A DNA stretch of 64,000 bases from Syncephalis fuscata (lineage: Eukaryota > Zoopagomycota > Zoopagomycetes > Zoopagales > Piptocephalidaceae): contig JAHLTZ010000006.1 of NCBI GenBank assembly GCA_025786725.1, forward strand, positions 186,001 through 250,000, in the 5' to 3' direction. The notes beneath the pieces are model-generated. The model saw only the letters and a program-made list of their open reading frames with translations. It was not told the DNA's origin and made no database searches. This document shows positions 1 through 64,000 of the stretch, one piece after another. The stretch's first letter is position 1; every line of letters begins with the position of its first letter. The position numbers and the translations under genes are program-made.

Positions 1-1320
1 TGATGACGTCCAGGCAGTATGGAATGGCGATTTGACCTGATAATATCGCCTTACACTGCAAATGACCTTTCTGAGCCTCTAGTAGCTCCCATTGGATGTG
101 CGTTCTTTCACGATCGCTGCCAATAGTTTCGGAATGGTGAGCTGCTGCAGCTGTAGAAGCAGCCTCATTTGCAGATCCGGACATTACTGTCCATGTTAAA
201 AACTGGCATTTGTCGGGAGAAGCGAATTGGATACAGGCGCGTGAAATGTTATCGATTACTGCTGGACCTTGTACCCATCGATTGCCATCCAAATCAAATA
301 GATCGAATCGATAATATTGTTCTTCGATATTGATGGTGCGGAAAAGGACCCATTCGTTATAAATGTCAGCCAAGTCCAGTCGCTCTTCATGGCGCACTCC
401 TCCATTTTCGCGTTGAAGCTGAATAACTTTTGGAGATGAGCAGTCAGTAACAGACCATACTAAAATGACCTTTTGCGGCCAACTTTCTTGTTCCTTTGAA
501 GGTTCGGTTGTTGAAATAGTAGGTGTGTGTTTATATAAAGCAACTGGATTTTCTAGCTTATTTTTTAATATGTGTTGTGCTTCTATATCATCAATACTCA
601 CTATATAACAGTATTAATAAATATTTAGTATTATCGTTAAAATTGCCATTACTACTTGCTTATTGGATCGCATGCGTAAATGGAAGCTAAATCTTCATAT
701 GTGTCTATGAAAACACCAGCCAACACAAACTGATGTGTTCCATAGACAGTCTTGATTCGAGGTTGACCGGTAAATAATGATGCGGGCAAAGGAATGGTCA
801 GCTCGTTGCAGGCCAGTTCTTCGTTGCTGTGTTCATCATCATCGCCAAAACAGCCATGCTGAATAGACCATAGCTTCGATGCTTCTTTGTCTTGTGCCAG
901 CACATGCCAAGGATTTAAATCAACCAATTTCAGTTGATCACATTTATCGACCGGTAGTTGGCAGTTTCTTCTTTCGAATTGGCCTGCCATTAGGTTGCGA
1001 TCAACCTGTTGGCGTCGCTGGTAGGCTTGAAACCATGACGCAGGCTCAAGACTAGAGGTAGACGATGAAGGAGTAGAGTTTGGTATGGCATTTATATTCC
1101 AATTGTACCATTTGATCCACTCTTGTTCCCTTGGATCGCCTAATGAAAACGTCCGTCTGTACTGTCGCTTCCAATAGTCGGGACGATTGGCCATCGTCCG
1201 ATACAGAAGACGACAAGTACTTGTAAGGAGGACTACCTCTTTATCATCCATAAAACGCCGCATATAGAGCACGACGTCATGGTGTTCAAAAAAACGGTAG
1301 CTATTTGTATTCGATGGCAT
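1..1320 (-). CDS. F-box protein, left copy (3' end beyond window)
   Basis: Exon 1 is 656-1320 (ATG at 1320) and exon 2 is 1-552, continuing off the edge. A phase-2 intron at 553-655 has a TACTAA-like branch point. Residues about 10-60 form an F-box: acidic lead-in, hydrophobic helix, a conserved Leu-X-Ser-Thr-Cys stretch, then a Trp-Lys-Arg end. In this family the domain binds Skp1 and recruits substrates to SCF ubiquitin ligases. The rest shows no motif I can name, so the substrate is unknown. The longer open frame to 1401 begins at GTG; the first ATG is used here. Exon 2 has a GG pair at 493-494 (minus strand) that keeps the frame open; the right-hand copy has lost one G there. This copy is therefore the intact reference. 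Confidence 0.8.
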
Positions 1321-1430
1321 ATTCAATGGCAATAGCTTCAATATGAATCTGCTATGCAACAATGAAAATACGCAGCAGCCGCGAATAAAAAGGAAGGTCA
1401 CATACGACTGCTGGCTAGTTTGCTCTTTTC

Positions 1431-4140
1431 ACAGTGCACTAGTTACACAGTTACAGATGTCTATCGGAATACAGCGAGTATTGCTATTGCTTTATTTATG
1501 AATAATATACACTAAAACTGCATACAAACGCGTTAAGTTGCCAGCAAGACTAAACATACTTTATTTTATTTATTAAAGGTCCGATTGTTGTGAACTAACC
1601 AATTAATCGGCGCTGTAATATTAATGGCGTTAAAAGTCGCCGCGACAGCAATACACATAACATGCTGCTGCCATAATGACGATTTTGTATAGATGAAACT
1701 GGTCTTACTTTCTTTACACAATTGCTGTTCCGAATGGATGACTCACTAAATTGATATTGAGTATCTGGTTAACATAGCAAGCGATACGCGCAACATTGCG
1801 TAAATTATATGCTAATCAGTAGTATTACACCACTTTATTTCCTGCATGCTTATTTACTTCTTTGTCATTCGTTGCATTTAATTATCAAGCTGTTACATGA
1901 ACTGCACAGCCCTTGCATGTTGTTCAATTATTTTAAGGTGCATTTGCAAACTTTAACGTATAATCCTTTTTCCATTGTGCTACCATGCCTGAGTTTATTT
2001 TCAGGTACTAGCCATTTTGCACATTTGCCCACTTTTTGCAAAAAATGTTCAATACACATTTGGTGAATAATTCATTTTACACTTTTAACAGACTAAGTGT
2101 TATCGCAACTGTAAGAATACTACCGAATTACACTAAATTGTTGACAAGCTGTCTAATAACATAATAAATAATACAATTAACTAAATAAACTATTGCTATT
2201 AAGATAAGCAGTGTGCTGAAGTTGTATCAAATATAGCTGATTGTAACAGTAATATTTGCAAAATAACTTTATTTATTCATAAAAATACACATGTATAATG
2301 ATAATGGTGCAGAATAGTGACTAAACGATGTATTGCAATTCTATGCTTGCTGAATATAACCATGCCTGGAATCTATATCTATTAAAAGTGACATTAGCAA
2401 ACGATACATGTAAATAAACTATAGCAATTATGCTTGCCGCATAATCACATTGCTAAGCATCCGAAATAACTGTTGGGCATAGCATCAAACCGCAATGTCA
2501 CTGTACCGTCACAAGCAGAAGCTCAGCCCCTATTACGTTGATAAACTATTCAACCAGTCGCACAAACCACTACTCTCATCCCGCACAACCGCACTGGCTC
2601 TATCGCATACGTTATCCGTATGCAACACTATGTACGTTCGTACAGGGTCAAGCTAGTGGCTGTTATATAAACAGCAACTAATCCTACCACCACATCCAAG
2701 TCAATTTAGTTATAGGCGATATCTAAAGATCTTTACTGCCCATACACCAAATACTTAGCAATGCAATTACCACAAACAAACACACAGCAAACGCCATATC
2801 ACTGAACAGAAGGCCTATTGGCTATGTGCAGTCTAACACCGTATACAGCATGTTGGAATGCATGCTGCCAAACCATATAGTGTCTAGTTTACTATATATC
2901 TAATGGTGCTCACATAGCCAAAGAACACAACCGCATTGCTCCTCACACGCTCATTTACTAAACTTAAGCATATAAAACAGTAAGTTGCTGCGGTCTTGTA
3001 ATTATCGGACATTTAAAAAATGATAAGCATATCGAGCAACAAACAGCGGTAAGAGAAAGGGGTGTAGGTCATATCGAGCGACAAAGAATAGCAAGAGGAG
3101 ATAAAAACATAATGCTTGGTTCAAAAGCAGCAAGGCCGGCTTATATTGTGACGATTACGAATTTCTGCAATAAAACATGACTCACCTGAAACCGTCCAAG
3201 ACCAATGTACTATGCAGTTATTCTTCCGTATAAATAACTACTTGTGTAATATTCAACAGCCGTGCTTTTATTTAAACACCATTCTTTACATCCGTGATAC
3301 AAATAATCATTATTGCTATTGCTCATATTGAATAGACATCATTATTAGCAGTATCTTTACAATGTGATAAACTGACGAATAGCATTTGTGTTACAGGATT
3401 CAACCGATTAAGCGTGAAGTATGTCATAGGTTAAAATGACATACATAACATACTAGGCAGCTCTATTCGTTTAGTAATGCCAACTACAGTTTTATTTTAA
3501 ATCAGCACTGGTTATTCTACAGTATACAAACCAACTAATTGAAATCAAGTTTCAATTGGTAGTTATAACAAATCTTAATGGAAGATACATGTATACTAAT
3601 ACAATTCATCCAAGTGCCGTTAAAATACTTTATATTTGCCCAAGTTTATATGATGTAATTAGAATAGTGATAAAACAGACAATGGTGTCGACTGTTTTAT
3701 TACCATTGTGTCTACAATTGTTTTTAGTGTTTAATTAACTATAAAACACTTTATGGCTATTCTACGATATACGGTATACACTACCTGTAATGCACACACA
3801 CATCATGTTGTTTGTTATCTATATTATGGTAATAAACCATTCTATGTCATTATGATACATTAGCAGTAATGGGCAGTGAGAAGAACATGAGCAGTAATGT
3901 AGTTATTGTGTATACACTTATGCGTCATGAACAAAATAAACTGAGTTCTGTAACAAATAAAGCTGGCGGCAAACAAACAACAGTTATGAATAGCGCATGG
4001 TTGATATGCAATAAAACAGTATACATTAAAAAAGATACAAACAGTGATAATAAATCTATAATGTATATAGATCAACGAGTGAAGCGAATAAAGCGTGTCA
4101 AGTATACAACAAATAGAGTGCATCTAATATAATAAAATGA
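1431..4140. other. Non-coding part of the left arm
   Basis: About 2.7 kb of AT-rich DNA with no credible coding sequence. The short open frames here have no domain or exon context and are repeated unchanged, in mirror image, in the right arm. A small hairpin lies near 3677-3720, where an ACAATGGT word faces ACCATTGT. I see no transposase or tRNA. The sequence is conserved between arms as well as the coding part is, which argues for recent duplication or gene conversion. Confidence 0.6.
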
Positions 4141-4309
4141 TATGGATGGATAGAGGATATATGGTGATGAATATTTGATGATTGATGGCACCCACTATCA
4201 TCACCATGTTCAATAGAGCGAATTCTAGTTTGATTGCGCAAATGTTATTAAGCTTAGTTATTTGGTCTCAAACTATACTAAACTTTTAATAAGTTGTTTA
4301 ATAATATTA
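4141..4309. mobile_element. Terminal segment of palindromic element family
   Basis: It contains GATGAATATTTGATGATTGAT, a CATCACCATGTTCAATAG word and GCGCAAATGTTATTAA, then AATAAGTTGTTTAATAA. The same order is seen in the right termini of the elements at 18971-19926 and 33340-34250. Orientation puts the interior of the element to the left, inside the duplicated arm. The mirror copy is at 13883-14050. No matching opposite end was found in the arm, so this is a solo or degraded terminus sitting exactly at the duplication boundary. Confidence 0.6.
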
Positions 4310-5372
4310 ATTAACACACACAATGTTGATGATTAACAATGATTAGCAAATCTTTGTCGTTCTTGCAAATTCGTGTTACTCTCTACCATCAATGCTATGT
4401 CATCTACAAATGCTTCACGCATTACATGTATATAATTAATAGCATCTCGCTGTTTTTTGCATTGTATAGCTATATTGTAATTTGTTCAACTTGGTAAATA
4501 TTAGCTTATGTAGTTGAATTATACTTTGACTTCATATTTTAAGTTTCTAAAGTAAAATCCGTTTCAATCAGAGTCATGCAGCTATTATGCACAACATAGT
4601 TATATTACTTTTTATTAAAATATTGTTAATAAAGTTATTTAAATAAAGAATGTAATATACTATTTGATTTGTTGAAACATTTGAGGCCGATCATTATTGT
4701 TGTTAGCTATATGTAGAAAGATTGATCGAATATTGATAGAAGCCATATGATTGTAATTCCATGTCATTTCGCATTTGTTGTTGTTGTTGCATCTACATAC
4801 AGCATGCGTTATTGCATTTGAATGACCTTTCTATTTTCTAATATTCTACTATTGTATTTTAACATATTTGTGCTGTAAGATCAAGATTAATATAATTATT
4901 ATAAAGTTGTTTATTAAACAGCCACTTCCCCTATAGCTAATCTGACTAAATAAATGGCATTTTAAACAATTAATATCATAATGACGATATATATTAAAGC
5001 AATAATAAAGATAGCTAATTAATTAAATTATGGTATTAATGCAATGAAATAAGTGAATAAAAATATTAAAGTCAAAATATAGTAGCTCTGTTCATATAAT
5101 ATCAATCACAGTAAAATAGTTTCTTGCTTTAATCTACATTATGAATAATGGCATATATATTTTCATACGTCATGTTTTTAAATCAGTAATCAATATCCAC
5201 GCTATAAGCATGCCGTAACTATGACTGCCGCTAATAAACATAATAGTTTAAAGTATATTTCAACATGTTACTATCATAATAAATATTGCTAAACACTTTA
5301 TTTAAAGTATTGGACGTTTATTCCAATTTAATAAAAACTAAACAATGCTTGGACTCAATTTAATTGAAGTGA
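4310..5372. other. Intergenic spacer, nothing recognised
   Basis: Very AT-rich sequence between the duplication boundary and the 3' end of the amidohydrolase gene. I see no coding exon, tRNA or repeat here beyond short A/T runs. Confidence 0.5.
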
Positions 5373-8300
5373 CTAATCCTGCTTTGGATGACAAACTACA
5401 CCCAAACTAGAGGATGATACTAAGGTAATATGGCTGCCAAATTGCAATGGATTACCATCCAAAGCAACAAAGTCGGCAGCATTACCTTCAGTAATACGTC
5501 CAGATGACGATAATCCAAAGGCATTTGCAACTTCCCAAGTTACCATACCAATGGCTGCTGCTTCACTAATCAAATCGGTATCACGATGATGCTGGAATCC
5601 AGTTTCCCAAAGTAGTTCACGAACAGCACCAATGTCTATGTTACTCAACGAGACTTTGACGCCAGCCTTGTGCAACTTCTGTGCCGCAGTGTACTGTGTA
5701 AGTGGTTGCCCAACAAGACAGCGGCGCATAGACCAAGTCGATTGTTGGCAACGTGCTGGTTGCAGCACTACAGGTATATCGTAATCGGCCAAGTCTGCAG
5801 CTAGCAAATGAGCCTCGACACCACCAAAAATGACCAGATTCAATCCTTCACCAATGCCATTTTGGCGCTTGTGATGCCAGCGCAGTTCATCACGAAGTTT
5901 CATAACAGCGGCAATGTTGTCCTTGGAATGGGTATGAACCACGAGCGGCATTATACCTCGAGCAACGTCTGCAAAGTGATTTTCTCTTAGATCGGTCTTT
6001 TTCTCGGCATACAAAGCGGAGATCAATAGATTACGTAGTGCGGCTATTTGTGCCGATACTGTAGACAACGTCTTACTTGTACTGCTACTATTAATCTCAA
6101 CGTGAAGAGCAACGCGGCTTTTAATGATTGAAGTCGAGTCAAGCGTAGAAGTACCGGCCGTACGTGCTGCTACACTTAGTCCCTTTATTAACACGTTATT
6201 TGAACTTGATAGTGAAACGGTTGAAATGATACCTGCAAAACCATTAGTACTAAATAAATAAGCATACTATTAACACTTACCAGAAGCAAGAGCTGCACGC
6301 AAATGTTTGCCTTCAAATGCAAATCCATCTTCAGCATGTGGAATCAAATTTGGATCGGTAACCAATGGATCATTGAAATCGCCATCGCCAGTCGTTGGCT
6401 CTTGTTCAATCTCGTTTAGACCAAGAGGTAAACCAGATGAGACTAAACCAGGAATAAGTACACCACCGTGAAGATCGTAAATATCGCCATTATTAGTTCG
6501 TACAGCTTCTTCACAGTCCAAACCAACACATTGGATTATTCCATCAACAACAGCAATAGCAATTTCCTTGCCATCGTCATTGCCTTCAAGTTTATCGGCA
6601 TCGAGAATGTGATCGGGTGATGCAAATAGCTTGCCAATATTGCGTAGTGCAAATGTATGGCTCTTGACTGAACATGCAGATGGTGTATTTGCATAAGTCA
6701 TATTGCGTTGATCCGAAGTAGAAAGCGGACGAAGTGGCTTAGTTGCTTTGGACGACGAATGACGTACAGATTTAAATGGCTTTGGCGTGTTGGATAGATC
6801 ACGTTTAAACTTAAGCTGTGGTAATCCATCAATAAACACTTGTAATGGTCGTGCACCTAAAGCAAACGGATGTGCATCCCAGACCTGCCATTTCAATTAG
6901 TATAAATTACTTATGTTCACTATTACGTACAGTCAAGTCGGCATCATAACCAAGTAGTAGACGGCCAATTCGATGGCCCAATCCTAAAGCCTTTGCAGGT
7001 ACTGTTGTCACACTGGCCAGTGCCAAGTTGCTAGATAAACCATATTGATGTGCTTTGGCAGCTTCATACATCATAAATTGCTATATTAACGTATTAGTTA
7101 ATAGATATATTAATGAAGTAGTTGTTATTACCGAATTAATTACAGGATGGTCAGATTTTAATGCAACTGGAATGTTATGCTCAGCTAGAATACGTGGCGA
7201 ATTAACGGATGCTCTATATGCCTCGTTTTTATATCCCCATAGATCGGCAAATGTTGCTACAGTTACATTAGTGCGACGAATTAAATCAGGAATAAGATAG
7301 GCTTCCAAAGCATGATGAAAAGCGGAAATTGGCACGTTAAACTCCTTCATGACACGAATAACCATTTCAAGATCTTGTGGCTAGCACTATATTAAATACA
7401 ATTATTTCTAATATGTTGCCACAACTTACCTCATAACATGAACATTAAGATTAACTTGACCGCGCATTAAAGCAACAAGGCTTTCGTTTGACAAATCTTC
7501 AGGAAAACGTTCCGATAGTATAGTATTTTCGTTATTTTGAATACGTTCAGCAGCAGCACACCATGCATCCTGACGACGAAGCAAGTCACGAGCCTTAGAT
7601 AGCCGTTCACGGAATAGCCAGGCCTCGCCCATTCGCGTTACTGGCAAAGCATTTTGTTCTGCAAATACATTTTGGATTTTCACCGCAAGCCATCTTCATC
7701 CAACGCCATCCTGTTCCTTCAGGCAAGCCGTAATTTACCAGCATTTCATCGGATGTACCATTGACTGGTGGCCGTAATTTAAATGCATATGCTTCGCCAC
7801 CCATAAGAAGGGCCGAGCCAGGCAATACCAATACTGTAGTAACACCACCTGATGCGGCAGCAGCAATAGCCGGATCGGCTTGATTAAATGCATCAAGTGT
7901 ACGTAGCTGAGGAAGTGTAGGCACTGTAAACTCGTTTGTATCTTCTAAAGCTTTAATACCTGGCCAGCTGTCCATGCCAATATGACTATATGAAATAAAT
8001 TATTAAATGCTATTATGATTACAGTTTAATTTGATTACCTATGCATATCGACAATACCCGGTGTTACTATACGACCACTAATATCGATAATTTCAATCGA
8101 TGGACCTTTACTTAGCTCGGCACGAATAGCCTCCAATGACATACCGGCCAGTGTTGAGTTAAGACTACTAATAACACCATTTTCCAATAATACATCCAAA
8201 TGCTTTTCGCCATCTTCTGGATCCCAAATAATACCACCGTGTAGTAATATTCTCTGTACCGATGCAGCACTATCTTCGTAACGAGGATTGGTACGTAGTA

Positions 8301-8780
8301 GAACGCCACCTATACTGCTGCTCTTTTTCTTAACAACACCCATGCTATCGGGTTTATAGTTTAAGTTGCGACATTGTTTTAGACCAGCAGCAAATACATC
8401 GCTATCAATGCCAGGTGCTACAACGGTTGCTGGCTTATTATCTGATGATGGAGAGAATAAAAGATAGATAAGCAGGATGAGGATTAATGTGCCTATCAAG
8501 ATACGGTAGGCATTGCGGCGCAGTGAATCCGGCTCGTATTTAAACGATTCGGGTAAACGAGAGGTCAGTGCTCTTAGTCGATCCGATCCGCTTACGGTTG
8601 GTTGAAAAGTTTGACCTTGGGCCTGTGTCGGTGGGCGGCTATGGCCGTTGGCAGAGCCATTAAGTCCACGTCATGTGCTGCTGGATATGAGTCTAGCAGC
8701 GGTGATTCTTCCCGTTCAGATAAAGAGTCGTCATCGTCCGCCGCAGAAATTCTTGAGTGGCGTCGTCTTCCTTGCTCCAT
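5373..8780 (-). CDS. Membrane-anchored amidohydrolase (fungal CE9-like)
   Basis: Exons on the minus strand: 8780-8039 (perhaps with one tiny intron near 8650), 7985-7430, 7380-7132, 7080-6931, 6884-6281, 6232-5373; about 1040 residues. A Ser/Asp-rich cytosolic head is followed by one hydrophobic anchor (codons near 8500-8455), so it is a type II membrane protein with an extracytoplasmic catalytic part. Splicing at 8039/7985 creates Asp-Met-His-Ser-His-Ile-Gly, the metal-binding H-X-H of metallo-dependent hydrolases. An ACGEN motif, TRMGEAW and a late Ser-Asp-His-Pro match fungal proteins annotated as carbohydrate esterase family 9 or imidazolonepropionase-like. The substrate is unknown. Two frame breaks occur: near 7670, where two bases seem lost just after the ACGEN motif, and at the 7430/7380 junction, where one G seems lost. 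The N-terminal junction near 8600-8660 is also unresolved. Confidence 0.8.
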
Positions 8781-8957
8781 GATCAAAGCGGCGTCTCTAC
8801 ACAAGGCAAGAGACCCGTTGATACTAGTGCACCAAACACACTACAAACAACCTAACAATATAAACAACTATTCCGTAGCTAATTACAGCTGAAAGACAGG
8901 GAAGAAACAGTGTTTCGTTGCACGTTCAAATTGAACAATAAGGTATTGGAGAGTGTT

Positions 8958-8960
<3 letters not shown>

Positions 8961-8989
<29 letters not shown>
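8961..8989. repeat. (GATA)n microsatellite
   Basis: Seven tandem GATA units lie just upstream of the amidohydrolase start codon, in the shared upstream region with the DnaJ gene. It is probably neutral and length-polymorphic. Confidence 0.9.
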
Positions 8990-9931
8990 GAGTAAGAGAG
9001 TGATAGAAATTGAGGAATAAAAGATAGAACTTAATGGAAAACATAGGCGGAGTAGTATTTTTAGATAACGGTGACGCATTTGCACAACACTCTGTGCTTA
9101 AAAAGATAAATTGCCATGCAGCAGTAAAGTAGATGCAATAGAAGTAAAATTAATAGGCTGTTATAGAGTTATTTGTATAACATTAGTTATTTATCATATG
9201 ATATGCAGTGTAATTGCTAAAATAACAAGCAAACAATATAGCCAATACACCAACGTAGAACTAGATCAGTAATTAATGTTAAATAGAAATAAAATACTGT
9301 TATTGTTTGTTAATATTTATTAATAATTATATAAAGCAGCTAGTTGACGATTAATAGCAATTAATAGTATTATCGTAATTGTAAATCCGTATAATACAAC
9401 TCTAATCATACAGTATCTACATTAATATTTAATTGTTTAAAACTCCTACACATAATGTAGTTACAAAAGCCATATTTTAATTAACGATCTATTACAGCGT
9501 GTACTTATGCATAATCTGTGCCATCAATGTAATTAAAGTCTTAGCCAATAGTAATAAACGGCTAATGTCGTGTTAATATTCAGTAATGGCTGAGTTAATA
9601 ATTATCAGTATGAACACAGAATAGTATAGAAATTTGGATCAGTCTCAGTCTTACTTTTCTATGGCACAGTATCTGGGTCTATTTGCTACTGATTTCATAT
9701 TTATCGATTAAATTGCTAATAGCAGTGTTTTTTCTTTTTTGTTTGAGTTTATAGGCTTTTCTGGTAGATTCCTCCTTGAATCCTATTACATTCACTATTA
9801 CAACCACTATATTTACTGCTTTTCTACGCTCAACGCGTGTTACACTAAGGTTTGTAGACTGATAGTAGCAGCGGCAGCAGTAGCGTATTTTGTCCATACT
9901 ACAACTACAATTACTATTAAGAGTAGCAACT
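8990..9931. other. Divergent promoter region
   Basis: About 0.9 kb between the divergently transcribed amidohydrolase (minus) and DnaJ (plus) genes. It is AT-rich with no coding exon. Both promoters must lie here, but I cannot assign a specific box with confidence. Confidence 0.4.
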
Positions 9932-12023
9932 ATGGCCTTACGGTTAAGCGGTGCAGCCCGTACTCAGTGTGCTAGAGTGACGTCGTTGCCGTTGTCGGCA
10001 GTTCGTACTCGACCGGGCGTAGAGTTGTCAGCTTGTATACGCGACAATGCTACAGCGAATAGATCGGTACGCTTATTCAGCGTATGTGCGCGCCCCTTCC
10101 AACCAAAAGATCCTCGGGATCAACGTACAACGGCTGTCACGTCATTAGAGCGTCAATCAAGAGTAAGTATATGAATGCGCATAGTATCGGGTCTATATAT
10201 TGATACGTGTTTTTTTGACTATCGACTAGAAATCGTTTCATACTACAGGTGGGCCCGAATATGAATAACAATTTATTGGCACAAGTTAATTAATCAACAT
10301 TATCGCATGTTTAATATCCAGCTGTAAATTCAGCACTGAAACGTGACGCCTATGAAGTATTGGGTATTTCACGAACGGCTAATCAATCAGAAGTAAAAAA
10401 AGCATATTACGCAGTAAGTAATTCGGTATTGATGAATAGTTCATTAAACTAATCGATACAACTAAATTTAGCTTGCAAAAAAGTATCATCCCGATACAAA
10501 CAAAGATAAGAGTGCTCATGATAAATTTGTGGAGATTCAAGAGGCCTACGAAGTAAGATTGATGCTATTTAATGTATAGTATAATCATGCTTATATTACC
10601 AATAGATTTTATCGGATGAACAAAAACGAGCATCATACGACCAGTTTGGACATGCTGGATTTGGCGGTATGAAGCAACCAGCTTTGTAAACTATGGCTTA
10701 TTTTTAATCATTAATAGGAGAAGCGCCACCTGGTGCCGGTGGATTTCCTGGATCTCATCCATTCGGCGGTAATGGAGCTGGATTCTCTCCTAATGATATC
10801 TTTGAGCAATTTTTTGGTGGTGGATTTCGACGATCAGGCGGTGCAGGTCCCGGCGGATTCCAGGCAGTAGGCGACGATCTGCAAGTAAGCATATGTGGCT
10901 AAGTTAATAATGTACCAAGTTGACGACCATTGTGCAAATATGTAATCATCAGACACGTTTAACTATTTCATTCATGGAGGCTGTTAAAGGCACAACAAAA
11001 ACAATTCGTATTGCACCTATCGTGACATGCCGCACCTGTAAAGGTAATGGAACAAAGGATGGCAAGCGTCCAGAAAGCTGTAAGGCTTGCCATGGCACTG
11101 GACATCGCGTTATTATGCAAGGGCCATTCCAGATGGCTACGCCTTGCAATGTGTGCTCAGGTACAGGCGAGTTTATTCCCGCTTCGAGTCAATGCACGAC
11201 ATGTAAAGGCGCTAAGCGCGTACGTGAAAGTAAAACCGTTTCTGTCGATATTCCGCCTGGTAAGTAGTATAATGCATAATAAATGGTTACTAAAGTATAA
11301 TGATTGTATACAATTCTACTAGGTGTTGATAACGACGTCAAAATCCGATTGGCCGGTGAAGGTGACGCACCTGGAGAAGGCAATGGTCCACGCGGTGACC
11401 TTTACGTACAGCTTACGGTAAATTAAAAGTATATGCATATAAACAATGACTAAATGGTGTTAGGTTGAGCGGTCATCAACCTTTAAACGACAAGGAGCCA
11501 ACGTTTATTTAGATGTTGATGTACCTTTACAGAAAGCAATCCTTGGTGGCACAATACGTATTCCAACGCTGACTGGCGATGTCGAACTTAATGTGAGCTC
11601 AGGTACTCAGCCAAATGAAATACGTGTTCTACGTAAGCGAGGTATTAAAAAGCTTAATGGCAAGGATCATGGTGATCAATATGTTACGATGAAAATTAAA
11701 ATACCCACGTGAGCTACAAAAGACAAGTACATAATTTATATTTTATTAATTGTATTATTGATAATTTTAGTAAATTATCATCCCGTCAACGAGAATTACT
11801 AAAAGCATTTGCTACGGAAATGGAAGATCAAAACTCTTCTTCTTCACCATCTGATAAACATCATTCAACTACAACCGACAGTACAGCTAACTCTAATAAC
11901 TCGTCATCATCTTCAAGTTTCTTCAAGTCAGCCTTCGATAAGATACGTGGCAAGCAAGAAGATACCGATACAAAGCAATCAGACAAGGATGACAAGAGCG
12001 ATAACAACAAGGATAAGGCTTAA
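9932..12023 (+). CDS. MDJ1: Mitochondrial DnaJ/Hsp40 co-chaperone (Mdj1 type)
   Basis: Nine exons: 9932-10166, 10322-10413, 10472-10552, 10606-10666, 10718-10884, 10953-11259, 11323-11417, 11464-11708, 11771-12023; 511 residues. The head is rich in Arg, Ser and Ala and lacks acids, as in a matrix-targeting peptide. The J domain follows with HPD split from its helix by introns, then a Gly/Phe linker. Four CXXCXGXG-type zinc repeats are all in exon 6 (C-R-T-C, C-K-A-C, C-N-V-C, C-T-T-C). Next come the two C-terminal substrate domains and a long Ser/Asp/Lys-rich acidic tail. Such proteins stimulate mitochondrial Hsp70 ATPase during folding of imported proteins. Intron 1 (155 nt) is unusually long. 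The consensus donor at 10163 would break the frame; the overlapping GT at 10167 keeps it, unless one G is missing at 10333. Confidence 0.93.
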
Positions 12024-12520
12024 TCATGAATCGGTGTCTATGTGTGGATGTGAGTTATATACATCATTATGATGACGCATCTATATATTGATGTAATAGA
12101 AATAGTAACTTGCTTAAATAAATTTTTCTAAAAACTATTTACTTTTGATATGTTTTAATTTGCCTTAGTATTTTTGTTTTATTGAATTGAAAAGAAAATT
12201 ATCTTGAAAATAACTTAGCACATACACATATACTTAAATGTATCAGCTGTGTTGCCAAAAATCACTACACTTGAGTATGATATCGCAATCTTAACACTTA
12301 ATTGCTTTTAAATTACATAAAATAAAATCATAATAAAAACCAATAGTTTATTAAAGAACTGGCAATTATGCTTGTATTTATATTGAATGTATGTTATCCG
12401 TGTACTACAAATATAATGGTGATGTATACTTTTAAACCTATGGCCAATTGAATTTTTCAGTCCCGCATAAGACAAATCTCTTTCTTTTTATTCCTTCTTT
12501 TATTTACTTGTGTGTTAGCA

Positions 12521-13644
12521 ATGTCATTGCCTTCAAGCATTTGTGTATTTTGCGGCTCTTCTGACGGTGCAAAGCCCGAGTATCTAAAAGCAGCTGAAGG
12601 TAAGCTATAGCCATTAATACTATATTTTATTATATATTAACAGTATAACTAGCACTAGGCTCGGTATTTCTAAAAAATAATATTACACTTGTCTATGGTG
12701 GTGGTAATATGGGACTTATGGGCTGTCTAGCTCGCACTGTCCATAATGTAATAAAAACGCGCATCAAATCAATGAGTCATATTGCGTTATGGCTATTACT
12801 AATACTTGTTTTCTATGTCTGTTGCAATTATTAGGGTGGCGGCAAGGTGATAAGTGTAATTCCAAAAGCACTCGATGGTTAGTAGTTATAAAAGACAATT
12901 TTTGTATCATTTTTTAGTAATAATAATAATAATATAATAAACAATTATAGAGGTTACAAAAACAAACTATGGCACCGTACATATTACAGCAGATATGCAT
13001 CAACGAAAAGCGATAATGAATAAATTGGTAAGAGCATAAATGAAACTAAACAAGATTTTAGCAATAACAATCATTGTTTTTATTTGGCCGATTTATTTTT
13101 ACAAATCTAATAACTATTTTATAACTAATTGATATAGGCGGATGCTTTTATTACACTTCCAGGTGGTTTTGGTACATTTGAAGAATTGCTTGAAATGACA
13201 ACTTGGTAAGTGAAGAAATAATGCTGTTATTTAATAAACAGCGACAATGATTGCATCAAATAAACTGATACTTAATTTATTAACTAGGTCACAATTAACA
13301 ATTCATAATAAACCAATTATTGTGTTGGATATTGGCAACTTTTATGAGCATTTATTCCAATTCTTTGATCACGTTAGTCAAGGTAAGCTAAAACTAATTA
13401 GTTAATCGATTAACTAATCAATTAACTACTTTATTTTATATGCTATTCTATATCTATTGCTTTGTCACAACTCATATGTCAATGGGCTACAACGACAGAG
13501 GGCTTTATCACAAAGTCGAATCGACAAATTATTAAGCGCTGCTCACAAGTGGATCAAATAGAAACGGCACTACTCGAGTACAAAGTGCCAATACGCGTCT
13601 ACGATCTTGTTTGGACACATGGTGAAGAGAAGTCGCTAGTTTAA
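12521..13644 (+). CDS. LOG-family phosphoribohydrolase
   Basis: Seven exons: 12521-12599, 12653-12747, 12835-12877, 12951-13027, 13138-13205, 13288-13382, 13499-13644; 200 residues. The Rossmann start (valine-cysteine-phenylalanine then Gly-Ser) and YGGGNMGLMG bind the nucleotide. MHQRKA and PGGFGTFEE are the catalytic signature of the LOG family (TIGR00730). Members release free base from cytokinin riboside 5'-monophosphate or related AMP analogues; fungal members are often of unproven substrate. Length is typical. It lies 497 bp downstream of MDJ1 on the same strand, inside the spacer of the inverted duplication, so it is single copy here. Confidence 0.93.
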
Positions 13645-13882
13645 ACGAATAAAAGTTAATTTTTATTGCTATCACTACTATTTAGTATCAAACAAATAAT
13701 ACTTTTTTATTTTTAATTCAATGAGTTTGTGGGCTAACACTTTACCTTCTTGATGTATTCTAAATAATGCTTTTCAATATTATGTTCACACGGCCTTCCT
13801 AGTGTTAATTTTAGCTACCACGTTTTTGCATGGGCTGACCTAGAGGTAGTGTCGATAATCTTATTTAATTAATTTTTAATTG

Positions 13883-14050
13883 TGTTATTATTAAACAACT
13901 TATTAAAAGTTTGGTATAGTTTGGGACCAAATAACTAAGCTTAATAACATTTGCGCAATCAAACTAGAATTCGCTCTATTGAACATGGTGATGATAGTGG
14001 GTGCCATCAATCATCAAATATTCATCACCATATATCCTCTATCCATCCAT
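13883..14050. mobile_element. Terminal segment of palindromic element family (mirror copy)
   Basis: Reverse complement of 4141-4309. It opens with TTATTAAACAACTTATT, then AATAACATTTGCGCAATC, CTATTGAACATGGTGATG and CATCAATCATCAAATATTC. Element interior is to the right. It forms the inner end of the right duplication arm. Confidence 0.6.
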
Positions 14051-17000
14051 ATCATTTTATTATATTAGATGCACTCTATTTGTTGTATACTTGACACGCT
14101 TTATTCGCTTCACTCGTTGATCTATATACATTATAGATTTATTATCACTGTTTGTATCTTTTTTAATGTATACTGTTTTATTGCATATCAACCATGCGCT
14201 ATTCATAACTGTTGTTTGTTTGCCGCCAGCTTTATTTGTTACAGAACTCAGTTTATTTTGTTCATGACGCATAAGTGTATACACAATAACTACATTACTG
14301 CTCATGTTCTTCTCACTGCCCATTACTGCTAATGTATCATAATGACATAGAATGGTTTATTACCATAATATAGATAACAAACAACATGATGTGTGTGTGC
14401 ATTACAGGTAGTGTATACCGTATATCGTAGAATAGCCATAAAGTGTTTTATAGTTAATTAAACACTAAAAACAATTGTAGACACAATGGTAATAAAACAG
14501 TCGACACCATTGTCTGTTTTATCACTATTCTAATTACATCATATAAACTTGGCAAATATAAAGTATTTTAACGGCACTTGGATGAATTGTATTAGTATAC
14601 ATGTATCTTCCATTAAGATTTGTTATAACTACCAATTGAAACTTGATTTCAATTAGTTGGTTTGTATACTGTAGAATAACCAGTGCTGATTTAAAATAAA
14701 ACTGTAGTTGGCATTACTAAACGAATAGAGCTGCCTAGTATGTTATGTATGTCATTTTAACCTATGACATACTTCACGCTTAATCGGTTGAATCCTGTAA
14801 CACAAATGCTATTCGTCAGTTTATCACATTGTAAAGATACTGCTAATAATGATGTCTATTCAATATGAGCAATAGCAATAATGATTATTTGTATCACGGA
14901 TGTAAAGAATGGTGTTTAAATAAAAGCACGGCTGTTGAATATTACACAGTAGTTATTTATACGGAAGAATAACTGCATAGTACATTGGTCTTGGACGGTT
15001 TCAGGTGAGTCATGTTTTATTGCAAAATTCGTAATCGTCACAATATAAGCCGGCCTTGCTGCTTTTGAACCAAGCATTATGTTTTTATCTCCTCTTGCTA
15101 TTCTTTGTCGCTCGATATGACCTACGCCCCTTTCTCTTACCGCTGTTTGTTGCTCGATATGCTTATCATTTTTTAAATGTCCGATAATTACAAGACCGCA
15201 GCAACTTACTGTTTTATATGCTTAAGTTTAGTAAATGAGCGTGTGAGGAGCAATGCGGTTGTGTTCTTTGGCTATGTGAGCACCATTAGATATATAGTAA
15301 ACTAGACACTATATGGTTTGGCAGCATGCATTCCAACATGCTGTATACGGTGTTAGACTGCACATAGCCAATAGGCCTTCTGTTCAGTGATATGGCGTTT
15401 GCTGTGTGTTTGTTTGTGGTAATTGCATTGCTAAGTATTTGGTGTATGGGCAGTAAAGATCTTTAGATATCGCCTATAACTAAATTGACTTGGATGTGGT
15501 GGTAGGATTAGTTGCTGTTTATATAACAGCCACTAGCTTGACCCTGTACGAACGTACATAGTGTTGCATACGGATAACGTATGCGATAGAGCCAGTGCGG
15601 TTGTGCGGGATGAGAGTAGTGGTTTGTGCGACTGGTTGAATAGTTTATCAACGTATAGGGCTGAGCTTCTGCTTGTGACGGTACAGTGACATTGCGGTTG
15701 ATGCTATGCCCAACAGTTATTTCGGATGCTTAGCAATGTGATTATGCGGCAAGCATAATTGCTATAGTTTATTTACATGTATCGTTTGCTAATGTCACTT
15801 TTAATAGATATAGATTCCAGGCATGGTTATATTCAGCAAGCATAGAATTGCAATACATCGTTTAGTCACTATTCTGCACCATTATCATTATACATGTGTA
15901 TTTTTATGAATAAATAAAGTTATTTTGCAAATATTACTGTTACAATCAGCTATATTTGATACAACTTCAGCACACTGCTTATCTTAATAGCAATAGTTTA
16001 TTTAGTTAATTGTATTATTTATTATGTTATTAGACAGCTTGTCAACAATTTAGTGTAATTCGGTAGTATTCTTACAGTTGCGATAACACTTAGTCTGTTA
16101 AAAGTGTAAAATGAATTATTCACCAAATGTGTATTAACATTTTTTGCAAAAAGTGGGCAAATGTGCAAAATGGCTAGTACCTGAAAATAAACTCGGGCAT
16201 GGTAGCACAATGGAAAAAGATTATACGTTAAAGTTTGCAAATGCACCTTAAAATAATTGAACAACATGCAAGGGCTGTGCAGCTCATGTAACAGCTTGAT
16301 AATTAAATGCAACGAATGACAAAGAAGTAAATAAGCATGCAGGAAATAAAGTGGTGTAATACTACTGATTAGCATATAATTTACGCAATGTTGCGCGTAT
16401 CGCTTGCTATGTTAACCAGATACTCAATATCAATTTAGTGAGTCATCCATCCGGAACAGCAATTGTGTAAAGAAAGTAAGACCAGTTTCACCTATACAAA
16501 ATCGTCATTATGGCAGCAGCATGTTATGTGTATTGCTGTCGCGGCGACTTTTAACGCCATTAATATTACAGCGCCGATTAATTGATTAGTTCACAACAAT
16601 CGGACCTTTAATAAATAAAATAAAGTATGTTTAGTCTTGCTGGCAACTTAACGCGTTTTTATGCAGTTTTAGTGTATATTATTCATAAATAAAGCAATAG
16701 CAATACTCGCTGTATTCCGATAGACATCTGTAACTGTGTAACTAGTGCATTGTGAAAAGAGCAAACTAGCCAGCAGTCGTATGTGACCTTCCTTTTTATT
16801 CGCGGCTGCTGCGTATTTTCATTGTTGCATAGCAGATTCATATTGAAGCTATTGCCATTGAATATGCCATCGAATACAAATAGCTACCGTTTTTTTGAAC
16901 ACCATGACGTCGTGCTCTACATGCGGCGTTTTATGGATGATAAAGAGGTAGTCCTCCTGGCAAGTACTTGTCGTCTTCTGTATCGGACGATGGCCAATCG

Positions 17001-18181
17001 TCCCGACTATTGGAAGCGACAGTACAGACGGACGTTTTCATTAGGCGATCCAAAGGAACAAGAGTGGATCAAATGGTACAATTGGAATATGAATGCCATA
17101 CCAAACTCTACTCCTTCATCGTCTACTTCTAGTCTTGAGCCTGCGTCATGGTTTCAAGCCTACCAGCGACGCCAACAGGTTGATTGCAACCTAATGGCAG
17201 GCCAATTCGAAAGAAGAAACTGCCAACTACCGGTCGATAAATGTGATCAACTGAAATTGGTTGATTTAAATCCTTGGCATGTGCTGGCACAAGACAAAGA
17301 AGCATCGAAGCTATGGTCTATTCAGCATGGCTGTTTTGGCGATGATGATGAACACAGCAACGAAGAACTGGCCTGCAACGAGCTGACCATTCCTTTGCCC
17401 GCATCATTATTTACCGGTCAACCTCGAATCAAGACTGTCTATGGAACACATCAGTTTGTGTTGGCTGGTGTTTTCATAGACACATATGAAGATTTAGCTT
17501 CCATTTACGCATGCGATCCAATAAGCAAGTAGTAATGGCAATTTTAACGATAATACTAAATATTTATTAATACTGTTATATAGTGAGTATTGATGATATA
17601 GAAGCACAACACATATTAAAAAATAGCTAGAAAATCCAGTTGCTTTATATGAACACACACCTACTATTTCAACAACCGAACCTTCAAAGAACAAGAAAGT
17701 TGGCCGCAAAAGGTCATTTTAGTATGGTCTGTTACTGACTGCTCATCTCCAAAAGTTATTCAGCTTCAACGCGAAAATGGAGGAGTGCGCCATGAAGAGC
17801 GACTGGACTTGGCTGACATTTATAACGAATGGGTCCTTTTCCGCACCATCAATATCGAAGAACAATATTATCGATTCGATCTATTTGATTTGGATGGCAA
17901 TCGATGGGTACAAGGTCCAGCAGTAATCGATAACATTTCACGCGCCTGTATCCAATTCGCTTCTCCCGACAAATGCCAGTTTTTAACATGGACAGTAATG
18001 TCCGGATCTGCAAATGAGGCTGCTTCTACGGCAGCAGCAGCTCACCATTCCGAAACTATTGGCAGCGATCGTGAAAGAACGCACATCCAATGGGAGCTAC
18101 TAGAGGCTCAGAAAGGTCATTTGCAGTGTAAGGCGATATTATCAGGTCAAATCGCCATTCCATACTGCCTGGACGTCATCA
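13883..18181. repeat. Right arm of large inverted duplication
   Basis: Mirror image of 1-4309. The match is seen through the whole non-coding stretch 13883-16860 and the F-box gene; it may continue past 18181 against sequence left of the window. Differences include four amino-acid changes in F-box exon 1, a 1-nt loss in the intron and a 1-nt loss in exon 2. The non-coding 14051-16780 part contains no credible gene. Confidence 0.95.
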
Positions 18182-18807
18182 TTAAGGTCGAGATGTATTC
18201 AAACAAAATGTGTTTAGTCATGGCAAAAAGCTTTTTCCATCCAAAATATGGCACTGTATTATCACTGCTCGTATTCGGAAAATTTGCATCGGACAATGTG
18301 CCAGAGTCAATATTCGACTCCAGCGATTATTGCCAGTCACTGCCAATTGATAGCTCTAAACAAGGACGTATATTATGGCAGCGAAAGATAGATAGCGACA
18401 ACATTACAAAGTTATTCAGCAAAAAACTGATTATTGTCAATACTGGTGAAAACTATAGAGTGCTGGATGCTTGCAGTGGAAATAGCCTGCTTGTAGTTAT
18501 TTATCCGTACCACGAAAGACTTGCGCCTTTCCTTGGGTCTTTGTGCGCCATGGTCGGCAACAAGATAGAGAAAATTTGGTTTACTGATATGAAAACCCGC
18601 CAGTATTACGAAGCACCGCCATGCCTTACTGGCAGACGAGTTCGTGACGCCAATGCTACAACTCGAGGTCTTGTTAGAGTAGAAACTAGCAACTTTCCAG
18701 GTTTTGAAATAGAGTCTGAATGGTCGAACTATCATATATCAAGTGCCGTCTTTGGTCGAATTGCCAAAGAAGAAGGCAATGTTGCCTACAAAGCTTATAT
18801 GTTATAA
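16864..18807 (+). CDS. F-box protein, right copy, frame broken at 17689
   Basis: Exon 1 is 16864-17528, the intron 17529-17630 and exon 2 17631-18807. Exon 1 is the same F-box as the left copy with a few substitutions. Exon 2 has one G where the left copy has two (17689), so normal splicing runs into a TGA near 17730. An alternative acceptor at 17698-17699 would restore the frame and drop about 23 residues. Downstream of the lesion the frame stays open for about 370 codons to 18807, which suggests a very recent lesion or a base-calling error. The C-terminal half is rich in Trp, Tyr and Phe and might be a beta-structured substrate-recognition domain, but no known repeat is evident. Confidence 0.75.
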
Positions 18808-18970
18808 AGAGCTTTAATTGCAAACTCTTATTGTAAATAAAATTTGTATTACATCTATTGAATATCCAAATTGAATAGTCCATTAAGTATGCAAAAGTAA
18901 TACCATAATAATAATGATATTTTTATTAGCAGTTTATTGGACACTTAGTGTAATTGGAGCAAATGAATAA

Positions 18971-19926
18971 ACTTGATAACATTCGCGTAATTGAACTACA
19001 CATTTAATCTATTGAACATGGGACAAGTGGTGAGTTTTACTTAATCATTACATCATCACATTTATTGTTTGTTTGATGGTAAATGACTAACAACTAATAA
19101 CATCCAACCTATTGAACATGATGATGGGTGGTGAGTGACATCAATCATCAAATACTCATCATAATAGATTCATTATCCAGTATGCATATAACTAGTATTT
19201 ATATCATTTCCATTCTATTACATACTACTATATAATACTCTATGACATACTAGACACATTCTATTTTTTATATATTCTGATATACTTTGCTTATTCCCGT
19301 CATTGCATTATACACATTCTTCCCATTGTGTACTCATTCTATCCTATGTCATTTCATGCTCACCTAGCCTTCCTCTATCCAAAACAGCTTTTATGTTTGT
19401 TCTAGTCTTATTATTGATAAAGCCCGACTAATGTTGCTCATTCGCTTACTAGCCTATATGCAATGTAGCTTTAACACAGCTAATCGCCACTTCATCTTGT
19501 ATATTCATCACATTGCTTTATTGTCTAATAACTACGTGCTACCTAGTGCCGTTGTCCGTTTGGTTCTAGCTTTATCCTTGATAAAAGTCTATTCATTTCA
19601 ACTTATTTATTCATCAAAGCATATGTATTCGGGATATATAGCAAATATAATGTATCCAATATGTCATAGAATAATAATGGTATAAGTGAATAAAGTATAT
19701 GTGTATACTGGACATATGCATACTGATAATGAATCTACAATGATGAGTATTTGATGATTGATGTCACTCACCACCCATCATCATGTTCAATAGGTTGGAT
19801 GTTATTAGTTGTTAGTCATTTACCATCAAACAAACAATAAATGTGATGATGTAATGATTAAGTAAAACTCACCACTTGTCCCATGTTCAATAGATTAAAT
19901 GTGTAGTTCAATTACGCAAATAACAA
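18971..19926. mobile_element. Palindromic non-autonomous element, copy A
   Basis: Roughly 0.95 kb with long terminal inverted repeats of about 190-200 bp. The left end carries CGTAATTGAACTACACATTT, TTGAACATGGGACAAG and CATCAATCATCAAATACTC; the right end is its reverse complement, ending in CAATTACGC. The interior is non-coding apart from an 84-codon chance frame. Copy B at 33340-34250 is the same element in the opposite orientation. There is no transposase, so it behaves as a MITE-like element. Target-site duplications are not clear. Confidence 0.85.
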
Positions 19927-21386
19927 TAAATATGACTATTTAACTGCAACTTTAACACAATTATCATTACTACAAACACCATACTATTACTTTGCATGAC
20001 TGGAACTATCATACACACTGCCTTCTTTCTCTACCACCATTCTCGCGGTCATTTCAGTATATAGTAAGGTTGGAGTAACTATATCTGTGTCATTTAACTT
20101 CTTTTAATTCTGTTTAATTAAATGAGACAGCTTTTCTGTTGGTTTTCACTATTATCAATATCAAGTAAACAATACATTAGCATTTAAATATCAATTAACA
20201 CAATTACGATAATCATCTATCATTGACACTGAAAGCAAACGTTTATCAATTCATTCACAATGTTGTATCGACTAAAAAGCCTTAACAAAACTTCAAATAC
20301 AAAGAAAGAGTGTGAATGGCACATATCAAACAATGGAGCATGCGCTGCCACCACCATCACGACAATTACTGCAGTAATAGTACGAATAGTAGGAGAAACG
20401 AGAGCTTGTATCGGTGCGTATCAATAAGTAATCAACGCAAACAGAAATAAAAGAAAAAGAGAAATGAAGAGTAGAAGAAGAAAAACGCCGAAAGAAACAA
20501 CACGGAGAACAAATAAATGAACGAATAAGTAGATGTGTTATCGGTGTGGTGCGTATGTGCGTGCAGCACTACACGGCTAGCGTGTAATATATGCTGAACA
20601 ATAAAACCATATACAATCAAAAACAACATGCGATACAATCGACACGACTGAAATGTGATATGCATTGGAAGAATAATGGCCACAAAAGGGAGCGAAAAAA
20701 GATTAGGAAGCGATCAGCATGAAGATGGTAGCCGCAAAGCGAAAAGTAATATGATAACAAGCACATCGAGTGCCAAAACAACTTTCAACGTATTTAACAT
20801 CGATGACAAGCAGCATAAAAGGTGATACCTAGATAACTAGATAGCTAAAAAGTAGATAGAAATAGAGAAGCGAAACTAGACCGGATAGATTATCGTTGGT
20901 CGTTGATAGCATCAAGAATAAAAGTGGTAGGATCGGTAATGACTAGGACGTGGCCATAATGATAGTGGTGGTGGTGTGTGTTTAATAATGATGACAAGTG
21001 CGAGAGAAAAGGTATACACAACTGCCAGCAATTGTGCAGCTGGCCACAGCCAAAAAGGGACCTGCGACCAGCGCGGGCAAGTCCATTTGCGTATTCTAGA
21101 TCTGTCACACGCGCAGAAATAGAATATTGCAAAGGACATTAACAATGGAGTCTAATAATATATAATAATAGTATAACGGTGGTATAAAAACTAATAAAGC
21201 GGTGACGTCCAAAGTTGACTTCCATAAGTAACAGAAAGAATAAAAACCAATACCAAGTGTATTATCATCGTAAAGATTAATAATGAATATGGTATTAATA
21301 TTTGTATACTAATATAACTGAATAATGTATGAAAAGTCACGCTGCCGATAAACTAAAACAGCTGCGTACAGAAAAAAACAACACCG
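19927..21386. other. Intergenic spacer, nothing recognised
   Basis: About 1.5 kb between copy A and the 3' end of the ankyrin-DIL gene. The frames seen on the minus strand are low-complexity and have no exon context. Confidence 0.5.
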
Positions 21387-23900
21387 TTACGTATGCTTAG
21401 GACCGTCAAGTAGACTAAAGAATTCATCGGGTACCGAAGGTGTAAAGTCTTTGCCACCGCTGTTCTTGCCCCAACATACGCCCATTTCATTGTTTGATGG
21501 GACGGAGAAAGGAAGCATATGAGCTGAATCCACGAGTTCCTGTACATCGTTAGGATCACCAGCACCTTCACCACGTGCATCACGATCTAGATCGCGTACA
21601 CTACGCACACTGCTAACTGTGCACAGATCGGCATCGTCGGTAGGCGGCTGTTCACCAGCAGGCAATGCTTGTTGTGCTGTTGCGTCGGATACTGCTTCAA
21701 TGTAGCGACGAACATCGCCGGTAACACGGGCTTCGCCGATTTCGTAGCGATACATGCGTACGGCACGCATTAACTGCAGTGCATTAAGTTGGTCAAGTGC
21801 CTTGATTGTTTCAACGTAGGCTTCAACTTCGCGTAATTGCGACATGCATTGCAAGAATTGCAAAAGCTGTGTGACGGGCGCAATACGTGTCAATAACGAG
21901 GTAGGCAAATGATTAGAGCGAACCCATGACTCGAGTTCAGACAGGTTCATTCGGATTTGCATAGCCTTTGAGCGACTGCATAATGCACGGTCGGTCAATA
22001 TACCGTTAAATAGCTCGGAATTAATGTAGTAAAGCAGCTGTGTCGTCGCTTGGTGAATAAGCGATGGGTGAACTTCGTAAGTTTGTAGCACGAAAAGCGA
22101 CGAGCTTAGCAAGGCTGTCACTGATCGTGGTGTAACTGATGCTTGTGGCGTAAATGAGCGACGGAAAGAAATGCGTCGATTCATAGGACTAGACGGGCGA
22201 ATTGCATAACTGCCGCTAATTGTTTTTGACCGGTGAAGGAAGCGAGCATTGGCAGCACTTACGCTATCGTTGGCCGACGTTTGTGAGAAAGAATTGTCGT
22301 TTTTAAGGTTGAATAAAAAGCTGCGTCGACTTTCACGTTCAAACTTTAAATCCTCCAATGGAATCGGGTCGTGCATAAGAATGGCCGTATTGAGCACGGC
22401 CGATAGACGAGCTTGCACGTCACGTACCAATAAAATATACGTTTCTTGAATAATTTCGGATAATCGGCATTGATAATTGACGGTCACACCAACGAGACCG
22501 GCATCTTTCCGAAGATAGTAAAGTAGCTGTGTGCAATTAGATAGCCAAAAAGCAAGGAATGGCACCTCATTGCTACGGGCCTGTGTCATCTTGGAGATTG
22601 TTTCAACGGCAGTGCCGAGTAATTCGTCCAATAAATCCGACATGCCAAAGCTATTAGCGTAGCGTGCAGCCAAGAAAAGCACATTGGCTGGTGTGGCGCG
22701 CTTTTCACGCGAACACAGCGGCTTCATGTCGCGTACAAGAATGTCGATAAGCTTTTGTACGTGATTTGGTGAAAATACCAGCATTTGTGTAGGCAGGCAA
22801 TTTTCCCAGTCAAATTCAAGTGGAATATCGTCTTCGTCCTCTTCTTCATCGTCGAAACCAAGCGAATCAAGGTCCATATTAAGTTCGCTGGCATTGGCAA
22901 GTGCGCGTTTTAGTGCTGCCTCAGTTTCCATAACTGACATTTCTGGGTCAAACCCAATAGGCATAGCCTCGCCTTGCAAATAGTACGAGTTATCTTCGCG
23001 CCAGTTATAGCCAACAGGACTATTGCCGCGTAGACCACCGCCACGAGGTGACGCAAATGCTTCAATCAGCTTTTCGTTTGATGCACCTTCGTGGTTAAAG
23101 CCGTGTTTGACATATTGCAAGACTGTACGACCAGTAGCCGAACGCTTATTGGTAGATGCGCCATTATCAAGTAGTAATTTAACAATGCGCTCGTGGCTAT
23201 TGTTTGTAGCCCACATAAGTGCACTCCAGCCAACTAAATATCAAGATAATAAACGTATATATTAGTTAGTTAATAATTTATTATCGCTTATTAATGTTAT
23301 AGTATACGTACATCGATCTTGGGCATCAACATTGGCGCCGGCACGCAATAAAGCCTTAGCAACGTCCAAATAGCCGAAACAGGCCGAGTAGATGAGCGGT
23401 GTTGTGCCATCTTCATCCTGTGCATCCGGATCGATCCAGTGACGAGCATCGACGTTTTCAAGTAGCTCACAGACACGCTTATCATCGCCGCTTGAAGCAG
23501 CACGCGATAAAAGACGCGACATTTTAGCACGCTTCATTTCGTCAGCCATTGATTCATCGGCTAAAATGTCGTGTTCATTGGCAAATTGATCTGGATCAAC
23601 AACGCCTGGTGTGCTATAATCGATTGGTTTGATTTCAAATGTGCTAATAGAAGTAGCAGCCGCCTCTTCATCAACAATATTGTTTTCATTTGAAATAGGA
23701 TCATCGCCAGATGCTGAAGACGAAGAGCTGTGATTGTCCAGTTCAGGCTCCGATAAAGCCAATTCAACATTAGATTCAGAATGTTGATCGTGGTGGTGGT
23801 GGTGTTCATGTTCAGACAACATTTTGTCACCAAAGGCAGTAGTGTCCATATTAGACACGGCAGTGATAACGTCTATAGTGCTGTCGGGTGACATACTCAT
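21387..23900 (-). CDS. Ankyrin-repeat and dilute (DIL) domain protein
   Basis: Two exons, 23900-23312 and 23233-21387, joined in phase 1 inside an ankyrin repeat; 811 residues. The head has a His-rich run and Ser/acidic low complexity. Two or three ankyrin repeats lie at about residues 130-240 (TPLIYSACFGYLDVAKALL, then a W-S-A-L-M-W-A repeat). After an acidic linker comes a DIL domain of about 400 residues, the fold of myosin-V cargo tails, ending with the typical PFSVPSNNEMG and a Phe-Phe-Ser-Leu-Leu-Asp end. Fungi have such DIL-ankyrin proteins without a motor head; a role in polarity or vesicle trafficking is inferred only from the domain. The single 78-nt intron is notable among intron-rich neighbours. 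Confidence 0.9.
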
Positions 23901-26900
23901 TTAAAACCGATAGCTGCAAATAATGCACTTAGGCAATAATTGAAATATTGCTAAACTGTAAAACCGGCTATTACTGCAAAACAACAAAACACAAATTGGT
24001 TCAGGTTATGCTGCTGCTGATAATAGCTGGTTGGTTACGATAAAGAATTGGTGTTGGTTGGTTAAGTTGATAAGTGACCGAGGCCGGCGGCACCGAGCTT
24101 GAACACTACTATGACTAGACAATACAACAAAAATAGTCAGTATTGGTAATTAGTAATTACGAGTATATCACTCTATCAGATGATGCATCAATAATAGGAC
24201 TAGGCAGGGGCCAATTTAAAGCAATTAAACTAACAAATAGCAATACGTGCCAGTATATGCTTACATACGCTATATATGTCCAAAAGAAAAAGAGATGACA
24301 AATACAAGTCGTCAAAGTTTACAATAATTGTAGTGAAATAGACTAGAGGTTGCCAAGCGGAGTCAGCTCATGTCAAATAGGCGTTGAACCAAATAGCATT
24401 GCATGTTTTGTCGTCGTTGTTATGACGGCTATGTTTGTTGACAAATACTGCAAAACAAAAGAACAAAGAAGATATGACCCTTGTTTGTTCAACGTTACAT
24501 AAAAAGGATGGAGTTATAGACTTGTGCGTTGTCTGTTACTCAGTAGGATATGCAGCAGTGTAGAAAGTTAAGATGACCATTAATAAAAAGCGACATGTAA
24601 CTACTCAGCAATTCAGCGGAGACTATAGTCTTGCCTATTGTCGCCGCTCTATCACTTTGCCCGTCAAAAATAAACAATAACAATAGCCGTGATGACGACA
24701 ACGACAAAAAGTATGGCAAAAACACCTACCAATGCCAATAAAGTGAACGCAGTGGACGCAAGCGTCGATGCCGAATAATGAATAAGCGACAACAGGTGAT
24801 GAACAATAAAAGATGGTACCAGTCAACGCAATGACCGATAAATCAGTAAAAAAATTGAGATGATGTAGCCAGAACCGCTGTAGCTGCAAAGGGCGTCAGA
24901 AGGAAGAAGGAAAAGCAACTGCAGTCGTTCGTATCTCGCACTCACTTTCTTTCTTTCTTCTCTGTGTGGATTGAAATATTTCTCAATTGAGAAAGGCGAG
25001 GGGGAAAACACAAGCTTGGGTGGTGGATAAAGAATGAAGAATGAGTGACTGAGTGAATACATTCATAAGATTAATATAGATAATTCTATCTTTCACTCAT
25101 TCTCTGTAAAACTACAACAGGTCAACTGATAACTGCCCCAATCAAGCAGTCAGCCAGATTAATTATAACTATTCACATCATCCATGCGTTATCCTTGCTA
25201 TGATTACTCAAACAGTCTGAATTAATGGCACCATTGCCCAAAACTATGGAGTAAAAGCCTTTGTCGCCTTAAGCAACTAACACTGAATCCACCATACCGG
25301 CTGTTGTTACCACTCTCTATTTCTCACTCTCTATCCTATGCATTATCGCTGCCATTCAAGGCATTGACATCATAATTATCTCCGCCACATGGAGTAGACA
25401 GTTATGATCAGCAACGAGGGGTTTGGTTGTACCAAGTAGGTCTGTGTGTCTCTCTTTCCAACATGCGGTAGCCATGTGAAGATAGAACAATACTTTACCA
25501 ATCTTACAATAAAATAGATCATCTTATTATCTTATTGTGATGGCTATAATTACTATAAGCTTGTCTATTGTGCTTATTTGTATGATTCACCAAAGTGCAG
25601 CCATCTAAGTTGTCTATTCAAATAGTAGAAATGAATAGTATGGCATGCAGTATAAATCAAGGGTGTCAAGTAATGTAATGACTGCTGTAGCATGTGGCAG
25701 TGCGTGCCTCTGTGTGCAGCAAATTGTTTTTTAGTCAGGTGCGTGTCTGTGTATTGACACATGTCTATCGCGCTCTTTATGACGGCCACTGTGGTCACAA
25801 TAGCGCCCCTTTCAAGTTATAATCGATTATTGTATCCATGATCGAACTATGCTCGTACGAATATACAAATATCAACACTATACCACTTCTCTCATCCTCC
25901 TTATCCTCCTTTCCACTCATCGCTTGTTGTTTGATAGCAAGTACTTTGTTGATTATATTGAAAATAAACGAGATCCCAATCAACAACGCTTTTATAAATA
26001 ACTACTTACTTGTCCTTGAATGATGTGACGCCAAAAGTATCGGTCACAATAGCGAGAATAGTGCTCAAAATACGTCTATTCGATAAAACCAACAGTGTAA
26101 TAGTTAGAGCAGTGGCTGTAATAGTAGTAGAAATAGTAGAAGTTGTAAAGTAAAAGTTGTAGCAGTTGTAGTTGTAGTTGTAGTCGTTGTAGAGTAAGTA
26201 AAAGAAAGCTATTAGAAAGAGAAACAACTAGGCCTCCTTATGCACGTTAGCTGCGTGTGCAAATGTTGTAGTTATTTGCGGATGTATGACCACGCAAAAA
26301 ACTGATAACTAAGCACTGTAACCACCACACCAATCGATATCAAGGTAGAGGATGTGTGAGGATGTGTGAATGGTCAATGAGTGGGTGACACGCTGCGTAT
26401 TGATTCTCAATAAAATATGCGTGGTAATATGTGCGCGTGCGTGCGTGCCTGTCTGCTGTTGCTTTGCCTGTCTGTCTGTCTGTTGTTTGTCGTTCTTGTC
26501 GTTCTTTCTGTCTTCTGTTGGTAAAAACCGGTCAAAGTAAAGCACACGATAATTTGCTATCGTTGCTATTGTTACTGGTGATAGTAGTGTTGGGAACAAG
26601 AATACCGATAATCGTTGTCATCAAATTGAGAAAATGGCTGCCCATTCAAGTTGAGCACATGAATACCGGCCTATTAAATAAAAAGTCCCCTTGACTAGAA
26701 ATGGATCGTAACGATGTATGTGTGTTGTGTGTTGTGTGTGCGTGTAGAGGTGCCCTTTCTCTTTAACTGCAGTGCCATATTTGGAATAGGCGGAGTTCAA
26801 GGATGTTTGTGTCGCGGGTACACGTGAAACTTTGGCAAACTCCTTGATTTCATTTGGGTGCCAGATTCATAACAATGACCTGTATAAACAGGAATATATA

Positions 26901-27307
26901 AGAATGACACTGCTAACGATAAAGAGAAGAATATCAGTGATGAATTTTATCAATATCCATTGTACTTTTGGCCCTTATAAGTAACTTTGTATTCGGACTT
27001 TTACGATAAACAAGACAAATAGCAAAAGAAAATCCCTTACAGCTTAATAAATAGCAAAACAAAGGACTATTCTCCTAAATACTGTTTTAGCCTAGTCTTT
27101 TACTGCCAAACACAGTATCGGCTTATTTTAAAGAGTATTCATGTTTTCTATTAATAAGTGCTTTTGTTCGTTTGACTGATGATTCAAGTATAATGCAATA
27201 AACAGTGCAAATAGTAGTAATAACTTTATCATAACCAATGACTATCAATGGATAGTATTACAAATATATAGAATATATATACATTAGTTCTTAAATAGCA
27301 AACTAGC
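23901..27307. other. Long intergenic region with simple repeats
   Basis: About 3.4 kb with no credible exon on either strand. It holds short repeats: GTAGTT-like hexamers around 26150-26200 and a GTGCG/TGTC tract at 26430-26490. The part nearest 23900 must contain the ankyrin-DIL promoter. Many open frames here are short, repeat-derived and overlap on both strands. Confidence 0.5.
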
Positions 27308-28678
27308 CTATCGTTGTTCTAAAAGCTGCATAAAATTCAGTGCTTTCCATCCTACGTCCATTGGAGGAAGCATTTGACCGGTGCCAGGAAATGCAATTAA
27401 TTGACGCTTAGATGTTGATGGTGCCAATAAAGCGCCTGTATCATTGCGTCTGACGATTCCAAGTGCCTGTTGCGTAGGATCCAGTGCTGCACGTTCGTCC
27501 AGTTCACCATGAAATGCGAGTATTGGTACGTCTTTAATTGCATTGATTAGTCCAGCTTGACGATTAGCATCAATTCGCCAAAGTAGACGATAATCGCGTA
27601 AAAGACCAGCCCGTCGCTCACCGCCCCAAGCAAAACATGTCTCGTAGTGAATAAATAGTTTAATAGCTTCGGGATGATGCGCCAGTTCGTCAAACAAAGC
27701 GCTATTCGGCATAGGTAGTTTGGCGCGCAATAGCGGGTCAGTAAGGAATCGCTGCGAAAACTCTATGGTTGCAGCCATTCCTGAAATAATCCGATGCATT
27801 TGATAGGCGCGGATATTAGAAACAAGGTTTGTGCCGAATGTAAATAGCTCACTAGCCATGGCACGTAATGAACGAGTAAATGCTGGTCCTAATAACGCAG
27901 ATATAAGCGTAACAGAATGGACACGATCGGGATATCGCGCTGCCAATGCCAATGCAGCTGTTGCGGATAAACGCCGCGCAACAAGATGTACTGGGCGCTT
28001 AACGCCAAGACTATCAAGAAATGCAATTATAGCGTCGATCTCAGCATCAAGTGACGATACAGTAGTGCTACGCAAATAGCCTGGTCGACCAATTGATAAA
28101 AGTGAAAAATGTGCCAACTCCTTATTATCACCTTTTTTTGTTGCTAGCTCGGCCTCCGATACGACGGACGCTGGCTGGGTTATTTTTGATAACGGTGAGC
28201 CGTAAATATCAGCTAGTATGGATAATTTACGTGCAAATATCTCATTTTCATCTAAATCTATAGCACAACAAGATTCTGTTGTTAGTGGCTTTTTTGTGCC
28301 TATTGTATCGATATAGCCATCACTGCCACCACCACGTGAATGTTGCCACGCCCAAGCAAGCCATGACGCAAGCCAACGTCCTTCGATGTAGCCACCATCA
28401 AGACAGACGACAACTGGATGTGCCATCACTTTAGCAGGATCGGGCGCCCCTTTCGAAAAGCTCGGACTTGCTCGTAAAAATGGTAAAGGAAATTCATCAC
28501 AGACATCAAATGTATACTGCAGTTGTACTGGAGACCGTTGCTGACCCACTACAAGCGGTGGTAGTGTCATACTACGCTGGTTGTATGTCATTAGCTGGTG
28601 TGTAAAAGCTGAATGACGACGTAAATGTCGAAATGACATGACAATTTGTTGGTAGAAGGAGGGCATTTGAGTAGACAT
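27308..28678 (-). CDS. Alpha/beta-hydrolase-fold protein lacking catalytic residues
   Basis: Single exon, about 456 residues from the ATG at 28678; the frame extends to 28729 only through a TTG. The fold is recognised from VVVCLDGGYIEGRW (oxyanion-loop region), the stretch reading VHLVARRLSATAALALAARY followed by PDRV (elbow strand and helix), ILAFHGELDERA (acid strand) and a C-terminal FPGTGQMLP. In active relatives the elbow is G-H-S-L-G-G and the last motif contains the catalytic His. Here the Ser position is Arg (about residue 236), the flanking Gly residues are also changed, and the His position is Gln. The protein is probably a pseudo-enzyme or scaffold. The frame is clean, so these are true substitutions rather than sequence errors. 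Confidence 0.8.
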   Translation of the reverse strand: MSTQMPSFYQQIVMSFRHLRRHSAFTHQLMTYNQRSMTLPPLVVGQQRSPVQLQYTFDVCDEFPLPFLRASPSFSKGAPDPAKVMAHPVVVCLDGGYIEGRWLASWLAWAWQHSRGGGSDGYIDTIGTKKPLTTESCCAIDLDENEIFARKLSILADIYGSPLSKITQPASVVSEAELATKKGDNKELAHFSLLSIGRPGYLRSTTVSSLDAEIDAIIAFLDSLGVKRPVHLVARRLSATAALALAARYPDRVHSVTLISALLGPAFTRSLRAMASELFTFGTNLVSNIRAYQMHRIISGMAATIEFSQRFLTDPLLRAKLPMPNSALFDELAHHPEAIKLFIHYETCFAWGGERRAGLLRDYRLLWRIDANRQAGLINAIKDVPILAFHGELDERAALDPTQQALGIVRRNDTGALLAPSTSKRQLIAFPGTGQMLPPMDVGWKALNFMQLLEQR

Positions 28679-29101
28679 TTCGACTTGACGGCAAATAATA
28701 ACACTATAAATAACGCAAAAGTGGAACAAAATGGTTTATTGCTGACGTGAAAAAAGAATAATACGCTACACCCTATATCTGTTCTAGGATTGCATGTGTT
28801 TTATCGCGGATTAACTTTTATTACATTTATCCAACTCTTTTCTTATGCTAAATATCTACCGACAATAAGTTTTATGATAATGATATTTGGTGTCAAATGA
28901 CTTTGTTCTTTGAATACATTTGCTAGTTTACTAAAATGCCCTTTATGATAATAAGTGTTTTTTAGTGCTAAATAGCTTTTATTATATTTTAATTGGTCTT
29001 ATTACTATAACTCATTATTTTACTGATAACGTATTTTATAATATACAGGAATATTGGGTCAATTGCCTTTTATTTATTATTACTTAATTACCTGTTGTTA
29101 A

Positions 29102-29371
29102 TATTTCGTCTTACACTTTTATAAGTATTGTCTGTCAGTTCCACAGCACATAGTCTACGTTTCTTATGCTACTTCCAACGCTCAGGCTCAACCACGTCCT
29201 GCCACTACCACATGCTCTTCGGCCATTCGTAATGCAACTGTAATGGCCCAAATAAAGGCAGCTACACAACAAGTAGAGGCTGATAATCTGAAAGCACTTG
29301 ATACTCGCAGTGCGATAAACAAGCGCAGTATCTACACTGAAGATGCTAGCGATCATTGGTCAAGCGACTAG
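29102..29371 (+). CDS. Possible exon of an unrecognised small protein
   Basis: Open for 90 codons up to TAG at 29369-29371, with codon use like real exons over the last 60 codons (ends Ala-Ser-Asp-His-Trp-Ser-Ser-Asp). There is no ATG until about 42 codons before the stop. Possible acceptors sit near 29138 (CTGTCAG) and 29146 (TTCCACAG), so it could be a terminal exon whose first exon lies in 28740-29100, but I could not find a convincing one. No domain is recognised. It ends about 490 bp from the 3' end of the micro-exon gene, which converges on it. Confidence 0.35.
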   Translation, partial: YFVLHFYKYCLSVPQHIVYVSYATSNAQAQPRPATTTCSSAIRNATVMAQIKAATQQVEADNLKALDTRSAINKRSIYTEDASDHWSSD

Positions 29372-29856
29372 AATGGTTGAAATAAATTAGCCAGCTAATT
29401 CGACAGTATCGAATCTTGTTACATAAAAAGCAAATAATAAAATTAAAGCTATTGAGAAAACAGTTGATTAGCACAAAGTGTTGAAATATGTAAATTTAAG
29501 CTTCTGTATTTTTGCAAACATGTTAATAATATAGCTGATTATCATTTGCTAATTGTTGGATGTAAATAAAACATGAGCATAGACATGATGACTTGATCAA
29601 ACAAAGTAAAATGGAGCCATGTATTTATTACTAAAAATCTGAATAGTTGAATAAACACAACTGAATTCAGGTTTGCTAGTGATATAATGGTGCCACTGAT
29701 TAAAAGAAATAAACCGGATCATTGGCTGGAACTTGCTATATAAATAAGCTGAACGGCACTTGTCAAACGATCTTGCCTTGCGCCTAGTATATGCCTAGAA
29801 TAGATTGAACTAGTCGTTCAATTCTACTGCCAATGCCAATGTATTGGATGTACCGG
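29372..29856. other. Convergent intergenic region
   Basis: About 0.5 kb between the two convergent coding ends. It must contain the 3' UTR of the micro-exon gene. Nothing else is recognised. Confidence 0.4.
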
Positions 29857-31692
29857 TTATTCTATGTTTATAAATATATACACAAGTGATATGAATTAAT
29901 GTATAAACCAACAATGTATAACATCACTTACTCTCTATTAATGTCAAGTTATCGAACACAAAACATCACATAAAATTAATTCATAATCGACCAATATACT
30001 GTAGTACTTACTAACTATTAATATTAAATTATTAATGCATAAAATATATAATATACAATTAGCGCATAAATAATTATTATAAATTAGCACCTACCGCCTA
30101 TTAGTATTAGCATCAACATACACAATGAGCGTATAATTAGTAAACAGTTAATTAGCATACAATATCGCTTACATTCTATTAGCATTAAATTATTGATATA
30201 AAATATGTAGTGTATAAGCAATACATAGTTAATTAATATGCGCTAGTACTTACTGCCTATTAATATTAAATTATTGATATGCAATGAATATGCAATTAGT
30301 AAATAGTAATTATCATATAATAGCACTTACAATCTAATAGTGTTAAATTATTGATATGAAAATAAATTGCAATTAGTATATAGATGGCCAATATATAATA
30401 CGACTTACTCTCTGTTGATGTCAAGTTATCGAACATAGCACATAGCATGTAATTAGTGTATAATCCATTGACATATAATGTCACTTACCAACTATAATAT
30501 TAAAATATTGATACACGTTGCATAACATGCAGTTAGTACATATTCAATTGATATATAATGCCACTTACGATCTAATTCTATAAGTTATTTAATAAATACA
30601 ACGCATAAAATATAGTCAACACATATCCAATTGCTATAAGATATTACTTACTATCTATTGATATTAATTTGTTTATGCGCATTACATATATAACAAAATT
30701 AGCGTGTAGCTGCTTGATATACAATACTACTTACAGCCTATTATATTAATTTGTTGACACATACAGCACATAGCATGTAATTAGTGCATAGCCAACCAGT
30801 ATACAATACCACTTACCATCTGTTAATATTGAAGAATTAATTTAAGTGTCACATAAAATATTATTAGTGTGTAGTCGACTAATATACAATATTACTTACC
30901 ACCTAGTGTATTAAATTGTTCATTCACATAATGCGTAGCATGTAGTTAATATATAAACGATTAATACACAATGTTACTTACGACCTATTATATTAAGTTG
31001 TCGATGCACACAGCAATATTATGCAATTAGTGCAAACTCGATTAAGATACAATATTACTTACAAACTATTGATATCAAGTTGTCAATACAGATGGTACAT
31101 AGTAAGTAATTGATTTACAATTAATTAATGCAAAATATCACTTACCAACTATTAGTATCAAGTGGTTGATGTAGATTATACGTATAATGCAATTAGTACA
31201 TAAATAATTAATATTTAGCAAAACTTACGATCTATTGTATTAAGTTGTTGATACACATAGTACAGTACATTTAATTAGTATACAGCTAATCAATATACAA
31301 TGCCACTTACTGCCTATTAATGTTAAGTTATTGACATGCACAATAAACGGTATATAATTAATGCATATCCAGTCATTATATGGTGTACTTACAAGCTATT
31401 AATTTAAGGTGTTAAATGAAACATATATTTAGTTAAATTGTCAGTTGACATATAATATAGCTTACCTCTGGCTAATTTTAGTTTGGCAAATATAAACAAT
31501 ATTTAGTTAAATATTTAGTCAACGTGCAACACCACTTACATCCTATCAATGTTGTTATTACATATTAGCATTGCATATTTATTATAATTGTAACCTACTG
31601 CGATCAACCAAAACTGACTTAGCATCCACTGTGGATGTACTGGCCACAAAAGCCACGACGAGGGTGCAGATAACGGCAATAGAAAGCTTCAT
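29857..31692 (-). CDS. Secreted Cys-rich peptide from 21 micro-exons
   Basis: Exon 1 (31692-31599) encodes a signal peptide, MKLSIAVICTLVVAFVAS, and ends in phase 1 at a GTAGGT donor. Then come 21 micro-exons, highest coordinate first: 31540-31542, 31466-31471 (6 nt), 31393-31395, 31311-31313, 31229-31231, 31146-31148, 31063-31065, 30982-30984, 30900-30902, 30817-30819, 30735-30737, 30652-30654, 30569-30571, 30489-30491, 30409-30411, 30331-30333, 30254-30256, 30173-30175, 30095-30097, 30012-30014, 29932-29934. The terminal exon starts at 29861, with stop at 29859-29857. Every micro-exon sits between a YAG acceptor and a GTAAG or GTAGG donor. Joining in phase 1 gives 54 codons plus stop with no internal stop, and four cysteines spaced C-X3-C-X8-C-X-C, reminiscent of part of the CS-alpha-beta scaffold. 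Function is unknown; a secreted effector or antimicrobial peptide is inference. A TATA-like box lies 139 bp upstream. Confidence 0.85.
29862..31598 (-). repeat. Tandem array of ~81-bp intron/micro-exon units
   Basis: Reading the plus strand, the word CTTAC (or CCTAC) then three variable bases then CTATT/CTAAT/CTGTT recurs 20 times at a spacing of 77-83 bp over most of the array; the 6-nt exon has the same flanks. Between them the introns share words such as TATTAAATTATTGATA, GCATGTAATTAGT and ATACAATATCACTTAC. The introns are therefore related to one another, consistent with tandem amplification of an intron unit followed by drift. Confidence 0.85.
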
Positions 31693-31830
31693 GATGATAA
31701 TGTTGATTGTTGAATCAAAGTAAAATGAATACTGCAAGCTTTTTGAAACAGTGTGAAAAATAGTGAGTGTTTAGCAGAAAGTGGGGTTTGATATGATGAT
31801 GCCACTGGTAAGTGTGCGTTTTTTGTGGAC

Positions 31831-31838
31831 TATTTAAA
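31831..31838 (-). promoter_or_regulatory. TATA-like box of the micro-exon gene
   Basis: TATTTAAA about 139 bp upstream of the ATG at 31692. Similar boxes stand 140-165 bp upstream of the enolase and polyubiquitin start codons in this window, which supports the assignment. Confidence 0.45.
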
Positions 31839-32598
31839 TACATTGCTATTTTGGAGAACCAAACAATGTGTTCTATCAATTACAACACTGATACGCGATG
31901 TAAATCAATGAAACACATCCATGTGATAGCTTAAACCATCCATATACCGATGTAGCAACGCCATAGTAATATGTAATTAGGCCTTAACCCAATATGCTCG
32001 GATTGGGCCAGATGAAACAGCAATTTCAGCGATTCCGTACATATGTGGTAGAGTTGCAATAGAATTCTATTGCCTTGTTTAGAATTTGGACATGCGTCGC
32101 AAATGAAACATATTGGTTCCATTGGAGCATTGCAATGCATCACTATGCCTTTTACCGCCGCTTTTATCAACAACAACTCAATCTCAAATATTTTTACCCT
32201 TTCAAACCGAGTATAGCGCTAAACTTGTATTATTTACAGGTATATACTTTTATGCACAAGCTAGCTACACTTTTAAATTATAGATATATCGATTGGTTTA
32301 CAAATTCATTTAATGTGACATTGTAATTAAGCTACAAGAATAAACGAGTTATATTTAGCCTCGTGTAAATAAATGCTGATACAAACTTTATTGCTAATGA
32401 GTGATCTAACATGATGGCCTGAAAATGGTGTTTTGGCCTATTGGTTGGTTAACACGCCCTCCCCAGTTTTAGAAAGCGAGAGAGGGGGGAGGTTTCGTTT
32501 AGTTTGAATCTGTTTTATGGATGCGTAATGGATTATTCCGTAAGAAAAAAATCAATATTCCAAGATTTGAGGAGGTCACTACAGAAAATACTGTATGT
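31839..32598. other. Intergenic region
   Basis: About 0.76 kb with two short overlapping open frames on opposite strands near 31931-32326 that lack any domain. Nothing else is recognised. Confidence 0.4.
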
Positions 32599-32770
32599 GG
32601 TGAGGTCTGCTTTGCGCGTGGTAAGGTCTGCTTTGCGCGTGGTAAGGTCTGCTTTGTGTGTGGTAAGGTCTGCTTTGTGTGTGGTAAGGTCTGCTTTGCG
32701 CGTGGTAAGGTCTGCTTTGTGTGTGGTAAGGTCTGCTTTGTGTGTGGTAAGGTCTGCTTTGCGTGTGGAT
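32599..32770. repeat. 21-bp minisatellite, eight units
   Basis: The unit GGTCTGCTTTGYGYGTGGTAA recurs eight times, with starts at 32604, 32625, 32646, 32667, 32688, 32709, 32730 and 32751. Variation is confined mainly to C/T at two sites. Because 21 is divisible by three, several frames stay open through it, giving 7-residue repeats on both strands. Each unit carries GTAAG, a consensus splice donor. I do not regard the open frames as genes. Confidence 0.9.
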
Positions 32771-33339
32771 ATGTTCGAAAGGAATTGTCTTTTTTTCCTA
32801 CTTATGGCAGAAAAATTTCGCAATGCACGAATAAATCCTGATGGTTCATTATCTTAAACTAATTAATTTAATTAATCTAATTTATAACATTACAGTTTGA
32901 TTATAGAAGTGAGCGGGCTATTTTTAACACAGCGCAAATAGCTGCTGATACAAAGTATTATTCTTGATTACTAATTATTTGTGTTGATTCTTGGCTGTTA
33001 TGCATCGACTTGTTCGACGATCAAACATCAAATTTAGGTATTGGTGTTGTCAAATGTTTGATCATAAAGTACATACATATACTAGGTACCCATTATAATA
33101 TAAGACTTTATTAGTTGCTTGGATTACATTACAATTATATATATTATAATTTTTATTGTTATTTGTGAAATTAACATGTTATAATTAAATATATTCAATA
33201 ATTGCATTATATTATTCATTTTAACAATAATATTAATAATTTAGTTTTTTCTATATTTTATTACTATTAAACTACTATTGAACAATTTTATAAATAATTT
33301 TTAATCATAATTTAGTGATAAAATGACTAAAATTGATAA
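32771..33339. other. Very AT-rich spacer
   Basis: About 0.57 kb, dominated by A/T runs from 33100 onward. No gene or repeat is recognised. Confidence 0.4.
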
Positions 33340-34250
33340 AAATTGCGCAATTTAATAACATCCAACCTATTGAACATGATGATGGATGGTGAGTGACATC
33401 AATCATCAAATACTCATCATCATAGATTCATTATCAGTATGCATATGTCCAGTATACATATATACTTTATTCACTTATACCATTATTATTCTATGACATA
33501 TTGGATACATTATATTTGCTACATATTCCGAATACATATGCTTTGATGAATAAATAAGTTGAAATGAATAGACTTTTATCAAGGATAAAGCTAGAACCAA
33601 ACGGACAACGGCACTAGGTAGCACGTAGTTATTAGACAATAAAGCAATATAGCAATGTGATGAATATACAAGATGAAGTGGCGATTAGCTGTGTTAAAGC
33701 TACATTGCATATAAACTAGTAAGCGAATGAGCAACATTAGTCGGGCTTTATTAATAATAAGGCTAGAACAAACATAAAAGCTGTCTTGGATAGAGGAAGG
33801 CTAGGTGAGCATGAAATGACATAGGATAGAATGAGTACACAATGGGAAGAATGTGTATAATGCAATGACGGGAATGAGCAAAGTATATCAGAATATATAA
33901 AAAATAGAATGTGTCTAGTATGTCATAGAGTATTATATAGTAGTATGTAATAGAATGGAAATGATATAAATACTAGTTATATGCATACTAGATAATGAAT
34001 CTATTATGATGAGTATTTGATGATTGATGTCACTCACCACCCATCATCATGTTCAATAGGTTGGTTGTTATTAGTTGTTAGTCATTTACCATCAAACAAA
34101 CAATAAATGTGATGATGTAATGATTAAGTAAAACTCACCACTTGTCCCATGTTCAATAGATTAAATGTGTAGTTCAATTACGCAAATGTTATTAATTTTA
34201 AGCATCTTGACACCAAATCGTATTAAATAGCTAATAAGTTGTTTAATAAC
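33340..34250. mobile_element. Palindromic non-autonomous element, copy B
   Basis: Reverse-oriented copy of the element at 18971-19926, nearly identical through the interior. It has a complete right terminus (CAATTACGCAAATGTTATTAA to AATAAGTTGTTTAATAA) but a shortened left terminus, which starts at AATTGCGCAATTTAATAACA and lacks the outer block present in copy A. It is non-coding. It sits about 175 bp from the 3' end of enolase. Confidence 0.85.
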
Positions 34251-34425
34251 AATAGCAGAAATAAATAAAAAATCAATTAAATGAACAAATATTATACTTG
34301 GTTCTAATGTTCGGATGATCATACAGTATTTTATAATCATTTTACAATAAACGTTATATAATACTCTATCAATTATATTATTAGCAAATTGCTACTTTTT
34401 ATTAGCAATGTTCAGTATCGGCCAT

Positions 34426-35791
34426 TTAAATAGGATGGCGGAAGTTTTCACCGGCATATCGTGCATTGGTACCCATCTCCTCTTCAATGCGTAGCAACTG
34501 ATTGTACTTGGCAAGGCGCTCAGATCGGCATGGTGCGCCCGTCTTGATCTGGCCTGTACCAAGACCGACGACCAAGTCGGCAATGAAAGTATCCTCGGTC
34601 TCGCCAGATCGATGCGATACCATGGTACCCCAGCCATCATCGCGAGCCATCTGCGTAGCACGGATCGACTCGGTGACGGTACCGATTTGGTTAACCTTTA
34701 GCAAAAGACCATTGCAAGCCTTTTTGACGACTGCCGTTTCGATACGTGAAGGATTTGAGACGGTAAGATCATCGCCGACCACTTGGACTTGCTGACCAAT
34801 CTTGCTTGTAAAGGTAGACCAAGCACTCCAGTCGTCTTGTTCAAATGGATCCTCAATCGAAACAATTGGATAATCATTGACAAAGGAAGCATACAAGTCG
34901 CCAAGCTGTTCGCCAGTGATCCATTCATCTGGGTTGGAGGCTGAGTTTTTAAAGTCAAGATCGTACTTGCCATTATTGTAGAATTCAGAGGCAGCCGAGT
35001 CCATGGCAATCTTCACCTTGTCGGTGTAGCCTGCCTTGGCAATTGCTTGCTTCAACAGCTCAAGACCTTCACGGTTATCCTGGATATTAGGGGCAAAGCC
35101 ACCTTCGTCACCGACATTGGTAGCTAGAAATATTGAAATTAGATTTAAAAAATAAAAAAATATTAATTAACTTACCATCCTGTCCGTATTTGGTCTTAAT
35201 TACACCCTTAAGTGCGTGGTACACTTCGCTACCAATCTTCATGGCCTCGGTGAAGCTAGCGGCACCAGTAGGCATAATCATAAACTCCTGCATGGCAAGT
35301 TTGTTACCAGCATGTGAGCCACCGTTAATTACGTTAAAAGCAGGTACAGGCAAAACAATTTCGCTTTCTTTACGGCCAGCCAATTGAGCGATGTGGCGGT
35401 AGAGTGGAATGCCTTGTTGGGCGGCACCAGCCTTGCACACGGCAAGAGAAACACCCAAAATAGCATTAGCACCGAGCTTGCTCTTGTTTTGGGTGCCATC
35501 AAGCTTATTCAAAAAGTCATCAATGGCAGCTTGATTCGTTACATCCAAATTGGCGCTAATAAGTGCTGGTGCAATAACACTTTTGACGTTATCGACAGCT
35601 TGGTAAACACCTTTGCCAAGATAGTCGGCTTTGACACCGTCCCGTAGCTCATGTGCCTCATGAATACCAGTAGAGGCGCCGGAAGGCACAGCAGCACGGA
35701 ATACACCGAGGTTGGTCGTGACCTCGACTTCAACGGTTGGATTGCCGCGTGAGTCGAAGATCTGGCGGGCGTGAACCTTAGTAATAGCCAT
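34426..35791 (-). CDS. ENO: Enolase (2-phosphoglycerate dehydratase)
   Basis: Two exons, 35791-35176 and 35123-34426, joined in phase 1 inside Gly-Gln-Asp-Ala; 437 residues, the usual size. It converts 2-phosphoglycerate to phosphoenolpyruvate in cytosolic glycolysis, with Mg2+. The N-terminal [12 protein letters not shown], the loop [16 protein letters not shown], the catalytic Glu region in GDEGGF, the metal ligands in SIEDPF and GDDL, the catalytic Lys in LLLKVNQIG and the substrate loop SHRSGETED are all present. The frame is clean, with no missing catalytic residue. The 52-nt intron is the only one. A TATA-like box stands about 140 bp upstream. Confidence 0.98.
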
Positions 35792-35930
35792 AGTGCTCGA
35801 GTAACAAGTATACGTCGTTAGTAAAACAACAGATAGCGCAAACAGCCTTATCTGTTCGTAGAAATAAAAGAAAAAGACGACAGAGCGATAACGATAAGCA
35901 ATCGTCGTATTTTCGACAATTAGGACGCCT

Positions 35931-35938
35931 TTTATAAA
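35931..35938 (-). promoter_or_regulatory. TATA box of enolase
   Basis: TTTATAAA, about 140 bp upstream of the enolase ATG, in the 650-bp divergent promoter shared with the ankyrin/FYVE/RING gene. The rest of 35792-36441 is non-coding and pyrimidine-rich toward 36441. Confidence 0.5.
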
Positions 35939-36441
35939 TCCTTAACTACAAACTGCCCCAATTAGTGTCACGATTAAATCAGTGATGACGTTCGCTGTTG
36001 TTAATAACTGTTAATTTTTAACAGTTGTTATTCACACTCAGTAGATCCGAATGAGCGACCATTGTGTCAATTGATGTGAATGTGTGACCTGCTTTCTTTT
36101 CCACTCTGTATTGCGCCTCGTTTTCTTCTTATTATCGTGTTTTCTACTACGGGACACCGTTGTCATATGCACACGCCTCCACACGTGTGGAATGAACCTG
36201 ACAAGGCGTTGTTGCCGTTGCCATTGTCACTTTTGTTGTTTTTATTGTTGAGCTGTTCTTGGCTCGCGCGCTATTAGTGCACTTGTGCATACACAAGTTG
36301 ACTCATCCTTCTTTCGCATCTATTTCTGTTTTAGCATAAGTTATTCGTACAACAGCTTGTTTATCTCCTATCAACGCGTACCGTTCTTTCTTCTCCTTTT
36401 CCTATTCTTTTTATTCGTATTCAATAACGTATTCAGCCGCT

Positions 36442-39400
36442 ATGTCTGGTAGTATACCCAACTCGCCGATGGCTGTGTCGGCAGCAACTACGGCTGGGTT
36501 TGCGTCAGGTACAAAACCTTCGCGCATTCCTGACTTTGTTCATCCACCAGTGCCTGGAGAGACTCATCCATTTTATGGTGCTGACCATAATCGCACTGTA
36601 CGACTGCCCTCGCTGTTGACAGAGCCTGAGCCAACGCCAGAGCAATTAGCGGCGCATGCACGCCTATTTACTGCTGCCGAGTGCGGTGCAGCCCGTATTG
36701 TACGAGATATTCTAACGGGTCCAGAAGAGCTTGATATTAATGCGCCGTCAACGCAATCGGGTATGACACCTATGCAATACGCAGCATCTCGAGGTCATTT
36801 GGAAGTGGTACAAATGCTTGCTGACCAATTTAATGCATTTGTGGATATTGCTGATCGCGAAAGTGAAGTAAGTGTTTATTAACAATATATGCTCAATGCT
36901 AATGATCGACAATACAATGATTAGACGGCTTTATTAAAAGCAGCTTATAATGGACATTTGCCAGTTGTGCAATGTCTTGTTCAACGACGAGCCAATGTAC
37001 ATCACCGAGACCGTGACGGATGGACTGCTCTGCACAATGCATGCGGCCGAGGTCATTTACGTATTGTACAGCATTTAATCGAGCATGGATCGGCCAATAT
37101 TGATGTCCAGAGTCAACAAGGCCATACGCCACTAAGTAGGCATGATTAATATATAGTATTATAGTATGCTAACGATTATTCTATAGTGAATGCTGCTTCA
37201 AAAGGTTTCAGCGAAATTGTTGCCTATTTACTCGGACCAGCCGGTGCTAATCCATTGATTAAAAATCAAAATGGTGAAAATGCCTACGATGCTGCGGCGG
37301 CGAATCAACAATCGTTTGTATGTGAAATGCTTGAAACGGCCGAACGTGAATGGTGGAGCAGATTAGAAAATCCAGGTGAGTGGATATATGCATTACTAAA
37401 CTACTATTACTTATTGTTGATTTTATTAGATGGCCGACTACCAGCATATGATCTACTTGCTCAGCATGTAACTGCCATGATTACAATTCATGAAAATCAA
37501 CGAGCGGCCACAATGTTCTCTCGTTTACTTTCGATGCAACCACCCAAGTATTCATCAAATGCTCTTACACGAGCCGATCCAGCACCATGGACTCGCCCAC
37601 CCAATCATGAGCCATGCACGCTAGATGATGTTCAATTACCGGTAGATCCACGTTATCAGCACTTGCGTAGTCCGCGCGAGGATCAACGTGCGTGGTTCTG
37701 GCTTACGGATTGGCAGCCAGATGTACACCATCCTCGTACTGACGACGAAGGCTTTGAATACGCGTCTTCATTCATGTCACCTGCGCATGAATGGCGGCCC
37801 ACTCCGCCACAGAACACACCTGGTGTACGTCGTCGACGCTATGTGCGTGTAATGAAACGTGTAGTTGAAATCGATGGCATGGATGCTGCAAGTATTGCTG
37901 CAAATAACATGGCAACGGATTCGCAAATAGCTACAAGCGACGACCCACGTCGACGATCAGGATCGTTTGCAGCAATCCAGCCAGATTACATTCAAGAGGC
38001 ACGTACAGCACTTGAAGAAGCAGTTGCAGAGGCAGAAGATTCGTTGCGATTAGCTGCTCAATATGAGTATTCGGCTATTGATTTGTTAGATAAAGCAAGA
38101 AGTAAGTATAGGTATTTTATTTAGCATTCACTGTGATTAACTAGCATATGTATTAGATGACTTGGACTTTGAACGTCGTCAGCGTGCAGCCCACTGTGCT
38201 CGTTTATGGCTGGAACGAGCTGAAAACGGACTGCCAGGTGGACGTCGACGTGTAGCCTTGGCCAAGGCATTTAATCTAGCCAATACACTACTTGATGCAC
38301 CCATTCTATCACCTGGCGTGGAACAAGCAACATTTACCAATGAAACTATATCTCGTATTCCATTTCTAAGCTCGTCGTTTCGTCAGAAATTCACAGGAAT
38401 GAATGCCGAAGACTTGACTGTAGCCGAACCTATTCGACACGATGACGACGGTTTTGAACGCACTGTATTAACAACAAGTTTACAACAATCAGCTCCACCT
38501 TTACCGATAGCAACTTTGAATTGGCGTCATTCTGATGATATACACGAATCGGTAGAGTACAAGAACGAAGACGAAGACGAAGAAATGGACAATACAAGAG
38601 ACGAGCATAACCAGCTACCGTTGGATATTGCTAATGATGCTTGCTGTAAGTAGCGGATAATTGTTCTGCTTTCATTTATCGCTGCAGTTTTTATTTCTAT
38701 TTTCCTTTTAATTCTTTTATTTCATTTATTGTGTGTGTGTGCAGTGTTTACTTATAAGACCAACTATTAATACACTTAAATAAATATTCCAGATGTGCAA
38801 GACCCTCTTGAAGACCATTCTACAACCGCATCAGGACGGTCCTTGACGGCAAATATGCCCGATAGTCCTCCTCTGATCTTTTTAGTACCGGACTCGAATC
38901 AAGATGACTCGGATGCCGTTGTTTATGCATCATCATCATCATCATCATCATCATCAGTAATTGAAAATGAAACAACAGTTAAAGAAGACTCAGTAGTTGC
39001 CTGTGAGTCGTCTCCATTATTGACAACATCAATTGATGCATCAGATAGAGATGATGATGAAGTAGTAGCGTTGATTAATGCTAATATAAGTTCTATTGAG
39101 CTAACAACTAGTTCAAACGAACAAAGCAATATGCACACAATGAATGAGTCTAGCCATTCTAGATCATCTAGTATTGCATCCAATTTAGATTCATCTACTA
39201 TGCCACCAGCCACTACACAAATCGATATCAACAACACTGTATCTAGCTCTGTTTTAGCTACAGATGCGTTAGCGGATAGTATTCAACCAACACCATCAGT
39301 ACCATTATCGATCAATACGCAGCCTTCATCAACAACTATCACAACAATGCCATCTCATATTACGGCTGATCATCATCCACCATCATTGTCGCCGCCATCA

Positions 39401-40447
39401 TCATCATCAGTTCTTTCATCGCTACTACGTCATGGACAGTATTCAATACCAAGTGATGTCTATAGCGATACAATTACAACCGAGACTATTCCATCAGCAC
39501 TTGATCCATCGGCTTGGGAGTCGGATCGTGAAGCTACTGTTTGTCGAAACTGTCAACGTAGATTTACTCTTTGGATACGTCGACACCATTGTCGGTAGGT
39601 TTATTTATATATAAAAATAGATATTAGCGTTACTTAGCGACATTTCCATTATTTAGCCGATGCGGTTTAGTATTTTGTAATCAGTGTTCCATGGGACGAG
39701 CAATTATGATGATATCACTAGGCAGTCATAACGGTGCTGATATTGAAGATGGATTTCAACTTGGTCCGCTTCTCCTTGAGCGTTTTCCTTCGTTGCAACG
39801 GGTTTGCAACAATTGTCAGCAATGGCTGTCGTCACCAACGACCGGTGCAACGGCTGCTGCTGCCACCACTCCTGCCACGGCCATAGGAGCAACAGCGAGC
39901 ATGAGACCTACAAACACACCGTTGTCTTCTATACCTCTTGCCTCGTCTTCGTCTTCGATCATTTCTCGCAACTCCAATCTACATCGCCGCAATAGTCTTT
40001 CTAGCGTTCAGAGCACAATGATGGACTGTCCAGTATGCGGTGTTCGTCTTGATAGCTTAGGAGAGCGTGAACAGCAAGAACGGCATTTGCGCGACTGCTT
40101 TGACCAGCCAGATGGCACGCCTCGTGGATTGACCACTGTAAGCTATGCTGGTAAGTACAATGAATCACTAATCATTTTACACTACACATATGTACTAAAT
40201 TATTCATAGTACATATTCTAGCGGCCAATTCACCACTACTAAACAAAGAATGTCCAATCTGCTTTGAAGAATTTGACCTTGGTAACTAACTTTATCAATA
40301 CAACCAGCTATTTGTAACTAACTATTGAATGGTCGATTTATCATAGGACATCAAGTGGCTCATTTGAATTGTTTGTGTATTTATCACCGCCAATGTATCG
40401 ATGGTTGGCTTGTTCGCGGCCATTTATGTCCAGTTCATGGCCAATAG
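36442..40447 (+). CDS. Ankyrin-dysferlin-FYVE-RING protein, probable endosomal E3 ligase
   Basis: Nine exons: 36442-36867, 36925-37135, 37187-37375, 37430-38101, 38157-38645, 38793-39594, 39657-40150, 40222-40281, 40347-40447; 1147 residues, no frame break. Four ankyrin repeats lie at about residues 70-250 (TPMQYAASRGHLEVVQMLA, TALLKAAYNGHLPVVQCLV, TALHNACGRGHLRIVQHLI). A dysferlin-type module follows (WFWLTDW, then RRRRYVRVMKR). Next is a long Ser-rich disordered stretch, and a FYVE zinc finger split at the RRHHC|RCG intron; its RRHHCR core binds phosphatidylinositol 3-phosphate. A C-terminal RING-like finger starts CPICFEEFDLG and ends with His, Cys and LCPVHGQ. FYVE should place it on endosomes or vacuole, and RING suggests ubiquitin ligase activity. 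Substrate and pathway are unknown. Confidence 0.9.
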
Positions 40448-40642
40448 CGATTTTACTGAATAGACCAGTCAATGAAATGAAGTAGTCTATTTGCACAAGT
40501 TGATTTTTAAAGCGTTTTTATCATGTTGGATGCTGGTCATCATTATTATATTTTGTTATTCTGTCTTGTACGAATAAATCTATCCATCCACCACTATATA
40601 AATATATAGCCTAATTATTTCTTTTATTTCCCATCTAGCAAT

Positions 40643-41883
40643 ATGAAGTAAGTTGTAGAGGGAATGACACGCTGACTATCCCTTTAATAACAGCGAAACT
40701 ACTAGTGTCATAAAAGAGATTCAGCGCATCAATGTACGTGAACTAGATCACGGCATTGAGGGGCGGGGATCGTGGCATGACCAGTACAAGGACAGTGCCT
40801 ACGTGTACATTGGCGGTCTGCCTTTTGATCTATCGGAAGGCGATGTTATTTGTATATTCTCGCAGTAAGTTATTTAACGCATTCAATACATAAATATAAC
40901 ACGATTCAAGGTTTGGAGAAGTTATGGACATTAACCTAATGAGAGACCAAAAGACCGGCAAATCACGCGGCTTTTGCTTTTTAAAATATGACGATCAGCG
41001 AAGTACAGTGCTAGCCGTTGATAATTTGAACGGTGCTCAGGTAAATAAATTAACTGAACGATGGAGAGGACTATCTGCTAGTTCAATAGCCAATATTAAA
41101 TAATTTATTATAACTATAATGTACATTCTAGATATTAGGCCGAACAATACGTGTTGACCATATAGAGAAATACAAACGTCCTAAAGCGAAAGAAGGAGAG
41201 AAGCACGCCGAGACGGAAGAGGAAGCAATGAACTGCGCGCCACAGCCAATTGAAGGTAAGATATATTAATAACGACAGCAATAGTACTAGTTATTTAATA
41301 TAAATATGTATATTTAATATATATATTAATGTATATATTAATAATAATAATAGGGACAAACGAATCTTCAGAAGAGGATAACAACTCAGAGGCAGAATTA
41401 ATGGCGCAAATTGATCCAGAAGACCCAATGGCCGAATTTATACTTGATAAATTAAGAAAAAAACGAGCAAAAGAGAAGAAAAAGGCTGAGAAAGAAGAGC
41501 GCAAGTTAAAGAAAGACGAGAAGAAAAAGAGTAAAACGGATAAAAAGAAGAAAGGCCGTACATCAGACGAGGAGTCTAGTCGAAAGACAATGGAGAAAGA
41601 ACGTAGAACAGATCGTCGACAGAATCGTAATGATGATGTTAATGATAATGATCATAGTAAAAGTGATTATCGTAAAAGTACAACAATAGAAAAGTATCGT
41701 CAAAGATCACGATCTAGATCACCAGCACAGTATGACCGACATGCTAAACGATCTAGTCCAAAAAGATATGATCGTTCTCGTTCTAGATCACCTAGAAGAC
41801 ACTATCGTCAAAGAGACGATTGCAAAGATGATGACTATCGTCGGCCACGTAATAGTAATGGTCGTGATCATTACCGTCGTTAG
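40643..41883 (+). CDS. RRM splicing protein (RBMX2/Ist3 type) with RS tail
   Basis: Five exons: 40643-40647, 40694-40864, 40911-41040, 41132-41255, 41354-41883; 319 residues. The first coding exon is only ATGAA. One RRM follows (YVYIGGLPFDLSEGDV as RNP2, KSRGFCFLKY as RNP1), preceded by a conserved GSWHDQYKDSA lead. Both match RBMX2/Ist3, a U2 snRNP-associated subunit of the RES complex that helps pre-mRNA splicing and retention. After the RRM is a Lys/Glu-rich charged region and an Arg-Ser-rich end (RSRSRSP and similar). The tail is longer than in yeast Ist3 and resembles animal RBMX2. It starts about 195 bp downstream of the RING gene on the same strand. Confidence 0.88.
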
Positions 41884-41892
41884 TTGGCTGCA

Positions 41893-42195
41893 TTTTTAAT
41901 ACATTTTACATTTGTTTAAATAATACATAGACCTGTTTACATATCTATAATTTAATTGTTAATTAATAGAAATAAAATGTGATTGAGTTAATTTTAAAAA
42001 CTAGAATATTAATGATTGTGTATAACAAAATACACTAGTGCATTACTATTGTTAATTGATCGTTTTTAATACACTTTACTACATTTGTAACAAATACATT
42101 AGTATAATTGCATATTTATAATCTAGATGTTAATTAGAAGAAATAAATGTGATCGAGTTTATTTCAAAAGCCAGAATGACAGTAATTGTTCATAG
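41893..42195. repeat. Imperfect ~170-bp tandem duplication
   Basis: The sequence from TTTTTAATACATTTTACA through AAATGTGATTGAG and on to ACAAAATACACTAG is repeated, diverged, starting near 42063 (TTTTTAATACACTTTACT to AAATGTGATCGAG). It lies between the converging RBMX2-like and polyubiquitin genes, probably duplicating 3' UTR material. Confidence 0.6.
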
Positions 42196-42262
42196 CAAAA
42201 TGTAATAGTTTATTTGATATGGCAGAAGGAGCTAAAACCAGTCAATATTGCTATTGAATTGC

Positions 42263-43564
<1,302 letters not shown>

Positions 43565-43565
43565 C

Positions 43566-43573
43566 TATTTAAA
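43566..43573 (-). promoter_or_regulatory. TATA-like box of polyubiquitin
   Basis: TATTTAAA, about 160 bp upstream of the ATG at 43408. Further out, around 43685, TTCTGGAGGGAA resembles a weak heat-shock element with two of its half-sites. The assignment is tentative. Confidence 0.45.
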
Positions 43574-43817
43574 GGAGAACACTGAAGTGAAAGAACTAAA
43601 GGAGGGGCAAGCATGAGTCATGTGAAACCAAGCATGCTCATTGGCCAGGAATGCCGAATGACTGTGTATGATGTTCCGGTACTTTCTGGAGGGAACTCAT
43701 GACACACACTGATAAAGGGCGTGCAAGCATATACACACATATACACAATGGGTTGCCAAGAAGGGCGTTGTCATTTATTGATTATATTGCCACTTTGGAA
43801 TACCGTAGCATGATTAA

Positions 43818-46800
43818 TTAAACCTCTTCTAGCTTGTTGCTAGGATCTTCGTCCTCAACCTGGCTTACAATGTTCATAAACACGTCTTCCAAGCTGTGAA
43901 TGAACCAAATGTGTATTAGTAATAGCAAATGAGTAGCGGTAATTAGCACTCACCTTGTCTGACTAAGACCCCAGTCGTCAATGCCAAGCGCGTCTTTATT
44001 CTTTTGCATATTAAGAAAAACCTCGGATATCTTGGATCCTTCCGATCGAAACTCATACAATGCTGTAGTAGCAAACGATCAATGCGCTTCCAGCCGCGCG
44101 GCAATATTGACTCTACGAATCTATTGATAGATGATGCATTGTTCTATTAAAATATTGTCAATAAAACACTGGCTCATTCTTACCGGCAAGCCGTCTCTAA
44201 TTTATGAGGCGTTGCAGCAAGCGATAAACGGTAGCCGCTTCCATATTCCTTTTTCAAATAAACTTGATTCTGCATTAAAGTGATAGCGTATAAATAAATA
44301 ACCGGTAAGTACAAGTCTGTCTACAAAGTACAAGTCTACTGACCCCAATGCACCGTAATGCGCCACTAGCCATTATACCAATTTGGCTGCAAAGTGTATC
44401 GGCTTCTTCCATCTGATTGGAAAGGCTTGTTTGTTAGTATAATAAAAATAGTAGCGATACTGCTCTTATAGCATTCATGAGCATCACTTACGGAGTGTGT
44501 AGTGAGTATAACAGTTCTATGTCGCTTAGCATTCAAAATAATGCGCCATATAACGCGGCGCACTTGGGGATCAAGCCCAGTCTAAATACAGCGTATGGTT
44601 AATTATAAATACAACTGCGAATAGGCGGTACTTACTGTGGGCTCATCTAAAAAGACAACCTTTGAATTACCTAGCAATGATATACCAATAGATAGACGAC
44701 GCTTTTCGCCACCACTCAATGACTGCAAACAGATGTAGCAATTAAGATTAGCACTTGAATGGGCCATTGTTTAATGCATACGGCCACTTACCTGAGCTTG
44801 TTGGTGGCTCTGACGTAGCAACTGCACCTCCTTAAGAGCCCGGGTTGCCTCGGCTACTTCATGCTCCTTAGGAATACCCCGTAGTCGAGCATAGAAGAGC
44901 ATGTGTTCCATTGGTGTCTATATAATATAAAAATTACAATTAATGACATGTGTAACAAATAATAGTGTTTAACTTACCAGATCACCCCAATGAATATCGT
45001 GTTGTGGACAGACACCTAGTAATCATCGTTAGTTGCTATTAATACTTGTAATTAATAAACTATAATAGCAAATACTTACCGATATTAGTGTGAACTGTAC
45101 CCATTTGTTTAGTAATATCATGACCAGCGATTAAAGCAGTGCCTAAATATACAATAACCATGAGTCATTGAATAATCTACTTGTGTATGATATATATATA
45201 TATATATATATATACGTTACTTACCTGAAGTAGGCTCAATGAGACCAGTAAGCATGTGAAGCAGTGTACTTTTTCCAGCACCATTAGGACCTAGCATAGC
45301 AAATAAGCAAATAATAATAATAATAATAATAAACAAAATTACTTACCCAATAGACCAAATACGATATTAGGCTAATTAAAATTATATATTAATTATCAAA
45401 TCCATTACTATCAAATCTACTTACTTGAACCGAGAATGAAACATCATTAACAGCTGTATTACCAGCAGCAAATGTCTTTTCAATGTTCTTGACGACCACA
45501 TTACAATGTGCATCGTAGGTGCCATTCTCTATCTTTTTACGCTCATTCAAAGCATTGACATCTTTAATCTAATGAATATAAATATAGTCAGATATACAAT
45601 TCAAATATGTATAGATAGAATACATACAACGGCATTGGGCTTGACAAATGTCTAAATATAAAATATTAATAACTATATAAGTTTATCCGATCCATTATTA
45701 CTTACAGGTGCATCTACTTGTTTTCGGCGACCGAATAAACCAGAAACAACCTTATAAAGAACATGGTGGTTTGCTCTACGCATATTAAATATAAACTATT
45801 AGCTATTTCTATCGTTTTGTGCATGTTATTACATACAATGTAAGCAGTGAAAGAATAATACTTTCAATGAACAAAATGCCAAAAATAACTGATAACGGAT
45901 CTGACATATTCCAATTGCCAAATGTATATGGCTAGACAATTTAATGTTAGTCTATCGTCTATCCATCTAATTACACGCTATATTTACCTGTAGACGATTG
46001 GTAAAGGCAGCATGGACGGTAATCAAATGAACTGCATGGTACATAGCAAACGACGGATGAATATACCAAAAGTATGGTACAGCAGCTTTAAAAATAACAC
46101 CTATAATTAAATGGTTAGATGGAATCAATTTAATAATATCGTATAACTTACTCGACATACTGCCCACAATAACCGATAGAGTTACAAACAAATACGTCAA
46201 AACTGTTTATCGTTAGTTTACAAGGAACAAATTATCAATTAAATATTGCTTACTTAATGCACGGCGTGATGAATTAAATAATGATGCTAAAAAGAAAGCA
46301 AAGCAAACTTGTACATGAGACCAAAGAAGCATCAATAGAATATAAACTAAAGGATTGGTACGAGTAAAGAAAGACATCTACCAATAGTAAAAGTTAATTA
46401 ACTAATTTAAACTAATACATATTATTGCTACTGACCTGCAATGCTGCACCAACTACAATAAACACAATTGATGCTATCACTTGTTGCAATAAAAAGTGTA
46501 GATAATGGCTTAGATAATACACACGAGAACTTAAACCGCTCTAATAATAATAATAGTAACAATTAGTGTTAGTAACAGTCATAGTATCAATGATATATAT
46601 ATATATATAAACTTACCATATGCATCATCATTAAAATACGATCCTCTTTCTCTTTAACCAATGTATAAACGAAAAGCGGCATTAAAAATGAAATGGCTAT
46701 TAGATATTTATGAGCAATTAGACTATCATCATTATTTATCTACAACACCCTACCAAATGGAAATAGAAAACGGCCAATCATTGCGGAAACATCACCTTGT

Positions 46801-48521
46801 TGAGAGGGATTAATGGTATGCGGCATAGCCTTAAGTATTAATGATAATAAGTACTAATTACGCTTATTGGAGTAGTTATAAACTACCTACCTGAATACCT
46901 GGTGTAATGGTATAACGACCCTGATACTTCGTCGACACTGTATACTATTAGATGTATAGAATTACATTTTATTATACACTTACTATAGCCACTCATTACT
47001 TGCGTATAGGCCACTAATTGTCGTAGACCCTGAGATGGATAGGCTTTACTAATCTTGGCATCATTAAGGAAACGACGAACCGATCCCATTTGAAGCGTGA
47101 AATCAAGCTCATTCTGATTATTATTTATCTTATCAAATAAAATGGCTGCCAGTTAAATTAGTAATAGATCAATGATAAACATGGAATGACTACTTACCAC
47201 CAAATGGTGGATAAGGAAAGTTGTTATCCACCGGCGTATTGCGATCCAGTAAATCGGCCGCCCTTAATAATTTGATTAATAAACTGACAGAAATCAACAG
47301 TTTTACTTACTCGGTGAATTTAGTCATTAATACATCGTCAATGTTGTTTTCTTTGACAAAATAGACTGCATCTTGACTAGTGTTGTTATTATTGCCAATA
47401 ATGGAACGAGCTGGAATAGCCCAAGTAGACCTATTTAATTAAATAGAAATAAGTACATTTAATAGATTTATGATAATTATTCATACCGGATGCGCCACTA
47501 GTGGAGGTCGATGAATTGCCACCACTATTACCCGATGGTGGTCGTGCACCAACATCAACTCCATTCGCCGTTTGATATAATGACCATGGTCGATACTGAG
47601 GAATACTCGAGTAGAGTGAGCGTAATTGGCCATCTTTACCTTGAACCGGTTTGGCTGTTGGTGACCAACTGGCCCAACCACCAATGGGTTTAGGTAAATA
47701 GGTACTAAATACACATTATTAGTTTATTATTATTCATTATTATTACAGCCAACTTACGTGTCATGCTCACTTGATCCATTTGTTTGTGAATTACTGTAAA
47801 TAAATAGGCCAAATAATTATTTATTTTATTTATTTTAATACACTCTTTCTTATTACTTACACTGAATAAGGGTCAGAAATGGATAGTTTTCACCGAACCA
47901 ATGGGCACAACCAACACGCACACCAGATGCCATGAATAAACTGAATATCAATATTGATTAAACTAAACATTATATTAACAAATAAACGCGCAAGGTACTT
48001 ACTCGGTCGGATAGAAGCCGGCATAGTTAAGTGTAGATGCATTGGGTGGATTACCCGCAAAGTCAAAGTCAAGCGGTACATTTGTTGCTGGATTGACCAC
48101 AGGTGTATTGGCACAAACAGTGTCTCAGAGGGAGCAACACCATTAAGATTGCGTGCAGCTGTCAAAGCAATAATACCACCAATGCCTACAACAAGTGCTG
48201 GACAAGCAATAGCACACCCAGCCGAAATCATCCATTGGTGCTTTTGTGTAGCAACTGTTTTATAAAGCTATATTAAGCACCGATACATCGGATAGGAAAA
48301 TGGTAAATAGGTGAATCAATAATACACGGTCACTAAAATCTCTAATGGTAATACTAGCAATAATAACTTACAAGAGCACGAAACTGATTGCGATTATCTA
48401 AATTGTACTCGTAAGTAGGTGGACCATCACAGCTATCGGTCTCGACACCTTGCATGGCCAACTCTACAGTAGAGCTTGACGGCTGCTTGCTATTACGTGT
48501 AAATAACTTGCCGAGTTGCAT
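43818..48521 (-). CDS. Half-size ABCA-type ABC transporter
   Basis: Stop at 43818-43820; more than 20 exons, many of them 25-100 nt. Exons near the start: 48521-48372, 48267-48003, 47940-47863. Order: short cytosolic head, one membrane helix, a long exoplasmic loop rich in Asn/Ser (with an NGSS-type sequon), then a group of about five to six membrane segments. The turn reading [15 protein letters not shown] is the ABCA signature before TM2 of the set. One nucleotide-binding domain follows: GPNGAGKST (Walker A, about 45295-45265), [12 protein letters not shown] (Q loop), LSGGEKRR (signature), VVFLDEPT (Walker B), GLDP (D loop) and TTHS (H loop). ABCA proteins move lipids or related molecules across membranes. 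Two single-base losses break the frame, near 48124 and 44072. Confidence 0.88.
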
Positions 48522-48980
48522 GATGGCGCTATCGATACAGCTTTACACCATAAATAGACGACTCAGCCGCTATAAAACTAAACGTCGTAGTTATTATTAA
48601 AATAATAAGTTGAAATAATTTGTTCGTAACAATATTGTGGAGAGAGCGTAAACGGAGAGTGAGAGTGAGTGGATAAAAGAGAGAAAGATAAAAGGTGTAG
48701 ACAACTCAATAATAGGCCGACGATATTAATATAAATATATTAGGTGGATCCGCTCTTATAGCTATTGAAAGCAGTTAAACGGTCAAAAAAGGAAAAAATA
48801 TAGAAAAAACGAGATTATATAGGACTGGCCAAAAGGCGTATAATTATCAAACGGTGTAGGGGATATTCAACTACCGTGCACTTATTAAAGCCGCCTTATT
48901 TATGCCCCACATGTTACATGTCCATGACAACTACTTTTATAGATAACAAACACGTGGTCTTATGCCTAGGATCAGGTGAT
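48522..48980. other. Spacer between ABCA and haspin genes
   Basis: About 0.46 kb, holding the ABCA promoter and the haspin 3' end. It is A/T- and purine-rich; no gene is seen. Confidence 0.4.
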
Positions 48981-51418
48981 CTAACAACGATTTATTACTA
49001 TTTCACTGAGTCGACGACTAATAGTGGATTCATCATCACTGCCATTGTCACTACTATTACTACTACTACTATCATCATCACTAATATTTATAATTGATTT
49101 TGATGTTGATACTGATGATCCCATTATACACTCAGTCAGAAATTGATCCGTATTGGCTAATGACCAAATACCCCGTTGACATAAACGATCTTCGGACTTT
49201 AATTGGTCTTGTAGTCTTTTTTGAAACGACCGTAGACGACGCTGTGCTTCACGCTCTACACCTCTTGTGGTCAATTGGGCAGTTTCTTATCATTTAATAG
49301 TTTTTCTAATAAATAGTATATCCACTAGAATAGATTAAGCAATTTAACTAGTATTAGCAACTGGAACTTACCTCGACATTGGTTATAGGATGAAATTCTT
49401 CCCATCGACTTGCTGTATGTTGTCGCATCCTTCGATAAACCTCAAATTGATAATCACCTGTGTAATATAGTAATAAGTGGATCTATTATATCCTTTTAAA
49501 TCATAGCAGCTACCTTCACCTTCAAATAGCTCATTATCTTCTAGTTCCACATATAACAGTTCATTCTCTAGTATAGTCTATTAGTTATCATTAATAGCTA
49601 ATGGATAACAACTTGCCTGTTTCCAATCGAGATAGTGTATAATCGATAATAATACAACGAATACCACAGTGTGCAAGATGTACATCTGTATTAGGCATTA
49701 CATTGGATAATACAATATTATTGGCATCGACTTCAGTATCAATAGGAGCAATTAACACATTGCCCCAATGTAAATCTCGATGCTTTATTAACAACACCCA
49801 ATAGTCAAATATTTTATTTAATGTATCGTTAGCACTTACTTCAAAATTTAAACTCTAATTAAATTTCATTTGTTAACACTATAGTGATCCATATTAATTT
49901 AATTACTTTTTCTGCTATGGCTAATGACCATGCCACTTGCTTAAGTAGACTCTCTGCTTGACACCAACTAGTAAGTCGATAATGCTCTAGATCTTGTCCA
50001 CCATACTCCAATATTAGCACCGCATACAACTGTTCAGCATCAAAGTAGTCTAAATATATAACTTTCTATTATTATCTACATCACTCCTTGTTATATCACA
50101 CTTGCCAGGTCGTGTATTCTCGCTTTCCATGATGTTGTCATCCCAGATATCCCATGCTTGCAACAAGTCTTCTGGATATTCACCTTTACATAAACCGGCT
50201 CTACAGTGATCAATATAATGAATTATGAGTGCCGTGATACTTTATCTAGTATTTACCGGTAAAGACGAACAAAGTTTGCTCGATTATACATGCCATGCTC
50301 TGTGTCAAGTTCTCCATCGGTCGATAGATTGGCAAGTGTACGAGTTATGCCGATCTCCTGATAGATTGCCATAGCAGTGGTTTGTGGTTCGCCGTTAACA
50401 GGTACAGTGGCCCCTCGGCCAAATGGAATCACTTTAATGGCAGCTAATTGGCCTGAACGTCTTGTAGAAGTCGACATACGAACACGATATACCTCAGAGA
50501 ATGTTGCCTCTCCAATCTTCTTGCATGACTCCAAACATCTAAATCTTTTTGGTTAAAATTATTGTCGTTTGTATATAAAACTCACTTTTTTCCTAAAAAT
50601 GATTCAAATGATGCTGGTTTTCTTTGTTGACATATATCCAATAATTCAGTAACACCTGCATCAACTCGTTGCTAATTAAAGACAGTATTAATTAATATAA
50701 ACAAATAACTCATTATTTCTACTTATGATCAATGGTCGGCTTAATACGACGGCTTCCTGTACGCCTATTTGTAGCATTTTGCTTGCTACTTGTTGATTTA
50801 CTTAATTTGAAGCTATTATAATTGTCAACAGATAAATTAGATAGTATTAGTATATCAATAATAGTGGTTTGTCAACTAGAATTAACACAGATTAATTATG
50901 TTAAATTTAAAAACTTACTCATCATTTGATGATTGAGGCGCGTTTTTAGATCTAATCACTGATACTTTAACATCATCCTCGTTGTTATTTAATTTTGACA
51001 ATGAATTACAATCGGTGCTTAATATTCTGTTGGTTATCTGATCTTTACTTGTACTCTGTAATACATTAGTAGTATATTTACTACTCCTATCAGTACTACT
51101 TGTTGCGGATCGATTCAAATTGATGTGTGCTCGGTTTTTCTTTTGTTCTACAAGTTCATTACTTGTTGTGTTGGAAATAGTAGAACGGTTGTCAGTAGAA
51201 GCCTTTACCGGTGCACTATTCAGCTGTAGATCTCTCGACTGAGTATTTCGCTCTTCGGCAGAACATGGTTCCAATGGCTTAACTGCTACCGCTAGTTTAC
51301 CTTCTCGCTCCAACTGTTCTACCTTGTCCCATGAATTAGCAATATTGACTATACGGTGGGTTCGTTTGCCATATGTTTTGACTAGCCGTCGTGCATCACT
51401 GCTGTTTTTTCCGTACAT
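48981..51418 (-). CDS. Haspin-type histone H3 Thr3 kinase
   Basis: About nine exons; ATG at 51418, stop at 48981. The N-terminal 170 residues (first exon 51418-50915) are basic, Ser/Thr/Asn-rich and probably disordered. Kinase motifs in later exons: a glycine loop IGEATFSEVYRV with the catalytic Lys in AAIKVIPFG, a haspin insert, LILEYGGQDLE, then HRDLHWGNVLI (catalytic loop) and IIDYTLSRL in place of the usual DFG. The D-Y-T variant is diagnostic of haspin, which phosphorylates histone H3 Thr3 at mitotic centromeres and recruits Aurora B. The C-terminal lobe continues through exons at about 49600-49270 to an acidic Ser-rich end. One base seems missing near 49277, within a C run at the start of the last exon. 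Confidence 0.9.
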
Positions 51419-51764
51419 TGCTACTGTTTTGCTACTATTATGGTCGTAAGTTATAGAAAAATAAAATAATTATTAAATAATTTAAAAAATGTTATTTGAT
51501 TATGATATAATAAAATGTAATAAAAATAGTTAGTAAAAATAGCTAAAATACCAAATAAACATTACTACACATTTCAATAAACATTATTGTTAAAGGTGGA
51601 TAATACCAATTTACTAATAGTGGTAAAAGTGAACAAGAGCAGCATTGTAATAGGCCTAAGCCATCTAGTAAATGAACGCTATAGCTTATAATGCCATAAT
51701 TATGTTATAAAAAATACTAGCAGCAAAGCAACAAACTACAACTCAGCGTCGAGTATGATTAAAT

Positions 51765-53107
51765 TTACTCTTCATCGTAGATTTCCTCCTCTTCGTAGTC
51801 GCCTTCTTCCTCGTCATCGACAGTGGCTTCCTGGTACTGCTGGTATTCAGAGACCAAATCGTTCATGTTGGATTCGGCTTCAGTGAATTCCATTTCGTCC
51901 ATACCTTCGCTGGTGTACCAATGAAGGAAAGCCTTACGACGGAACATAGCGGCGAATTGGTCGTTGACACGCTTGAACATCTCTTGGATAGCGGTAGAGT
52001 TACCAATAAAGGTCGATGACATCTTCAATCCCTTTGGTGGAATGTCACATACGGCAGTCTTGACGTTGTTGGGGATCCATTCAACGAAGTGTGAGCTATT
52101 TTTGTTCTGGATGTTAAGCATTTGCTCGTCGACTTCCTTCATAGAGATGCGACCACGGAAAATGGTGGCAACAGCAAGGTAGCGGCCGTGACGTGGATCA
52201 GAGGCAGCCATCATGTTGCTGGCGTCAAACATCTGCTGGGTCAAGTCGGGGACAGTTAGAGAGCGATATTGCTGCGAGCCACGTGAAGTCAATGGAGCAA
52301 AGCCGACCATGAAGAAGTGAAGACGTGGGAAAGGCACCAAGTTGACGGCTGTCTTGCGCAAGTCAGAGTTGAGCTGACCAGGGAAACGCAAGCAAGTAGT
52401 AATACCCGACATGACCATGGAGACAAGATGGTTCAAATCGCCATAACCTGGGCTGGTAAGCTTCAATGTCTTGAAGCAAATGTCATACAAGGCTTCGTTG
52501 TCGATACAGAAGGTCATATCAGAGTTTTCAACCAACTGATGGACGGACAAAGTGGCGTTGTATGGTTCAACCACAGTATCGGATACCTTTGGCGACGGGA
52601 GGACGGAGAAGGTGCACATCATACGATCTGGATATTCTTCACGAATCTTGGAAATAAGCAAAGTACCCATACCGGAACCGGTACCGCCACCAAGCGAGTG
52701 CGTAAACTGGAAGCCTTGCAAGCTGTCACAGCCTTCAGTTTCTTTACGACAACGTCAAGAACGCTATCAACTAACTCGGCACCTTCAGTGTAATGGCCCT
52801 TGGCCCAGTTGTTACCGGCGCCGGACTGGGCGTGAATAAAGTTGTCTGGACGGAACAGGCTGCCGAATGGACCTGAACGGATAGTATCCATGGTTCCGGG
52901 TTCTAGATCGACCAATACAGCGCGTGGCACATATCGGCCACCACCGGCTTCATTGTAGTAAACATTAATGCGTTCGAGTTGTTGGGCATTCTCGCCGTAG
53001 TAAGCGCCCTTCTCGTCGATCTTGTGTTCATCGGAGAGAACTTCCCAGAATTTGGCACCAATCTGGTTACCACATTGACCGGCTTGGAGATGAACAATTT
53101 CACGCAT
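51765..53107 (-). CDS. Beta-tubulin with Cys165 and Met198; one-base frame break
   Basis: Intronless, about 446 residues. It begins MREIVHL (autoregulatory tetrapeptide MREI), has [10 protein letters not shown] and [10 protein letters not shown] (GTP binding), and ends in an acidic tail ([16 protein letters not shown]). Alpha/beta-tubulin dimers build microtubules. A single C is missing at about 52748, where the frame shifts between residues 120 and 121; both sides are otherwise perfect, so this is almost surely a sequence error. Counting with that base restored, residue 165 is Cys and residue 198 is Met. Most fungi have Ala165 and Glu198. Both lie in the benzimidazole site, where changes give resistance in other fungi. 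Confidence 0.97.
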
Positions 53108-54471
53108 GATGACAAGCTAAACTAAAAGACAAGTAGTATGTGTGTATATAAGAAAGAGTAGCGGAAGATAAAAAGAGAGAGGAAAGCAAAGGAAAATGGA
53201 TGAGAAGCGCTAGATGTGTATGGACGGAGTCGTATGTGCATGTTATAGGTGAACGCGAGGAGACGCGTGCGGCTAGATACTACATTTGGCCACGCTCTGT
53301 CGTTCTCTCATTCTTTGTGAAACAATGACAGCCCAAGGCCTTCATTGGTCAACTGCACGTTCCATGCTGCCCATCTGTGTACATATGGGCGGCGTTTGCT
53401 TGGATATCGAGTGCTATTCTAGCGGTGTTATTTCAATCAGCCAATGGCACTAGATTGCATTTCCGGTCGATTTGGAGATCACAACAAACGAGTTATATGC
53501 ATTAATATGGATGCTATTGCCGTTAATGTTATTATTGCAGATGGCTTAGTATGGTATAGGCAGTTAATTAATGACTTATTAAAGACCTTAATGGCGTTTA
53601 GTAGCACAAATCCTATAGATTGAGTGGTAGTTGCTTTGGTGAGCTATTTGATGCACCATTTGTAAAATAGGTAGTATAAAGAAATGCCGCACAAATAGCA
53701 TGTGCACAATGTAGCGAATGTTATGCGTAACACTATAAACATTTTATTATTATTAAATACAATATAATAGAATATAGCGATAGATAATGTATCGATATAC
53801 ATATATATAATTTGTATATTTGTAGGTATATGTTCCTATACCAATATAATAGCGTGCAGTACCAAATTGATTAGTTTCTTTGCTATAGTTAAACACATTT
53901 GTTTATTGGCTAGTAGCGATACATTGATAGTAAACGTGTATATATTTTATTATATATGTATTTAGACAGACAGCAAAGGTATAAACCTCATTTATGAAAT
54001 TCAAATTACTTAATTGATTTGTGTAGCACTAAGCTGTAATTAATAACTGGTTCGTGTACTTAATTCAGTGCCTGATTAATTTAGTAAATATGATACAGCT
54101 GATATTGTTATTATACGATAAATAATGTTTATTTCTTTTATATAAACACTAGTTATTACTTGTGTGTTATTTATTGGTGATGATTGCTTAATTAGTTGTG
54201 TAAAATAACAATGATTTAAAATTGCACTCGATCTATATAATAATATAAATAACATTTTATATCATTTTTTTAAATTAATATTAGCACATAATCTTTAATT
54301 TTAATAGTTGTGTAATTTGTTAATTAAGCTGCCGTTTTTAATATTTATTTAATATTCAGACTACTATTATTACACATAGCCTATAGTTGATTTCAAAAAT
54401 AAGTAATTTATAATTGTATAAATTTAATTTTTGGTACCTATACTCAAAAAAACACAACATTTTATCCGAAA
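53108..54471. other. Intergenic desert, nothing recognised
   Basis: About 1.4 kb. The part next to 53107 holds the beta-tubulin promoter, with TGTATATAAG near 53142 as a possible TATA. From 53500 on it is A/T-rich without exons or repeats that I can identify. Confidence 0.45.
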
Positions 54472-54544
54472 GCGACATTAGCTCAGTTGGGAGAGCGTTA
54501 GACTGAAGATCTAAATGTCCCCCGTTCGATCCGGGGATGTCGCA
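54472..54544 (+). tRNA. tRNA-Phe (GAA)
   Basis: A 73-nt cloverleaf without an intron. The acceptor stem GCGACAT pairs perfectly with ATGTCGC; the D arm has GCTCAGTTGGGAGAGC (A box). Anticodon stem TTAGA/TCTAA encloses CTGAAGA, anticodon GAA, and the T arm CCCCGTTCGATCCGGGG is the B box. Discriminator is A. A TTTTT run at 54550-54554 fits Pol III termination. Confidence 0.97.
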
Positions 54545-54635
54545 ATTCCTTTTTGCTCCTTTTGAATATTGCGTGACTGTCTTTTTGCTAAAAAGTTGCA
54601 GATTAAAAGTGCCACATCTGAGTTTATTTACTTTT

Positions 54636-55350
54636 ACGCTGTCGGACTTTGAATTTCTGCTTGATTAATTTACACACCACACACCACTCCATCCAGCACT
54701 AAGTATTTACCATATGACTAGTCATATGAATTCACACCTGAGCTAACCCATGATTCTATGACGATCAACATCGTCAATATCATTGTCGACGTCATATTAT
54801 CATTATTACTATTATTATTATTATTACACGGTTATACTAATTATTTTAGTATATAAACCAACACATTTTATTAACAAATAAACAATATCTTACATCCAAT
54901 TGTTAACTGTCTTATCTATCACACACATTTTATTGATCAAGTACTAAGATAGTCAGAAAGTAGCGACTTTGACGACAATTTTTACCTAACAGCAATGTGG
55001 ATACTGTCGTCAAAGTCGCTATTATTTGGATAGCGCAATGTTTCTTTTAAATAATAAAGACTTAAAGGTAGATAAGACAAATGACAATTGGATATAAGAT
55101 ATTGTTTATTTTTTAATAAAATGTGGTGGTTTATATACTAAATAGGTACTTAGTATAACCGTGCAATAATAATAGTAATAATAATAATATAACGTCGACA
55201 ATAATATTGACGATATTGATCGTCATAGGATCATGTGTTATTTCAGGTGCTAATTCATATGGCTAGTCATATGGTACATATTGCCAAATGGAAGTGATTT
55301 GTGGTGTGTAAGTTAGTCAGGTAAAAATCTAAAGTCCGGCAGATACTACG
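54636..55350. mobile_element. Fold-back (hairpin) element downstream of tRNA-Phe
   Basis: A roughly 710-bp imperfect palindrome. Left-arm words GTCGGACTTTGAATTT, TTACACACCACA, CATATGACTAGTCATATGAA, CACGGTTATACTAA and TAGCGACTTTGACGACA recur as reverse complements in the right arm in mirrored order, with the centre near 54990. Arms differ by perhaps 15-20%, so it is old. It is non-coding. It starts within 100 bp of the tRNA gene, a common insertion neighbourhood for elements, though target-site duplications are not visible. Confidence 0.8.
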
Positions 55351-55925
55351 GCTATTAATTATTTATGTTAATAAACTATGATTATATTACTACATGGTCA
55401 AGTAGCAATATAATCAATTAATTAATTCTTTTTATTATTGTTTTACATATTCATTTATATACATTGTTACAGCTTTGACTAAATAAAGTATAGCTTAGAT
55501 GAACCAGTAACACTTTATTATGGCGTTACCCTATAGAGGTAGTTTCTGAGGCTTGTTAGTAATTAATGCTGATATTTGATATATGAATTATTCTTGTAAT
55601 TGTTCACATGTAATATACTTTTAATTATATGTTAATTTTTAAATATTCTATTATAATAGTATAAACATGATATCGGGATATTAACAATACGGTCATTGTA
55701 AAAATAATATTTTTATTTCTAATAGTTATTATTGCAACAAAATACTTTATTTAAAATATCTTAAAATGTTAATAAAACATTATTTTACAAATTTAAACGT
55801 AAAGTCATTGGTTCAATAATATGATATTATATAGAAATATTAAAAAAGTGACCTTAGTGTAATTATGCAATAAAGATGATATAATTCAATTTAAAACTAA
55901 TAGCAATTATTCAACAAATAAATGT

Positions 55926-57408
55926 TATTAAAATTGTTGCAATAACTTTGCGTGTAACGAAGCAAATTGCATGATATTTTGCACAAGTATACCTATGACA
56001 TATAGGTAGCTATTGCCAAAGTGTACCGTATTTGTATAAAGGAATGGTGTAATAGTTATACTAACATGCTAATAAATGTACAAAAATAGCAGTTTTTTAC
56101 GGATTATAAATCGTATGACTAAAAGATAGCAAAATGATTGCTAGATTCGAGTTCTCCGTGCTTAGTTATACAGATTGGTATGATTTATAGAACAACGATT
56201 TTTTAAAAATAATTAGTCAAAAATGCAATTTACGTATTTTTAATTTACTTAATAAATCATTGATATTACTAAGTATAACTTAACACATAATAAAGTAAAT
56301 TGCATGATATTTTGCACAAGTATACCTATGACATATAGGTAGCTATTGCCAAAGTGTACCGTATTTGTACAAAGGAGTGGTGTAATAGTTATACTAACAT
56401 GCTAATAAATGTACAAAAATAGCAGTTTTTTACGGATTATAAATCGTATGACTAAAAGATAGCAAAATGATTGCCAGATTCGAGTTCTCCGTGCTTAGTT
56501 ATACAGATTGGTATGATTTATAGAACAACGATTTTTTAAAAATAATTAGTCAAAAATGCAATTTACGTATTTTTAATTTACTTAATAAATCATTGATATT
56601 ACTAAGTATAACTTAACACATAATAAAGTAAATTGCATGATATTTTGCACAAGTATACCTATGACATATAGGTAGCTATTGCCAAAGTGTACCGTATTTG
56701 TACAAAGGAATGATGTAATAGTTGTACTAACATGCTAATAAATGTACAAAAATAGCAGTTTTTTACGGATTATAAATCGTATGACTAAAAGATAGCAAAA
56801 TGATTGCCAGATTCGAGTTCTCCGTGCTTAGTTATACAGATTGGTATGATTTATAGGGCAACGATTTTGCAAAAAATGTTAGTTAAAAATGTAATTCACG
56901 TATAAATTTGTTAACGAAAATGATTAACCATAATTTTACAATCTAATATTAAAAATTAAATTTGGATCAATTAAATTCAAAGCGCTTTACAATAATATAA
57001 CAATTATAATAGCAAGTTATTATGCAGAAATACCGATGTACAGTGGCAATTTATCTCATATGCATAACATATAACATAAAGTTTTATGAATTAATAACAC
57101 ATAAATCGCATTTTTGACTAATTATTTTTAAAAAATCGTTGTTCTATAAATCATACCAATCTGTATAACTAAGCACGGAGAACTCGAATCTGGCAATCAT
57201 TTTGCTATCTTTTAGTCATACGATTTATAATCCGTAAAAAACTGCTATTTTTGTACATTTATTAGCATGTTAGTATAACTATTACACCACTCCTTTGTAC
57301 AAATACGGTACACTTTGGCAATAGCTACCTATATGTCATAGGTATACTTGTGCAAAATATCATGCAATTTGCTTCGTTACACGCAAAGTTATTGCAACAA
57401 TTTTGATT
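55926..57408. repeat. Foldback element with internal 333-bp tandem repeats
   Basis: Three tandem units start at 55964, 56297 and 56630; the period is exactly 333 bp and the third is incomplete (to about 56870). Each contains GCACAAGTATACCTATGACA, AGCAGTTTTTTACGGATTAT and GATTCGAGTTCTCCGTGC. A single inverted copy runs 57111-57408, including the outer flank word TTGCGTGTAACGAAGC shared with 55948-55963. Units are about 98% alike, so amplification was recent. It is non-coding. Confidence 0.9.
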
Positions 57409-59496
57409 ATTTTTACACTTTATTTTACACTACAGTGATGTGTGTCATGCTTGCGCATGTTTTACATAGTATTATATACCTATTTAAATAATAATAACGG
57501 TAAAATGCTATCTAATGCACATCATTGAAATACTTGGTATAGCTAAAATTTTCATATTATGATTATTAGACACTCATTAATTAAATAGCTAGTTACATAG
57601 TCACTATAATTATATATGAACAAGTACCGACACAATTGACCAATCCCTTCTTTCCTTTATATTCTAACAAATATTAGGTTTATTTCTATTCATTTTTTAT
57701 TTTTCTTTACTATTTAAAATTTAAAGAATAGCATGTCATTGTACTCGAATAGCGGAATAACCAATATATATATATACTACTTATTTGATAAAACAAATCC
57801 ATGAGTAGCCACCCAGTATTAAATGTTCTATTTTATTAATTACATGTCCTAATGTAACTTTCATATTATTATTAATGCTATTGCGCCTATACTCAGCAAT
57901 TTATTTTATCTCCTGAGGCGCCGCAACATTACGTATAACGGATAAGTCAATACAGTTTACTTTATTATGTATCCTGCACATAAATTATTGTTTGATCGCG
58001 TATAGTATAAGTATATAGATTTGGCAACCCTCATTTCTTTTTATTAATATCATTTCACGCAAATGTATTACTACGACTTAATTGGGGCTAAAGTGGCTAA
58101 TAGTGATATAGTTACATAAATGATAAGATATAGAAAACAAAGCAATATTTTATAATAATTTTTGGCATTAAATATACAATTTAATATAGTTTATTAGCCA
58201 TTTATTATGATCTGTGGTTGAAATCACCATTTTAATCATATTTAATCTATTGAACATGCTGAGGGATGGTGAATGACATTAAATATCAAATCATAATGCT
58301 TTGAATATTTTACAACAACAATAGTATTGATTAGCATTTATCTATTTATTATATTCTATTGCAAGTAACATGAAATATTATTTAATATCTATTTAATATT
58401 AAAATAGTACAAGCTGGCTCATCTTTACTTGATTTTAAAATAATTGACATAGCATTGCTTCAAAAAATCACTTGACGGTTTATTGTTACTACTAGATTAC
58501 TAAATAGTACACTATATTGTTATTTTAGTACATAACTGATGTTAACTATTTATCTTACTTTATATTAATTACTCTTTTGCTCAATATTACTTTTAGTGTA
58601 TATATTACATTGTAACAATGCAATACTAAATATTCTTGTTTTTTGCTTGTGATGTTATCGTAACATCAAATCTGCAGCCATATTAGGATGCTTGATTGTG
58701 TTCGTGAAACTAACGTGTCATTTTAATAGCCAATCAGTCTGCATTTGGTAGTCATTAGAACAAACGATTACAACACTAGCAAGTATTGACGCTACTAGTA
58801 ATGACTGAATGTATTTGTATTAACCTGCCAGTTTTATAATATATGCTGTACAAATTATTGCCGCTTTGTAATTTAGTATATGGTCTTAAATTCTTTGCAC
58901 GCGCTAATAAAGCAATTTTCTTCAATTTTACTCTAAACTAAACTGCTTAATTTTTTTGAATCGTTTAAATCAATACTCATTACTAAGCTGATCTTTATAT
59001 TTAATATGACTATCGACACTCAAGCTGAAATTAAACTATTTTTCTTACGTAAAGAAAGAGTATGCAAACATTTGCGAAAGATGGGAAGTGTTTAATTTAC
59101 ACTTAATGAAGAATCCTGACGGGCTATAAAGGTAAGTAAATATTAATTATTATTAAACCTATGTTTTAAAAATAATAACTTATCATTATAAACCAAAAAT
59201 TATTGGGCAGCAATAATACTCTTTGCAAAATAGTCAAAACAAAACTAATACAAATAGATTTTAATATAATTTATGTTTTGTTAATGTTAATAGTTGATCA
59301 TTCAGATATTTCCGCAGTCGAAGCAATATTGATTGAATCCAAATTAATCAAGTTGATCTGGCCCAAGTCACTACAGGGACCATTAATCCTACGTAGATAT
59401 TCTTGTTCTGTTATTAGCTATTGTCGCCATTCTCATCCCGTCGCTTCTTGTCGTGCCTGTCGGCTTCATACTCTCCATTCCTCTTGTTTATTTAAC
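57409..59496. other. Repeat-poor intergenic region
   Basis: About 2.1 kb of AT-rich DNA upstream of AP-1 gamma. A degraded end of the palindromic element family is seen at about 58228-58300. The open frame 59203-59532 covers the real first exon of AP-1 gamma in part, but I regard its upstream portion as non-coding. Confidence 0.45.
58228..58300. mobile_element. Degraded terminus of palindromic element
   Basis: ATTTAATCTATTGAACATG followed by a GGGATGGTGAATGACATTAA word and ATCAAATCA matches the left end of copies A and B, diverged and alone. Confidence 0.5.
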
Positions 59497-62400
59497 ATGG
59501 TTTATTATCGATTAAAAGGTACAAGTTTTTAATGCAGAACTCGCGCTAACCTGTCTCATTAGACCTCATCAAAGCGGTGCGGTCTTGTAAAACAGCCGCA
59601 GATGAACGCGCCATCATACAGAAGGAATCGGCCGCGATCCGAACCTCGTTTCGCGAAGAGAGCTCCGATATGCGCTATATTAACATATCCAAGCTACTTT
59701 ACATACACATGCTAGGCTATCCGTCCTACTTTGGCCAAATCGAATGCTTAAAGCTAGTGGCCTCGCCTCGGTTTACCGACAAGCGCCTAGGCTACTTGGG
59801 CATCATGCTGCTACTGGACGAGAAGCAGGAGACACTCACGCTTGTTACTAACTCTTTGCAAAAGTAATGGCTTTTTATTATAGTATTTAATGTATACGTT
59901 ACTAACGATAATACAGTGACATGCATCACTCTAGTATGTATATTACTGGGTTGGCATTATGTACCATGGGCAATATTGCTTCATCAGAAATGGCGCGTGA
60001 TTTGTGTGATGAAGTAGAACGTCTTTTATCTAGTTCTAATGCATATGTCCGCAAAAGGTAATATTACACAATGGAGTTGTTTAGCAATAGCTGTATATTA
60101 ACACTGTATCAATCAACCAATTAGGCGGGACTATGTGCTTTACGTGTTATCCACAAGGTACCAGAGTTGTTAGATCACTTTTTAGAGCGTGTTGAGGTTC
60201 TGCTGGATGATAAGAACCATGGCGTATTGTTGACGGCCGTAACACTTATTGCAGAACTGTGCAAACAAAGCGAAGATGCTTTATCGCAATTTAGACGAGT
60301 AAGTAGCATGGATTTGGTTGTAATAATACGCAGGTAATATTATTATTCTAATTAACCATGTAACATATATAGATGGTACCAACAGTTATACGTCGACTAA
60401 AATCACTAATATCAGCCGGATTCTCACCTGAGCACGACGTCAACGGCATCAGTGATCCATTTGTTCAAGTCAATTATTGGGATTGCTGCGCATACTCGGT
60501 CATGGCGATACCGAAGCAAGCGAATTGATGAACGATGTATTGGCTCAGGTAGGCCAAAAGTTTTATTTGCCAATGAGTTTATTCGTTAATCTAATATTAA
60601 TTGATTTAGGTGGCCACCAATACTGATGGAGCCAAGAATGTTGGTAATGCTATTCTCTACGAAACTGTGCTGACCATTATGGCCATTGAGTCCGACCAAG
60701 CATTACGAGTGCTGGCCGTGAATATTCTGGGACGATTCCTTTCAAACAAAGATAATAATATTCGGTAATAACTATAATATACTGGTGCTTATAAATTGAT
60801 ATTAATACAAGCATTATTGTTACAATAGTTATGTAGCATTGAATACACTGTTGAAAACTATGGCTATTGATCATACAGCAGTACAACGTCATCGCAACAC
60901 AGTGCTAGAGTGCTTACACGATGCGGACATTTCTATTCGTCGTCGTGCTTTGGAGCTTTCATTTGCGTTAATCAATGAACAAAATGTGCGTGTTATGACG
61001 CGGGAGCTATTAGCATTCCTAGAAACAGCCGATGAAGAATTCAAGCCGAGTATGACAACGCGAATCTGTCAAGCAGCTCGTGAATATGCACCCAATCCTC
61101 GCTGGCATATTGATACCGTATTGCGTGTGTTGAAACTAGTAAGTATATGGACAGTCTAGCCGCTGAATAGCCAGCTTATTTATGTAATTAGGCGGGTAAT
61201 TCAGTAAAAGAAGAAATTCTAGCCAGATTCCTACGTCTGGTGAGCCAGACCAACGAGCTACACGGATATACTGCTCGTAAGCTATTTGTAGCTTTACAAG
61301 AAGACATCTCACAGGTAAATAGGCTTTATTAAGTACAAGCAAATCAATTGATTGGTATCATTGTAGGAAGCATTGGTATTGGCCAGTTTATGGACTATGG
61401 GAGAATATGGTGATATTCTTATTCAAGGTGGTAGCAGTTACGATGAAGAGAAGCTACAACAAGATGTAAGCTAATAGCTAATGTGGCAAATACTGTGTTA
61501 ATCAGATGATCACAAAAATATTAGATCTCTGAAAAGGATGTAGCTGACATGTTGGATACCATTGTCACTGGACCATATGCCACTACTACAGTGCGTGAAT
61601 ACGCCTTGACAGCGGCAGTTAAACTAACAGGAAGGTTTCAATCAACCAATGTACTAAAGCGATTGCAACAACTCGTTGAACGATATAAGACATCGTTGGA
61701 TATGGAAATACAGCAGAGAGCCGTAGAGTATGCCGCCCTCATTGGACTGGGTGACATTCGATCGGCTGTGCTTGAACGTATGCCAGTTCCGGAGTTTAAA
61801 GAAGAGAAAGCAACACCACTTATACCGCGTCCACCAGCATCTGGATCGGCAAACAAGAAAGCCACAACTGCTACTGACGATGTAAGTATTTATTAGCTAT
61901 TGATTTGATTTATTTAAACTAATTGTAATATATGCACTAAAGCTATTAGACTTTATGAAAGATGATGTGGCCAGTACATCTAGTATGGGCAATAGTGGTG
62001 CACAACAGACCACCTCTGGATCTAATGTGGCCACTATGAGCTTAATCACCGATATATTTGGCACCACAGATTCATCCAGCACCAGTGTAGCTTCACCACC
62101 TGCAACCTCATTGCTAGATCAACTTGGCGAATCACGTCAATCGATCCCAGCAACTTTGTCAAACGCCACCGGTTTAGGCATCGACTTAAGCACGGCACCT
62201 ACAACGTATACGGCCATCGACAAAGATGGATTCCAAGTGATATTAACACCAAGTAAAGATGGTCAAAATCCCAATGTGCTTAATGTACAAGTTAGCTTTG
62301 TGAATGCCGGTGTGGGCGCTACCGTCGATCAACTATTATTACAGGTGGCCGTACCAAAGGTATGTTAATATAACAGTGGCAATAACAACAAAGCAATTAA

Positions 62401-62681
62401 TAAAATGACTATAACATAGACACAAAAAATTCAATTTTTACCCGTGTCAAGTAACACGGTAAATCCCGGTCAAACAGCGCAACAAATGATTCGTATCGCT
62501 AATCCTAGCAAGGTAAACTAGATAGTCATATTGATTGCTTGATTGATTGAGCGTATACTAATTCAAATGTAATTAGACGGTGATTAAACTACGTCTTAAA
62601 TTGTCGTATAGGAACGTGTCAACGCAAAGCACTGTTGATGTACTAAGCGAATTTAGTGGATTTCCATCTGATATGCGTTAA
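59497..62681 (+). CDS. APL4: AP-1 clathrin adaptor gamma subunit
   Basis: Thirteen exons: 59497-59518, 59563-59863, 59917-60057, 60125-60298, 60373-60548, 60610-60764, 60829-61138, 61192-61314, 61367-61465, 61525-61881, 61943-62359, 62420-62512, 62577-62681; about 824 residues. It is the large trunk subunit of the AP-1 complex sorting cargo between trans-Golgi and endosomes. Exon 1 supplies only MVYYRLK; exon 2 continues with [19 protein letters not shown] and [20 protein letters not shown], the conserved gamma-adaptin start. The helical-repeat trunk runs to about residue 600, then a Pro/Ser/Thr hinge and a C-terminal ear (gamma-adaptin ear fold). The frame breaks twice, at the 60057/60125 junction (one G short) and near 60473 (one base short after GTCAA); with both counted, total length is a multiple of three. 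Confidence 0.95.
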
Positions 62682-62845
62682 TAAATATTATTTCTAATAA
62701 AATAAGCAGAAATATGAATAATAACAAGAGGGAAAGAGGGAAATAACGATCTAAACACCAGAAATTATTGCACACTATTTGTTAATAGCTATTAAATAAA
62801 ATTACGATGAATTATTTACTAGTTTATTATTACAATTCTATGCCA

Positions 62846-64000
62846 TTAATCAAAACTCATATCCATACCACTATGTTCATCACTACTATCCACATGATGA
62901 ATAATGTTATTATTGTCACTGTCATCATCTTCATCATCATCATCATTCATAACATCTTTATCGGCAGGTGTGTTAAATACATTTAAACTGGCAGTTGGTG
63001 ATCGCCATTCCACTATACTGATTTCTTCTTCTTCTTCTAACCATACATTATGTTTATGTATAGGTTGATCATCTAATAATGGTATATCTGCAAGACCTCC
63101 TGCTGTTTGTTCTTCTAGAGCCATGGTTAATAACTCGGTGGTCATTGGATTATCGGGTAATATGCCTAATGCCTAGTATGAATAAGTAACACGTTATTAA
63201 ATTGATTCTAGTTATTGCTATAATGCTTACTTGATGATAATACTCATGGCCTTTACAATATCGCCCATAGCGTGATGTACATAGCCTAAACCGGTGTATG
63301 CATCAGATCGACGTGGACAACGGATCTTTAATTCAAAAAAGCATTTTTTAGCTTTTTCATAATTGCTATTAAGGCTATTAGTTATAGCCGAGGCGCGTTA
63401 ATATTTATTACTCACCCTAATTTACGAAAAGCATGGCCTAGATTCGCCCATAGCGCATCTTCAACCGATGGGTCATATTCAATACGTTTAATCTCTTTAA
63501 GCGTTCGTTCAAAGTATTCAATTGCCATATCATATCTAAATATGCTTATTAACAAAACATTAATAGTGCTTTAAACGACTTACTGTCCTTGCTCATAGTG
63601 AAGCACACCCAATTCATTATTTAATAAAGCATCTCGAGGACAAAGTTCCGCTGCACTTTTCAAATATTCTTGGGCCACATTTAAACTCTTTTGATACAGT
63701 AATTGCATACCAATAAATAGAGTGGGCAAATGTGATCTATACACTTATAGTAACCACTTGTCTGTATTCAATCAGTAAAACTTACCCGGGGAATAGACGA
63801 TCTGTGTCAGAGTAGACACGAATGGCCTGTTCGTATTCGCCTTCTTCGGCGAATGTATGGGCAAATCCAATAAGTGCCGGTCCATAATTGTTATCCAATT
63901 TTGATGCTTTACTATACAATAGATTAATTTATATATTCATTGATTAAATATATTATTTAGATATTACCCAAAATAGCGTCGTGCTTCAGCTGTTTGTTTA
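62846..64000 (-). CDS. CDC16: APC/C subunit Cdc16/APC6, C-terminal part
   Basis: The stop is at 62846 and the gene continues beyond the right edge. Exons read leftward encode TPR repeats: YGPALIGFAHTFAEEGEYEQ, then FPGSHLPTLFIGMQ, then DALLNNELGVLHYEQGQ, then DALWANLGHAFRKLG and YTGLGYVHHAMGDIVKAM. The SHLP...GM and NELGV words are typical of Cdc16, a scaffold TPR subunit of the anaphase-promoting complex, the ubiquitin ligase that drives mitotic exit. The end is acidic (Asp/Glu/Asn-rich). A base is apparently missing near 63245: restoring one G after KAM would give Glu-Tyr-Tyr-His-Gln spliced to Ala-Leu-Gly-Ile, as in relatives. Confidence 0.88.

Follow-up and report, generated by a model that had tools for sequence, protein, structure and literature searches.

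Can a gene be built almost wholly from exons of a single codon? The question is raised by a locus on the minus strand of a 64,000-nucleotide stretch of DNA (the window) from Syncephalis fuscata, described in the accessible text of PMC10386755 as a mycoparasitic zygomycete; a further protein encoded in the window shows 60% identity to S. plumigaleata. A sequence-only reading of the window had claimed that a YAG acceptor, 3 nt (once 6 nt) and a GTAAG/GTAGG donor follow one another 21 times in a row, with a signal-peptide exon on the 5' side and a stop-containing exon on the 3' side. Direct reading of the sequence and a script parse both returned this architecture. The gene (locus L031) was composed of exon 1, 21 consecutive micro-exons and a terminal exon, making 23 exons, with the signal-like exon (31692-31599) on the 5' side and the stop-containing exon (29861 onward) at the next expected spacing on the 3' side. 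Twenty of the micro-exons were exactly 3 nt long and one was 6 nt long, all 21 were flanked by a YAG acceptor and a GTAAG/GTAGG donor, and the introns measured 56 to 80 nt. The coordinates are listed in Table 1.

Exon 1 codes for a signal-like peptide along with a short pro-region and stops after codon position 1, and the bases across its junction complete a dibasic RR. The micro-exons are all multiples of 3 nt, and each begins at codon position 2. As the sequence-only reading had stated, joining the exons in phase 1 gave a single open frame of 54 codons, MKLSIAVICTLVVAFVASTSTVDAKSVLVDRRSRACNLVCRDGYNLENCKCVKK*, with the Cys pattern C-X3-C-X8-C-X-C; the C-terminal end of the 54-residue product is ...RRSRACNLVCRDGYNLENCKCVKK*.

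We conclude, with a probability of roughly 0.88, that the window gene functions as a spliceosomal micro-exon gene in S. fuscata and that an estimated 170 or so such arrays make up, with intronless relatives, a large peptide family that diverges fast. Splicing of the arrays is strongly supported by comparison between genes. The genomic DNA itself shows their architecture and abundance, their coding constraint, the single-unit differences between paralogues, the homology of the introns and the existence of intronless relatives.

Table 1. Predicted features of the micro-exon gene, in window coordinates
Feature	Position	Strand	Basis
Exon 1: start codon, signal-like peptide, pro-region; 94 nt	31599..31692	minus	direct reading, script parse
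First intron, GTAGGT...TAG, 56 nt	31543..31598	minus	direct reading, script parse
Micro-exon 1, GAT	31540..31542	minus	script parse
Micro-exon 2, CCAGAG (6 nt)	31466..31471	minus	script parse
Micro-exon 3, CTT	31393..31395	minus	script parse
Micro-exon 4, GCA	31311..31313	minus	script parse
Micro-exon 5, ATC	31229..31231	minus	script parse
Micro-exon 6, TTG	31146..31148	minus	script parse
Micro-exon 7, TTT	31063..31065	minus	script parse
Micro-exon 8, GTC; one extra unit here in the two nearest paralogues	30982..30984	minus	script parse, paralogue comparison
Micro-exon 9, GTG	30900..30902	minus	script parse
Micro-exon 10, ATG	30817..30819	minus	script parse
Micro-exon 11, GCT	30735..30737	minus	script parse
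Micro-exon 12, ATA	30652..30654	minus	script parse
Micro-exon 13, ATC	30569..30571	minus	script parse
Micro-exon 14, TTG	30489..30491	minus	script parse
Micro-exon 15, AGA	30409..30411	minus	script parse
Micro-exon 16, ATT	30331..30333	minus	script parse
Micro-exon 17, GCA	30254..30256	minus	script parse
Micro-exon 18, AAT	30173..30175	minus	script parse
Micro-exon 19, GCG	30095..30097	minus	script parse
Micro-exon 20, TTA	30012..30014	minus	script parse
Micro-exon 21, AGA	29932..29934	minus	script parse
Terminal exon, coding start: AA completes last Lys codon, TAA stop at 29859-29857, then 3'UTR	29857..29861	minus	sequence, 3'UTR comparison
Homologous introns, 68-80 nt, alternating with micro-exons	29862..31539	minus	sequence, intron profile

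The pattern GTAAGT-N50..80-YAG-NNN-GTAAGT-N50..80-YAG-NNN-GTAAG, which spans two neighboring micro-exons, matched the window 14 times, always within the array of this gene, while dinucleotide shuffles of the window gave a mean of 0.00 matches (n = 100). In the 28.95-Mb S. fuscata genome, at least 3,122 neighboring 3-nt exon pairs (1,360 + 1,762) were found, compared with none for the reversed-pattern control. When the same pattern was set for two 4-nt exons, there was one match (control, 2); a 5-nt exon followed by a 3-nt exon gave two matches (control, 0), and a 6-nt exon followed by a 3-nt exon gave 91 (control, 1). Exon lengths are thus restricted to multiples of three, in most cases three itself. 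A scan of viral contigs gave seven single matches to a shorter pattern.

Dividing the strict pairs by the mean of 17.9 strict pairs per array (15 longer models) gave a rough count of about 174 arrays. The window gene is thus estimated to be one of about 170 arrays, which goes beyond the single gene of the sequence-only reading. We also searched for relatives of exon 1 of the window gene and scored 150 among 291 candidates. Among the best 30 loci (L031-L060), 25 had micro-exons, four (L037, L041, L058 and L060) were intronless, and L059 was neither. The longest modeled array, on contig C135, contained at least 42 one-codon exons, with the fetched stretch ending there. Across the modeled genes, 571 of the 614 internal exons were 3 nt long and 41 were 6 nt long, with one exon of 12 nt and one of 8 nt. 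Donors were GTAAGT in 484/614 cases, acceptors were TAG in 590/614 cases and the median intron was 78 nt, partly by construction since the models choose such sites. These statistics and the array estimate were calculated with five models (C57, C13, C245, L057 and L050) set aside. Two introns delimited by eye in neighboring genes were 52 and 57 nt long with GTAAGT and TAG ends, and the predicted array introns are GT-AG introns comparable to other introns of the genome in donor, acceptor and length. Inserted elements were present in introns of several arrays.

The gene models came from dynamic programming that scored splice sites and the lengths of exons and introns; neither stops nor frame entered the scoring of internal exons. 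Exons whose length is not divisible by three were penalized, and the thresholds of the models were relaxed over several rounds with the translations in view; the count of strict runs alone is free of such penalties and tuning. From 33 modeled genes, 26 showed four or more micro-exons ahead of any long intron, and 19 of them were retained after removal of near copies. In these 19 arrays, phase 1 contained no stop in 495 codons, phase 2 contained 57 in 476 and phase 0 contained 2 in 495. When the exon order was shuffled within genes (n = 5,000), phase 1 acquired 20.3 stops on average and at least 9 in every shuffle. The predicted frame also held 79 Cys residues, whereas the shuffles averaged 35.6 and did not exceed 52. 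The strict runs (92 runs, 561 triplets) behaved similarly, with stops in 1/469 codons of phase 1, 37/469 of phase 2 and 0/561 of phase 0, and with a shuffled mean of 18.9 phase-1 stops (minimum, 9). Stops did appear in models that were continued beyond a long intron or beyond the end of the array, namely in 4 of the 19 longer ones (C245, C57, C13 and C1a) and in 3 of the 14 shorter ones (L050, L054 and L056), and some array copies may be broken or mis-modeled.

A possible trace of splicing lies in the triplets themselves. A micro-exon reading NAG would create a second acceptor just before the next donor, so its rarity is expected under selection for accurate splicing. NAG triplets made up 9/515 of the micro-exons and 46/854 of the same frame in the intronless relatives (P = 6e-4); among seven splice-site-avoidance comparisons, NAG versus all others was the sole one to survive correction. 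GTR triplets were also scarcer in micro-exons (11/515 versus 39/854; nominal P = 0.025), and T-first and TRN triplets showed no difference between the micro-exons and the intronless frame. The comparison was made with the same five models set aside, together with the near copies L034, L036, L043, L044 and L055 and the intronless L058, L094, L103 and L113. The scarcity of NAG would be a trace of selection for accurate splicing and would not be expected of an unspliced repeat.

We then compared the array peptides with those of the intronless relatives. Forty-four loci were checked for a one-exon form: L037, L041, L058, L060 and 40 others chosen, non-randomly, for long open frames. In 28 of them (26 unique), the sequence could be read as a single exon of 60 or more residues that carries the same signal peptide. 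Twenty-four of the 28 were Cys-rich, for example L060 (RRGAQECEDCVHICASAKDRYGNRNSADWCRSERGNCAIPCR), and the remaining four, L058, L094, L103 and L113, were not. The spliced mature parts of 15 of the 19 array models (all except C245, C57, C13 and C1a) were matched against the 24 intronless mature parts. Summed over the arrays, the best scores came to 354 bits in phase 1, compared with 166 (phase 0) and 156 (phase 2), while 200 exon-order shuffles reached at most 236 bits. Nine of the 15 arrays found an intronless match at E < 1e-3 in phase 1, compared with none in the other phases and at most two per shuffle. The best pair was the C135 array (CGLACNNPSRGGDNGHQICTDCTYSECMEK) and the intronless L041 (CDRACNRPSRGGWCGRKAECTYSECMEK), with 63% identity over 30 residues, an E value of 1.6e-11 and the common word CTYSECMEK. 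The peptides of the C239 array (AKDPAKCNQCMSQC) and the intronless L108 (AKDQAKCNRCINEC) are given as a second example. The mature part of the window gene had a weak best match to the intronless relatives (E = 0.016), and the support for this predicted part comes from the paralogous arrays.

That the arrays are merely untranslated, satellite-like tandem repeats of about 82 nt with splice-like motifs and an accidental open frame is very improbable for the family as a whole, for although homologous introns recur at even intervals within a gene, like the units of a tandem repeat, the absence of phase-1 stops (0/495 versus a shuffled mean of 20), the doubled Cys content of the predicted frame, the matching peptides of the intronless relatives and the locking of exon length to 3 or 6 nt all speak against it. 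The hyper-intronized, secreted-peptide gene proposed in the sequence-only reading is instead supported by the frames of the paralogous arrays, the intronless paralogues, the comparison between paralogues and the avoidance of competing acceptors.

The intronless genes and the arrays were also compared outside the peptide. The 3'UTR of 12 intronless genes (TAATCGATGGTTTCAAGACATCAGCATTGG and variants, some quite different) was homologous to the terminal exon of the arrays, and the homology started about 2 nt inside the predicted terminal acceptor, an indirect sign of intron removal at this junction. The script placed this acceptor at the conserved motif in seven of the nine array genes shown; in C246b and C267 it chose a later acceptor though the terminal motif was present upstream. 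On the other side, the upstream flanks of the array and intronless genes that were compared were about 77 to 86% identical, in several pieces, back to 1.2 kb before the start codon. Since such long upstream flanks are common to both forms, the intronless genes do not resemble stray retrocopies, and the difference would stem either from intron loss in situ, for which recombination with cDNA is one route, or from gain of arrays in situ. A tree on exon 1 and the 3'UTR (38 rows, without C256b, C24 and C1b, in which the script did not find the terminal motif) contained six changes between the array and intronless forms, at least three of them forced by well-supported branches, with the bootstrap not converged.

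The introns themselves have a common origin, a second finding beyond the sequence-only reading. With the same five models set aside from the profile and from the unit comparison, 562 array introns formed one homologous family with an 80-nt consensus, and the profile of this family gave no hits at E <= 10 in the rest of the 64-kb window. Intron pairs more than 85% identical made up 13.5% of the pairs between neighboring units and 2.2% of those between genes. Among unit pairs up to five apart within one gene, 41 had introns 93 to 100% identical, and near-identical introns lying several units apart are what block duplication would leave.

These observations bear on the possibility that the intronless form is ancestral and that the arrays arose by a burst of intron insertion between codons. 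Introner elements are introns of one homologous family, many per genome, inserted in many unrelated genes. An introner-like burst would account for the single sequence family of the array introns, and the long upstream flanks common to both forms, without the look of a stray retrocopy, also fit it. However, insertion would have to be targeted exactly, after every codon and in one phase; the 41 unit pairs with introns 93 to 100% identical several units apart point to block duplication; and, unlike introners, the S. fuscata family was found within the 64-kb window only in the arrays of one gene family, with no hit elsewhere at E <= 10, and was apparently spread by duplication of units. The tree, with its six changes of form (at least three forced), leaves the direction unsettled. 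We consider a burst of insertion improbable and favor duplication of units within the arrays.

Differences of single units could be followed between close paralogues. The window gene has 21 micro-exons, and its nearest paralogues, C282 and C256b, have 22 each. A gain of one unit in C282 was considered and rejected; because C256b also has 22 units, loss of one unit in the window gene is the simpler reading. Intron 8 of the window gene (counted from 0) mostly follows intron 8 of the relatives; close to its 3' end it agrees with their intron 9 at several positions, and a few positions break this order, as recombination between two neighboring introns might leave. Hypermutation of newly formed units was also considered, as 25 of the 41 near-identical-intron pairs differ in their triplet; it is not claimed because duplication of units always leaves one boundary with a different neighbor.

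We analyzed the divergence between paralogues in seven pairs. Identity was 94.7 to 100% in exon 1, donors and acceptors, 79 to 98% in introns and 54 to 95% in micro-exons. The micro-exons differed 1.9 to 3.9 times more than the introns in all seven pairs (P < 0.05 in six), counting only columns that the two models assign to the same type of site; the seven pairs are not independent, as three share genes, and the strongest, C246b/C267, has internally near-identical units and thus an uncertain register. Where both flanking introns were at least 85% identical, 53 of 411 bases in 3-nt exons differed (12 pairs, one without a usable unit), with 18/137 differences at codon position 1, 22/137 at position 2 and 13/137 at position 3. 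Since position 3 was also raised, the pattern is not what pure selection on residues predicts. The ratio of micro-exon to intron change is not a formal dN/dS, the introns carry constrained splice signals, and the arrays turn over; with these limits, we read the faster change of the micro-exons as probable diversification of the peptide.

How might such a transcript be spliced? Exon 1 would supply the signal peptide and the pro-region with the dibasic site at its end, the mature Cys-rich peptide would be assembled from the 21 micro-exons, nearly all one codon long, and the last two bases of the Lys codon and the stop would come from the terminal exon. Because only 3 nt separate an acceptor from the donor that follows, neighboring introns could hardly be spliced at once, and sequential removal is therefore the simplest route. 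We infer that the cell produces a fully spliced mRNA, with the introns removed one after another by intron definition and the growing exon 1 presenting a fresh donor after each step. Sequential removal by intron definition has been proposed for the 1-nt exon of Arabidopsis APC11 (PMC4674806, accessible text). A structural aid to splicing was not found in five sequences (four window introns and one consensus-like sequence; z from 0.93 to -1.21), and RNAalifold gave no structure for 70 diverse introns, nor for column shuffles, so that control is uninformative.

The GenBank models of two relatives, P0001 and P0014, omit the 3-nt exons and run from exon 1 into intron sequence; P0001 was 97% and 100% identical to contig C239 over its two parts. 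These models count against splicing, although a gene caller blind to 3-nt exons would produce them; they are also a warning that standard annotation can miss genes with one-codon exons.

Every micro-exon of the window gene has a length divisible by three, so that skipping or faulty inclusion would leave frame and stop intact. The arrays could then serve mainly as a combinatorial device, in which variable subsets of one-codon exons yield a library of single-residue peptide variants. Any subset of the window micro-exons is indeed in frame with the same stop, and flatworm micro-exon genes are said, in the accessible parts of PMC4350168 and PMC7653826, to vary their proteins by exon skipping. On the other hand, the Cys spacing and words like CTYSECMEK match the intronless relatives at full, ordered inclusion, and the donors are uniformly strong (GTAAGT in 484/614). 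We therefore give little credence to a mainly combinatorial role; full inclusion is the predicted product that the intronless relatives resemble.

The arrays may evolve as follows. The repeat unit would be one codon plus one intron of about 78 nt, and units would be gained or lost by tandem duplication and by recombination between homologous introns, so that the peptide changes one residue at a time. We tentatively extend this to a system of codon cassettes: in some 170 genes, each residue might lie in an exchangeable unit of codon and standard intron, recombination might add, delete or swap residues in frame, and the exposed codons might be selected more than the introns, with the whole acting as an evolvable peptide generator. 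In-frame skipping could form a second layer that yields a peptide library. This extension is held with less than even confidence.

Conotoxin precursors have a conserved signal and pro-region, a dibasic cleavage site and a hypervariable, Cys-rich mature part. The predicted S. fuscata precursors resemble them in this layout; one exon per codon is not known from conotoxins. From the precursor layout, the peptides would be secreted and cleaved at the dibasic site, and they would most likely act on the host fungus in parasitism; the sequence-only reading had proposed an effector or antimicrobial-like peptide. They might alternatively be pheromones, self-recognition peptides or antimicrobials rather than host-directed effectors, as a dibasic site and a hypervariable mature part could fit these as well; against this, the size of the family and its Cys-rich, diverged mature part would be more typical of effectors or toxins, and we regard the alternative as unlikely, though a serious one. 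A Pfam scan of two peptides returned no family at E <= 1. Foldseek linked the predicted fold of the intronless L108 (14 sequences, mean pLDDT of 71, short helices) to no PDB entry at E <= 10. A profile search of PDB sequences gave one hit (E = 0.085), which was not used.

The sequence-only reading knew of no described gene with about twenty consecutive 3-nt exons. No such genes were described in the accessible literature on consecutive or single-codon exons, fungal micro-exons and Syncephalis genomes, which mostly did not include subscription papers and preprints, and the splitting of the S. fuscata genes appears more extreme than any that we found described. A profile search of limited sensitivity against 5.8 billion proteins gave 16 matches, all from S. 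fuscata.

The exons of flatworm micro-exon genes (MEGs) are mostly 6 to 36 nt long. Unlike MEGs, the S. fuscata arrays have internal exons that are nearly all one codon long (571/614 modeled exons are 3 nt), short and mutually homologous introns, a fungal host genome and coexisting intronless relatives. The structural criteria for MEGs given in the accessible text of PMC7653826 are at least 7 exons, at least half of them below 70 nt and divisible by three, and a run of at least 4; the window gene, with 23 exons and 21 consecutive micro-exons, falls within them. Like the MEGs of schistosomes and tapeworms, as excerpted from PMC4350168 and PMC7653826, the S. fuscata genes have mostly small symmetrical exons and a fast-changing mature part in a predicted secreted product. 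No link of descent to flatworm MEGs was found, the profile search of limited sensitivity having returned S. fuscata proteins only.

Aphid bicycle genes have exons longer than single codons, and their proteins carry a paired Cys-Tyr-Cys motif. In the accessible text of PMC9168663 they are fast-evolving putative gall effectors that average about 17 exons, with many small internal exons starting from codon position 2, which is also where the internal exons of the window gene begin. Unlike the bicycle genes, the S. fuscata arrays lie in another kingdom, and no homology was found by the profile search, which gave S. fuscata alone. Exons of 1 to 3 nt can be spliced, as parts of PMC4674806 and PMC7392893 describe for Arabidopsis APC11 and Drosophila homothorax; those tiny exons stand singly between normal ones, whereas the S. 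fuscata exons form uninterrupted runs of 20 to over 40.

We class the S. fuscata arrays with flatworm MEGs and aphid bicycle genes as one kind of gene, here taken to one codon per exon and in a fungus. Where 3-nt exons have been rare and solitary, the arrays would be genes that consist almost entirely of such exons, 20 to over 40 in a row, and they would offer a natural test bed for how a spliceosome copes with an acceptor-donor spacing of 3 nt that recurs dozens of times per transcript. They also suggest that exon-intron structure may serve the residue-by-residue evolution of peptides in a fungus, apparently independently of flatworms and aphids.

The array genes, a Syncephalis fuscata family with runs of 3-nt micro-exons, also occurred as very similar pairs, inverted or direct, tens of kilobases apart among the pattern matches listed. 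In the window, two near-identical 258-codon open frames lie in opposite orientation about 16 kb apart and represent a further local inverted duplication. Upstream of exon 1, comparison of the related loci L038 to L041 and L060 showed about 77-86% identity in several pieces extending up to 1.2 kb, a longer conserved stretch than a short promoter alone would require. A 21-bp tandem repeat is located about 0.9 kb upstream of the window array gene, and a 333-bp repeat was also found in the window.

Several paralogues have array introns that harbour a dispersed element a few hundred bases in length (GAAGAGCTTGTGAGCCCCCGCTGCGCATAATTAAAG...), namely the long introns of C24, C225a, C289, L054, L056 and others. 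The GenBank models of two array genes (L071; proteins P0001 and P0014) fuse exon 1 with translated intron (RKLYC...). Since these models run from exon 1 into the intron, the deposited annotation there lacks the micro-exons.

Among other genes in the window is a five-repeat polyubiquitin open frame. The reading frame of beta-tubulin changes partway through a conserved stretch, and this change may be a sequencing error or a real defect.

Positions of paired genes, repeats and other features (C1, C2 and C239, contigs of genome G000)
Feature	Location	Strand	Details
Array-gene pair	C1, about 476k / 531k	+ / -	
Array-gene pair	C1, about 575k / 610k	- / +	
Array-gene pair	C2, about 226k / 245k		
Locus L071	C239:37696-38102		
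258-codon open frames	window 652-1428 / 16756-17532	- / +	
Tandem repeat, 21 bp	window 32596-32768		8.2 copies, 94% matches
Polyubiquitin	window 42263-43564	-	76-codon repeats
Beta-tubulin frame change	window 52600-52790	-	
Tandem repeat, 333 bp	window 55960-56903		2.8 copies, 97% matches
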